Shown here: positions 1-48,580 of the stretch, one piece after another
Position numbering within the stretch: the first letter of the stretch is position 1
Layout: each line of letters begins with the position of its first letter
Source of the DNA: Chitinophagaceae bacterium
GTDB lineage: Bacteria; Bacteroidota; Bacteroidia; Chitinophagales; Chitinophagaceae
NCBI GenBank assembly: GCA_947456055.1
Contig: CANGSR010000003.1
Span: 1 to 48,580 of the forward strand
Length of the DNA: 48,580 nt
Direction: 5' to 3'
Notes under the pieces: generated by a model
Told to the model about the DNA's origin: nothing
Seen by the model: only the letters and a program-made list of their open reading frames with translations
The model's database searches: none
Position numbers and translations under genes: made by a program

Positions 1-2960
1 CGGAAATAATACTAACAACTGATGGATCACTACTACTCCATGTGCCACCTGCGCTAGCATCGGTAAGCGTTACGGATGAAGAAAGACATACAGCCAGCGA
101 ACCACCTATAACTGCTGGCAATGGGTTAACTTTCACCACAAAAGTTGAAATACAACTTCCCGGCAATGTATAAGTAATAACCGTAGTTCCTGCAGCAACA
201 CCCGTAACAACTCCCGTAGTAGAGACCACTGTGGCAATACCTGTTAATGAAGAACTCCAAGTGCCCACACCAATAGCATTACTGAGGGTAGTAGTTAAAC
301 CCACACAAACAGAATCTGTACCTGTAATAGCTGCAGGAGAAGTATTTACTGTTGCTGTGGCATAAGCTGCGCAACCTGTACCTAGTAAATAAGTAATTGT
401 AGCCGTACCTGCAACTACACCTGTCATAATACCAGTAGTTGACCCTATCGTTGCTACTGTAATATCACTACTGAACCAGCTACCACCCGCAGTGGCATCA
501 GTTAATGTTGAAGTTAGGCCTTCACATACACTTAAAGAACCTCCAATAGCAGCCAATGGGCTTACTAAAACTGTAGCATAAGCTTCACACCCAGTAGGTA
601 AATGATAAGTAATAATTGATGTTCCAAAAGTAACACCAGTCACAACACCAGTTATTACATCCACAGTTGCAACAAAGACATTGCTACTGCTCCAGGTACC
701 ACCTGCAGTTGTATCGAAAAGGTTAGTTGTCAAACCTACACATACACTAAATACACCTGTAATAGGTGATAATGGGAGTACCGTAACGATTATAGTTGCA
801 TCGCAACCTGTAGCTAATTGATAAGATATTGTAGTAGTTCCTGCTGCAACACCAGTAACAACACCAGTTACAGGGTCAACTGTAGCTACTGCCATATCAG
901 TACTTACCCAGGTACCACCAACTACTGTATTACTTAATGTGGTAGTTAACCCGGCACATACTATTGGTGTACCTGTAATTAACTCATAAGGATTAACAAT
1001 AATAGCCTGGTAGGCGGCACAACCTGTAGGTAATAAATAAGTAATGATAGCTGTGCCTGCACTAACTCCAGTAACCACTCCAGTTACCGGGTCAATTGTA
1101 GCTTTTGTAATATTGCTACTAGTCCATGTGCCGCCTGCTACTGCATTTGCCAATGTGATGGTAAATGTTTTACAAACCGAGGTAGGACCTGTAATAGGTA
1201 AAAGAGGATTAACTGTTATTACATAATAACTGGTACAACCTGTAGCTAATGTATAAGTAATGGTAGCAGTAGCTGATGTTACTCCGGTAATAGTTCCCAT
1301 AACAACTCCTGTTGTAGAACCCACAGTTGCAATTGTTATGTCACTACTTGTCCATACACCACCACCTACTGTATCAGCAAGGGTAATATTTTGTCCGGCA
1401 CAAACATTGGTTAGACCAGTAATATTTGAGAAAGGATCAACAGTTGCCGTTGCATAAGCCGCACAACCTGTAGGCAATAAATAAGTAATAACAGTAGTAC
1501 CTGCACCTACACCGGTCATTAATCCTGTTGCTGGGTCAATTATAGCAACAGAAATATCTCCACTTGTCCATATACCACCAGCAGTAGCGCTTGAAAGACT
1601 AGATGTACCGAAACGGCAAATCCTTAAAGTACCTAAAATTGGAGTTAATGGATTCACCAATATTGAGCGGGTCATGATACAACCCGTAGGTAATGTATAT
1701 GTTATAATTGCAGTACCTGGGTTACCACCAGTAACAATACCACTTGATGTACCTATTGATGCTATAGTGCCATCACTACTACTCCAAACACCACCGGCTG
1801 GTAAATCGGTAAGTGTAGTTGACAATGTCTGGCACACATCGGGGCTACCTGCTATAGGTAATGGTAATGGGTTTACCACCAGCGAAGTTGTAGCAATACA
1901 ACCTGTTGGCAGGGTATAAGTAATATTAATATTACCACCTGCTATACCGGTAACTATACCTGTACTAGCATCAATGCTACCTATAGCAGCATTACTACTG
2001 CTCCAGGTACCACCTGTTGAGTCATTACTCAAAGTAGTTGTTAATCCCACACATACATCAAGCGTACCATGTATTACTGATGGGAGTGGATTAACCAATG
2101 TGGTATCTATTATTAAACACCCTGTAGGTAATTTATAAGTAACTATAGTAGTACCTGCTAATACACCTGTTAATATACCAGTTGTAGAACCTATAGTTGC
2201 AATACCGGTAGAACCACTTATCCACCTGCCACCGCTGCTAGCATCGGTTAATGATATAGTTGAAGCCACACATACAGCCCTGCTACCAACAATAGTTGCT
2301 GGTAATGGGTTTACCCTTACCCCTCTGGTTACATAACAAGCACCTGTAGGTATGGTATAGGTAATCAAAGCTGTTCCTGCTGCCACCCCGGTTACAACAC
2401 CACTCACTGGGTCTACACCTGCAGTTGCTGCATCACTACTACTCCATGCTCCCGGAATAGTAACATCACTGTATGTGGTAGTTAGCCCTGCACATACACT
2501 GTCCATCCCCGTTATAGGTGCCGGCAATGGGTCTACCTGCACAATAGTAGTATTGATACAGGAGGTTGGTAGCCTGTAGGTAATAATTGTAGTACCTGCT
2601 GTGATACCTGTTACGATACCGCTAAGGGAACCTATTGTACCTACAGAAAGGTTACTGCTGGTCCAGACACCAACACCAATCCCATCAACATCAGCCAATG
2701 TAGTAGTGCTACCAGCACATACTGTATCAGCACCTGTAGTAGGTGTTGGTAAAGGATTTACTGTAAATGATTTTGTTACATAACATGGGCCTACTACATA
2801 AGTAATTACTGCTGTACCTGCAGAAACTCCGGTTACAATACCTGTAGTACCTATTGTTGCTACTGATGTATTACTACTGCTCCATGTACCGCCAGCAGTT
2901 GCATCTGCCATAGGTGAGCTAGCGGTAGTTAAACCCTGACATACTTGTGCAGCACCTGTA
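1..2960 (-). repeat. Coding tandem BIG_2 repeats, about 14 units of about 210 bp
   Basis: Recurrent DNA words such as 'ccacctgcagt', 'acacctgtaatag', 'ggtaataaataagtaat', 'acaacacc(a/c)gt' once per ~210 bp; conserved GGTWSSS / ITYxLPTGC blocks in translation. Confidence 0.8.
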
Positions 2961-3871
2961 ATACCTGGGGTAGTACAAACTGGTGTAATAGTAATAACAC
3001 CAGGGCCTGAAGTATTACAACCACGTGTATTTATAGAAGTTGAAGTACCATAGTTGGAACCACCGCCACCGCCGGTCCAGTCACCACCGCCGCCACCATG
3101 CCAGCCACCGCCGCCACCGCCACCGGCTGATGCATAACCAGCTGAAATACTAAAGTCACCTGCTGAACCACCTGTACCTAAAGCTATAGAATCACCACGA
3201 AAACCAGGGTTACCAGCACAAGTAGCGCAATAACCACCAATACCATATGTAGTATAAGTACCACCACCACCACCTGTGGTGCCGCTACATCCATGACCAG
3301 CTTCACCAGCAAAGTTGGCAGTAGTACTGCCAAGACCATTACCTCCGCCATCACCGCCACGATCAATATCAGGAGTGCCTGGTACTGCGCAATAAGGGGC
3401 AGCACCGCCGCCGCCGCCTGCTACAATAACCCTATTGGCCAATGTTGTACCACCAACACGTATATCGGAAGCACCACCGCCACCACCACCTGCAAGGTTG
3501 AATGGACCACCATAGTTACCATTGGCACCACCATTATAGCCACCAGCTGCCCTGGCACCAGTTACAGCATCAGCACCCTTACCACCTACAAACAGGTTAA
3601 TTACCTGCCCTGGCACAACAACTAAAGTGTCCTGAATACATCCGCCATAACCAAAACGGTCGGGGTGGCCTGCTTCACTGGAGTTTAATCCACCGCAACC
3701 GCCTTTTGCCACAACATAAAGTTGAGTAATACCTATCGGAACGGTATAAGTCTGCATACCACCTGAATAACTAAATGTAATTGTAGGCGCAACTGACTGT
3801 CCAGTTACGTTCACGGTATAACCCAGAAGGATAACCAGAAGAAGTTTAAGGTAATTGTACATTTGTTTCAT
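1..3871 (-). CDS. Giant secreted/surface protein: signal peptide, glycine-rich N-terminal domain, then about 13 full plus 1 partial BIG_2 (bacterial Ig-like) repeats; C-terminus beyond window
   Basis: Minus strand is open from ATG at 3871 (MKQMYNYLKLLLVILLGYTVNVTGQS...) to window edge with no stop; GGGGGG-rich segment around 3050-3560; repeated 'ITG..VC.GLTTTL....GGTWSSS..ATI...TGVVTGV.AGT..ITY.LPTGC' units of about 70 aa. Absent from the ORF track because it has no stop in the window. Confidence 0.85.
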   Translation of the reverse strand, partial: MKQMYNYLKLLLVILLGYTVNVTGQSVAPTITFSYSGGMQTYTVPIGITQLYVVAKGGCGGLNSSEAGHPDRFGYGGCIQDTLVVVPGQVINLFVGGKGADAVTGARAAGGYNGGANGNYGGPFNLAGGGGGGASDIRVGGTTLANRVIVAGGGGGAAPYCAVPGTPDIDRGGDGGGNGLGSTTANFAGEAGHGCSGTTGGGGGTYTTYGIGGYCATCAGNPGFRGDSIALGTGGSAGDFSISAGYASAGGGGGGGWHGGGGGDWTGGGGGSNYGTSTSINTRGCNTSGPGVITITPVCTTPGITGAAQVCQGLTTASSPMADATAGGTWSSSNTSVATIGTTGIVTGVSAGTAVITYVVGPCYVTKSFTVNPLPTPTTGADTVCAGSTTTLADVDGIGVGVWTSSNLSVGTIGSLSGIVTGITAGTTIITYRLPTSCINTTIVQVDPLPAPITGMDSVCAGLTTTYSDVTIPGAWSSSDAATAGVDPVSGVVTGVAAGTALITYTIPTGACYVTRGVRVNPLPATIVGSRAVCVASTISLTDASSGGRWISGSTGIATIGSTTGILTGVLAGTTIVTYKLPTGCLIIDTTLVNPLPSVIHGTLDVCVGLTTTLSNDSTGGTWSSSNAAIGSIDASTGIVTGIAGGNINITYTLPTGCIATTSLVVNPLPLPIAGSPDVCQTLSTTLTDLPAGGVWSSSDGTIASIGTSSGIVTGGNPGTAIITYTLPTGCIMTRSILVNPLTPILGTLRICRFGTSSLSSATAGGIWTSGDISVAIIDPATGLMTGVGAGTTVITYLLPTGCAAYATATVDPFSNITGLTNVCAGQNITLADTVGGGVWTSSDITIATVGSTTGVVMGTITGVTSATATITYTLATGCTSYYVITVNPLLPITGPTSVCKTFTITLANAVAGGTWTSSNITKATIDPVTGVVTGVSAGTAIITYLLPTGCAAYQAIIVNPYELITGTPIVCAGLTTTLSNTVVGGTWVSTDMAVATVDPVTGVVTGVAAGTTTISYQLATGCDATIIVTVLPLSPITGVFSVCVGLTTNLFDTTAGGTWSSSNVFVATVDVITGVVTGVTFGTSIITYHLPTGCEAYATVLVSPLAAIGGSLSVCEGLTSTLTDATAGGSWFSSDITVATIGSTTGIMTGVVAGTATITYLLGTGCAAYATATVNTSPAAITGTDSVCVGLTTTLSNAIGVGTWSSSLTGIATVVSTTGVVTGVAAGTTVITYTLPGSCISTFVVKVNPLPAVIGGSLAVCLSSSVTLTDASAGGTWSSSDPSVVSIIS

Positions 3872-4639
3872 ATCCCTATAATTAATATTATTTTACTAAA
3901 ATACATTATATACACCATTACAATGCTTTACACTATTAGCTCACCCCCGATTAATACCGGAATTTAACCAATTTTAGCCTAAAACACGAACAATGAAAAC
4001 GACAAAAATACTTATTAACACACCCATTGCGGATATGTTAACAAATACACTGCTCTAAATTAGCAACAATTTTTATAAATTCCATACTATGAGGCAAAAT
4101 AAAATTATCATACAGCACTTTTTCCTAATTTCTATTCCCCATTTCCCCCAATTAATAATTGAAAATTAATATTCCGGAACATGTGGCTTTAAGCCCCAAA
4201 TTGTCATAATATTATAAAATTTTACGGGAAATTTAGCCATCAAACCTGATAATAAAGGCGTATAGAAACGTGTAAATGTTAGGAAAAAGAAATTAAAAAA
4301 CATTCAAAAAGATGGTTTCAAAGAAACCTAAGGATGCTGCCATTGACAAGTAATGTTTTTATGGAATTTGCTACAAAAATCAGATTACCATCGGGAGGCC
4401 TCACCCCTGCCCTCTCTCACACAGAAAAAGCGGGACAGGCTGAATAGGATGCCGTACTCCTGCGTTTATGACAATAAATTTTGGGAGCTTGTGGCAACTA
4501 AGGTGGTAAAAGGATTAGGCTGTTGTTTCACTTTCGACTGTTTTACTTTGAATACCAGTCACAGACTGGGTTATTTAGTAGACACGAGTAATCCTTCGGA
4601 ACACTCGTGCCAGTGGCGATAAGTATTGTTAGCGAAGAT

Positions 4640-4755
4640 TACATAAGTATTATTCTGAGACCACCTGCCAGGATTACAAGCATAAGGAAACCAACTAATA
4701 TATAAGTATAATAGTCGGAGCCATAATATTCCTTCCAGGTAGTTTTCAATTTCAT
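4640..4755 (-). CDS. Possible small single-TM protein (about 38 aa, MKLKTTWKEYYGSDYYTYILVGFLMLVILAGGLRIILM)
   Basis: Short minus-strand ORF with hydrophobic segment; below the ORF-track cutoff; coordinates approximate by about 1 nt. Confidence 0.3.
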
Positions 4756-4904
4756 TAATACGAATGTACCAATAAAATTGAAAATTCCAAAATAATTAGC
4801 TGATAATTAGGGCATTATGTCCGCACACAATTAATATTTTAACAAAAATGCCATCGAATTTTAACCAAAAATTGCAATTTTTAATTTCGCAATTCCCATT
4901 TTAC

Positions 4905-7900
4905 TTAAATATCATCAATTTCTATTACATTTTCATAATCAGGTCTTATCAACTCATACCTCCTCGCAAAATTGCACCAATGGCAGGTTTCCTTACCACA
5001 ACCCTTGTCAAATTCATGATTCATAATACGGCCATAGGTATCTTTTAGTTGGCCCCTTACTATCTCCTCATCTTTGGCAAATACTGGTACCACTATCTGC
5101 TTATACTCCCCGCTTTTGCTTTTTTGTATGTAATCAAACATCCCCAACTTCACATTCCAGTTACGTTCTTCATAATTTTCGAGCAATAGCTTGTAAAATA
5201 CCATCTGCCGCCAATAGTCGCCACCCAATGGTTCCTTCTCATTTGGAGGGGCAGTATTGGCCGATGCCGACTTATCAGGGTCACCGGTTTTATAATCCAC
5301 CACCTTCAGTCCATCACCATAAAGCTCTATACGGTCAATTTTCCCGGTCACCGGCACACCATCCAGTGCATACCGTGGCACCTTAAACTCTATCTCCACA
5401 TCTTTATGGAAGGTATTTACATAATGGTCGTAATATTCGTTAAGCAAACTATGCCCCTGCTCCATTCTGCGGTCGAACTGGATAGAGGTGAAACAGGAAG
5501 CCTCGGAATATAGTGCTGAATTAAAAGAATTGATTACAAATTCCTTATCCGGGAACTCGCCCTTCCTCGCCTTCATTTCCAGGAACATCCGCTCCAGGGC
5601 ATAGTGCACCGCACTACCAAAGGCCAGTGCATCATTTTTCTGGAAGGGCACTTTAAGGATATTCTCGTAATAAAATGCCAGTGGGCAGTGCAGGAATTTC
5701 GACAAGGTGGTATAGCTCATGGTAAACTGCTGCAAGGCACGTTCTATCCATTGGGCATTGGCCATTTTTATCCTAACCTCAGGCACAGGTTGCAATGCCC
5801 AGCCCAGGTGCTCCATTATAGCCCCCGATGCCACGGTCTTTTTTACCCGCTCATCAGGCAGGCTTATCTCATCTATAAATACTGATGTTTCTATAGCCTT
5901 GCCTGCATTATCATTTAGTGCAAAGGACAGATAGAGGTGTTTCTTGGCCCTGGTGAGTGCCACATAAAACAGCCTGCGGGCCACCTCGGTTTTATAGGTT
6001 TTTTCTGAATCATCCTTTGTTAGGGTAATATTATCGGGCATGCGGTATTCATTACCACCACCCCGCTTGCCTTCCCAGAAGTTCTTAGTACAACCTATAA
6101 TGAAAACATATTCAAACTCATTGCCCTTGGCGCCATGGGCAGTGTAGAAATAGACCCCATTATCGTTTTGTACCACCCGCTGCAAAGCCACCGGAATGTT
6201 TTCATCATTCATTTGGCCAATCATCTGCAAGAGCATTACAGGTTTCAGCTTAGAATTGCGCAGATAGCTTTCCTTGACAAACTCAAAGAAAGTATATAAA
6301 ACCTGCAAATCCCATACATGATTGGTTGTCTTTACCAGATGGGCTACTATGCCACTTTCGTGAACTATCTTCTCTATAAGAAGTGGTAGAGGCAGGCTCA
6401 ATTGTTCCCGTTCCCACCTGTCCAGATTATTACCTAGTCTCACCAATGCCTTGGCACTTTTCAGGTCCAGCGATTCTAATAAGAGCGGATTAGAAATCAA
6501 AAACCGCCACCTGATAGGCCCTTTTTCCTTTCGGTTGGTCTGCATATACAGGGCTAGTTGGGCAATATCGGTAGGCTCAATACCATAATAAGGGGTATGC
6601 ATCAATTCAAACAGCACCTCTTCCCCATCAAATGGTTTTTTGCGCTCCATATCCAGGTACTTCAGCACATTCAGTATCTGCTCTATGAGGGGTAGTTCCA
6701 ATACGTTTACGGGTTTCTTTACGTTGAAACCAATACCCTTGCGCTCCAGCAGAGCCATCACATTTTCGGCCTGGCGGTGTTGGGCATAGAGAATGGCAAT
6801 ATCTTTGAGGGCCACACCATTATTTTGCAACCGCTCAATCTCCATCACCAGGTCGGCCTCCTCCTGTAGGATATTATTATATACCGTGATGACAGGTTCT
6901 ATGGTATTATTACCATTGGCAAACCTATCGGCGGCAGCCACTATATTTTTATCCAGTCCCAACTCGTGAAGCTGGTTGATGAGCCTTTGCTCATTGTTCT
7001 GGATAGAGGCCATGGCCTTATTAATAATAGACTGCGATGAGCGGTAGTTGTGGGGCAGAACCACAATATTGATGTTCTCCTTATACCGCTCATAAAAATC
7101 TACAATATTCCTTATCCTCGCCCCCTGAAACTCATAGATGCTCTGATCGTCATCACCCACCACAAAAATATTGGGGTCGTCCCAATAGCTGCACAGGTAG
7201 TTGAGCAGTTCGTTTTGCGAACCGTTGGTATCCTGAAATTCATCGACCAATATAAACTGGTAGCGCTCTTGGTAGCTTTGCAGCAGGGCAATATTTTGGC
7301 TAAAAATATCCAGCACCCAGATAATCATGTCATTGAAATCATACCTGCCGGCTTCCTTCATCCTTGCCTGGTAGTCGCTATACAGCAGGGCAGCAGCCTT
7401 GGTTTCCTGCATTTTGCGGGTTTCCTCGTCAATCTGGTTTTGCTTTACATCCCCTTTCTTGAAACCCTTTACTGCTTTCTTATAGATATACTCCTCCCTG
7501 TTGGGCAGGTCGGCAAGGTAATCATCAATAGACGTGCAAATAAACTCGGGGGTAAGGTGTTCCCGCTTCATTACATCAAACAGGCGGTTGAGTTTATTGG
7601 CATCGAAATAGATATTACCACTCAGTTTCCTGAGGGTATGGCCCGAGGGTAGTTCCTCAAGCATCTTGTATAATAACTCGGTACGCTCCAGGTCACTTAT
7701 TGGTTGCAACGACCGCATACTGAAATACTCACTATTGTTCTGGATAACGGTATTACAAAACCCGTGAAAAGTAAAGATATTCACCTTGTGGGCAGCAGGG
7801 CCTATTATCTGCACCAGGCGGCGACGCATAGAGTTGGTAGCCTCATCGGTATAAGTGAGGCAGAGGATTTCGTGGGGCTGCACCTGTGCCTCACTTCGCA

Positions 7901-8054
7901 GCAGGTTGGCAATACGCATAGCCAGCACCTCGGTCTTACCCGTGCCCGGCCCAGCAATCACCATCACCGCCCCATAAATAGTATCAACCGCCTCACGCTG
8001 CCTTTCATTCAGTTTCTCCAGCCTTATCAAAAACGGATCTTCCCCTAATACCAT
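4905..8054 (-). CDS. ATP-dependent DNA helicase (UvrD/PcrA/RecB-like SF1) fused to C-terminal PD-(D/E)XK nuclease with likely Fe-S cysteines
   Basis: Walker A 'AGPGTGKTEVLAMRI', 'LVDEFQDTN', 'GDDDQSIYEFQGA', 'YFYTAHGAKGNEFEYVF', 'RRLFYVALTRAKKHLYL'; C-term 'YTTLSKFLHCPLAFYYE', 'GSAVHYALE', 'VTGKIDRIELYGDGLKVVDYKTG', 'CGKETCHWCNF'. Confidence 0.92.
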   Translation of the reverse strand: MVLGEDPFLIRLEKLNERQREAVDTIYGAVMVIAGPGTGKTEVLAMRIANLLRSEAQVQPHEILCLTYTDEATNSMRRRLVQIIGPAAHKVNIFTFHGFCNTVIQNNSEYFSMRSLQPISDLERTELLYKMLEELPSGHTLRKLSGNIYFDANKLNRLFDVMKREHLTPEFICTSIDDYLADLPNREEYIYKKAVKGFKKGDVKQNQIDEETRKMQETKAAALLYSDYQARMKEAGRYDFNDMIIWVLDIFSQNIALLQSYQERYQFILVDEFQDTNGSQNELLNYLCSYWDDPNIFVVGDDDQSIYEFQGARIRNIVDFYERYKENINIVVLPHNYRSSQSIINKAMASIQNNEQRLINQLHELGLDKNIVAAADRFANGNNTIEPVITVYNNILQEEADLVMEIERLQNNGVALKDIAILYAQHRQAENVMALLERKGIGFNVKKPVNVLELPLIEQILNVLKYLDMERKKPFDGEEVLFELMHTPYYGIEPTDIAQLALYMQTNRKEKGPIRWRFLISNPLLLESLDLKSAKALVRLGNNLDRWEREQLSLPLPLLIEKIVHESGIVAHLVKTTNHVWDLQVLYTFFEFVKESYLRNSKLKPVMLLQMIGQMNDENIPVALQRVVQNDNGVYFYTAHGAKGNEFEYVFIIGCTKNFWEGKRGGGNEYRMPDNITLTKDDSEKTYKTEVARRLFYVALTRAKKHLYLSFALNDNAGKAIETSVFIDEISLPDERVKKTVASGAIMEHLGWALQPVPEVRIKMANAQWIERALQQFTMSYTTLSKFLHCPLAFYYENILKVPFQKNDALAFGSAVHYALERMFLEMKARKGEFPDKEFVINSFNSALYSEASCFTSIQFDRRMEQGHSLLNEYYDHYVNTFHKDVEIEFKVPRYALDGVPVTGKIDRIELYGDGLKVVDYKTGDPDKSASANTAPPNEKEPLGGDYWRQMVFYKLLLENYEERNWNVKLGMFDYIQKSKSGEYKQIVVPVFAKDEEIVRGQLKDTYGRIMNHEFDKGCGKETCHWCNFARRYELIRPDYENVIEIDDI

Positions 8055-8146
8055 ATACCTTAATAATTAGGACTTGAAGGTAGGTATTGGAGGGGGATTT
8101 TGGAGGGGGTGGGAGAATTTTTGTTTTGGGGGAAAACTATGACTAC

Positions 8147-8557
8147 TCAGGTTAAAATAATTCCTTCCTGTATAGCATACTTTTTGATTAATCTCAATAA
8201 TGGCACAGTATGACTATGGTCGATTTTCATTATTAATTCGAATGCATTTTCATCGGATGTAAAACCGCTATACCGGGATGACCGTGAGCTTTGGAAAAGC
8301 ATGTGGTAAGCATTCCAAACGGCAATTGGAAGTGGCATAGTTGGAGAATTTCTACTATTGGGATTTAGATTATCATTAATATCCTTATGCCTTGTTCCAA
8401 TATTTACACCCTTATGTTTTGCAAGAGCCTGCATGATGTGCAATGCGATATAGAAAGTACAGGTAATCTTCCAATCGAAGAATCTATCCGAAAAATTGGT
8501 GCATAGATTAGAATGAAAATCAGTATTATGCCGAATCTGATTTAGATGCTTAACCAC
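8147..8557 (-). CDS. HEPN-like domain protein, downstream gene of a two-gene locus
   Basis: 'FFDWKITCTFYIALHIMQALAKHKGVNIGTRHKDI...AWNAYHMLFQSSRSSRYSGF' resembles HEPN-type proteins (W.v..FY.alh...H..r...Y..L...S...RY); GTG start 4 nt after the upstream stop. Confidence 0.5.
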   Translation of the reverse strand: MVKHLNQIRHNTDFHSNLCTNFSDRFFDWKITCTFYIALHIMQALAKHKGVNIGTRHKDINDNLNPNSRNSPTMPLPIAVWNAYHMLFQSSRSSRYSGFTSDENAFELIMKIDHSHTVPLLRLIKKYAIQEGIILT

Positions 8558-8561
8558 AGGT

Positions 8562-9065
8562 TCAAATAATTTCTTCTTTAACTGAAATTTTATCCCATAA
8601 TTCTATAGGCACGAATTGAAAATAAATCGGGAATTTCTCTGAAAATTCTAAAGCAGAATAAAACTCAAAAAACTTGTAAAACTTCATTCTGTTAGATGCC
8701 GTATCTTTTTTCAATGAAATACAATAATGCAATTCATTATCAGATAAGTCAGTCCTTGCGGCTTTCAATACCTGCTTCTTTTGATTATAAATATAACCCT
8801 TGGTTGCCCTATCAACAACTTCGGATATCTTATTATCTAAATCAGTACTCATTTTATACAATGCCCCTAATGGGTCATTAAGGAAAGTTAGCACCCCTTG
8901 TGCATATGTTGTTTCAGCACCAAAACTTAACATTTCTGTGCTGTGGTCTATTTCCTTGATAGTATCGCTATGATAATTTTTAGCCAATCCTAAAAACGTA
9001 ATTAAAGCATCATTTGGCTTCAATTCGCTTGGGGAAGTACCTTTATTTGAAATATTTGATGTCAT
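8562..9065 (-). CDS. Hypothetical protein, upstream partner of the HEPN-like gene
   Basis: 167-aa ORF, tightly coupled with 8147..8557 on the same strand. Confidence 0.6.
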   Translation of the reverse strand: MTSNISNKGTSPSELKPNDALITFLGLAKNYHSDTIKEIDHSTEMLSFGAETTYAQGVLTFLNDPLGALYKMSTDLDNKISEVVDRATKGYIYNQKKQVLKAARTDLSDNELHYCISLKKDTASNRMKFYKFFEFYSALEFSEKFPIYFQFVPIELWDKISVKEEII

Positions 9066-9263
9066 GTGATTGTGGATTATAACCTGTGCAAATTCCTGAC
9101 TATTATCCTTTGATTGAATTCATATTTTTATTTTAACGAAACAAATGTTTTACCAATTACCCAACCAAATGTTAGTACAAATGTACATACAAATTTAATA
9201 ACAAAAACTACGCCTCAAAATGTCGATACTAAATACCAAATTATTTCCATATGTTGTCGGTTA

Positions 9264-9452
9264 TTAAATTTCCACAACCTTTTTAGCCATCATCATTTCA
9301 GCAGCCATTATTGCACCCTGCTCTACTTCCTCAATTGAAACCAATTTGACTTTCCCAGATTTATAATCATTATACCTTGATTCCATCTCCTTACAAAAAT
9401 CCTTATCCTAGGCATGAGAATATTGTTGCACTTGTTTGCGTGGTCGTTTCAT
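9264..9452 (-). pseudogene. Relic of addiction-module/antitoxin-type small protein, interrupted by in-frame TAG
   Basis: Minus-strand reading: MKRPRKQVQQYSHA*DKDFCKEMESRYNDYKSGKVKLVSIEEVEQGAIMAAEMMMAKKVVEI*; 'F.KEME.R...Y.SGK.K..S.EEV' resembles addiction-module component (TIGR02574-type) C-termini; internal TAG at 9408-9410. Confidence 0.4.
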
Positions 9453-9467
9453 AAAATTCGGTTTTAA

Positions 9468-10250
9468 CTACACCATCAAAAATTGATCCGCATCCGCCAA
9501 AAACGGTAGGGAGGTGCGCACTTTTTGGAGGGTTTCTTTTTCCAGTGTAATGGTATGGCAGATGGGGGTATGGCTATGCTGCCACAGGGGTTCGCCAAGG
9601 GGGCCAAACACGCTGCTATCGCCGCTATATATATTTCCTTTGGCATCGGTGCCTACACGGTTCACACCTACTACATAGCACATATTTTCTATGGCACGGG
9701 CCTGTAGCAGGGTTTTCCATGCCAGGCTGCGGGCCTGGGGCCAGTTGGCTACATAGAGTAGCACATCATATTGGTCGCCCTGGTTGCGTGCCCATACGGG
9801 GAAGCGGAGGTCGTAACAAATGAGCAGGTTGATGCGCCAGCCATTTACCTGGGCTATGAGGCGGGTATCGCCACGGTGGTAGTGTTTGTCTTCACCTGCA
9901 TAGGCAAAAAGGTGTTTTTTGTCGTAGGTGCCTATGCGGCCATCGGGCTGCACCCACAACATGCGGTTGTAGTATTTGCCATCTTCCTCTATTATCAGGC
10001 TACCACACAGAATACAGCGGTACTTTACAGCCATATCGGCCATCCAGGCCACGGTTTTGCCATCCATGGGTTCGGCAAGGCGTTCGGGGCCCATGCTAAA
10101 ACCCGTACTAAACATTTCGGGCAGCACCACAATATGTTTTGGACCTGTGATACCAGCAATGGTTTCGGTATATTGCTTTAGGTTGGCCTCCTTGTCTTCC
10201 CATACTATATCGGCCTGGATGATAGTAATATGTAATTGTTCGCCTGCCAT
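9468..10250 (-). CDS. Carbon-nitrogen hydrolase, omega-amidase (YafV/Nit2-like)
   Basis: 'VVLPEMFSTGFSM', 'YDKKHLFAYAGE', 'INLLICYDLRFPVWARN' give the Glu-Lys-Cys triad motifs. Confidence 0.9.
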   Translation of the reverse strand: MAGEQLHITIIQADIVWEDKEANLKQYTETIAGITGPKHIVVLPEMFSTGFSMGPERLAEPMDGKTVAWMADMAVKYRCILCGSLIIEEDGKYYNRMLWVQPDGRIGTYDKKHLFAYAGEDKHYHRGDTRLIAQVNGWRINLLICYDLRFPVWARNQGDQYDVLLYVANWPQARSLAWKTLLQARAIENMCYVVGVNRVGTDAKGNIYSGDSSVFGPLGEPLWQHSHTPICHTITLEKETLQKVRTSLPFLADADQFLMV

Positions 10251-10491
10251 AATAGGCTACAAAAATATAATTTTTGGCTATAAATATTGGTATAGGAAAA
10301 GATAAATGGGGCCTTATATATTAAAGGACACATCAGTAAATAATACCCATTAAACCAACTTCATTCGAGATTCCTAGCGGATTTTTATTTTTCCGCTCCA
10401 TAAGTATCATGATCATTTTGAACACGTCTAAGAAGCTACCTTTAATAGCCAGCTCTAGCTCATGATTTTTGGTTTTTCTATTTTATTTTGG

Positions 10492-11016
10492 CTAATGTAT
10501 TATTTTAGTACTTATCACATCTCCAAATAAGTTCAAATCATGCACTATTTTTGGCATTTCTGAAACATCTATTTGTCCACATGAAAATTTCTTTAGGTCA
10601 TTATCGTTAGAGAAAATTTTTACTGCTCCTCTAACAATGGCTGATGCAGCTAACATGCAATCAAATTTTATTTTTGCCTTTGGTACTTTATTATCTGCTC
10701 TATAAACAACTAATTCTTGCTCATTTAATGATTTATGAAGTAATTCAGAGCATTTTTGGGTGGTTAATTCATCAAATGGGACTACTTGAAATCCTTTAGT
10801 TGTAAACATTGAGTAGATAACATGCTGATGTTCTGGTGGTGCATAAGATGCAAGTTCAACCAATTGGGGTAAAGGCATCAATATTTTATAATCATTATCC
10901 GAAATCCACTGCATAAATAGTTTTGCGGTAGCAATATTATCCTCTTGGCCAGGTGATGCAAACCCTTTTACTCCCCAAATTAAAATTTGGCTATCTATTA
11001 ATACAAGTTTACTCAT
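10492..11016 (-). CDS. PIN-domain-like protein (putative RNase toxin)
   Basis: Starts 'MSKLVLIDSQILIWGV'; 'LVELASY'; 'KIKFDCMLAASAIVRGAVKIFSNDNDLKKF' gives the spaced acidic residues of the PIN fold. Confidence 0.65.
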   Translation of the reverse strand: MSKLVLIDSQILIWGVKGFASPGQEDNIATAKLFMQWISDNDYKILMPLPQLVELASYAPPEHQHVIYSMFTTKGFQVVPFDELTTQKCSELLHKSLNEQELVVYRADNKVPKAKIKFDCMLAASAIVRGAVKIFSNDNDLKKFSCGQIDVSEMPKIVHDLNLFGDVISTKIIH

Positions 11017-11792
11017 TATGCAAGGTAATTAGGGTAATCTCCATGTTTGTCAATGAATGGGTTTAAAAATACGCCCAATTCTGAAAAAGTATCACTTATT
11101 GTTTTGTCTCCTAGAACTATCACACTATCAACTCTAAAATCAATTACTCTATAGGTTTTTTTATCCCACCGTGCATTACCTCTTAATCCTACTTCTTTGA
11201 AAAGCTGTGAACCAAGTTGAATTGCAATATCTTTACTGACATCAAAAGACAAATTATATTCATTGTTTATTCGTATAGTTGACCTAGTATTTATTTTTTC
11301 ATTCACTCCTTTTATTTCTCCATAAATGACAGTATCCCCTCTGAATGTAGTAGATTGATTGTATGCAACATCAGTATCTTGATTAAAAGAAGCAATAGTT
11401 TTACCATCAACGATAAACCAACCATCACATTGATATTTTTTGGTAAATGCCGTAATAACTCTTAAATCCTGAATACTTGAATTAGGTATTTGATTAAAAT
11501 TATTTTGTTCAAATGCTGATGCAATTGTGAAAAGGGCAGGCAATACATGGCTCTTAGCCTGATTTGCCAAATGCCGTAATGTTAGACTTTGATTTTGTAT
11601 TTGGTCAATACTTAGAAATACAAAATCATCACTTATTTCTGGATTATTAGTTTTGATGATATTGGTAATAGCATTCTCATAGCTGATAATCAATTCAGCT
11701 ATTTCGGAAGCCTTTACCTTTGTTGGGTTGATTCCGTTACCATCGAATTTAAGTTCTACTATTTTTGTGGAATTATCCATTTTCGCAGACAA
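11016..11792 (-). CDS. Hypothetical protein coupled to the PIN gene (candidate antitoxin/partner)
   Basis: 258-aa ORF; its 3' end shares position 11016 with the start of the PIN gene, indicating translational coupling. Confidence 0.65.
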   Translation of the reverse strand: MSAKMDNSTKIVELKFDGNGINPTKVKASEIAELIISYENAITNIIKTNNPEISDDFVFLSIDQIQNQSLTLRHLANQAKSHVLPALFTIASAFEQNNFNQIPNSSIQDLRVITAFTKKYQCDGWFIVDGKTIASFNQDTDVAYNQSTTFRGDTVIYGEIKGVNEKINTRSTIRINNEYNLSFDVSKDIAIQLGSQLFKEVGLRGNARWDKKTYRVIDFRVDSVIVLGDKTISDTFSELGVFLNPFIDKHGDYPNYLA

Positions 11793-11911
11793 TATATAAA
11801 AAATAGGTTTAAAAAAGAAAAAAGACTTACCGCAACTTCAATTCTAATATATTTTTTAATTTTATATAGAAGTACTTCCCGCTACACTTATATTTATTTT
11901 GCAAAGATAGT

Positions 11912-12605
11912 TTATTCAGCTATCAATTTTTTAAAAGTAATCCTTGTGTATGCTGTCTGTCCTATTGCTCCAGCTAACCTATCAACAGTCTTGTTCTTCA
12001 GGTTATAAAAACCTTGATTGTATTCAACACAATACCTATGCAAATGATTTATCTAATAACTGGTGAAATACGCTAGTAATGCCCTTTGTAAAGCTAGCCC
12101 AAAAACATTCGATGTCGTTGGGTGAAAAACCGTCTTTTACACTCTCATTGCTATTGTGGTTAACAACATAATGTTTGTATATGTCACCTAACTTTTCATA
12201 AGACCTTAACCTAGCTGTTACAACAGTAGCATCAGGACTGATATTCTTTTGCAACATTCTAACTAATGTTTCTTTCGTTCTAGCTACCATAGGTTGAACA
12301 GTGATTTTGCCACCTTCTTGCAAAATAACTAATACCGCACTCTTGATATATAAAGAATAGACATTACGGATTTTACCGTCCAATTCTAGATCTTTAGCCT
12401 TATTTGCAGCCCTTAAAGATTGAGTCTTATTCTTTTCTTTACTGCCTATTTACGTTTCATCCCCCTCGATAGTACTCACTTACAACATATCGGGTTGCGT
12501 ACTTGCAAACCATTTCACAAATAATGGATAATACAAACCATGCAGTTTTCTCTGTTATGCCCAACTGCTTTGCTAGATTTACGCTGCCTATTCATGTGCT
12601 ACAGG
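11912..12605 (-). pseudogene. Decayed IS1595/ISXO2-like transposase
   Basis: Frame-patched translation 'VNLAKQLGITEKTAWFVLSIICEMVCKYAT' ... 'IEGDET*IGSKEKNKTQSLRAANKAKDLELDGKIRNVYSLYIK...' ... 'INHLHRYCVEYNQGFYNLKNKT'; stop at the DETY position, frameshifts near ~12480 and ~12050; tracked ORF 12036..12383 is the middle part. Confidence 0.75.
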
Positions 12606-12690
12606 TTGCTCGCATATCCCCCAATCGGAAAATTCGAAATGGCCTGACCGCCGTAAAAAGTGGTACTGACTACTTCGAATTTTATTACTA
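12605..12690. mobile_element. Possible terminal fragment of a second IS (IS21-like end) next to the IS1595 relic
   Basis: 'TTCGAAGTAGTCAGTACCACTTTTTACGGCGGTCAGGCCATTTCGAATTTTCCGATTGGGGG' (minus) with repeated GTCAG and TTCGAA words; the transposase similarity ends here without its N-terminal region. Confidence 0.3.
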
Positions 12691-12704
12691 AACTTTAAAC
12701 AAAA

Positions 12705-12740
12705 CAGGCTGCACATCCCCCAAAAGAAACGCACAGCCTG
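12705..12740 (-). terminator. Rho-independent terminator of the phage-like early operon
   Basis: Stem CAGGCTG (12705-12711) / CAGCCTG (12734-12740); minus strand continues CAGCCTGTTTTGTTT. Confidence 0.65.
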
Positions 12741-12749
12741 CTCTCCACC

Positions 12750-13040
12750 CTAATGATACACCACCTGCATACCCAGCCTTATGGCGATATCCCTTTCCAG
12801 TTCGGCACCACGGCTGTCCTGCCAGTCGGGCAGCAGGTGCACCTCGTCGCATTCCAGCATTTGCTTTATGTCGGTTCGTACACTTTCATCCCAGCTTAGG
12901 GAGGTATTGGCAATGGCTACCGGGTTGACTACCTTGTAACCCATGCTTTTCAGGTGTTCGCCCACCCGGTTGAATTTGTTTTTCACATGCGTGTTTGGCA
13001 GGCCGGATATCTTCCCGGCCAGATAGGCTGTTTTATTCAT
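12750..13040 (-). CDS. DUF4406 domain protein (nucleoside deoxyribosyltransferase-like fold, phage-associated)
   Basis: 'MNKTAYLAGKISGLPNTHVKNKFNRVGEHLKSMGYKVVNPVAI...LLPDWQDSRGAELERDIAIRLGMQVVY'. Confidence 0.85.
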   Translation of the reverse strand: MNKTAYLAGKISGLPNTHVKNKFNRVGEHLKSMGYKVVNPVAIANTSLSWDESVRTDIKQMLECDEVHLLPDWQDSRGAELERDIAIRLGMQVVYH

Positions 13041-13208
13041 GGCTATTTAATTTTTGTGTGTAAATGGGCCTAAAGCCCGGAAGGGAAATTGAAAAAATAC
13101 TCAAACAACAAAGCATTCCTGCCTATATAGATATAGGAGCATCAGATAAGGCCTTGCATCTGTAAAATTCACAGAAGCAAGCCAAATAACCGGATACGGA
13201 TAAAAAGC

Positions 13209-13421
13209 TTAAAGGAAAAAAGACAAAAGAGTTTTCAAAAATGCGGGCCTTGTAGGGGCTGGATTGCGCCGGGCCACGGGTGTCTTTGCATTGGCCATAA
13301 AGGCCACTAGCATTTCGTGTTTTTGTTGGCGCCTGGTAGTGCCTTTTGTCTGCCTTAGGTTATTGCCCAGGGCTATATTGGGTACCCTGATGCTGCTGGG
13401 AGTGGAGGTTTGAGTGTTCAT
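13209..13421 (-). CDS. Small hypothetical protein of the phage early module
   Basis: 70-aa ORF, ends/starts within 3 nt of the Gam gene on the same strand. Confidence 0.5.
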   Translation of the reverse strand: MNTQTSTPSSIRVPNIALGNNLRQTKGTTRRQQKHEMLVAFMANAKTPVARRNPAPTRPAFLKTLLSFFL

Positions 13422-13423
13422 TT

Positions 13424-13957
13424 TTATGCGGCTTTTTTAGGTTCAATATAAAATAGTTCGTCCTGTACCACCTCTATTCCCAACGACACTAATACTGGTA
13501 CTACATTTTCTTTCTGCCTGTCGGCCAGCAGCAGGTCTTTGGCCGGTTCATCAATGGTTCGTACATAGGCGGGCAACTTGCTTTTCAACTCTGCTACCAC
13601 CTTAGCCCAATTGGTTCCCTTGGCCAGTTTCAGCCTTGGCGTTCCCAGCCTGAAACCCGCTACTGCATGCAGGGTTCCTATACTTCTTCTTTTGGCAAAC
13701 AGGTTGTCCTTATTATTGGTGCAGTAGTTCTGCACTATCTCAAACGCCCTGCACTTGCCCTGCGACAGGCAGGTAAGCTCGTCTTCGTATTTCTGAAGCA
13801 CATCGTTTACCTCCTCCTCTATACTCTTGTTTATTTCAGCTTCCCTGCGTCCTGCACTGGCATAGCGTTCCATAGCTTCTTCAAATTGGCCTTCGGTGAT
13901 TCCGGCCCCGGTCTTTTTTGCATTTCTTGTTTTCATTTTCAGTTTATTTAAGCTCAT
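13424..13957 (-). CDS. gam: Mu Gam-like host-nuclease inhibitor
   Basis: '...EINKSIEEEVNDVLQKYEDEL...RRSIGTLHAVAGFRLGTPRLKLAKGTNWAKVVAELKS...YVRTIDEPAKDLLLADRQKE'; the R.T..G..GFR.G.P.LK layout is Gam-like; ORF open to 13984, ATG at 13957 likely. Confidence 0.75.
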   Translation of the reverse strand: MSLNKLKMKTRNAKKTGAGITEGQFEEAMERYASAGRREAEINKSIEEEVNDVLQKYEDELTCLSQGKCRAFEIVQNYCTNNKDNLFAKRRSIGTLHAVAGFRLGTPRLKLAKGTNWAKVVAELKSKLPAYVRTIDEPAKDLLLADRQKENVVPVLVSLGIEVVQDELFYIEPKKAA

Positions 13958-14094
13958 CAGCACTTGTCCCCTGCTCACCTGCATGGTTTGGGCAACCCGG
14001 AGGCACCTGCTTTATATTATATCAAAAATCAATCCAAACACCAAAATATTGTAAAAATGTTTTACACAATTGGTATACCTGCCATTACCGACAA

Positions 14095-14412
14095 TCAGGC
14101 AGCCAATCGGCTCATCTTCTGCAATAAATTGTCTACTATCAGAGTTGCATACTTGTCGTGGCTTATGTCCAGTTGGTTCCACAGTTGGTAGAAGGCCATT
14201 GCCTCGGTGCCACTTAGAGCAAGCACATATTCCTCCTGGCTCCGTCGCAACATATCCCTCAGGTTTTTCTGCAACTCCATCAGAAATTCACGCAACAGTT
14301 TCTGGTGTTCGTTTACGGGTGTAAACTCCTCCATCATTTCGTCGCATATTTCCAGCAGGGCCTCCACCCTTTGGCAGCTTATCTGAACCCTTATGCTTCT
14401 TTTCTTAGCCAT
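14095..14412 (-). CDS. Hypothetical protein of the phage early module
   Basis: 105-aa ORF overlapping the upstream DnaA-like gene by 22 bp. Confidence 0.6.
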   Translation of the reverse strand: MAKKRSIRVQISCQRVEALLEICDEMMEEFTPVNEHQKLLREFLMELQKNLRDMLRRSQEEYVLALSGTEAMAFYQLWNQLDISHDKYATLIVDNLLQKMSRLAA

Positions 14413-14831
14413 ACATTTACTGCTTTAAGAGCCTTGTTGTATTTTTCCATAAAGTCCATATCATCGGAGTAAATGAGGTCATAGGCCCTTTTCAGTCCAT
14501 ACAAAATACTGGTATGATCCCGGCCACCAAACAAACTAGCTATCTGCTGCAAGGTGATGGATGGGAAATGCCTGCGCAAAAAGAGCGTTCCCAGAAACCT
14601 CAATTCGGCTATAGGGCGGGTATGCGTCTTCATGACATAGCAGGCAGGGCTCATATTTAGTGAGTTAGCTATTATGCCCATCATTTCCTCGGGTGTAACA
14701 AAATCGTTGCCTATTGGGCACAGGAGTAGATTTACCTTCATACCGGTTTTATCCTGTATGGTGCGCTGGGCCGAGCGGGCTATATGCCTTGCTGTGCTTA
14801 TCTGCTGTGCTGGAATGTAATGCATGTTCAT
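14391..14831 (-). CDS. DnaA C-terminal (domain IV) DNA-binding protein lacking the AAA+ domain
   Basis: 'RFLGTLFLRRHFPSITLQQIASLFGGRDHTSILYGLKRA' matches the DnaA domain IV signature (GGRDH(S/T)..LY). Confidence 0.85.
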   Translation of the reverse strand: MNMHYIPAQQISTARHIARSAQRTIQDKTGMKVNLLLCPIGNDFVTPEEMMGIIANSLNMSPACYVMKTHTRPIAELRFLGTLFLRRHFPSITLQQIASLFGGRDHTSILYGLKRAYDLIYSDDMDFMEKYNKALKAVNVWLRKEA

Positions 14832-14869
14832 ATATTCTGTTTTTTGTTTGTTTCTAATTTGGTTAAAAC

Positions 14870-15733
14870 TTAGGCGGCTACCTTCATATGGGTATATTCA
14901 CCTATCATGTTTATGGCTGTGTGCAGGTTATTGCTGCATTCTTCATTTATATGGGCTATTAATTCTTCTTCATATACCCCATTGGCTTTGCAAACCATTT
15001 CCACATCTTTTGGCCCAAGGCTGCCCAGGGTGATGAATCGGCGCCCTATACTTTTGTAGATATCATCATAACCCACTTTTTTCAATCTTACCCCATCCAC
15101 AATCCTCGATGGCAATTCATCATTACCCATTATTACCACACCTGTTCTGCCACCAAAACTTGTTGACAACAATACTATCAGGTGCAGTACTCTATCCTTA
15201 AGCAGATGGGCATCATCAAATATGATAAGTGGTTCTTCAGCCTCACTCAAATGGTTGCCGAGTGTGGTTATCATTTCGGGCATACTACCTTTTGCCTCAA
15301 TACCGGCAGCATGCAAAAGGGCCATCATAAACGACTTGCGGTTGTAGTTGGCATCGCATGCTATGTAGATGGTTGTGGCATTTTCTCGTGTATACCTGCG
15401 AGCCGTAAAAGACTTGCCCAGACCTGTGCCAATGGCGATTCCATAGGTCATGCCATAATGTTGTGCATCACCAAAAAGGATGCGGAGCAGCAAGTAGGCA
15501 CAGGTATCGGCAGGTTGCAGTTCCATAATATCCTGTCCGGTATAAAAGCCTACTTGGCGGGCTATATGTTGCCACAAGCGGTCGCTGAGTAGCTCCCAGT
15601 TATTGTTTTTAACCTGCGAAATAGTACTTGCACTTATGTCGTGCAGGCTATTGGCAGCAGCAGTTTGTGATTCAAACGTGTTAACGTAGCGTATCAACGC
15701 TTCCCTTACTTGTCTCTTCTGTTCGTTTGTCAT
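14870..15733 (-). CDS. MuB-like AAA ATPase (DNA transposition protein B)
   Basis: N-terminal HTH ('AANSLHDISASTISQVKNNNWELLSDRLWQHIARQVG'), Walker A-like 'IGTGLGKSFTARRY', Walker B 'PLIIFDDAHLL', 'IMGNDELPSRI'. Confidence 0.8.
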   Translation of the reverse strand: MTNEQKRQVREALIRYVNTFESQTAAANSLHDISASTISQVKNNNWELLSDRLWQHIARQVGFYTGQDIMELQPADTCAYLLLRILFGDAQHYGMTYGIAIGTGLGKSFTARRYTRENATTIYIACDANYNRKSFMMALLHAAGIEAKGSMPEMITTLGNHLSEAEEPLIIFDDAHLLKDRVLHLIVLLSTSFGGRTGVVIMGNDELPSRIVDGVRLKKVGYDDIYKSIGRRFITLGSLGPKDVEMVCKANGVYEEELIAHINEECSNNLHTAINMIGEYTHMKVAA

Positions 15734-16020
15734 ATATAACTCATTTAGAGGTTACTGATAGTGTTTGGGTTAGTTATGAGTTTTCCCGGCCAGCTCCACC
15801 AAAGTTTTTATCAAATGATAAAACCTGCCAAGACTTAAGTTGTGATTAATTACCTGTTTTTTGTCATTTCATGGATTTCAATAATTTTCGACAATAAATT
15901 TGGCACAAATCAAATTAATACGTATTTTTGATGCCTTATTGACCCGATTACAAGACAAAGATAAGTCAACTAATTTGACATTTCCAAATTTTGTGTAAAT
16001 AATTTTTTAAAATTTACTGT

Positions 16021-16851
16021 ATGCATTTAGCAAACAATCTAAAATATTTAAGAAAAAAATCTGCCAAAACGCAGGATGGGCTTAGTGTTGCGCTGAATAT
16101 TGGTCGTACAACCATTGCTAATTATGAGGCTGGAATTAGTGAACCGAATGTGGAAACTCTTTTGATGTTTTCCAAATTTTATGGAGTCACCCTCGATGAG
16201 CTGATGTCAAAAAATATGGAAGCCGCCGACCCCATCATTTCCCGTGCTGCCCTTAAGGCTAAAGAGAAAGACCAGTTGCTAAAAGCTGCATTTTCGCCTA
16301 AGCAAGACATGGGTTATAGCAGTATACCTAAGGTGGTAACAGTAGACAGCAGTGGTAATGACAATATTATCTATGTGCCTGTAAAGGCCCGTGCAGGATA
16401 CCTGCTTGGCTATGGTGATGCCGAATTTATTGAAACCCTACCCACCTTCCGCCTACCGGGTTTGAACAATTCTACATTCAGGATGTTTGAAGTTGAAGGC
16501 CCGTCAATGGCACCCAACGTTCTGAATGGTGACCGTATAATAGGCGAATGGGTTGATGCGTTGGATAAAATAAGGGATAACAGGGTATATGTAATAGTGC
16601 ACAAAGGTGGGGTAGCTGTAAAAAGAGTCATTAACCGCCTTGCTGAACGTGGCAAAATCTACCTAAAGTCTGATACTATAGCCCACAGGCACGAATTCCC
16701 AACAATTGAAATTGATCCTGCCGACATCAATGAAGTATGGTATGGACGTATGAAAATAAGCAGCGACTTTAGCGAGCCAGCCGAAGTTTACCACCGCCTT
16801 GCCGACCTGGAAATGGATGTAATGGAAATGAAACGATTACTCAAAGGATAA
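16021..16851 (+). CDS. Phage-type repressor: N-terminal XRE HTH plus C-terminal S24/LexA-like domain
   Basis: 'LRKKSAKTQDGLSVALNIGRTTIANYEAGISEPNVETLLMFSKFYGVTLDEL' and 'MFEVEGPSMAPNVLNGDRIIGEWVD...YVIVHKGGVAVKRVIN' with Ser/Lys dyad. Confidence 0.9.
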   Translation: MHLANNLKYLRKKSAKTQDGLSVALNIGRTTIANYEAGISEPNVETLLMFSKFYGVTLDELMSKNMEAADPIISRAALKAKEKDQLLKAAFSPKQDMGYSSIPKVVTVDSSGNDNIIYVPVKARAGYLLGYGDAEFIETLPTFRLPGLNNSTFRMFEVEGPSMAPNVLNGDRIIGEWVDALDKIRDNRVYVIVHKGGVAVKRVINRLAERGKIYLKSDTIAHRHEFPTIEIDPADINEVWYGRMKISSDFSEPAEVYHRLADLEMDVMEMKRLLKG

Positions 16852-16873
16852 ACTTTTGAATTATAATTGTTGA

Positions 16874-16907
16874 CCTAATCAATACTGCTTTTGCAATATT
16901 GATTAGG
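16874..16907 (+). terminator. Rho-independent terminator after the repressor
   Basis: CCTAATCAATA...TATTGATTAGG perfect 11-bp stem followed by TTTTTTGTTTTT. Confidence 0.85.
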
Positions 16908-17057
16908 TTTTTTGTTTTTAGGGATTTCAATCCAACCAAAGATGCTCACTAATCTTAGTAGTTTTTGGTTAACCCAAAATTAAACATGAATAAATCTTTC
17001 TAAATTCAGCCAATATTTAGTTATTTCGATAATTATTTCTGAAAAAGAATTGGTGCT

Positions 17058-17270
17058 TTGAAAGAATTCTTCAATAAACAGATTTTTATTAATGGGATGG
17101 TTTTTTCCATCCCTGTGAGTTTGCTTATTTTATGGCGAATGACCTATAGTGAGAATATTGAATTCTTCAGTATGGAGTCATTACAAGCCTATGCTATCCT
17201 GGTTGTTGCCTTTTATTTTGTCTTTATCTTCCTCCTATTTATCCTCTTCCTGCTAGGCAGGGGCAAATAA
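17058..17270 (+). CDS. Small hypothetical membrane protein
   Basis: 70 aa, two hydrophobic helices; TTG start or internal ATG. Confidence 0.4.
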   Translation: MKEFFNKQIFINGMVFSIPVSLLILWRMTYSENIEFFSMESLQAYAILVVAFYFVFIFLLFILFLLGRGK

Positions 17271-17273
17271 TTA

Positions 17274-17561
17274 CTACTTACGTTCTCTGGTATCAATCAG
17301 GTCCTGATATTCAGGATGTTCATTTACATACTTTGTCACAAAAGGACAATAGATAATCACCTTCAGGTTGCTGGTCCTAATATAGTCCAGCACAAACTTT
17401 ACCAACTCACTACCCACACCCTTCTTTCTACCCGAGGCTGGTACTATTGTATGCATCAATACCATACTACCACGCAGCCAGCGGTATTCCAGCCGGGCTA
17501 TTTCGCCATCTTCCAATATTGTTTCAAACCTGAATTCCTTTTTGTTGTTGGTAATATTCAT
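17274..17561 (-). CDS. GNAT-family N-acetyltransferase (YjdJ-like)
   Basis: 'IARLEYRWLRGSMVLMHTIVPASGRKKGVGSELVKFVLDYIRTSNLKVIIYCPFVTKYVNEHPEYQDLI'; start set to ATG 17561. Confidence 0.85.
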   Translation of the reverse strand: MNITNNKKEFRFETILEDGEIARLEYRWLRGSMVLMHTIVPASGRKKGVGSELVKFVLDYIRTSNLKVIIYCPFVTKYVNEHPEYQDLIDTRERK

Positions 17562-17598
17562 TGTTGTGAGATTGGTAGGCAAATGTACAGGACTCTCA

Positions 17599-19140
17599 TT
17601 AAATCTTAGCAACAGGCGTATTATTCAGGCTTTCTGTAACCAACCATGCAATGAATTGGGCAAATGGCTCAATGTTTTGGTTCACGCTGGCTTGCTCTAG
17701 GGCATTCATATATACGGCTCTCTGCTCCACGGGTATTACTGTCCATGGGTAGCCACCTGATGCCAACATTACGTTCATCAGAAATCTGGCCATCCTTCCA
17801 TTTCCATCCATATAAGGATGGATAAAAACAAAGATAAAATGCCCCAGAACAGCCCTAACCGAAGCCTCTGTTTCCAGCTCCAATAGTTCGAAAAATACAG
17901 GCATGGCATCACGCACGGCATCGGCATTCAAGGGTACATGCTTCGATTGGCCTATATAAACCTGGTGGTTTCTATAACCCGCAAGATCTGATGGTTTCAA
18001 TAATCCGGCAGTTACACTTGGTGAAAACAATCCCCTGAACCAATCACTATGTTCCCTATCGGCAATGGTTCCTGCATTTTGCCCATCCAGTATATTTTTA
18101 ATACTTCCCTTTACTATTTGAAATGCATCCAGATAGCCCTTGGCAGCCATAGCATCACGGTGTTTACGGTCATCCTCATTGGCTATAAAATTCCATTTAC
18201 CACTTTTCACCTTCTCAATCATCTCAGGGGTTACCTTGTACTTTTCAATAGAAAGTGAGTGGTAAGCATCTGTTACATAGATATCTTCTATACTTTTAAG
18301 ATAGAGTTCTTTATCAGCCTGTAAGCCCGGTGCAGCAGGAAAACAATTGATAACCTTTGTTCTCCATTCATTCCAAATCAAACGTATTCTGTTTCCATAT
18401 GGCGAACGCTCCCTGTTGGACAGTAATACAGGACTGGGCGTAAGGAAAGGGTCTGATTCCCTTACATCGTAATCTGCACTTTGCATGGTTTTCAATATAT
18501 CATCAGCTATCCTGGGTAGGTTTACATTTCTAAATGCACCAGCAAGCCTGCCTGCCACCACCGATTTCCCTCCATCGAGCAATAGTTTAAGTATGTCAGA
18601 TGAATCCCTGACCATTGATAGTGCAGTTCTTGCATCGGTAGGGTTTTGCTGAAAAGTATTTGCTGAACAATTGATTAATGCTGCGGGCAGGGTGTATACC
18701 CTCATCCCATCTAATTTAGTAATATCATTACTTAACTGCAGCCTTAGGCTGAAAAGGGATGTATTAAAAAGCAAATCAGATTTATTATTATTTGCCTCCG
18801 GCGACCTTACTACTAATTGATTCGGTACTGTCCAATTACCTGCATACAATAATAAAGATTGCTCTGGCGAAAGACACCAATTTTCTTTATAAATATAATC
18901 GAGGTATTGCTGGCAAAACAACCAATAGGAGCTATACCATGAAGTGCTATCACCCAGGCTTTCTTCGGGTGATGAAATAATAAACCAACCTTTAAAAACC
19001 TCTTTTATAAATCCTCGCCCCAAAAGACGCTCCCTGTAAGTTCGGGAAAGTGAAGTAGCAGGAATGGCCACCATACCAGTATCCTGCAAATCTTTTAATT
19101 GCTCTAACGATTCTGCCAATTTCTCTGCCGGTGTAGCCAT
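17599..19140 (-). CDS. Fic family protein with N-terminal wHTH/AbiEi-like region
   Basis: Fic motif 'HPYMDGNGRMARFLMNVML'; N-term 'LEQLKDLQDTGMVAIPATSLSRTYRERLLGRGFIKEVFKGWFIISSP' resembles AbiEi-type winged helix. Confidence 0.9.
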   Translation of the reverse strand: MATPAEKLAESLEQLKDLQDTGMVAIPATSLSRTYRERLLGRGFIKEVFKGWFIISSPEESLGDSTSWYSSYWLFCQQYLDYIYKENWCLSPEQSLLLYAGNWTVPNQLVVRSPEANNNKSDLLFNTSLFSLRLQLSNDITKLDGMRVYTLPAALINCSANTFQQNPTDARTALSMVRDSSDILKLLLDGGKSVVAGRLAGAFRNVNLPRIADDILKTMQSADYDVRESDPFLTPSPVLLSNRERSPYGNRIRLIWNEWRTKVINCFPAAPGLQADKELYLKSIEDIYVTDAYHSLSIEKYKVTPEMIEKVKSGKWNFIANEDDRKHRDAMAAKGYLDAFQIVKGSIKNILDGQNAGTIADREHSDWFRGLFSPSVTAGLLKPSDLAGYRNHQVYIGQSKHVPLNADAVRDAMPVFFELLELETEASVRAVLGHFIFVFIHPYMDGNGRMARFLMNVMLASGGYPWTVIPVEQRAVYMNALEQASVNQNIEPFAQFIAWLVTESLNNTPVAKI

Positions 19141-19146
19141 ACCGCA

Positions 19147-19154
19147 AAGTTAGA
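19147..19154 (-). promoter_or_regulatory. Putative Bacteroidota -7 element of fic (TAACTTTG), giving a near-leaderless transcript
   Basis: TAACTTTG matches TAnnTTTG; 6 nt upstream of the ATG. Confidence 0.45.
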
Positions 19155-19159
19155 ACTTT

Positions 19160-19375
19160 GTACCAAATTTCTTAAATAATGTTGTACTATTTTTCTTAGA
19201 TGATGCTGTACCATTTCTCTTAAATGATGCCGTACCATTTCTCTTAAATGATGCCGTACCATTTCTCTTAAATGATGCCGTACCATTTCTCTTAAATGAT
19301 GTTGTACCATTTCTCTTAAATGATGCTGCACCATTTCTCTAATAAGACGTTGTACTATTTCTCTAATATTATGCT
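19160..19375. repeat. Nine tandem 24-bp repeats upstream of fic, consensus GTACCATTTCTCTTAAATGATGCC
   Basis: Units at 19160, 19184, 19208, 19232, 19256, 19280, 19304, 19328, 19352, exact 24-bp period; units 3-5 identical, outer units diverged. Confidence 0.95.
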
Positions 19376-19576
19376 TTAGAGATAATCATCAATTAAATTG
19401 GTGGGCAGAATGACAGTCTACAAAACAACACACAAGATATAATGTTCAATAAATCAGACAATAAATATACTATTGCTCAATTTTATAATCAGAAAACTGG
19501 CAAAAATATTTCTAAATTCCAACCAATAAACCAGAAACGACTATCTACTAAGTGCTATATACTAACTACCAAAGAC

Positions 19577-20716
19577 CTAAACAACCGGCTTCAGCTTAAA
19601 CAATAATTGCAAATCCTTGTCCTGGGTGAGCTTTAAGGATAGATAAACCCTTTTAGATTTATCTACAGTTACTTCAGTTTTGGAAGTGTACACCCTGCCA
19701 TTCTTAAAGGCCAAAGCAATCATAATAGCCTTTGTCCCAACCGGGATATTGGAGAAATAGTTTCTTTCATTGTACTCATACACATCAGTCATTACACTAT
19801 TGATATCGGTAAACGCCAAAAATACTTCTGCACAAACAATGCTGTCCTTAGGGTCAATACCATAGGTGAGATTGGTTAAATTTTCCTCGCCCAGAAAACG
19901 GTCGCAATTGATATACCCGAAACTCTGGATTGCCAATTCATCATAAACCATAGTATGCAACGAGTCTGCCTTATTTTTACCTATCCTTAAATTCTTACCT
20001 TTTCCTGTATCACTCAAAGCTGCTTTTTTGAATTTAGCTGCACTCATTTTTCCTGATTTCAGGCCTTTGAGCATATTCGCTGTATCCTTTTTCGCAGTGC
20101 CATCTTCGCCCATTTTGGCAGTAACAGTAAATTTTTGGGTACCACCTACCCAGTTCATAGTTCCGCTGCTGTCTTTTCTACCATAGAAAACCGACATATC
20201 CTTTGAGCTCAGTTTAGGAAACTGAATCTTGAGGCTATGGCCCATTTTGAACTTTATCTGCTCACCAGCACAGGTCATATTGATATAATAAGCCCCGCCC
20301 GACTCCAATGGCTTGCCATCAGATACCGTTTGCATATAGTTGTTTAATAGTTCTTCCTTGGTGGTCATTTCTTTCAGGTCTACATTAATATCCCCTACCA
20401 CAGGTTGGCCATCCTGCATTACAAAATCGGTAGGGTCTACGTGTATCAGGGTTCCATGAGAGCCCTTGAGTACCACATTTTCCTTAACAGGAACTACCAG
20501 ATGCTGCATAGGTGTCTCCCTGGTTTTCATATAGTGGCTCAGTTTTGCCAACTCTTTTGCTACATCAGGAGTTAATTTTGGGGGTGGGGCTGCAATTACT
20601 TGTTTGGTACTGGTATCTTTGGGTGGTTCGGGCGCTTGGGTCACCTTCTCCTTAGGGTTATTACATCCTGCTGCGAGGCATGCAAAAGCCATAAAAACCA
20701 TTGTAGCGAATTTCAT
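19577..20716 (-). CDS. Hypothetical lipoprotein
   Basis: 'MKFATMVFMAFACLAAGCNNPKEK' lipobox; no recognised domain. Confidence 0.75.
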   Translation of the reverse strand: MKFATMVFMAFACLAAGCNNPKEKVTQAPEPPKDTSTKQVIAAPPPKLTPDVAKELAKLSHYMKTRETPMQHLVVPVKENVVLKGSHGTLIHVDPTDFVMQDGQPVVGDINVDLKEMTTKEELLNNYMQTVSDGKPLESGGAYYINMTCAGEQIKFKMGHSLKIQFPKLSSKDMSVFYGRKDSSGTMNWVGGTQKFTVTAKMGEDGTAKKDTANMLKGLKSGKMSAAKFKKAALSDTGKGKNLRIGKNKADSLHTMVYDELAIQSFGYINCDRFLGEENLTNLTYGIDPKDSIVCAEVFLAFTDINSVMTDVYEYNERNYFSNIPVGTKAIMIALAFKNGRVYTSKTEVTVDKSKRVYLSLKLTQDKDLQLLFKLKPVV

Positions 20717-20837
20717 AATTGCTCTTTTTGGGCCAAAAAATTTATTTACATAGCACTATTAATAAATCATATTCCTGAACTGGATAAGTATAGATAAGTT
20801 TACCACAAAATACTACATATCATTCACAAGTTACAAT

Positions 20838-22142
20838 ATGTTGCAACAAATTAGTGTTTTCTGGTTCCGTAGAGATTTAAGACTTAATGATAATGCGGGG
20901 CTTTACAATGCTTTGCGCTCGGGAAAGCTTGTTTTACCCATCTTTATTTTCGACACACAAATCCTTGATAGCCTGGAAGATAAGAAGGATAAACGGGTAC
21001 AATTCATACACAATGCATTGGCAGCCATGCACCAGCAACTATTGGGTATGGGCAGTGGGCTTACTGTATTGCATGGCACACCGCTGGAATGTTTTAAAAT
21101 ATTAGCACAACAATACACCATTAACCAAGTATTCACCAACCACGATTATGAGCCCTATGCCCATAAACGTGACCTGGAAATGGCCAATTATTTCCACCAA
21201 AACGGTATACAGTTTAATACTTATAAAGACCAGGTAATTTTTGAAAAGAATGAAGTACTAAAAGACAATGGCGAACCCTACACTGTCTTTACCCCTTATA
21301 GCCGCAAATGGAAGGAAAAGCTAAATGATTTCTATTTAAAGCCTTACCCTTGTGAAAAATATCTTGGGCAGTTTTTACAATACCACGCTCCCAATATCCC
21401 TTCAATGGCCCATATTGGCTTTATACCAATAGACCCAGGAACCGTTGCCCCGGTATTAAATGAATCTATTGCAGCCAATTACGACAAAACCCGTGATTTC
21501 CCGGCAATCGTTGGCACTACCAGGCTTAGTGTTCATCTAAGATTTGGCACAGTAAGCATTCGCCAACTCGCCGCAGCCGCACAAAAGCTGAATGGCACCT
21601 ACCTCAATGAACTCATTTGGCGTGAATTTTACATGATGATACTATGGCATTTCCCTCATGTGGTAAATGGCAGTTTCAAAAAAGAATATGATAATATAGT
21701 TTGGCGGAATAATGAGGCCGAATTTAAAGCCTGGTGCGAAGGCCGAACAGGCTACCCAATAGTAGATGCAGGGATGCACGAACTGAACCAAACAGGGTAC
21801 ATGCACAACAGGGTGCGAATGGTAGTGGCAAGTTTCCTTACCAAACACCTGCTAATAGACTGGCGATGGGGTGAAGCCTATTTTGCCGAAAAGCTACTTG
21901 ATTTCGACCTCTCGGCAAATAATGGTGGCTGGCAGTGGGCTGCAGGATGTGGTTGTGATGCTGCACCCTACTTCAGGATTTTTAACCCATATTTACAGAC
22001 CCAAAAATTTGATGCCGACCTCAAATACATCAGGCATTGGGTGCCCGGATACGAACAACTTACCTACCCTCGCCCTATCATAGACCATGCAGTAGCCCGT
22101 GAAAGGTGCCTGAAAGTATATAAAGCCGGATTGGGTAGGTAA
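20838..22142 (+). CDS. phrB: Deoxyribodipyrimidine photolyase
   Basis: 'VFWFRRDLRLNDNAGLYNAL', 'ELIWREFYMMILWHFP', 'GYPIVDAGMHELNQTGYMHNRVRMVVASFLTKHLLIDWRWGEAYFAEKLLDFDLSANNGGWQWAAGCGCDAAPYFRIFNP'. Confidence 0.96.
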   Translation: MLQQISVFWFRRDLRLNDNAGLYNALRSGKLVLPIFIFDTQILDSLEDKKDKRVQFIHNALAAMHQQLLGMGSGLTVLHGTPLECFKILAQQYTINQVFTNHDYEPYAHKRDLEMANYFHQNGIQFNTYKDQVIFEKNEVLKDNGEPYTVFTPYSRKWKEKLNDFYLKPYPCEKYLGQFLQYHAPNIPSMAHIGFIPIDPGTVAPVLNESIAANYDKTRDFPAIVGTTRLSVHLRFGTVSIRQLAAAAQKLNGTYLNELIWREFYMMILWHFPHVVNGSFKKEYDNIVWRNNEAEFKAWCEGRTGYPIVDAGMHELNQTGYMHNRVRMVVASFLTKHLLIDWRWGEAYFAEKLLDFDLSANNGGWQWAAGCGCDAAPYFRIFNPYLQTQKFDADLKYIRHWVPGYEQLTYPRPIIDHAVARERCLKVYKAGLGR

Positions 22143-22149
22143 TATTTAC

Positions 22150-22332
22150 TTATCCAACCTGCGCCTTTACATCACCTTCTATGCTGCGCAATTTTTGCTC
22201 ACAGTAGCCTATCAGCTCATTGGCTGCCTTTACCTTATCGGCAAGCTCGTCCAGCTTTATGGTATCGTCTTCAATTTGGGCCACTAGTTTTTCAAGGGCC
22301 TTGTAGGCTTCATTATAGCTCATCTCCTGCAT
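22150..22332 (-). CDS. xseB: Exodeoxyribonuclease VII small subunit
   Basis: 'SYNEAYKALEKLVAQIEDDTIKLDELADKVKAANELIGYCEQKLRSIE'. Confidence 0.9.
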   Translation of the reverse strand: MQEMSYNEAYKALEKLVAQIEDDTIKLDELADKVKAANELIGYCEQKLRSIEGDVKAQVG

Positions 22333-23470
22333 TGTTCTTAGTCTTTTTGGTTACAGTACTTGTTAGGGTTTCATTCATCAACCGGGTTTCAATCACATCA
22401 TTTTCACTAATCTGCGATGGGTCCACCATTATCCGGCCATTCAGGGTTACAATAGCAAAACCCTTATTAAGGATGGCTGTAGGGCTGGCCATTTTCACCA
22501 GCCGCTTCATTGAGGCGATATTGTTCCATGCCCGCTCCACCATCTTATCGGCCTTTTTCTGTATCTGGTCTCTATAATAAGCTATCTGGTTTTCGAACTC
22601 AAAATTATGGTCTATAATATTGGCCGCCACCTTAGTAGGTGTCTTTTGTTCACGGGCCATCATATCTACAATGCTGGTATTACGGTCGTGGCCTATACCT
22701 GTAAAAATAGGTACAGGGAACGCCGCTACAAGCCTTGACAAATCATAATCTTCAAATGGTTTAAAATCAGTTTGGGAACCACCACCCCTTACAATTGCAA
22801 CTGCATCAAACGGGCCGGGGTGCTGCGCCACCAGCAATAGCTGCTCCAGTATCATTCTGTGTGCCGTATCGCCCTGTATCTGGGTAAGGAACTCCGTAAC
22901 CTTAAAGGCATAGCCATGGCGGTTATTGGCCAACTCCTGTTTCAGGTCACGCTGGCCATCACTATTGGGGGCAGTTATCAGGGCTATGTTTTGGATAACC
23001 AGGGGTAAGGGTAAGGTATTGTTATAGGTACGGTACCTACCATCCACCAGACTTACAGTCTTCGGATTTTCCTTTACCAGTCGCTCCAGGGTTTGCTGCC
23101 GCTCCATCTCCTGAGTGCCAAGGGTGTAGGCCACATCAATTTGCAGCACATCAAGGTTAAGCCCGTATTTAGGATGAAACCTTACCAGTACATTGCAGGT
23201 AATCTCAATACCATCAGCAAATACCTGCTTTGTATGTTTTTCAAAAGCCTCTATCTGCCCGTATGAATTACTCCAGAATACCCCACGCAATTCAGCAATG
23301 GTATTCTTGTTTTCCCGCTCAATGAATTTCAGGTAACACCTACGGGTAGATGTATATTTCTTCACATCGCTCACCTCAGCCTTTATCCAGAATGTATGGC
23401 CTTCAAACCGCTCATCGAGCGTATCTGTTATTTCATTGGCCAGTTGGGATAGTGATATTGTTGGAACCAT
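22313..23470 (-). CDS. xseA: Exodeoxyribonuclease VII large subunit
   Basis: 'LSQLANEITDTLDERFEGHTFWIKAEVSDVK', 'AIVRGGGSQTDFKPFEDYDLSRLVAAFPVPIFTGIGHDRNTSIVDMMA'; ORF open to 23635, ATG 23470 best. Confidence 0.95.
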   Translation of the reverse strand: MVPTISLSQLANEITDTLDERFEGHTFWIKAEVSDVKKYTSTRRCYLKFIERENKNTIAELRGVFWSNSYGQIEAFEKHTKQVFADGIEITCNVLVRFHPKYGLNLDVLQIDVAYTLGTQEMERQQTLERLVKENPKTVSLVDGRYRTYNNTLPLPLVIQNIALITAPNSDGQRDLKQELANNRHGYAFKVTEFLTQIQGDTAHRMILEQLLLVAQHPGPFDAVAIVRGGGSQTDFKPFEDYDLSRLVAAFPVPIFTGIGHDRNTSIVDMMAREQKTPTKVAANIIDHNFEFENQIAYYRDQIQKKADKMVERAWNNIASMKRLVKMASPTAILNKGFAIVTLNGRIMVDPSQISENDVIETRLMNETLTSTVTKKTKNNAGDEL

Positions 23471-23761
23471 TTTTTTATTAGTAGAAAGACGTAAGTAGAA
23501 AGTATAAAGACATATTTTGGAAAGTTTTAGCTTGGGTTTTATATCCCCCGGTTTTCCAGTAACAACGAAATTAGACGATGAAAGGGATAAATAAAATAAG
23601 TCAATAAAAATGTGGAAAACGAAATGTTTTGCCAATAGATAAGGTCTTGCAACAAACTACCTCAGTAGTTATCGTATTTAGCTAAAAAAGTAAACCCTTT
23701 TCATATTGCTTGATCTAAAGTAGAAATATCGATCGCTACAAAAGCCCACTTTACCTTACCC

Positions 23762-25606
23762 CTAAAATAAATCGTAATCCCTTCTTGCTGCATTAATTCT
23801 TACACCCAGGTAAAAATACTGTGAGGTAAGCGATCCATCAATTTGGCCTGTAGTGGTATAGCCATTATTATCTATGCCTGCACCAGCAGTGTATTTACGA
23901 TAGGTACCACCTAAATCTACAAACAGGTTTCTACGCACCTGATAAGAAATATTCAGGTTCACCATCGCACAGTTTGACCTAATACCATTGATCATTTTCA
24001 CCCCATATATACTTTCAGCCGACCTATAAGTATTAAAGATATTGTTACCGAAATTTACCCCACCGGTATCTACCCCTTGTACATAATAAGTAGCCTTAGC
24101 ACTAAGGTAGAGATTTTTCCTTGGTTGGTACCTTATGATACCCATAGCTTTGATAAACCCACAACCCAGAGGGTCGGCCATGGGTTGGTTATAATTGGTA
24201 TAGTTGGCAAGGGTATCTTTTGCTGAGTAGGTATAAGGCCTTACCACATCCAGTTCGCCCTGCAAATCGAGGTTACGTATACCAAATGCATCAAAATATT
24301 TCCCACCCATCTGTACACCCCATTTATTACCATACCAGTTCTTACTACCAAACAGCTCCTTAGCCCTGAACTCATTAAACATCAACTGTCCGTAAAATTG
24401 AAAATGTTTTGCAGCCAAAATCTTGGCACTCATACCAAGTATTGATTTGTCACCCTCACCATTAAACCTGTTCACCGCAGTTGAAAATATTATGGGGTTC
24501 AGGTAAGATGCTTCATATACATTGGGACGATCAAAAACTTCAGCTTCAAAGAAACCCAGATTGAGCCACCTGTTTGTATTCCAGCTCAAATAATGAATTG
24601 TAGAGAATTTATGGTTTACCAATCCATCTCCTAATGCCTTATCATATTGTGGGGTCAGCTCCAGGTACAGGCATTCATAATTCAGCCTCCAGATCCTGGT
24701 CTGGATCTGCATATAAGGCATACTAGATGAATTATCAGTAAGGAATAAACTGCTAATGCCATCACCAATAAAGTGCTTACCATTGCCCAGGGTAATATTT
24801 ACATGGTTCTTTACCGCTTCAAAATTAATATAACCTATTGCCTGCATGTAATCGTAGGCCCCTGTTGGGCTAGCCGGATGCATGAAATAATCTGCCCCCG
24901 GAATAGATTGGTGCTCTTTGGTAACGTACTTATTCACGAAATAGGGATATTGCTCCTGATTATCGGTAATGGAAGTATAGAATGCCACCTTCTTAGAAAT
25001 ATGTCCTCTTATTTCTGCCCCACGGCTCGTGAAATAGCGTAGACTCTTTATTTCACTTCCCGTTGTTGCACCAGTATTATGTTGTTGCATTATAATATTA
25101 TCCGATACAGGATTTACCACCAGATAAAGCCCATCTGCATTTACATGCAGCATATCATACTGCTTTTTATAAAAGACATTGAATATTGGGCGTTTAGAAT
25201 CAATGGCTCCATCAGGATTCACCCCTTCAGATGTATAATTAATCAACTTTCCGGTTTTGCTGGGTTGAGACCATTCCCCATTTTCAGAGAGCATTTGTTC
25301 CAGGTTATAAAGGTCTATCTGGCTCAATGCTTGGGTATTAACTAATGTACCGGCATGATTACTGGTATCACTATTTTGTTGATTCCGTATTTCCTTGTTT
25401 TTCAGAGATTCAAGAAACCTCACTGCATTCCTCCGTGTTTCGGCCTGGTCGCCAAGTGCTATGGTATCGCTCAATCTACCCGACCTTGTTTCAAGCCTGT
25501 CCAGCAAAAGATGGTCTTCTGAATTGAGGGGCAGGAAAGTGCTTTGGGAATAGGTGTATTGAAATGAACAGATAAGCACAGATACCAGGCAAGCTTTTTT
25601 AAGCAT
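23762..25606 (-). CDS. Outer-membrane beta-barrel protein, capsule-assembly Wzi / gliding RemB-like
   Basis: Signal peptide, 'NVTLGNGKHFIGDGISSLFLTDNSSSMPYMQIQTRIWRLNYE', aromatic beta-strand pattern and C-terminal 'YLGVRINAARRDYDLF'. Confidence 0.6.
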   Translation of the reverse strand: MLKKACLVSVLICSFQYTYSQSTFLPLNSEDHLLLDRLETRSGRLSDTIALGDQAETRRNAVRFLESLKNKEIRNQQNSDTSNHAGTLVNTQALSQIDLYNLEQMLSENGEWSQPSKTGKLINYTSEGVNPDGAIDSKRPIFNVFYKKQYDMLHVNADGLYLVVNPVSDNIIMQQHNTGATTGSEIKSLRYFTSRGAEIRGHISKKVAFYTSITDNQEQYPYFVNKYVTKEHQSIPGADYFMHPASPTGAYDYMQAIGYINFEAVKNHVNITLGNGKHFIGDGISSLFLTDNSSSMPYMQIQTRIWRLNYECLYLELTPQYDKALGDGLVNHKFSTIHYLSWNTNRWLNLGFFEAEVFDRPNVYEASYLNPIIFSTAVNRFNGEGDKSILGMSAKILAAKHFQFYGQLMFNEFRAKELFGSKNWYGNKWGVQMGGKYFDAFGIRNLDLQGELDVVRPYTYSAKDTLANYTNYNQPMADPLGCGFIKAMGIIRYQPRKNLYLSAKATYYVQGVDTGGVNFGNNIFNTYRSAESIYGVKMINGIRSNCAMVNLNISYQVRRNLFVDLGGTYRKYTAGAGIDNNGYTTTGQIDGSLTSQYFYLGVRINAARRDYDLF

Positions 25607-25689
25607 AAAGTAAGTTTTGCAGATGTGTATGAGTTAGATTTGCAAAATAACAAAAAATTACCGGGTCGGGACCGGTTCAATCTGTCTAT

Positions 25690-27024
25690 ATGTTACCAAT
25701 ACTAATTAAAAATGCTACGATAGTAAATGAAGGTAAGAGCCTTGTACAGGATGTTTTGGTTCGCGGTGGAATCATAGAGCGTATAGATACCAACATCACC
25801 ATACAGGGTAATTACCAGGAAATTAATGCAGAGGGCCTTTACCTATTGCCCGGTGTTATAGACGACCAGGTGCATTTCAGGGAACCCGGTCTCACCCACA
25901 AGGCTACAATAGGTAGCGAGGCCCGTGCGGCTGTGGCAGGTGGCACTACCTCCTTTATGGAGATGCCCAATACCAACCCACCCGCCACTACCCAGGACCT
26001 ACTGGAAAATAAGTATGCCATTGCCGCAGCCGGCTCGGTTGCCAATTACTCCTTCTTTATGGGGGTGGCTAATAACAATATTGAAGAAGTACTTAAAACC
26101 AATCAAAAGAAAAATGAAGTCTGTGGGGTTAAAATCTTCATGGGCTCAAGTACCGGCGATATGCTGGTAGATAATTATGTTACCCTTACCAGGATTTTTG
26201 GGGATTCTGAATTACTGATTGCCACCCATTGCGAAGATGAGCGCATAATAGCTGCCAACAAAGCCCTATACCCTAACCCCGACAATGCTTCCTTCCATCC
26301 ATTGATACGTGATGCAGAGGCCTGTTTCGAAAGTTCATTTACAGCCATACAACTGGCTATGAGGGGCAATAGCCGCCTGCATATTCTGCATATATCTACA
26401 GCTAAGGAGTTGCAACTGTTTAGCAATATGCTGCCTCTTGCTGAAAAACGGATTACCTGCGAGGTATGCGTACACCACCTGCACTTTACAGCCGATGATT
26501 ATGCACAATTCGGTAACCTCATAAAATGTAACCCTGCCATAAAAGGCCCTGAGAATAAGGCTGCCCTATGGGAAGCCCTGCTCGATGACCGCCTAGATAT
26601 TATTGCCACCGACCATGCCCCACATACCTGGGTGGAAAAAATACAACCCTACCAGTCAGCCCCATCGGGTATTCCTTTGGTGCAGCATTCTCTATTGCTC
26701 ATGTTGCAATATGTGCAGCAAGGCAGGTTATCAATAGAAAAAGTAGTAGAAAAAATGTGCCATGCACCTGCTATATGTTTCCAGATATCTAAACGTGGCT
26801 TTTTACGTGAAGGGTATTTTGCCGATATGGTTTTGGTGGATATAAAGGATAAGACCCTGGTAAGCAAACAAAACATTTTGTACAAATGCGGATGGTCGCC
26901 TTTTGAAGGACACACTTTTCCTGCATCAGTAGTGTACACTTTTGTAAATGGCGAAATAGCCTACCACAATGGCAAAGTGAACGATAGTGTTAGAGGTAGG
27001 AGGTTAACCTTTGAGCGTGGATAA
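25690..27024 (+). CDS. pyrC: Dihydroorotase
   Basis: 'LPGVIDDQVHFREPGLTHKATIGSEARAAVAGGTTSFMEMPNT', 'IATDHAPHT'. Confidence 0.9.
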   Translation: MLPILIKNATIVNEGKSLVQDVLVRGGIIERIDTNITIQGNYQEINAEGLYLLPGVIDDQVHFREPGLTHKATIGSEARAAVAGGTTSFMEMPNTNPPATTQDLLENKYAIAAAGSVANYSFFMGVANNNIEEVLKTNQKKNEVCGVKIFMGSSTGDMLVDNYVTLTRIFGDSELLIATHCEDERIIAANKALYPNPDNASFHPLIRDAEACFESSFTAIQLAMRGNSRLHILHISTAKELQLFSNMLPLAEKRITCEVCVHHLHFTADDYAQFGNLIKCNPAIKGPENKAALWEALLDDRLDIIATDHAPHTWVEKIQPYQSAPSGIPLVQHSLLLMLQYVQQGRLSIEKVVEKMCHAPAICFQISKRGFLREGYFADMVLVDIKDKTLVSKQNILYKCGWSPFEGHTFPASVVYTFVNGEIAYHNGKVNDSVRGRRLTFERG

Positions 27025-27053
27025 ACTTCGCTTAGAGGGACGTGATATTGAAT

Positions 27054-27162
27054 AAACGACCGAAACGACCACTAAACATCCACTAAACGACCGAAAGGAC
27101 CACTAAACTACCGAAACTACCGCTAAACTACCGCTAAACTACCGAAACTACCGAAACTACCG
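27054..27162. repeat. Upstream iteron array: 11 units of 9 bp (AAACnACCG) or 11 bp (AAACnACC(G/A)CT)
   Basis: Units 27054, 27063, 27074, 27085, 27094, 27105, 27114, 27125, 27136, 27145, 27154 with no spacer. Confidence 0.95.
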
Positions 27163-27164
27163 AT

Positions 27165-27197
27165 TTTGAGCTTTTTTAGTAGATTACAATAGATTTG
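27165..27197 (+). promoter_or_regulatory. Bacteroidota promoter TTTG-N21-TAGATTTG for the AlbA_2 gene
   Basis: TTTG 27165-27168 and TAGATTTG 27190-27197; the last iteron ends at 27162, 2 bp from the -33 box. Confidence 0.65.
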
Positions 27198-27234
27198 TTA
27201 TTCAATACCAGGCACTGTATTAATTCTGAATAAT

Positions 27235-28563
27235 ATGGCTGAAGACCAAAACATAGAATATAAAGAATCATGGCGGGATGACTACCTGAAATGGATTTGT
27301 GGATTTGCCAATGCCCAGGGAGGAAAAATTTTCATTGGTATTGATGATAAGGGTGTAGTTACAGGAGTTGAAGATTTTAAAAAACTACTTGAAGATATAC
27401 CCAATAAAGCCATTAGCCATCTTGGGTTGATGCTTGATGTAAACCATCTTACAAAAAACAAAAAACATTTTATTGAAATATCAGTTCAGCCGAGTAGTGT
27501 ACCTATATCCTATGCAGGCAGGTACTATTATAGAAGTGGCAGCACTAAGCAGGAACTGAAAGGAAATGCATTGCACCAATTTCTAATGAAGAAAATTGGT
27601 ATGTCATGGGAACAACGGCCAATTCCAGAAGCTACCATAAAAGATATTGATGAAAGTGCAATAAGAAACTTTATACAAAAAGCATATACAAACCATCGTA
27701 TTGCCGATAATGCAAGCCAGACCGACACTATCACATTACTTAAAAACCTTGATTTAATAAATGATAATGGCGAGCTTCTTCTGGCTGCTTTGCTTTTATT
27801 TGGCAAAAAACCTACACGTTATTCCCAGTCAGCGTATTTTAAAATAGGGAAGTTTGGTAAATCAGAAGCTGACTTATTGTTTCAGGATATTGTAGAAGGT
27901 AATATCCTGGAAATGGCCGATAAGGTGATGGCAATTTTGGAAAGCAAATACCTAACCCGTCCCATATCTTACAAAGGACTACTCCGGATGGAACCACTGG
28001 AATATCCCGAACCTGCTTTAAGAGAAGCAATACTTAATGCCATCATCCATAAAGACTACTCTGAAACAACTGTTTTTCTAAGTATCTACGACCATAAACT
28101 AACAATCTGGAATCCTGGTAGGTTACCTGATTCATGGAATGCAGGTGTACTTAAAGCTCCCCACCATTCCCGGCCCCGCAACCGATGCATTGCCGACGTT
28201 TTCTTCAAAGCCGGTTATATTGAATCATGGGGAAGAGGAATACGTGTTATGCTGGAATCATGTAAAGAGGCGGGACTACCCGAACCAATTATAGAAGAGT
28301 ACCTTGATGGTGTCCAGGTTACTTTTCTCAAAGACACTTATTCCGAAGAATATTTACGTACACTCGATATTAATGAGCGTCAGGTTAAAGCCGTACTATA
28401 TGTAAAGGAAAAAAAATCTATCAAAAGTTCAGAGTACCAGTTGCTCAATGATGTTGGAAAATCAGTTGCCACTGATGAACTTAGAGACTTGATTGACAAA
28501 AATATTTTGGAAAAACAAGGTTCTACCGGGCGAGGAACGAAGTTTGTTCTATTAATAAAATAA
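27235..28563 (+). CDS. AlbA_2 (Schlafen-type DNA/RNA-binding) plus HATPase_c_4 domain protein with C-terminal wHTH-like region
   Basis: 'EYKESWRDDYLKWICGFANAQGGKIFIGIDDKGVVTGV' (AlbA_2), 'PEPALREAILNAIIHKDYSE', 'HHSRPRNRCIADVFFKAGYIESWGRGIRVMLESCKEAGLPEP' (HATPase_c_4). Confidence 0.92.
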   Translation: MAEDQNIEYKESWRDDYLKWICGFANAQGGKIFIGIDDKGVVTGVEDFKKLLEDIPNKAISHLGLMLDVNHLTKNKKHFIEISVQPSSVPISYAGRYYYRSGSTKQELKGNALHQFLMKKIGMSWEQRPIPEATIKDIDESAIRNFIQKAYTNHRIADNASQTDTITLLKNLDLINDNGELLLAALLLFGKKPTRYSQSAYFKIGKFGKSEADLLFQDIVEGNILEMADKVMAILESKYLTRPISYKGLLRMEPLEYPEPALREAILNAIIHKDYSETTVFLSIYDHKLTIWNPGRLPDSWNAGVLKAPHHSRPRNRCIADVFFKAGYIESWGRGIRVMLESCKEAGLPEPIIEEYLDGVQVTFLKDTYSEEYLRTLDINERQVKAVLYVKEKKSIKSSEYQLLNDVGKSVATDELRDLIDKNILEKQGSTGRGTKFVLLIK

Positions 28564-28654
28564 ACTACCGCTAAACTACCGAAACTACCGCTAAACTACC
28601 GCTAAACTACCGAAACTACCGCTAAACATCCACTTAACGACCGAAACGACCACT
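28562..28654. repeat. Downstream iteron array: 9 units of the same 9/11-bp family, overlapping the AlbA_2 stop codon
   Basis: Units 28562, 28573, 28582, 28593, 28604, 28613, 28624, 28635, 28644; same words AAACTACCG(CT), AAACATCCACT, AACGACCG. Confidence 0.95.
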
Positions 28655-28672
28655 TTTAAGAATTTTCCTTCA

Positions 28673-29995
28673 ATGCAAAACGACAAAATCACATTAAAAG
28701 ACCTGGCCATCTTCACCCCCGACGGGAATGAAGATGTCTTTGCATTGATGAACAGAACCACTACCCAGGTGGGTAGAGACATGCTTAGGAAGCATATTCT
28801 CAACCCACCCGATACTTATGAAAACCTGCTTGAGGTTCAGGATGCAATAAGGTTTTTCTCAGCCCATCCCGAAGTTTGGCCAAAGATTATCCTCAACGGC
28901 ACCATCGTTATGCTCGATAAGTTTTTTGAATCGGCTGATAATGTTGCTGAACCCCCTACAGGGCTCACCCTCCTATTCAATGCCTTCTTTCAAAAAATAC
29001 TTAATAAGCAGGAATACTTTTTTATTCAGTTTTCATTAGCCCACCTTTCAGACTTTTTGAAAGGTTGCATACAGCTTGCGGAGATTGTCGGCAAGCCCGG
29101 AGTTCCACCCTTGTTGGCACGAGAATTGGAATTAATAAAGCAGGAACTGGAGCACCGCCTCACGCCCGAAATAATTGCCATTACCAAAGAGACCAAATAC
29201 GCCGACTTATCCCAACTCAATTACCGTGCCCGGCGGGAAATGAAAAACACCATTTACCGGCTTATCAACAGTTATGCCCGTCTGGATGCCTGGCAATCTA
29301 TGGCAAAAGCTACGGTGGAACATGGCTGGGTATTTCCCGAATTACTCCCTATGCTACCGGTATGTTTTGATACCCAGGGACTGTATCACCCCCTACTCAA
29401 AAAGCCTGTTACCTACGATATTACTTTCGACAATTCACGCAATTTCCTCTTGCTCACCGGAGCCAACATGTCGGGCAAAACCACATTTATGCGGGCACTT
29501 GGGCTGGGGGCAGTTTTGGCACATTTGGGTATGGGTGTACCTGCCAAAAAAGTAAGGATTAGTTTTCTCCAGGGGGTCATTACCAACATGCAGGTTGAAG
29601 ATAATATACTGAGGGGGGAGAGCTACTTTTTTGCAGAAGTGCAACGTATGAAGCAAACTGCAGAACGCCTATTAAAGCGCCAACCGCACCTGGTATTGAT
29701 GGATGAACTGTTCAAAGGAACCAATGTGCACGATGCTTGTGAGTGTACAAGGGCGGTGGTAGAGGGCCTGCTCAATCACCCCAACCACCTGATGATTTTA
29801 TCCACCCACCTGTATGAGGTAGCACAGCAGTTTAGTGCCAATAATAAAATCCAGTTTTCATATTTCATCACCCGCATGAAAGATTCGGGGTATGAATTTA
29901 GTTATGAATTAAAGCCCGGAATTTCGAATGACCGCATAGGTTACTTAATTTTGCAAAAGGAAGGCGTGATTGAATTGCTCAATAGTAAAGCATAA
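28673..29995 (+). CDS. MutS-related ATPase (MutS domain V)
   Basis: 'LLLTGANMSGKTTFMRALGLGAVLAHLGMGVPAKKVRIS', 'HLVLMDELFKGTNVHDACECTRAVVEGLLNHPNHLMILSTHLYEVA'. Confidence 0.9.
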   Translation: MQNDKITLKDLAIFTPDGNEDVFALMNRTTTQVGRDMLRKHILNPPDTYENLLEVQDAIRFFSAHPEVWPKIILNGTIVMLDKFFESADNVAEPPTGLTLLFNAFFQKILNKQEYFFIQFSLAHLSDFLKGCIQLAEIVGKPGVPPLLARELELIKQELEHRLTPEIIAITKETKYADLSQLNYRARREMKNTIYRLINSYARLDAWQSMAKATVEHGWVFPELLPMLPVCFDTQGLYHPLLKKPVTYDITFDNSRNFLLLTGANMSGKTTFMRALGLGAVLAHLGMGVPAKKVRISFLQGVITNMQVEDNILRGESYFFAEVQRMKQTAERLLKRQPHLVLMDELFKGTNVHDACECTRAVVEGLLNHPNHLMILSTHLYEVAQQFSANNKIQFSYFITRMKDSGYEFSYELKPGISNDRIGYLILQKEGVIELLNSKA

Positions 29996-30027
29996 AACAC
30001 CTCCCACTCCAAAACCAATTACAACAT

Positions 30028-30177
30028 ATGCCACCCAAATTAAAAAGTCTGATAGTTATAATCGTTTTCCTGGGAATCATAATTCTACCTCTTTCCTATG
30101 CGCTTTATAAGGAATACATCCTCAAGCATCCTGCTGAAAAGACACTAACACCAGCAACTACCGTGCAAAATAAATAA
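30028..30177 (+). CDS. Small single-TM hypothetical protein (49 aa)
   Basis: MPPKLKSLIVIIVFLGIIILPLSYALYKEYILKHPAEKTLTPATTVQNK*; below track cutoff. Confidence 0.4.
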   Translation: MPPKLKSLIVIIVFLGIIILPLSYALYKEYILKHPAEKTLTPATTVQNK

Positions 30178-30340
30178 GCCAATATTTCTAAATGAGGAGA
30201 TACCTCATTTTTAGTATAATGTTTGATAAAACAAACATTTTAATAGAATTTGTCTGTTTATTACAACTATAGCATCACCTCTATTTTTTAAAATAGCGCA
30301 CCATTTGGGCATTTTGACAATTCCATAAAATCCATGAGTA

Positions 30341-30399
30341 AACAATATTAGTACTCGGCTTCGTTTGCCCTAGCGGAGCAGCGTACAAACTAATGTTGT
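30341..30399. other. Approximately 59-bp imperfect inverted repeat / hairpin
   Basis: AACAATATTAGTAC ... GTACAAACTAATGTTGT outer arms; inner GCTTCG/CGGAGC stem. Confidence 0.55.
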
Positions 30400-30480
30400 C
30401 CTATCCTGTAATCCACACCGTAATACACATCATTCTATTCTCTAGTATATCCATTGTTCCTAAAAGCATATAAAATACCG

Positions 30481-30488
30481 TACTTTTG
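30481..30488 (+). promoter_or_regulatory. Bacteroidota -7 element (TACTTTTG) of hipBA
   Basis: TAnnTTTG match; TTG around 30455 upstream; GTATA-type half-sites TAGTATATCC / GGTATATTA nearby. Confidence 0.45.
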
Positions 30489-30506
30489 TCTGGTATATTA
30501 TACATT

Positions 30507-30824
30507 ATGAAAGAACAGGTTGTCCTTTTACCCAAGGCCCAAAAAATGCTTAGCGAAATGGGTGAGAACCTAAAACTCGCCCGCCTCCGTCGTAAATTAA
30601 GTACCACCCAGGTAGCCGAAAGGGCGGGTATAAGCCGTGCCACATTATGGCAAATTGAAAAGGGAACATCCACAGTTTCGCTTGGGGCCTACTACCAGGT
30701 ACTGTTTGTACTAGGCCTGGATAAGGACATACTGAAGTTGGGAGGCGATGATGTGCTAGGCAGGAAGTTGCAGGATGCCGGACTGCTGGTAAAAGAACGT
30801 GCACCTAAAAAGCCTAAAATCTAA
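30507..30824 (+). CDS. HipB-like XRE antitoxin
   Basis: 'MGENLKLARLRRKLSTTQVAERAGISRATLWQIEKGTSTVSLGAYYQVLFVLGLDKDI'; ATG 30507 preferred over tracked TTG 30486, which overlaps the promoter. Confidence 0.88.
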   Translation: MKEQVVLLPKAQKMLSEMGENLKLARLRRKLSTTQVAERAGISRATLWQIEKGTSTVSLGAYYQVLFVLGLDKDILKLGGDDVLGRKLQDAGLLVKERAPKKPKI

Positions 30825-30839
30825 CCACCAAATAAACCA

Positions 30840-32099
30840 ATGGCAGAAAAAAATACAAGCCGCAAAATAGAAGTTTTTGCCCACTGGCAGGGCATGCCTG
30901 CACCCCAATTGATGGGCTATCTGTATACCGTAAACCCCAGGGGAAAAGAAGTTTTTAGTTTTGAATATTCTGAAGCATGGCTGAAAAACGGGAATACCCA
31001 GGCCCTTGACCCCGACCTTATCCTCTTTCCCGGTAAGCAATACCTGCCTGATGACAAGCCCAATTTCGGTCTATTCCTCGACTCCTCACCCGACCGCTGG
31101 GGTCGTAATATGATGAAAAAACGAGAAGCCATCCTGGCCCGTAAGGAAGGAAGAAAACCAGCTTTGCTCACCGAGTCAGATTATCTTTTAGGGGTGGGTG
31201 ACTTTTACCGCAGAGGTGCATTGCAATTCAAAATAGAAACAGACGGCACTTTTGTAAAAGACACCAATGAACCCTGTCTGACTACCGAGCAATTGCCCGA
31301 GCTGGAAAATGCCTGCCTGAAGCTGGAACAAGACGAAATAAATACTGATGATGAGCGCCTAAAATGGCTCAATAGGCTAATGCTTGCAGGAGCATCACTA
31401 GGCGGCTCACGCCCAAAAGCAGGGGTAAGGGACGAGCAAGGCAGCCTGTGGATAGCCAAATTCCCTACTACTACCGACCTTATTGACGTAGCTGCATGGC
31501 AGATAGTAACCCAGGAACTTGCCTTCTATTCAGGCATCAATATACCCCCAGCCAAGTTGAGAACCCTCAACGGAAAGCACCGCACATTTTTAACCAAACG
31601 CTTCGACAGGGCTGCCGATGGTAGCCGCATACACTTTGCTTCAGCAATGACCTTATTAGGGAATACTGATAAAACCGATGATCCACTCAGTTATCTCGAT
31701 TTAGCAGGCTTCATTATAAGGCATGGGGCAAAAGTGGATGCTTCACTGGAGGAGCTGTGGAGAAGAATAGTCTTTAATATTTGTATCAAAAACTGCGACG
31801 ACCACCTGCGCAACCACGGCTTTATCCATACCCGTGATGGATGGTTACTGGCACCTGCATACGACCTTAATCCCGACCCACTAGGAACCGGATTGTCTTT
31901 AAATATTTCAGAAGATGATAATTCCCTTAATCTGGAACTGGCTTTAGAAATGGCATCCTATTTCAGGGTATCACCTTCGCAGGCACAAAAAATAATAGAC
32001 AAGGTGAAAACGACAGTGGCGAACTGGCGCAAGCTAGCTACTAAATATAAGCTACCACAAGCCGAACAGGATGAAATGGCAAGTGCTTTTTGGGAATAG
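30840..32099 (+). CDS. HipA-like serine/threonine kinase toxin
   Basis: 'FGLFLDSSPDRWGRNMMKKRE', 'GGSRPKAGVRDEQGSLWIAKFP', 'FLTKRFDR', 'NICIKNCDDHLRNHGFIHTRDGWLLAPAYDLNP'. Confidence 0.93.
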   Translation: MAEKNTSRKIEVFAHWQGMPAPQLMGYLYTVNPRGKEVFSFEYSEAWLKNGNTQALDPDLILFPGKQYLPDDKPNFGLFLDSSPDRWGRNMMKKREAILARKEGRKPALLTESDYLLGVGDFYRRGALQFKIETDGTFVKDTNEPCLTTEQLPELENACLKLEQDEINTDDERLKWLNRLMLAGASLGGSRPKAGVRDEQGSLWIAKFPTTTDLIDVAAWQIVTQELAFYSGINIPPAKLRTLNGKHRTFLTKRFDRAADGSRIHFASAMTLLGNTDKTDDPLSYLDLAGFIIRHGAKVDASLEELWRRIVFNICIKNCDDHLRNHGFIHTRDGWLLAPAYDLNPDPLGTGLSLNISEDDNSLNLELALEMASYFRVSPSQAQKIIDKVKTTVANWRKLATKYKLPQAEQDEMASAFWE

Positions 32100-32137
32100 A
32101 TAATACCTTTTTAAAGCAAGACAACACCAAAAAAAAT

Positions 32138-32250
32138 GTTTTGACTTTAAAATTTTAACTGTTTTGATTTTTAACTTTTATACTTAAAACCGTTTTAACT
32201 TTTTACCTAATACCCGTTTTAACTTTTAATTTTTGACTTTTAACTTAAAA
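32138..32250. repeat. Low-complexity interspersed repeats related to GTTTTAACTTTTAA
   Basis: Recurring gttttgactttaaa / attttaact / gttttgatttttaactttt / cgttttaacttttt / cgttttaacttttaa / tttttgacttttaactt. Confidence 0.7.
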
Positions 32251-32253
32251 AAA

Positions 32254-32766
32254 ATGCCAGTAATACTACCAGTAAAGGGTGTACACCCACAAATTCCCGA
32301 ATCTTGTTTTGTAGCCCCAAACGCCACCATAGTGGGAGATGTGATAATGGGTGAAGATTGCAGTGTATGGTTCAATGCAGTAATAAGGGGAGATGTGAAC
32401 AGCATCAAAATGGGCAATAAAGTAAATGTTCAGGATGGGGTAGTAATACATTGCACCTACCAGAAAACCAAAACACTGTTGGGCAATAATGTTTCCATAG
32501 GCCATAATGCGCTGGTGCATGGTTGCACTGTAGCTGATAATGTGCTAATAGGTATGGGGGCAATAGTAATGGATAATGTGGTAATAGGCGAAAACACAAT
32601 TATAGCCGCCGGGGCAGTAGTTCTTGAAGGTACACAGGTACCAGCCGGTTGCATTTTCGCCGGGGTACCCGCCAAAAAAGTAAAAGACATCAGCCCCGAA
32701 CTATTAAAAGGCGAAGTAGAACGCATTGCTAATAACTACCTGATGTATAGTGGTTGGTTTAAGTAG
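32254..32766 (+). CDS. Gamma-carbonic-anhydrase family hexapeptide protein
   Basis: 'FVAPNATIVGDVIMGEDCSVWFNAVIRGDVNSIKMGNKVNVQDGVVIHCTYQKTKTLLGNNVSIGHNALVHGCTV'; start moved to ATG 32254. Confidence 0.9.
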   Translation: MPVILPVKGVHPQIPESCFVAPNATIVGDVIMGEDCSVWFNAVIRGDVNSIKMGNKVNVQDGVVIHCTYQKTKTLLGNNVSIGHNALVHGCTVADNVLIGMGAIVMDNVVIGENTIIAAGAVVLEGTQVPAGCIFAGVPAKKVKDISPELLKGEVERIANNYLMYSGWFK

Positions 32767-32784
32767 GATAAGCGGAATGAACTA

Positions 32785-33873
32785 TTAACGCTCATCAAAA
32801 TCTATTACTACCCTTTCGGTGCGTGGGTGGCTTTGGCAGGTAAGTACAAAACCTTTTTCTACTTCGTCATGCTCCAGGGCATAGTTTACCTCCATTTCCA
32901 CTTCACCTTCCATCACCCTGGCTCGGCAGGTGCAACAAACCCCGCCTTTGCAGGCATAGGGCAGGTCGGCTCCATTTCTAAGGGCGGCATCCAGTATGCT
33001 CTCCCCTACAAATGGCACATCCATATTAAAGGTCACCCCATCAAGGGTTATACTTACCTTACTTACAGGGCCGCTTGCAGCCTTATGTTCACCTACCCAT
33101 TTTTCATGCTCGGCCTTAGGCTGGTCGGGCGATGTAAATAATTCTATGTGCACATTATTATTAGGCATGCCCAGGTCCACCAATTGCTGCCTTACCGATA
33201 GTATCATTTCCTCAGGGCCGCAAATAAAGGCTTCATCCATTATGCTTACGTCTATCAGCGATTGGCAAAACTGCGCACATTTTGCTGCATCAATACGCCC
33301 GCTAAACAAAGGCACATCCATATACTCCCTGCTCAACACATGATAAATCCTGAGGCGTAGCATATACTTATTCTTCAGGGCTTCAATAGCCTCACGGAAG
33401 ATGATACTGTTTTTAGAACGGTTGCCATATACAAGGGTAAAATGGCTATCAGGCTCCTGCTCCAGCACAGTCTTCATAATGCTCATAATAGGGGTGATAC
33501 CACTACCTGCTGCAAAAGCAAGGTATTCCTTATGGCCACCTTCTGATTTCCGTGGGGTGAATTTTCCCATTGGGGGCATTACATCTATTACATCACCCAC
33601 CCTCAGCACCTCATTAGCATAGGTACTGAATTTCCCATTGTCCACCTTCTTAATAGCCACCCTAAGGTCACCTTCCATTGGGCTGGAACATAATGAATAA
33701 GACCTACGCACCTCAACCCCTTCAAAATGCCTCCTGAAGGTAAGGTACTGCCCTGGTATAAACTGAAATACATCCTTCAGTGCCGGAGGAACGGAGAGAG
33801 ATACAGAAACACAATCAGCCGTTTCATTACGGACATCTTTTACTACTAACGGAAAAAATTTGAGCGCAGACAT
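32785..33873 (-). CDS. paaE: PaaE-like ferredoxin-NAD(P)H reductase with C-terminal 2Fe-2S domain
   Basis: 'FIPGQYLTFRRHFEGVEVRRSYSLCSSP', 'AAGSGITPIMSIMKTVL', 'CKGGVCCTCRARVMEGEVEMEVNYAL'. Confidence 0.8.
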   Translation of the reverse strand: MSALKFFPLVVKDVRNETADCVSVSLSVPPALKDVFQFIPGQYLTFRRHFEGVEVRRSYSLCSSPMEGDLRVAIKKVDNGKFSTYANEVLRVGDVIDVMPPMGKFTPRKSEGGHKEYLAFAAGSGITPIMSIMKTVLEQEPDSHFTLVYGNRSKNSIIFREAIEALKNKYMLRLRIYHVLSREYMDVPLFSGRIDAAKCAQFCQSLIDVSIMDEAFICGPEEMILSVRQQLVDLGMPNNNVHIELFTSPDQPKAEHEKWVGEHKAASGPVSKVSITLDGVTFNMDVPFVGESILDAALRNGADLPYACKGGVCCTCRARVMEGEVEMEVNYALEHDEVEKGFVLTCQSHPRTERVVIDFDER

Positions 33874-34089
33874 AAATGGCTACAAATGTAATAAAACTAT
33901 AGCCAAACCCCTAAAAGCAATCTACCAATAGCATTAGGTATGTATATATTAATCAGAAAAGGTTGTAACCTAAGATATTCGCAAAATTGGATAAATAGTT
34001 GACGGATTAAACCACGTAAAAAAAGATTACCAGAAATCCCCAATTCAAAAGATCAAAATCGATTTACTTCACCAATTACTTATTTTTTT

Positions 34090-34160
34090 TAGACTTTATC
34101 TTCAGTTTATTTAACCAAATACCCATTTTGTTAGACTTTATCTCAAGTTTATTTCACCAA
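34090..34160. repeat. Two 29-bp direct repeats spaced 42 bp (TAGACTTTATCttcAGTTTATTTaACCAA)
   Basis: 34090-34118 and 34132-34160; contain inverse orientation of the TTGGTTAAATA / TTGGTGAAATA words seen at 35364-35418. Confidence 0.8.
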
Positions 34161-34383
34161 GAAACAAAAAATATTTTTTTAATTCAAAAACAATTATTTA
34201 ATTTTGATAGAGATTTGTATACAAGTGTTTCTAATTGCAATTGAAGATCTAACTATATAACCGTGGAAAAGTAAAATATTATTGATAGGTAAGGGATTAT
34301 TAGGGTGTTGAATTTTTGAAACGAGTTTTTTTGCGTTTTTGTTTTTGGATTGCCGATTTTATCACCCCCATAATAATACACTT

Positions 34384-35094
34384 ATGAATGATATTGATTT
34401 AGCAACAGAATTTAGTGATCAAACAATATTAGAAATAACTGGAATTGAATACCTGGTGAAGGCAAAAATTTTAGATATTAATCATATTGACAAGTGGCTG
34501 TTTATCTCCAGAAATAATACTGATATTTCAATCCGGGTTAGCGATAAGAACTTAATTATAAAGAGAAGATTAGATTTAGAACATAAAATCATCCATAACG
34601 AGTTGTTAATTATACGCAATGAAAACTTAAAATATAAAGGTATTGCTACTAAAATATTGAGTTGCCAAATATTTCATTCTTATCAAAAACGAATAAATAA
34701 AATTCAACTTTATGCTGCTGGAGATAAAAATTCAGAAAAATACAACGGATACATAACATGGGGAAAATTAGGCTTTACAATAGAGGAGATTGAAGGTTTT
34801 GAAAATTACAATCTAAAATTTACTAAGTTGTTAAAATCGCATGGGAGACAAGAAAAAACACTATTTGAATTACTTACAACTGAAGAAGGTACAAAGTTCT
34901 GGTGCGAATTCGGTTTCGCATGGTTTGGGGAATTCAACTTAACAAATAACTCTGTTAACTGGGAAAATATTATTTACTATTGTATAAGAAAATCAAATTT
35001 TGACAACATAACTAAAAATCAAATTCTTAATAGTGCAATTTTATTTGGGACTCACTATACTTGGGTTAAGTATTTCGCAAATTTTTTGAAGTAA
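34384..35094 (+). CDS. Hypothetical protein with GNAT-like features
   Basis: 'YKGIATKILSCQIFHSYQKRINKIQLYAAGDKNSEKYNGYITWGKLGF' resembles GNAT motif A/B; ATG 34384 likelier than track TTG-type start 34339. Confidence 0.55.
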   Translation: MNDIDLATEFSDQTILEITGIEYLVKAKILDINHIDKWLFISRNNTDISIRVSDKNLIIKRRLDLEHKIIHNELLIIRNENLKYKGIATKILSCQIFHSYQKRINKIQLYAAGDKNSEKYNGYITWGKLGFTIEEIEGFENYNLKFTKLLKSHGRQEKTLFELLTTEEGTKFWCEFGFAWFGEFNLTNNSVNWENIIYYCIRKSNFDNITKNQILNSAILFGTHYTWVKYFANFLK

Positions 35095-35363
35095 ACTTTA
35101 GAGGGAATATAACTGAGTCTCAATTTTTTTTAACTCAATCTTAAGATTGCTATTTTTTATCAAGTTTAAATACTTTCTATCAATATCATTTTTATTAATA
35201 ATCGTCTGTTCATAGCCATATATTGCAAGATTTTGAATCAAGGAGATTTTATGAAATAATGTCTCCTCACATTCTTCAGATGAAATGTTACCTATTTTTC
35301 GACGAGTCGCAACCATTTAAACGATATTTTTAGCAAAGTAAGTATAATTCTAATGAAATCAGT

Positions 35364-35418
35364 GCTAGGTGAAATACTTTTAAGATTTGGTTAAATAGTT
35401 TTAGGATTTGGTTAAATA
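35364..35418. promoter_or_regulatory. Putative LytTR operator: three direct half-sites at 21-bp period
   Basis: gctaGGTGAAATA (35364), atttGGTTAAATA (35385), atttGGTTAAATA (35406), immediately upstream of the sensor kinase gene. Confidence 0.5.
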
Positions 35419-35453
35419 TTAAAGTAAATTAATTTTATCTGAATGCAGGTGTT

Positions 35454-36593
35454 ATGAGAAATATTTTTGATGTAGATAATAGGTATAATTCTAGATTGAG
35501 TTTTACAACGTATTTGTTTTCAAATGCGATATTCTGGTTTGCACTATTTACAGTAGAAACATTTAAATATAGTATTTTAATTCAATTCACGTCATCAAAT
35601 GTATTCTATGATGGAATATGTAGTGTTTTAATAGGATTTCTACTAACCCTCCCATTTAGGTTTATTGCAGGTAAGTTAAATTGGCTTAATGACTTAAGTA
35701 CAATAAAAGATCTTTATCTAAAAATTATAATCGTATCAATAGTATACTCCATTTTATTCGCCAAAATCAACATAGTATTAGATAGGCATTTTGGCGCAAT
35801 AAGCAAAGATATTGAGAATAACAGATGGCTTTTGAATATAACAAGTTTCATTTTCTGGGGTAAATATATGATCATATGGACTCTTGGATATTACTGTAGT
35901 AATTATTTTGCCAGATTCCGTCAGGAAGAGGTAGATAAGATAATTTCCGAAATGAAATTGTTAAAGGAAAATTTACATAATATGGAGTTGGAGAATAGAC
36001 TTTTACAGATGGAACAAGAAACAGCAAAGGCCCTCCATTCACGAATGGATACACATTTACTATTTAATATATTAGCAACCATAAGAGCAACTATTTTTGA
36101 TGACCGTAAAGTGGCATTCGAAATGATTACTAACTTTTCAGAATGGATGAGATTTGCACTAGACCAGAAGGATTTAGTTCTCCTAGAAAAAGAATTAGAT
36201 ATACTTGATAAGTATATATATATTGAAGAAAAACGATTTGAACATAAACTTAAGTTTATCAAAAACTCAGAATCCTTCAATGCATTAGATTTGGAAAAAA
36301 TATTAATACCACCATTGATTTTGCAAACACTTATTGAGAATGCAATAAAACATGGAATTCGAAATACAAAAGAAGGTGGTACTATTACCTTTTCATGCAT
36401 AGTTAGTAATAGTTATGTTATATTTAATATTCAAAATCCAGGAAAGTTTAATGAAGAAAATATCAAACCAAATCACGGGATCGATATGGCAAGAATAAGG
36501 TTATCATACTTTTACCCAAATAACACAGCCTCAATAAACATCACAAACATAGAAGAAAATCTTGTTTTAACTCAATTTAAAATCCCTATATGA
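35454..36593 (+). CDS. LytS-type membrane sensor histidine kinase (His_kinase family)
   Basis: N-terminal TM helices, 'RMDTHLLFNILATI' H-box, 'LIPPLILQTLIENAIKHGI' N-box. Confidence 0.88.
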   Translation: MRNIFDVDNRYNSRLSFTTYLFSNAIFWFALFTVETFKYSILIQFTSSNVFYDGICSVLIGFLLTLPFRFIAGKLNWLNDLSTIKDLYLKIIIVSIVYSILFAKINIVLDRHFGAISKDIENNRWLLNITSFIFWGKYMIIWTLGYYCSNYFARFRQEEVDKIISEMKLLKENLHNMELENRLLQMEQETAKALHSRMDTHLLFNILATIRATIFDDRKVAFEMITNFSEWMRFALDQKDLVLLEKELDILDKYIYIEEKRFEHKLKFIKNSESFNALDLEKILIPPLILQTLIENAIKHGIRNTKEGGTITFSCIVSNSYVIFNIQNPGKFNEENIKPNHGIDMARIRLSYFYPNNTASINITNIEENLVLTQFKIPI

Positions 36594-36979
36594 AGAAAAA
36601 TATTACAGTAATTATTATAGAAGATGAGCCTAGATTAAAAAAAGAGTTAATTACTTTGATTAAAGAGTACCTTACTTCATTTGACATAATAGGAGTATAT
36701 GACAATTGTGAAGCAGCGTTACATGGAATAGAAAAATTAAGCGCTTGCGTATTCTTAGTAGATATTGGATTGCCGGAAAAAGATGGCTTTACATTTGTAA
36801 ATGAAGTAAATGCAATCCTAAATACACTCCCATACATAGTTTTTATGTCAGCAGATGATCACAAAATATCCAATATATATTCTACGAAAGGCATAATTAT
36901 TGACATTTTACTAAAACCTATCAGCATAGATAGGTTACTACTTTTAGAGCAAAGAGTACAATTATTACTAAATATTTAA
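36590..36979 (+). CDS. Stand-alone response regulator receiver domain
   Basis: 'VIIIEDEPRLKKEL', phospho-acceptor 'VFLVDIGLPEKDGF', 'VFMSADDH', 'LLKPI'; 4-bp overlap with kinase. Confidence 0.85.
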   Translation: MKKNITVIIIEDEPRLKKELITLIKEYLTSFDIIGVYDNCEAALHGIEKLSACVFLVDIGLPEKDGFTFVNEVNAILNTLPYIVFMSADDHKISNIYSTKGIIIDILLKPISIDRLLLLEQRVQLLLNI

Positions 36980-36985
36980 CTATAT

Positions 36986-37819
36986 ATGATTAACGTACTA
37001 ATAATTGAAGACGAACTTTATACTAGAAAGGAACTAAGAGTTTTAATAAAGGATGTTGATGGAATAACCATTGATGGAGAAGCTGATGATGCCGAACAGG
37101 CGGAACAATACATTATCAAATATAAACCAAAATTAATAATATCTGATATAAGATTGTTAGATACGACAGTTTTTCATCTGCTGGATCGATTACTAGACAT
37201 TGGAGTAAGTTTACCATATGTAATATTAATATCTGCCCATGTTCAAGATCATTTTGACGAGGCGATAAATCATAAGGCTACAATTATTGCTTGTTTGCCT
37301 AAACCCGTACGTAAAGAAAAATTAATCGAGTCAATTAATCGAGCAAAAAATATTATTGAAAATGATCCTATTGCAGTGAATAAACGAAAAATTACTATAA
37401 ATCACTTTGCATTTGTATCTTATAAGGGTAGCCGCATTACTCAATCAGGACAATGGTTTTTCCAGATTGATTCAATTAAATATATAGAAGCAAGTGGGGG
37501 CAACGTAATAATAACCTTTGAAAAAAATACTTTTAAAACAGAAACGGTTTATACTATTGATAGAGAATATAGAAAAAGAAATTTTTATGAATTAACTGAT
37601 GAAACCGCAGTCTACCATATGGGTCTAAAAGAAGTTTATGAACGCTTAGATCCAAGGCATTTTATTAGGGTAAGCCAAAGTCATATCATTAATATACGGT
37701 TTATTGATAAAGTGCTTTTTGAGGATAATGAGTATACAATTATTTTACAAGGCGGCTACAAATGCCCATTAGTGGGTCCCGCAAGGGTTATTGATTTCAA
37801 AAGTTATTTTAGGCTCTAA
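36986..37819 (+). CDS. LytTR-family response regulator
   Basis: Receiver 'VLIIEDELYTRKELRVLIKD...LIISDIRLLD' plus LytTR 'IDSIKYIEASGGNVIITF...FIRVSQSHIINIRFIDKV'. Confidence 0.93.
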   Translation: MINVLIIEDELYTRKELRVLIKDVDGITIDGEADDAEQAEQYIIKYKPKLIISDIRLLDTTVFHLLDRLLDIGVSLPYVILISAHVQDHFDEAINHKATIIACLPKPVRKEKLIESINRAKNIIENDPIAVNKRKITINHFAFVSYKGSRITQSGQWFFQIDSIKYIEASGGNVIITFEKNTFKTETVYTIDREYRKRNFYELTDETAVYHMGLKEVYERLDPRHFIRVSQSHIINIRFIDKVLFEDNEYTIILQGGYKCPLVGPARVIDFKSYFRL

Positions 37820-37830
37820 AACTCACCCCA

Positions 37831-38934
37831 CTACCCTCCTCCTAACCACATCACAGGCTTTTCCACCACCATACGTAACAGATAAGCAGATAACACACAG
37901 GCAACTACGCAGATAACCATCATCACATTTCCCGAAACAGGAATCTGCCAATGTGCAGCAATATTTTGGGTAACATGTATTACTCCCTTATGGATAAGGT
38001 AAAGACTATAGGATATTGTAGCTATAAAGGTGGTAATCTTCGATTGCCACTTATACAATAAGCTACCAGCACTTATTGCCCCTACAACGATTGCCCCATA
38101 CCCCAGGGCAACCACAGCAAATCCCCAAACCGATGCAGAATAGGTGAACTGGTCATTACACAAAAATCAGGCACCGGTCAACAGGCCCAATCCCATCATC
38201 AGCCATAGGTTACCATATTTGCTTATTCGCCTCCAGGTATCGGGGGCATATTGGTAAAATGCTGCAATGGCTACCCCTATTACTAATCCATCAAGCCGGG
38301 TATAAGTAGGATAATAAATACTCTGGTACCAGTTCACACCAAAGTCATCACTATCAACGTGTAAATTATTCCAAATCAGCTGCCTCAAAATCATAGAGGT
38401 TAGAAGCATAATTGATAAGAGAACAACCCATTTTTTAATTGTAGTGCAATAGCCCATTAGGATAATTACCAAAGGCAACAACAAGTAAAAATGTTCCTCT
38501 ACACATAGCGACCATGCATGAGAAAAAGTACCAAACGTTCTAACATTTAGTCCCAGGTTCTGGGTAAATGTTAGGTATCGCCACACAGGTAAAAATTTTT
38601 CCCGTTCATGAAAGGCTGGTAGGAAATAATATAGCCCAACCACTACCCAGAACGCAGGCATTATTCGTAGAAATCGCTTTATGAAAAAGGTCTTCAAAGT
38701 AATATGCCCTGTCTTTTTCATTTCGCCAAACAACTGTGAAGCTATCAGGAATCCGCTTAAAACAAAAAACAAGTCTACACCAGTCCACCCAAAACCTGAA
38801 AACTCGGGCAGCCATTCTGGATGTCCAAACATGGGCATCTGGTAATGATACAGGAGTACCATCAGGATAGCCAATGCCCGCAAATGGTCTAGTCCATAGA
38901 GTTTATTTTCGGGTTGTTTTGGCAATGCAGACAT
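37831..38934 (-). pseudogene. Acyltransferase family 3 (OafA/YrhL-like), split by an in-frame TGA
   Basis: 38934 'LYGLDHLRALAILMVLLYHYQMPMFG...GVDLFFVLSGFLI' reads in frame through TGA (38164-38169 region: LGLLTGA*FLCNDQFTYSASVWGF) into 37831..38163. Confidence 0.85.
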
Positions 38935-39155
38935 TCCTCCAAATGTAGTATTTATGTATATGCCTATTGTATTTGTTTTGTAAATACCCAGAATCCCTAT
39001 TAATAATTTGACTGGTTCAAAAGGGACACACTCTCGTTATAATACCTTGTTTTGATTTCCCCCATTATTATTAAAGCACTGATGCCAATTAGAATTAATA
39101 GTCTACATTTACGCCTTACCGGACATTACATATTATTAATTATATTTACTTATTT

Positions 39156-39800
39156 ATGAAAAAAGGGTTGAAGTGGTTGCTGGGTATTTTGCTTTTTTTG
39201 GGAATCATTGTAGCTGTACTTTATGTAATTCGGCAAAACCAAATTAAAACATTCAATGCTAAGTTCATCCCTGCACAATACGAAACCCAACAATCAATAT
39301 TGGCTTATGCACATGAGAAAAGTATTCCCGGTGAAATACTCGTGGCAAAAGACACAGCAGGATACGCTACTGTAAGACACTTATTTTCGCCCGGAACTAT
39401 TTTCATATTAGATGCTAAAATGAAAATAGTAGATATTAACTATGGTAACTACAAAGGCTCGTGTTACTTTGACATTGCTAAGTATATATGTGATGATTTC
39501 AATTTTACAAAAAGCAAATACACACATGCTATTACAGATACAAGTTTCATAACCGATTTAACTTCATCCACCCAATTTATTACAGACTTTACATGGGAAA
39601 AAGCCCAAGGGTATGATTATATAGTTTGCTTTTGTTGGGCAAAATGGATGATCACATCATATACCAACGAAGGTGCAGTGCAACAAATATCAGATTGTAT
39701 CAGAAAGAATACTAAAAGAAAAATTCTTCTTGTGTCTGTCAATTCAGATTGTGTAACACCTTGGTTTCCATCAACTGTTGAATTACCAGCAAGCAGATAA
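39156..39800 (+). CDS. Hypothetical membrane-anchored protein
   Basis: 'MKKGLKWLLGILLFLGIIVAVLYVIRQN' TM anchor; no recognised domain. Confidence 0.65.
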   Translation: MKKGLKWLLGILLFLGIIVAVLYVIRQNQIKTFNAKFIPAQYETQQSILAYAHEKSIPGEILVAKDTAGYATVRHLFSPGTIFILDAKMKIVDINYGNYKGSCYFDIAKYICDDFNFTKSKYTHAITDTSFITDLTSSTQFITDFTWEKAQGYDYIVCFCWAKWMITSYTNEGAVQQISDCIRKNTKRKILLVSVNSDCVTPWFPSTVELPASR

Positions 39801-39931
39801 AGCGCAATCCTATCATATAAGAATAAAATCGTAGAATTAATAGTAAATTAATAAATCACCTGTAAATTTCTGTAGGTATTGACTCATCCTCAGTGCTTTT
39901 CAGCCATGCTTCGTTTATCCATCCAAACCTG

Positions 39932-39939
39932 TACTTTTG
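39932..39939 (+). promoter_or_regulatory. Putative -7 element TACTTTTG of glnS
   Basis: TAnnTTTG match about 20 bp upstream of the ATG. Confidence 0.4.
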
Positions 39940-39959
39940 CAGTATAGAAACAACACCCA

Positions 39960-41627
39960 ATGAGCGAAGAAAAGTCACTTAATTTTTTGGAAGAAATTAT
40001 TGAAGATGATATAAAAGCCGGTACCCATGCGGGCAGGGTTCATACCCGTTTCCCACCCGAGCCTAATGGTTATTTACATATTGGCCATGCTACTTCTATT
40101 TGTCTCAACTTCGGACTGGCTAAAAAATACAATGGTAAATGCAACCTGCGTTTTGATGATACCAACCCGGTAACCGAAGAAACCGAGTATGTAGAAAGTA
40201 TAAAAGCTGATATCAAGTGGCTAGGCTTCCAATGGGATAATGAGTTTTATGCATCCGACTACTTCGAAAAACTATACGGTTTTGCTGTAGCCCTAATCAA
40301 AAAAGGTCTGGCTTATGTAGATGATAGTACTGCCGAAGAAATAGCTGCTACCAAAGGAAACCTGGTTACTCCGGGTATCAATAGCCCTTACCGGGATAGA
40401 ACTATTGAAGAAAACCTTCGCCTGTTTGAAGAAATGCGAGCAGGTAAATATAAAGACGGCGAAAAAACGCTCCGAGCCAAAGTAGATATGGCCCAGCCCA
40501 ACCTGCTTTTGCGTGACCCCCTAATGTACCGTATTAAGCATGAGCACCACCACCGCACTGGTGATGCCTGGTGCATCTACCCTATGTACGATTTTGCACA
40601 TGGGCAGAGCGATAGTATTGAGGAGATTACCCATTCTATTTGTACACTTGAGTTTATACACCACCGCCCGCTTTACAATTGGTTTATTGAGCAGTTGGGT
40701 ATCTTCCCTTCACACCAGTATGAGTTTGCACGCCGCAACCTTACCTTTACGGTAATGAGTAAGCGCAAATTGCTGCAACTGGTCAACGAAAACCACGTAG
40801 CCGGCTGGGACGACCCACGTATGCCCACCATCAGTGGTATGCGCCGCAGGGGTTATCCACCAGAGGCATTACGTCAGTTTAGTGATACCATAGGTATAGC
40901 CAAGCGTGAAAATATTGTTGACGTGGGCTTGCTTGAGTTTTGCGTTCGTGAGCACCTCAACAAAACATCATCACGTGTTATGGCAGTGCTTGACCCGGTG
41001 AAACTAGTGGTAACCAATTACCCTGAAGGTACTGAAGATGTTTTTGATATTGAAAACAACCCCGAAGACCCTAATGGTGGTACCCGCAAAGTACCTTTCA
41101 GCCGTGAGTTATGGATAGAGCGTGAAGACTTTATGGAAGAAGCACCTAAAAAATTCTTCCGCCTTGCACCTGGTAATAATGTGCGCCTGAAAGGTGCATA
41201 TATTGTGAAATGTACAGGTTGCCTAAAGGATACTGATGGTAACATAACAGAAATACATTGCACCTACCTTCCCGAGAGCAAAAGTGGCAATGATACCAGC
41301 GGACTAACCGTAAAGGGAACCATCCACTGGGTAAGCATACCACATGCCAAAACAGCCGAAGTGCGCATGTACGACCGCCTCTTCAGGGTTGAAGACCCAT
41401 CAAACGAAGATGGCAATTTTAAAGATTACATCAACCCCGATTCTATGCACGTGCTCAATTCTGTATTTATAGAACCTGCCCTTGCCAATGCGAATGCCGG
41501 AGATAAAGTACAGTTTATGCGCAAAGGATACTTCTGTGTAGACCGGGATAGTACCCCTGAAAAGCTAGTATTCAATCGCACGGTAACGCTCAAAGATGCC
41601 TGGGCTAAAGAACAAAGAAAAGCCTGA
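39960..41627 (+). CDS. glnS: Glutaminyl-tRNA synthetase
   Basis: '[28 protein letters not shown]', '[30 protein letters not shown]', '[14 protein letters not shown]'. Confidence 0.98.
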
Positions 41628-41628
41628 T

Positions 41629-41669
41629 AAAACGATAAAGCCACTCTGATAGGGTGGCTTTATCGTTTT
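41629..41669. terminator. Bidirectional rho-independent terminator after glnS
   Basis: AAAACGATAAAGCCAC tctgatagg GTGGCTTTATCGTTTT, 16-bp perfect stem with flanking A/T tracts. Confidence 0.92.
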
Positions 41670-41692
41670 ATATCATTCACATCAACAATAGT

Positions 41693-43738
41693 CTAATCCT
41701 TTTTATTCAGTTCGCAACTTTTACCGGCTTTTATTAATTCATATTGTTCCGTAAGCCACTTTGATAAAGCAATCCCATATTCTTTACGTTTTTGTATTGT
41801 CCAATTTGCAATATAAGTCGTTGAATGATTTGTCAACTGATCAATTTCATATATATAATCATCGCAATTTAGGTACTCGTTGTTTGTGCCTGGGGCTGAA
41901 CTAGCATTTTTATTCTTCTTGAAATCGGTAAGCCCATTGGCATAAAACCTGAATGTTGTATCGCTTTTATTTATCAGTAATGATTTGACAATGTTTCCAT
42001 TTAAAAATCTATGTGGTAAAAATCCACTTTTATTTATTATACCCTCAGCTAATTTTTTAGCCTTCAGTTCATTTAAGTTTAATAAATCTTCTACTGCAAA
42101 TGGGTAATAATAAGTACCATCACAATCTTTAAGTATACTCCCTAGCGCATCCAGGTGCCTATTATAATGCGCTTTATCAAATTTTAATAGGTATAGCGAA
42201 GTCCAAAAACGAACCCACTTATCATTTGGATTTTTTTGCCATTTTATAACAGCCCTAATATCATTTTCATTACCTGTACTTAATTTGTACATTACTTCGG
42301 CTATTCTTCCATCTGCTCCTACTTCATCAAAATTTTTTGACTTTATAGTTCCTAACCTCTTAACCAAAATCTTAGTAATACTTGAATCTTTGGTTTTTAA
42401 TGACTTTGTCAAGCCTGCACTAAATTCATTCCAGTCATTTGTTTCTAATAGAAGTTTATGGAGTCGCTGCTTTTATGTTAAGCCTGCATTTTCGTTGCAC
42501 CATTTTATATATTGCTTTATTTTCTGCTTTTTGATTATTGGATTCAATCTATTAAATGAATCAGGAACCATAAAGTGAATATTAGTTATATGATAGACTA
42601 AATCCTCAATTACTTTATTGAAATAATGTAAATTTCTGTATCCGGCGAAGTCACGGAAATAAGTATAGGTAGGTATATAGCAAGTATCCATAAAATATGG
42701 CAATAACTGAACAGCTTCAGCCATTGAAAGTTTCATTTTTAGAATTTCATGGTATGGATTGATGACATTGTATTTCGTTTCACCCTTAAAATAACTCACA
42801 TTTTGTTTTTCCATACTATCGCATGAAATTGAGTTTTGGGGATAAAAATAAGAAATACCACCAGGTTGATCTATTTGAATGATATTCAGTAAATGAATTC
42901 TATCTGCTAGAAATGCTATTTTAGCACTCCTACTCATACCCAATTTCATGATTTGCCATGTTAATGTATTGGGGATAGTAAAGCTTTTGAAATCACCTGT
43001 TCTTGATTTTAGTTGATTATATAACTTAATCGCTGTTTCCTGATATTCAAATTTTTTGAAGACAGAACTGGATAAATGAGCTCCATAGATTGCAGAAAAT
43101 TCATAATTACGCCAGATACTATATGCTGATAACATTTCATTGTAATAAAGAAAACCAAACCAATCAGCGATTGGGAAACCAAACATTTTGTTTTCAGCCT
43201 TGTAGTGATGATATGTACGGGCTTCGTTCGAAAATAGCTGTTGACATAAAGTGTAATTTTTGCATTTATATGTCCATAATGCTACTAAGCATACCGGAAT
43301 ATAGTTTTGTCCACAATAAGCAGATCCTATCCTAATGTGAACTGGAACTATTTGGTCAGAATATGTATTTATTTGTTCCAGAATTGCTTCATTAGTATTG
43401 CATGGAGTCAATTTTTCAATTACCACTTTTTTAATGTTCAATCTCTGACCTGTAAGCTCTAGGAAGTGATAGTCCTTGGGTGTTTCTTGCACTAACCATC
43501 CAGAAAATCTTTCTCTATATCCATACTTGTTCTTTTTTACCTCAACGCTGTACAATGTCATGGAAGGAGTCAAAGAATCCAAACAACATCTCTCTATCTC
43601 CCTCAATAAGGGTAAATAATATCTAATCTGCCCCTTAGCCGCAACCGGGCTCTTTACAATGAACAGCAGAAGAAATAGTGGGTAAAATCTGGTAAGCAAC
43701 AGATTTAATAACCTACGGATATAAGGTATAGTGCGCAT
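41693..43738 (-). pseudogene. Large secreted hypothetical protein interrupted by in-frame TAA
   Basis: ORF 42473..43738 ends 'CNENAGLT*' and the same frame continues 'KQRLHKLLLETNDWNEFSAGLTKSLKTKD...' into 41693..42412 (60 nt between the ORF limits, divisible by 3). Confidence 0.7.
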
Positions 43739-43802
43739 GTATGCAAGATTTATACTTAAATATACACACTATTTTATACCATATTATTGGAGGAAAAATT
43801 AT

Positions 43803-44273
43803 TTATTTCAGATTAACCTTAGATTTTACCAGCCGCTCATCCATCTGCAATGCCCGCTCCGATTTGATTTTTACTTTCCCAAAATCCGCATGCCTGGGGT
43901 TGAGCAGAATATTATATTCCTCCATCATCAATACTGATGGAACAGCCATTGCCATATATTTACCTGACTGGATAAAATTATCTCCTATCAACCTCAAGTA
44001 ATCGGGTGCAGGGCTTTGGTGCCAATCAGGTGGCAAATGATCAGGTGGATAATAGTATATTGAATTATCGGGTAGATCAATAGATACCATGCAATACCCA
44101 CTGGGTGGTATGATACCCATATGCACCACAGCTTCCAGCAGGGCCAGGCCTCTGTTCTGGGCCGTATACACCATATAGGTATCCCTATTGTTCCACCTGC
44201 CACCATATAGGGCCGCACCCTTGCCACTTAGGTCTTTAATATACCTGCAATCGCTTATCCTGTATACTAACAT
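43803..44273 (-). CDS. RES-domain toxin
   Basis: 'LVYRISDCRYIKDLSGKGAALYGGRWNNRDTYMVYTAQNRGLALLEAVVHMG'. Confidence 0.93.
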   Translation of the reverse strand: MLVYRISDCRYIKDLSGKGAALYGGRWNNRDTYMVYTAQNRGLALLEAVVHMGIIPPSGYCMVSIDLPDNSIYYYPPDHLPPDWHQSPAPDYLRLIGDNFIQSGKYMAMAVPSVLMMEEYNILLNPRHADFGKVKIKSERALQMDERLVKSKVNLK

Positions 44274-44278
44274 CCTAC

Positions 44279-44851
44279 CTATGCAAAAATACCATGCTCT
44301 ATTCTTCCCAGTTCATCCTGTATCATCCTAATACCTATTGAGGTATCCAGGTATTCCTTAGGCTTTTTATTACCAAATGGCACCAACCTGGTATTCATCC
44401 ATTCCCTGAAATTTTCAAGGCTGCCAAACACTTCTTCCCCCCTGCCATATAGCTTTGCCATTTCCACCATCCGTTCACTTTGGTCTTGCGATAGCTTTTG
44501 GCCTGCCGTATACCTCCTTAATGTACGGTCTGATGTATGAACTATTGAGGCCATTTCGGTAAGGGTAAGGTCGGTTATTTCCATCAGGTTATCCATTGCC
44601 TGCTTGGGTATGCCAGTTCTTATGATATTGATGAAATCTGTTTCACTTTTCACGCCTGCAAAATCTCTTTTACCTACCATGCCCATCATACCTATTGTTT
44701 TCTGGGTAGTATAGGGCATGGTTATATAGAGTGGTGCTGCTTCTTCTACCATTGGCAATGGTGTATGCTCTACTTTTGGGTAGCTCTTTTCTTGGGCTTT
44801 GGACGTCTTTTCTTCCATATTATCGGAATTATGACACAAATTTACGGTCAT
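44279..44851 (-). CDS. Xre-type (MbcA/ParS/DUF2384) antitoxin
   Basis: 'LTEMASIVHTSDRTLRRYTAGQKLSQDQSERMVEMAKLYGRGEEVFGSLENFREWMNTRLVPFGNKKPKEYLDTSIGIRMIQDELGRIEHGIFA'. Confidence 0.93.
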   Translation of the reverse strand: MTVNLCHNSDNMEEKTSKAQEKSYPKVEHTPLPMVEEAAPLYITMPYTTQKTIGMMGMVGKRDFAGVKSETDFINIIRTGIPKQAMDNLMEITDLTLTEMASIVHTSDRTLRRYTAGQKLSQDQSERMVEMAKLYGRGEEVFGSLENFREWMNTRLVPFGNKKPKEYLDTSIGIRMIQDELGRIEHGIFA

Positions 44852-44869
44852 TTGTCCGGTTTTCCAAAT

Positions 44870-45250
44870 TTATCTTCCCGCCACCATACTTATTTCCACT
44901 TTTACTCCTTTTGGTAGTCCTGATACTTGCACTGTTTCCCGGGCTGGGGCATCTGTGGTAAAGTATTTACCATAAACTTCGTTTACCTGTGGGAACTGGC
45001 CCATATCCATCAGGAAGATGGTGGTCTTTAAGATATTTGAGAAATCCAAACCTGCTTCTGTCAATATTGCTTTTAGGTTCTCCATTACCTGTGTGGTTTC
45101 GTCTTTTATATCTCCTTCCACCAGGTTCCCTGTTTTTGGGTCTATAGGTATCTGGCCCGATATGAAGAGCATATTTCCATATTCTACTGCCTGATTATAT
45201 GGCCCTATTGGGGCAGGTGCGTTATTTGTATTAATGATTTTCTTTTCCAT
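44870..45250 (-). CDS. ridA: RidA family reactive intermediate deaminase
   Basis: 'NAPAPIGPYNQAVEYGNMLFISGQIPIDPKTG...QVMENLKAILTEAGLDFSNILKTTIFL...ARETVQVSGLPKGVKVEISMVA'. Confidence 0.96.
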   Translation of the reverse strand: MEKKIINTNNAPAPIGPYNQAVEYGNMLFISGQIPIDPKTGNLVEGDIKDETTQVMENLKAILTEAGLDFSNILKTTIFLMDMGQFPQVNEVYGKYFTTDAPARETVQVSGLPKGVKVEISMVAGR

Positions 45251-45273
45251 GATTGCAAAAGTAGCGAACGTCT

Positions 45274-45281
45274 TACATTTG
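45274..45281 (+). promoter_or_regulatory. -7 element TACATTTG of tsaB with TTG about 19 bp upstream
   Basis: TAnnTTTG match, 10 nt before the ATG at 45292. Confidence 0.5.
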
Positions 45282-45291
45282 TACCCTATTT

Positions 45292-45960
45292 ATGAAATAC
45301 TTATTACACATTGATACTTCTACCGATTTGGGAACTGTGGCTATTGGAGGCGATGGCGAGTTGATTGCCATTAAGAATAATGAAGGCGGAAGAAACCATG
45401 CAGCTACTATCAATCTATTAATTGAAGATTTGCTGGCTGTAGCTGGCCTTAAGTTCAGTGATTTGAGTGGGGTGGTAGTTTGTGCTGGGCCTGGGTCTTA
45501 TACAGGTCTGCGTATAGGCATGGCAACTGCCAAGGGATTATGCTATGCGCTTGATATTCCTCTATTTTTACACAACAGACTTACCCTTTTGGCTTATCAG
45601 TCATGGAAGGTTCACCAACAAGAATTTGATAATAATGCAGCTTTATTGGTGGCTCGTGAAAAAGAATACTTTTTTGCTGTTTATGACAATAATTTCAACT
45701 GCATCATTAATCCTCAACACATAGTTGAAAAACAATACAATGAACTAATTAGCGATTTTTCTCGTGTTTTTTTGATAACTGATGTTCAGGATTCCGAATT
45801 TGATAAACTTTCAGTTAATATTGCCAAAAGTGACAAAAATATTACAATTGACGTGAAAATGTGGGTATATTATAGTTTTATTTGCTTTACCGAAGGCAAG
45901 GCAGAAAATCTATTTTTATCCGAACCTTTTTATCTAAAACAAGTTTATACTCATAACTAA
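45292..45960 (+). CDS. tsaB: tRNA threonylcarbamoyladenosine biosynthesis protein TsaB
   Basis: 'LLHIDTSTDLGTVAIGGDGE...NHAATINLLIEDLLAVAGLKFSDLSGVVVCAGPGSYTGLRIGMATAKGLCYALDIPL'. Confidence 0.95.
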   Translation: MKYLLHIDTSTDLGTVAIGGDGELIAIKNNEGGRNHAATINLLIEDLLAVAGLKFSDLSGVVVCAGPGSYTGLRIGMATAKGLCYALDIPLFLHNRLTLLAYQSWKVHQQEFDNNAALLVAREKEYFFAVYDNNFNCIINPQHIVEKQYNELISDFSRVFLITDVQDSEFDKLSVNIAKSDKNITIDVKMWVYYSFICFTEGKAENLFLSEPFYLKQVYTHN

Positions 45961-46156
45961 ATGAATGTCAATTACTTACGCACACAGTATCGATTTTATT
46001 TTTATACTTTAACATGACATTAACAAGATTGTTTCAGTTTTAAAGTTTCATATCTCCATATTTGCGTATGTTTGCAGAATATTCATATAGATTATATCAT
46101 AAGGGTATATAGCGAATCAATATTTTTTTATCAATTAACATCGTAAAATTAAATTA

Positions 46157-46522
46157 ATGGAAACGGTATCAGCAAACACTCTGGTAATTCGGAAAAGCGA
46201 AGGTTCTAGCGAACAAATTAAATTAGATTACGTAGCTGTTAAAAACGCAGCTATGACATTAAGGGCAATCAATCACAAATTGCGTCAGCAGATTGTTAAG
46301 TTGCTTGAGGAAAACAAACGTATGAATGTTACTGACATCTACGTAAAATTACGTTTAGAGCAATCAGTTGCTTCTCAACATCTTGCCATCTTACGTCGTG
46401 CGAATATTGTGATTACTGAGCGTGATGGTAAATTCATTCACTATGCACTTAACCATGCTCGTATTGCTGCTGTTGCTAAGTTCGTTAACGAACTAGTTCA
46501 CTCTGAAGAGAGCGGTAACTAA
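46157..46522 (+). CDS. ArsR-family winged-helix transcriptional regulator
   Basis: 'LRAINHKLRQQIVKLLEENKRMNVTDIYVKLRLEQSVASQHLAILRRANIVITERDGKFIHYALN'. Confidence 0.9.
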   Translation: METVSANTLVIRKSEGSSEQIKLDYVAVKNAAMTLRAINHKLRQQIVKLLEENKRMNVTDIYVKLRLEQSVASQHLAILRRANIVITERDGKFIHYALNHARIAAVAKFVNELVHSEESGN

Positions 46523-46543
46523 TTTTTAAAGTTATTTTTCTAC

Positions 46544-46574
46544 AAAATAGTCCCGGCAAAACCGGGACTATTTT
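46544..46574. terminator. Rho-independent terminator after the ArsR-type gene
   Basis: AAAATAGTCCCGG caaaa CCGGGACTATTTT perfect 13-bp stem. Confidence 0.92.
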
Positions 46575-46605
46575 ATTTTATACATCTTTTGATTGTGCTT
46601 TCTTT

Positions 46606-47205
46606 TTATTTACCCGCCTTAATAGTCTCCCAGGTGGTAAATAAACTCTCTTGTGTTGGCCGGTCAGCAGGTAGTTCAGATAGGGGTTCACATTGCGCCA
46701 GACTTGTTTGGCAATCATAGGGTAACATTTGGTAAAGTCTTGTTCCCTTTGTTTTCCATGCTATCATTTCATCACTTACCTGCTTAATAACCTTCCCAGG
46801 ATTACCTACTACCAGTGACCTGGCAGGTATAATAGTTTTAGCAGCTACAAATGTCATTGCACCTATTATACTTTCATCGCCTATTTCGGCCTCATCCATT
46901 AGCACAGCATTCATACCTACCAACACATTCCTGCCCACATTTGCACCATGCACTATAGCCCCATGGCCTATATGGGCTCCTTCCTTAAGTGTGATAGTAA
47001 TACCCGGAAACATATGTATGGTACAGTTTTCCTGCACATTACAACCATCTTCAATCACTATTCCACCCCAGTCGCCCCTTATGGCAGCTCCTGGTCCCAC
47101 ATATACATCTTTACCAATTATTACATTACCCGTAACCGCAGCCTGCGGATGAACATAAGATGAAGGATGAACAACAGGTATAAAACCCTTAAATGAATAG
47201 AACAT
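46606..47205 (-). CDS. paaY: PaaY-like gamma-carbonic-anhydrase/hexapeptide protein
   Basis: 'GFIPVVHPSSYVHPQAAVTGNVIIGKDVYVGPGAAIRGDWGGIVIEDGCNVQENCTIHMFPG...AHIGHGAIVHGA'. Confidence 0.8.
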   Translation of the reverse strand: MFYSFKGFIPVVHPSSYVHPQAAVTGNVIIGKDVYVGPGAAIRGDWGGIVIEDGCNVQENCTIHMFPGITITLKEGAHIGHGAIVHGANVGRNVLVGMNAVLMDEAEIGDESIIGAMTFVAAKTIIPARSLVVGNPGKVIKQVSDEMIAWKTKGTRLYQMLPYDCQTSLAQCEPLSELPADRPTQESLFTTWETIKAGK

Positions 47206-47296
47206 AACCTACCAAAGGTAAAAAAAAGCGGCTTTCAATAGATACTGAATGACCTAATTCAAAAAATATAGGATACCAAAATTGTGAACATTATGA

Positions 47297-47710
47297 TTAA
47301 TAGGTAAATGTAGGCACAAAAACCGTTTCAGAATCCTGTTTTGAGAGCGTCCAGTTAAGGCCACCCTTTACCTTCGCAGCATAAATTACGTGATAACCCT
47401 GAGCATATATATAATACAGCCCCTTTGTTAAGCCCCTAAAAGTAGCAACCGGTATTGTATCAACCATATGTACCCACGCCGAATCATCATAACTTACGCC
47501 TGCCGCAGGTGCATCAAGGGTGCCATATTTAATAAATATCTTGCAGGTATCTACATACAAGTTAGCGTGTTCTGGTATAATACTTAATACACCATTGCCC
47601 CCCTTACCACCACCTGAAATTGGATTCTGTGGTTTTTCGCAACTTCCCAACACCATCAGCAATATGAAAACTATAAAAGCTACATTCTTCATAGTATCAA
47701 AATTACTCAA
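47297..47710 (-). CDS. Hypothetical lipoprotein
   Basis: 'VFILLMVLGSCEKPQN' lipobox. Confidence 0.65.
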   Translation of the reverse strand: MSNFDTMKNVAFIVFILLMVLGSCEKPQNPISGGGKGGNGVLSIIPEHANLYVDTCKIFIKYGTLDAPAAGVSYDDSAWVHMVDTIPVATFRGLTKGLYYIYAQGYHVIYAAKVKGGLNWTLSKQDSETVFVPTFTY

Positions 47711-47921
47711 TTTTACTCTAAATATTTGGAGCCTGAAAAATAAAAATTGGAAAGGCGAGTGATCTCAAAATAGATCCATATTACTTATAGTTGGAGAATT
47801 ACCCAACATAATATTTACATACTAGCTTCAATTATATTTGATACAAATATTACAATGTAAATTTGGGACTGCATCCTATTCTCCCCTAACTTTACAATAA
47901 TTAAATCTTGTTTAAGAAATT

Positions 47922-48293
47922 TTGAAACAACTGGTTGCCATATTGGTTATTATAGGTGTTCTGTTACAATCCTTAAGTACGGTTGTAATAGTAGCCCAAT
48001 ATATGGCTAATAAGGACTACATAGCCAAAAACCTTTGCGAAAACCGGGATAAACCCCAAATGCATTGTGATGGTAAATGTTGCCTGAAAAAGAAACTGGC
48101 AAAAGAAGCCAAACAAAACTCGCCCACCCCACGAAACCAGAAAAACCAACAAGTAGTTACCCTTTTTTTTTCTGACTATAAGTTGAATTTACAAAGCCAT
48201 TCATTTTCTATAGTTGCTGAAAAGTACTTCAGTTACAATGAGCTGGGAACAGCTAATTTCCATCATTCAGTTTTCCATCCCCCCACGGTTTAA
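47922..48293 (+). CDS. Small membrane protein with Cys/His motif (CENRDKPQMHCDGKCCLKKKL)
   Basis: N-terminal TM; TTG start; conserved-looking cysteine cluster. Confidence 0.6.
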   Translation: MKQLVAILVIIGVLLQSLSTVVIVAQYMANKDYIAKNLCENRDKPQMHCDGKCCLKKKLAKEAKQNSPTPRNQKNQQVVTLFFSDYKLNLQSHSFSIVAEKYFSYNELGTANFHHSVFHPPTV

Positions 48294-48398
48294 TCAATTT
48301 TAAAGTATTGGGCTGCCACAAAATATTGTAGGTAGCTAATCCATTTGTGTACATATCCATTGTACCGCAATCCCCTTTTACCTAAAATTGAATTAAAC

Positions 48399-48580
48399 AT
48401 GAAACTGAGCAAATTAGTCTTGCTTGGCTGTTGCATGATATCTGTAATCAGTTATGGCAGGCAGACAAGAGACAATCAATTGAATAATGATGAAATAGTA
48501 GATACCACTACTTGCGGGCCCTCTTGCAATTGTAGCCAAAGTCAAACTCCGTTGGGCATCATGACCGACCATATACACCC
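48399..48580 (+). CDS. N-terminus of a secreted protein running off the window
   Basis: ATG at 48399: MKLSKLVLLGCCMISVISYGRQTRDNQLNNDEIVDTTTCGPSCNCSQSQTPLGIMTDHIHP; open to the edge. Confidence 0.6.
   Translation, partial: MKLSKLVLLGCCMISVISYGRQTRDNQLNNDEIVDTTTCGPSCNCSQSQTPLGIMTDHIH

Follow-up and report, generated by a model that had tools for sequence, protein, structure and literature searches.

The Fic enzyme encoded in a 48,580-nucleotide stretch of Chitinophagaceae DNA (hereafter referred to as the window) very probably binds the promoter of its own gene and so represses that gene, judging from sequence comparison across its family: an array of nine head-to-tail 24-bp units stands upstream of the fic gene, and this array has evolved letter for letter with the part of the protein that reads DNA. 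Computation placed such arrays in front of the gene throughout the family, located them on promoters and revealed covariation with the N-terminal domain of the protein at two points. We conclude that the array is likely to be the operator of the fic gene itself, read by the Fic N-terminal domain and repressing fic.

At the window locus, Tandem Repeats Finder (TRF) delimited the array at 19159–19375, with a period of 24, 9.0 copies, 87% matches and 0% indels, and the period-24 score lay 76 SD over dinucleotide shuffles. These values bear out an initial annotation of this DNA, which had described nine units of exactly 24 bp with identical central units; three central units are indeed identical. 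The same annotation had placed the end of the array about 20 bp before the fic start codon and next to a −7-type element. The measured distance from the last unit to the ATG (19140–19138) is 22 bp, and TAACTTTG is present between the two, separated from the last unit by 10 bp and from the ATG by 4 nt. Coordinates of the locus are listed in Table 1, with the array in the family-wide unit register. A search of the 4.97-Mb assembly with the array sequence, at ≤3 mismatches, returned seven matches, all at the fic locus (reversed control, 0); the rest of the assembly has no further copy of the array.

Table 1 Features of the fic locus in window coordinates
Feature	Position	Strand	Basis
fic gene, 513 aa, AbiEi-like N-terminal domain and class II Fic domain	17599..19140	-	Pfam Fic PF02661 1.6e-11; AF2; Foldseek
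Codons 441-452 HPYMDGNGRMAR, FIC catalytic motif	17785..17820	-	Sequence
Codons 295-300 SLSIEK, inhibitory-helix-like motif (S/T)xxxE(G/N)	18241..18258	-	Family alignment
Codons 1-240, AbiEi-type domain (wHTH and second subdomain)	18421..19140	-	AF2 pLDDT 97.0; Foldseek
Codons 114-118, loop of beta-hairpin 108-113/119-122	18787..18801	-	Model; residue 117 covaries with unit position 14
Codons 33-41, predicted recognition helix	19018..19044	-	DSSP on model; R33/C6 covariation
TAACTTTG, candidate Bacteroidota -7 promoter element	19145..19152	-	Sequence; same element in 98%-identical homologue L006
Array of nine head-to-tail 24-bp units	19163..19378	-	Unit TAC(A/G)RCATCATTTAAGAGAAATGG; TRF and family-wide unit model

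Homologues of the fic gene were drawn from whole genomes, genome contigs, viral contigs and plasmids, with start codons taken from alignments, and 51 periods were compared in each upstream region of 100 non-redundant homologues. The best period was 24 in 78 of them, 48 in 10 and 23 in 9, and most of the 23-bp arrays fall in a single divergent clade, made up of Bacteroidota family f38 together with some viral contigs. Nearly all of the 100 homologues thus carry a 24- or 23-bp array, the reverse of the repeat-free upstream regions that the initial annotation had named as refuting its proposal. A threshold of ≥12 on the period-24 score retains 85% of the fic homologues and none of 1008 regions in front of other ORFs at these loci. 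Of the 22 other Fic genes scored, one passes this threshold and 21 have no array. Copy number is typically 3–5 and ranges from 3 to 9 among well-called arrays, so that the nine units of the window are the maximum seen; the median distance from array to start codon is 20 bp. The repeat sequences vary between clades and loci, while their spacing is constant. Two genus-level relatives (L003 and L005) have degenerate arrays, indicating that few units may suffice.

The family is patchily distributed, occurring in 8 of 35 genomes of the genus and in ~5% of the genomes of the class. The 78 plasmid records that carry it include 41 predicted to be conjugative, whereas phage records gave no match. Arrays are present in all 12 plasmid copies that were not part of the discovery set, one with a period of 23 and one with mixed spacing (best period 47). 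By record title, homologues with arrays come from at least seven phyla, some of these records being metagenome bins that are perhaps misassigned. No conserved neighbour or partner gene emerged among 74 fic loci, and the array accompanies the gene over phyla and plasmids without a common neighbour. In several family members, frameshifts or stops break the gene into two neighbouring pieces (L049/L053, L050/L054, L048/L055 and L235/L237), from which we infer that the fic gene is often decaying or switched off. At one locus (L227, G605:C40), the 24-bp repeats upstream of fic can also be translated, in an open frame, as 8-residue repeats (AQQ..KL..), and this array may overlap the end of an upstream coding sequence.

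The family consensus of the unit is approximately (T/C)ACAACA-N2-AATAA(G/C/A)CTAA-TnATGG. Unit similarity is 64% within a locus versus 46% between loci, as expected if array units were homogenised over evolution. An imperfect palindrome had also been attributed to each unit. At the window locus it is present as AAATGaTgCCGtAcCATTT, with marginal significance (p 0.045), but this holds for the window locus only: across homologues, palindromes within the unit are no commoner than expected by chance (p<0.05 in 4 of 80). The conserved unit is therefore asymmetric, and we rejected a palindromic operator unit.

The arrays are closely associated with promoters. TAnnTTTG is the Bacteroidota −7 consensus, and it lies in or near the array at 34 of 43 Bacteroidota loci versus 3 of 37 others. 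A sigma-70 promoter resembling TCGACA/TTGACA-N17-TACAAC, usually with an extended TGn, spans two successive units in constant phase at 16 of the 37 non-Bacteroidota loci and at 0 of the 43 Bacteroidota loci. From these two distributions it follows that the array overlays or adjoins the promoter used by each lineage. The promoter box precedes the array in some Bacteroidota and follows it in others, so repression could not have one and the same geometry throughout.

According to the AlphaFold2 (AF2) model of the full protein (pLDDT 93.8), the window protein combines an AbiEi-type domain at its N terminus with a class II Fic domain. Foldseek searches with residues 1–240 of the model retrieved AbiEi (6y8q, E 1e-4) and Rv2827c (1zel, E 1.6e-3), with the next match at 2e-2, in agreement with the AbiEi-like N-terminal region named in the initial annotation. 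The wHTH occupies residues 1–55; the protein ends ~60 residues past the FIC motif, and the model contains no C-terminal HTH after the Fic domain. The FIC motif reads HPYMDGNGR, which fits the class II motif HPFx(D/E)GN(G/K)R with Y for F, as in listed family variants. Of the inhibitory-helix-like motif, SLSIE is invariant in the family, and the last place is G in 54 of 104 sequences and K in the window protein. The PADLOC SoFic profile matches residues 287–508 at 7e-20, and the nearest Fic domain by both fold and sequence is that of FICD. Across 296 genomes, the N-terminal domain turned up nowhere without Fic or with another effector in its place.

We scanned for covariation between protein residues and unit bases, and the pairs found were then checked via masked registers, independent pairs and plasmid copies. 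Arg33, the first residue of the recognition helix, coincides exactly with C at base 6 of the unit: Arg33 is present in 85 of 85 sequences with C6 and in 0 of 13 otherwise (98 sequences). This pair (r=1.000) is the first of 75,335 residue–base pairs, with the register fixed while unit positions 5–8 were masked. It also came first in the first mutual-information ranking with product correction; by raw normalised mutual information it was second, after residue 80 and base 17, a pair that dropped out once at least six sequences per minority class were required. On a tree built from residues 191 onward, residue 33 and base 6 change about six times, always jointly, with only two of the changes forced by well-supported branches. 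The class without Arg33 was extended with loci beyond the first scan (L064, L065 and L076) and not by the plasmid set, in which Arg33 is present in 12 of 12 copies and base 6 is mostly C (tied in the copy on p5482 of Bacteroides thetaiotaomicron VPI-5482, BT_RS24275, locus L259).

A second contact point is suggested by base 14 and residue 117, which sits in a hairpin loop of the second subdomain. Arg117 occurs with G14 in 23 of 24 cases and Gly117 with C14 in 11 of 12, and the traits at these two positions undergo 17–20 changes on the tree. Independent pairs for Arg117 and G14 were 13.0 concordant versus 0.2 discordant, placing this residue state first of 1235 over the whole protein; a control residue in the Fic domain gave 1.7 concordant versus 0.1 discordant. 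Among the 12 plasmid copies, Arg117 and G14 are present together in 2 and both absent in 10. Arg–guanine contacts are the common mode by which such residues read DNA. The covariation at two points indicates that one AbiEi-type domain probably reads both halves of one unit, and it lends strong in silico support to the earlier proposal that the N-terminal wHTH recognises the repeats in front of its own gene. Elsewhere in the unit, plasmid copies whose residue 112 is not Arg or Lys (L264–L270 and L138) often have units ending CGTG or CTTG rather than CTAA (position 17), and residue 112 with position 17 is a possible third contact.

On the strength of these comparisons, we are highly confident that the Fic N-terminal domain binds the array. 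The net effect of the predicted binding is likely to be autorepression, because arrays sit on promoters. Each asymmetric 24-bp unit would hold one Fic protein, and several copies would align head to tail over the core promoter at a fixed pitch of 24 bp (23 bp in some members), where they would block RNA polymerase. Whether the bound copies form a cooperative head-to-tail filament is an even call. A stand-alone, mobile, predicted AMP-transferase would in this way be held at a low, self-limiting level, with array units being gained, lost and homogenised during evolution.

DNA binding could also control enzyme activity and not transcription. The array would then be mainly an allosteric or sequestering platform on which bound Fic is inactive or altered, so that active enzyme is set free when the array is lost or occluded, and repression is secondary. 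The activity of CbFic2 is reported to respond to DNA binding and dimerisation (PMC10628234); the strict pitch suggests contacts between neighbouring subunits, and a separate antitoxin gene is missing from the locus. However, the coincidence of arrays with promoters is explained by repression and needless for sequestration, a handful of sites can hold just a handful of molecules, and the putative inhibitory SLSIE helix could already provide autoinhibition. We consider such a platform unlikely. Slightly less likely again is a one-gene addiction or defence module with DNA as the antitoxin, in which Fic would be silenced in both expression and activity while on the array; if this were true, destruction or occlusion of the array, through loss of the element or phage attack on the chromosome, would free an active AMP-transferase.

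Another regulator, a host or phage protein, might bind the array and control fic while the Fic N-terminal domain does not. This is very unlikely, given that residues 33 and 117 covary with two unit bases independently of phylogeny and that the array accompanies the gene into different phyla and plasmids without any neighbour in common. Least credible of all is a role for the repeats as RNA, as in type III toxin–antitoxin systems with their repeat antitoxins, or as replication iterons. Tandem repeats do stand directly before a toxin-like gene, and the window array can fold (z −3.8), but conserved folding is missing from the family (the median z is −0.36 across 80 loci), which disfavours type III RNA repeats, and many loci have their promoter inside the array or after it. 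Arrays are also present in chromosomes that lack a rep gene, and they always occur with this Fic family. We rejected the array as plasmid iterons or as an end of the nearby Mu-like phage because it travels with the fic family in unrelated contexts, and its origin by chance is disfavoured.

Other features of the window include Mu-like phage genes at 13424–16851, encoding Gam (PF07352), an AAA ATPase resembling MuB, a DnaA C-terminal-like protein and a divergent S24-type repressor; the ORFs listed for this interval include no MuA-like transposase. Repeats of the AAACTACCG(C) type form two arrays (27054–27163 and 28561–28651), degenerate at their outer ends and perfect at their inner ends, on either side of an ORF at 27235–28563 that encodes a 442-aa, AlbA/Schlafen-like, ATP-binding protein. 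This is possibly a second protein with its own repeats, and a similar AlbA/Schlafen-like ORF is present near another fic locus (L057).

Self-repression by Fic, the reading that we prefer, would tie a widespread, plasmid-borne, predicted AMP-transferase to a dedicated promoter array that it would read itself. The covariation also offers a residue-to-base code for AbiEi-type readers (R33/C6, R117/G14 and Gly117/C14), and it opens testable questions as to how an AbiEi fold reads 23–24 bp and how a toxin-like Fic is restrained without a partner antitoxin. We found no earlier description of an AbiEi–Fic fusion or of such an array in the open-licence literature, which was covered largely at the level of titles and abstracts.

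The closest relatives of the N-terminal domain are AbiEi and Rv2827c (COG5340; antitoxin-repressors, AbiE type IV toxin–antitoxin), which have the same fold and autorepress by binding 23-bp half-sites over their own promoters (PMC3985639, PMC7319586). Both likewise cover 23–24 bp per protomer over the promoter, and one protomer per unit would apply to Fic. Their operators, by contrast, are inverted pairs, whereas the Fic array consists of direct head-to-tail repeats in 3–9 copies, and they lack the fusion of the AbiEi-type domain to a Fic enzyme. No AbiEii/DUF1814 toxin gene lies next to fic; the next gene in the window encodes a GNAT protein, and none of the 74 loci shares a conserved neighbour.

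Among Fic proteins, FICD resembles the window protein, with its putative inhibitory helix, in having such a helix N-terminal to the core and is the nearest solved Fic domain, but it is a eukaryotic ER protein without a DNA-binding domain. SoFic and CbFic2 are, as here, class II Fic proteins with a wHTH, and they have an inhibitory motif, for which SLSIE is the candidate here. Their wHTH is C-terminal and they lack an N-terminal AbiEi domain, unlike the window protein, and operator arrays are not reported for them in the parts of the literature available. The precedent of CbFic2 makes an additional effect of DNA binding on Fic activity possible. The Fic AMP-transferase CccR of Yersinia pseudotuberculosis binds the promoter of its own gene and represses it (PMC9755527), the action that we predict for the window protein. 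CccR does so with a C-terminal HTH at one inverted repeat (10 bp, 26-bp spacer, 10 bp), in contrast to the N-terminal AbiEi-type domain and direct-repeat array described here; by analogy, this precedent makes autorepression by Fic plausible, through another architecture.
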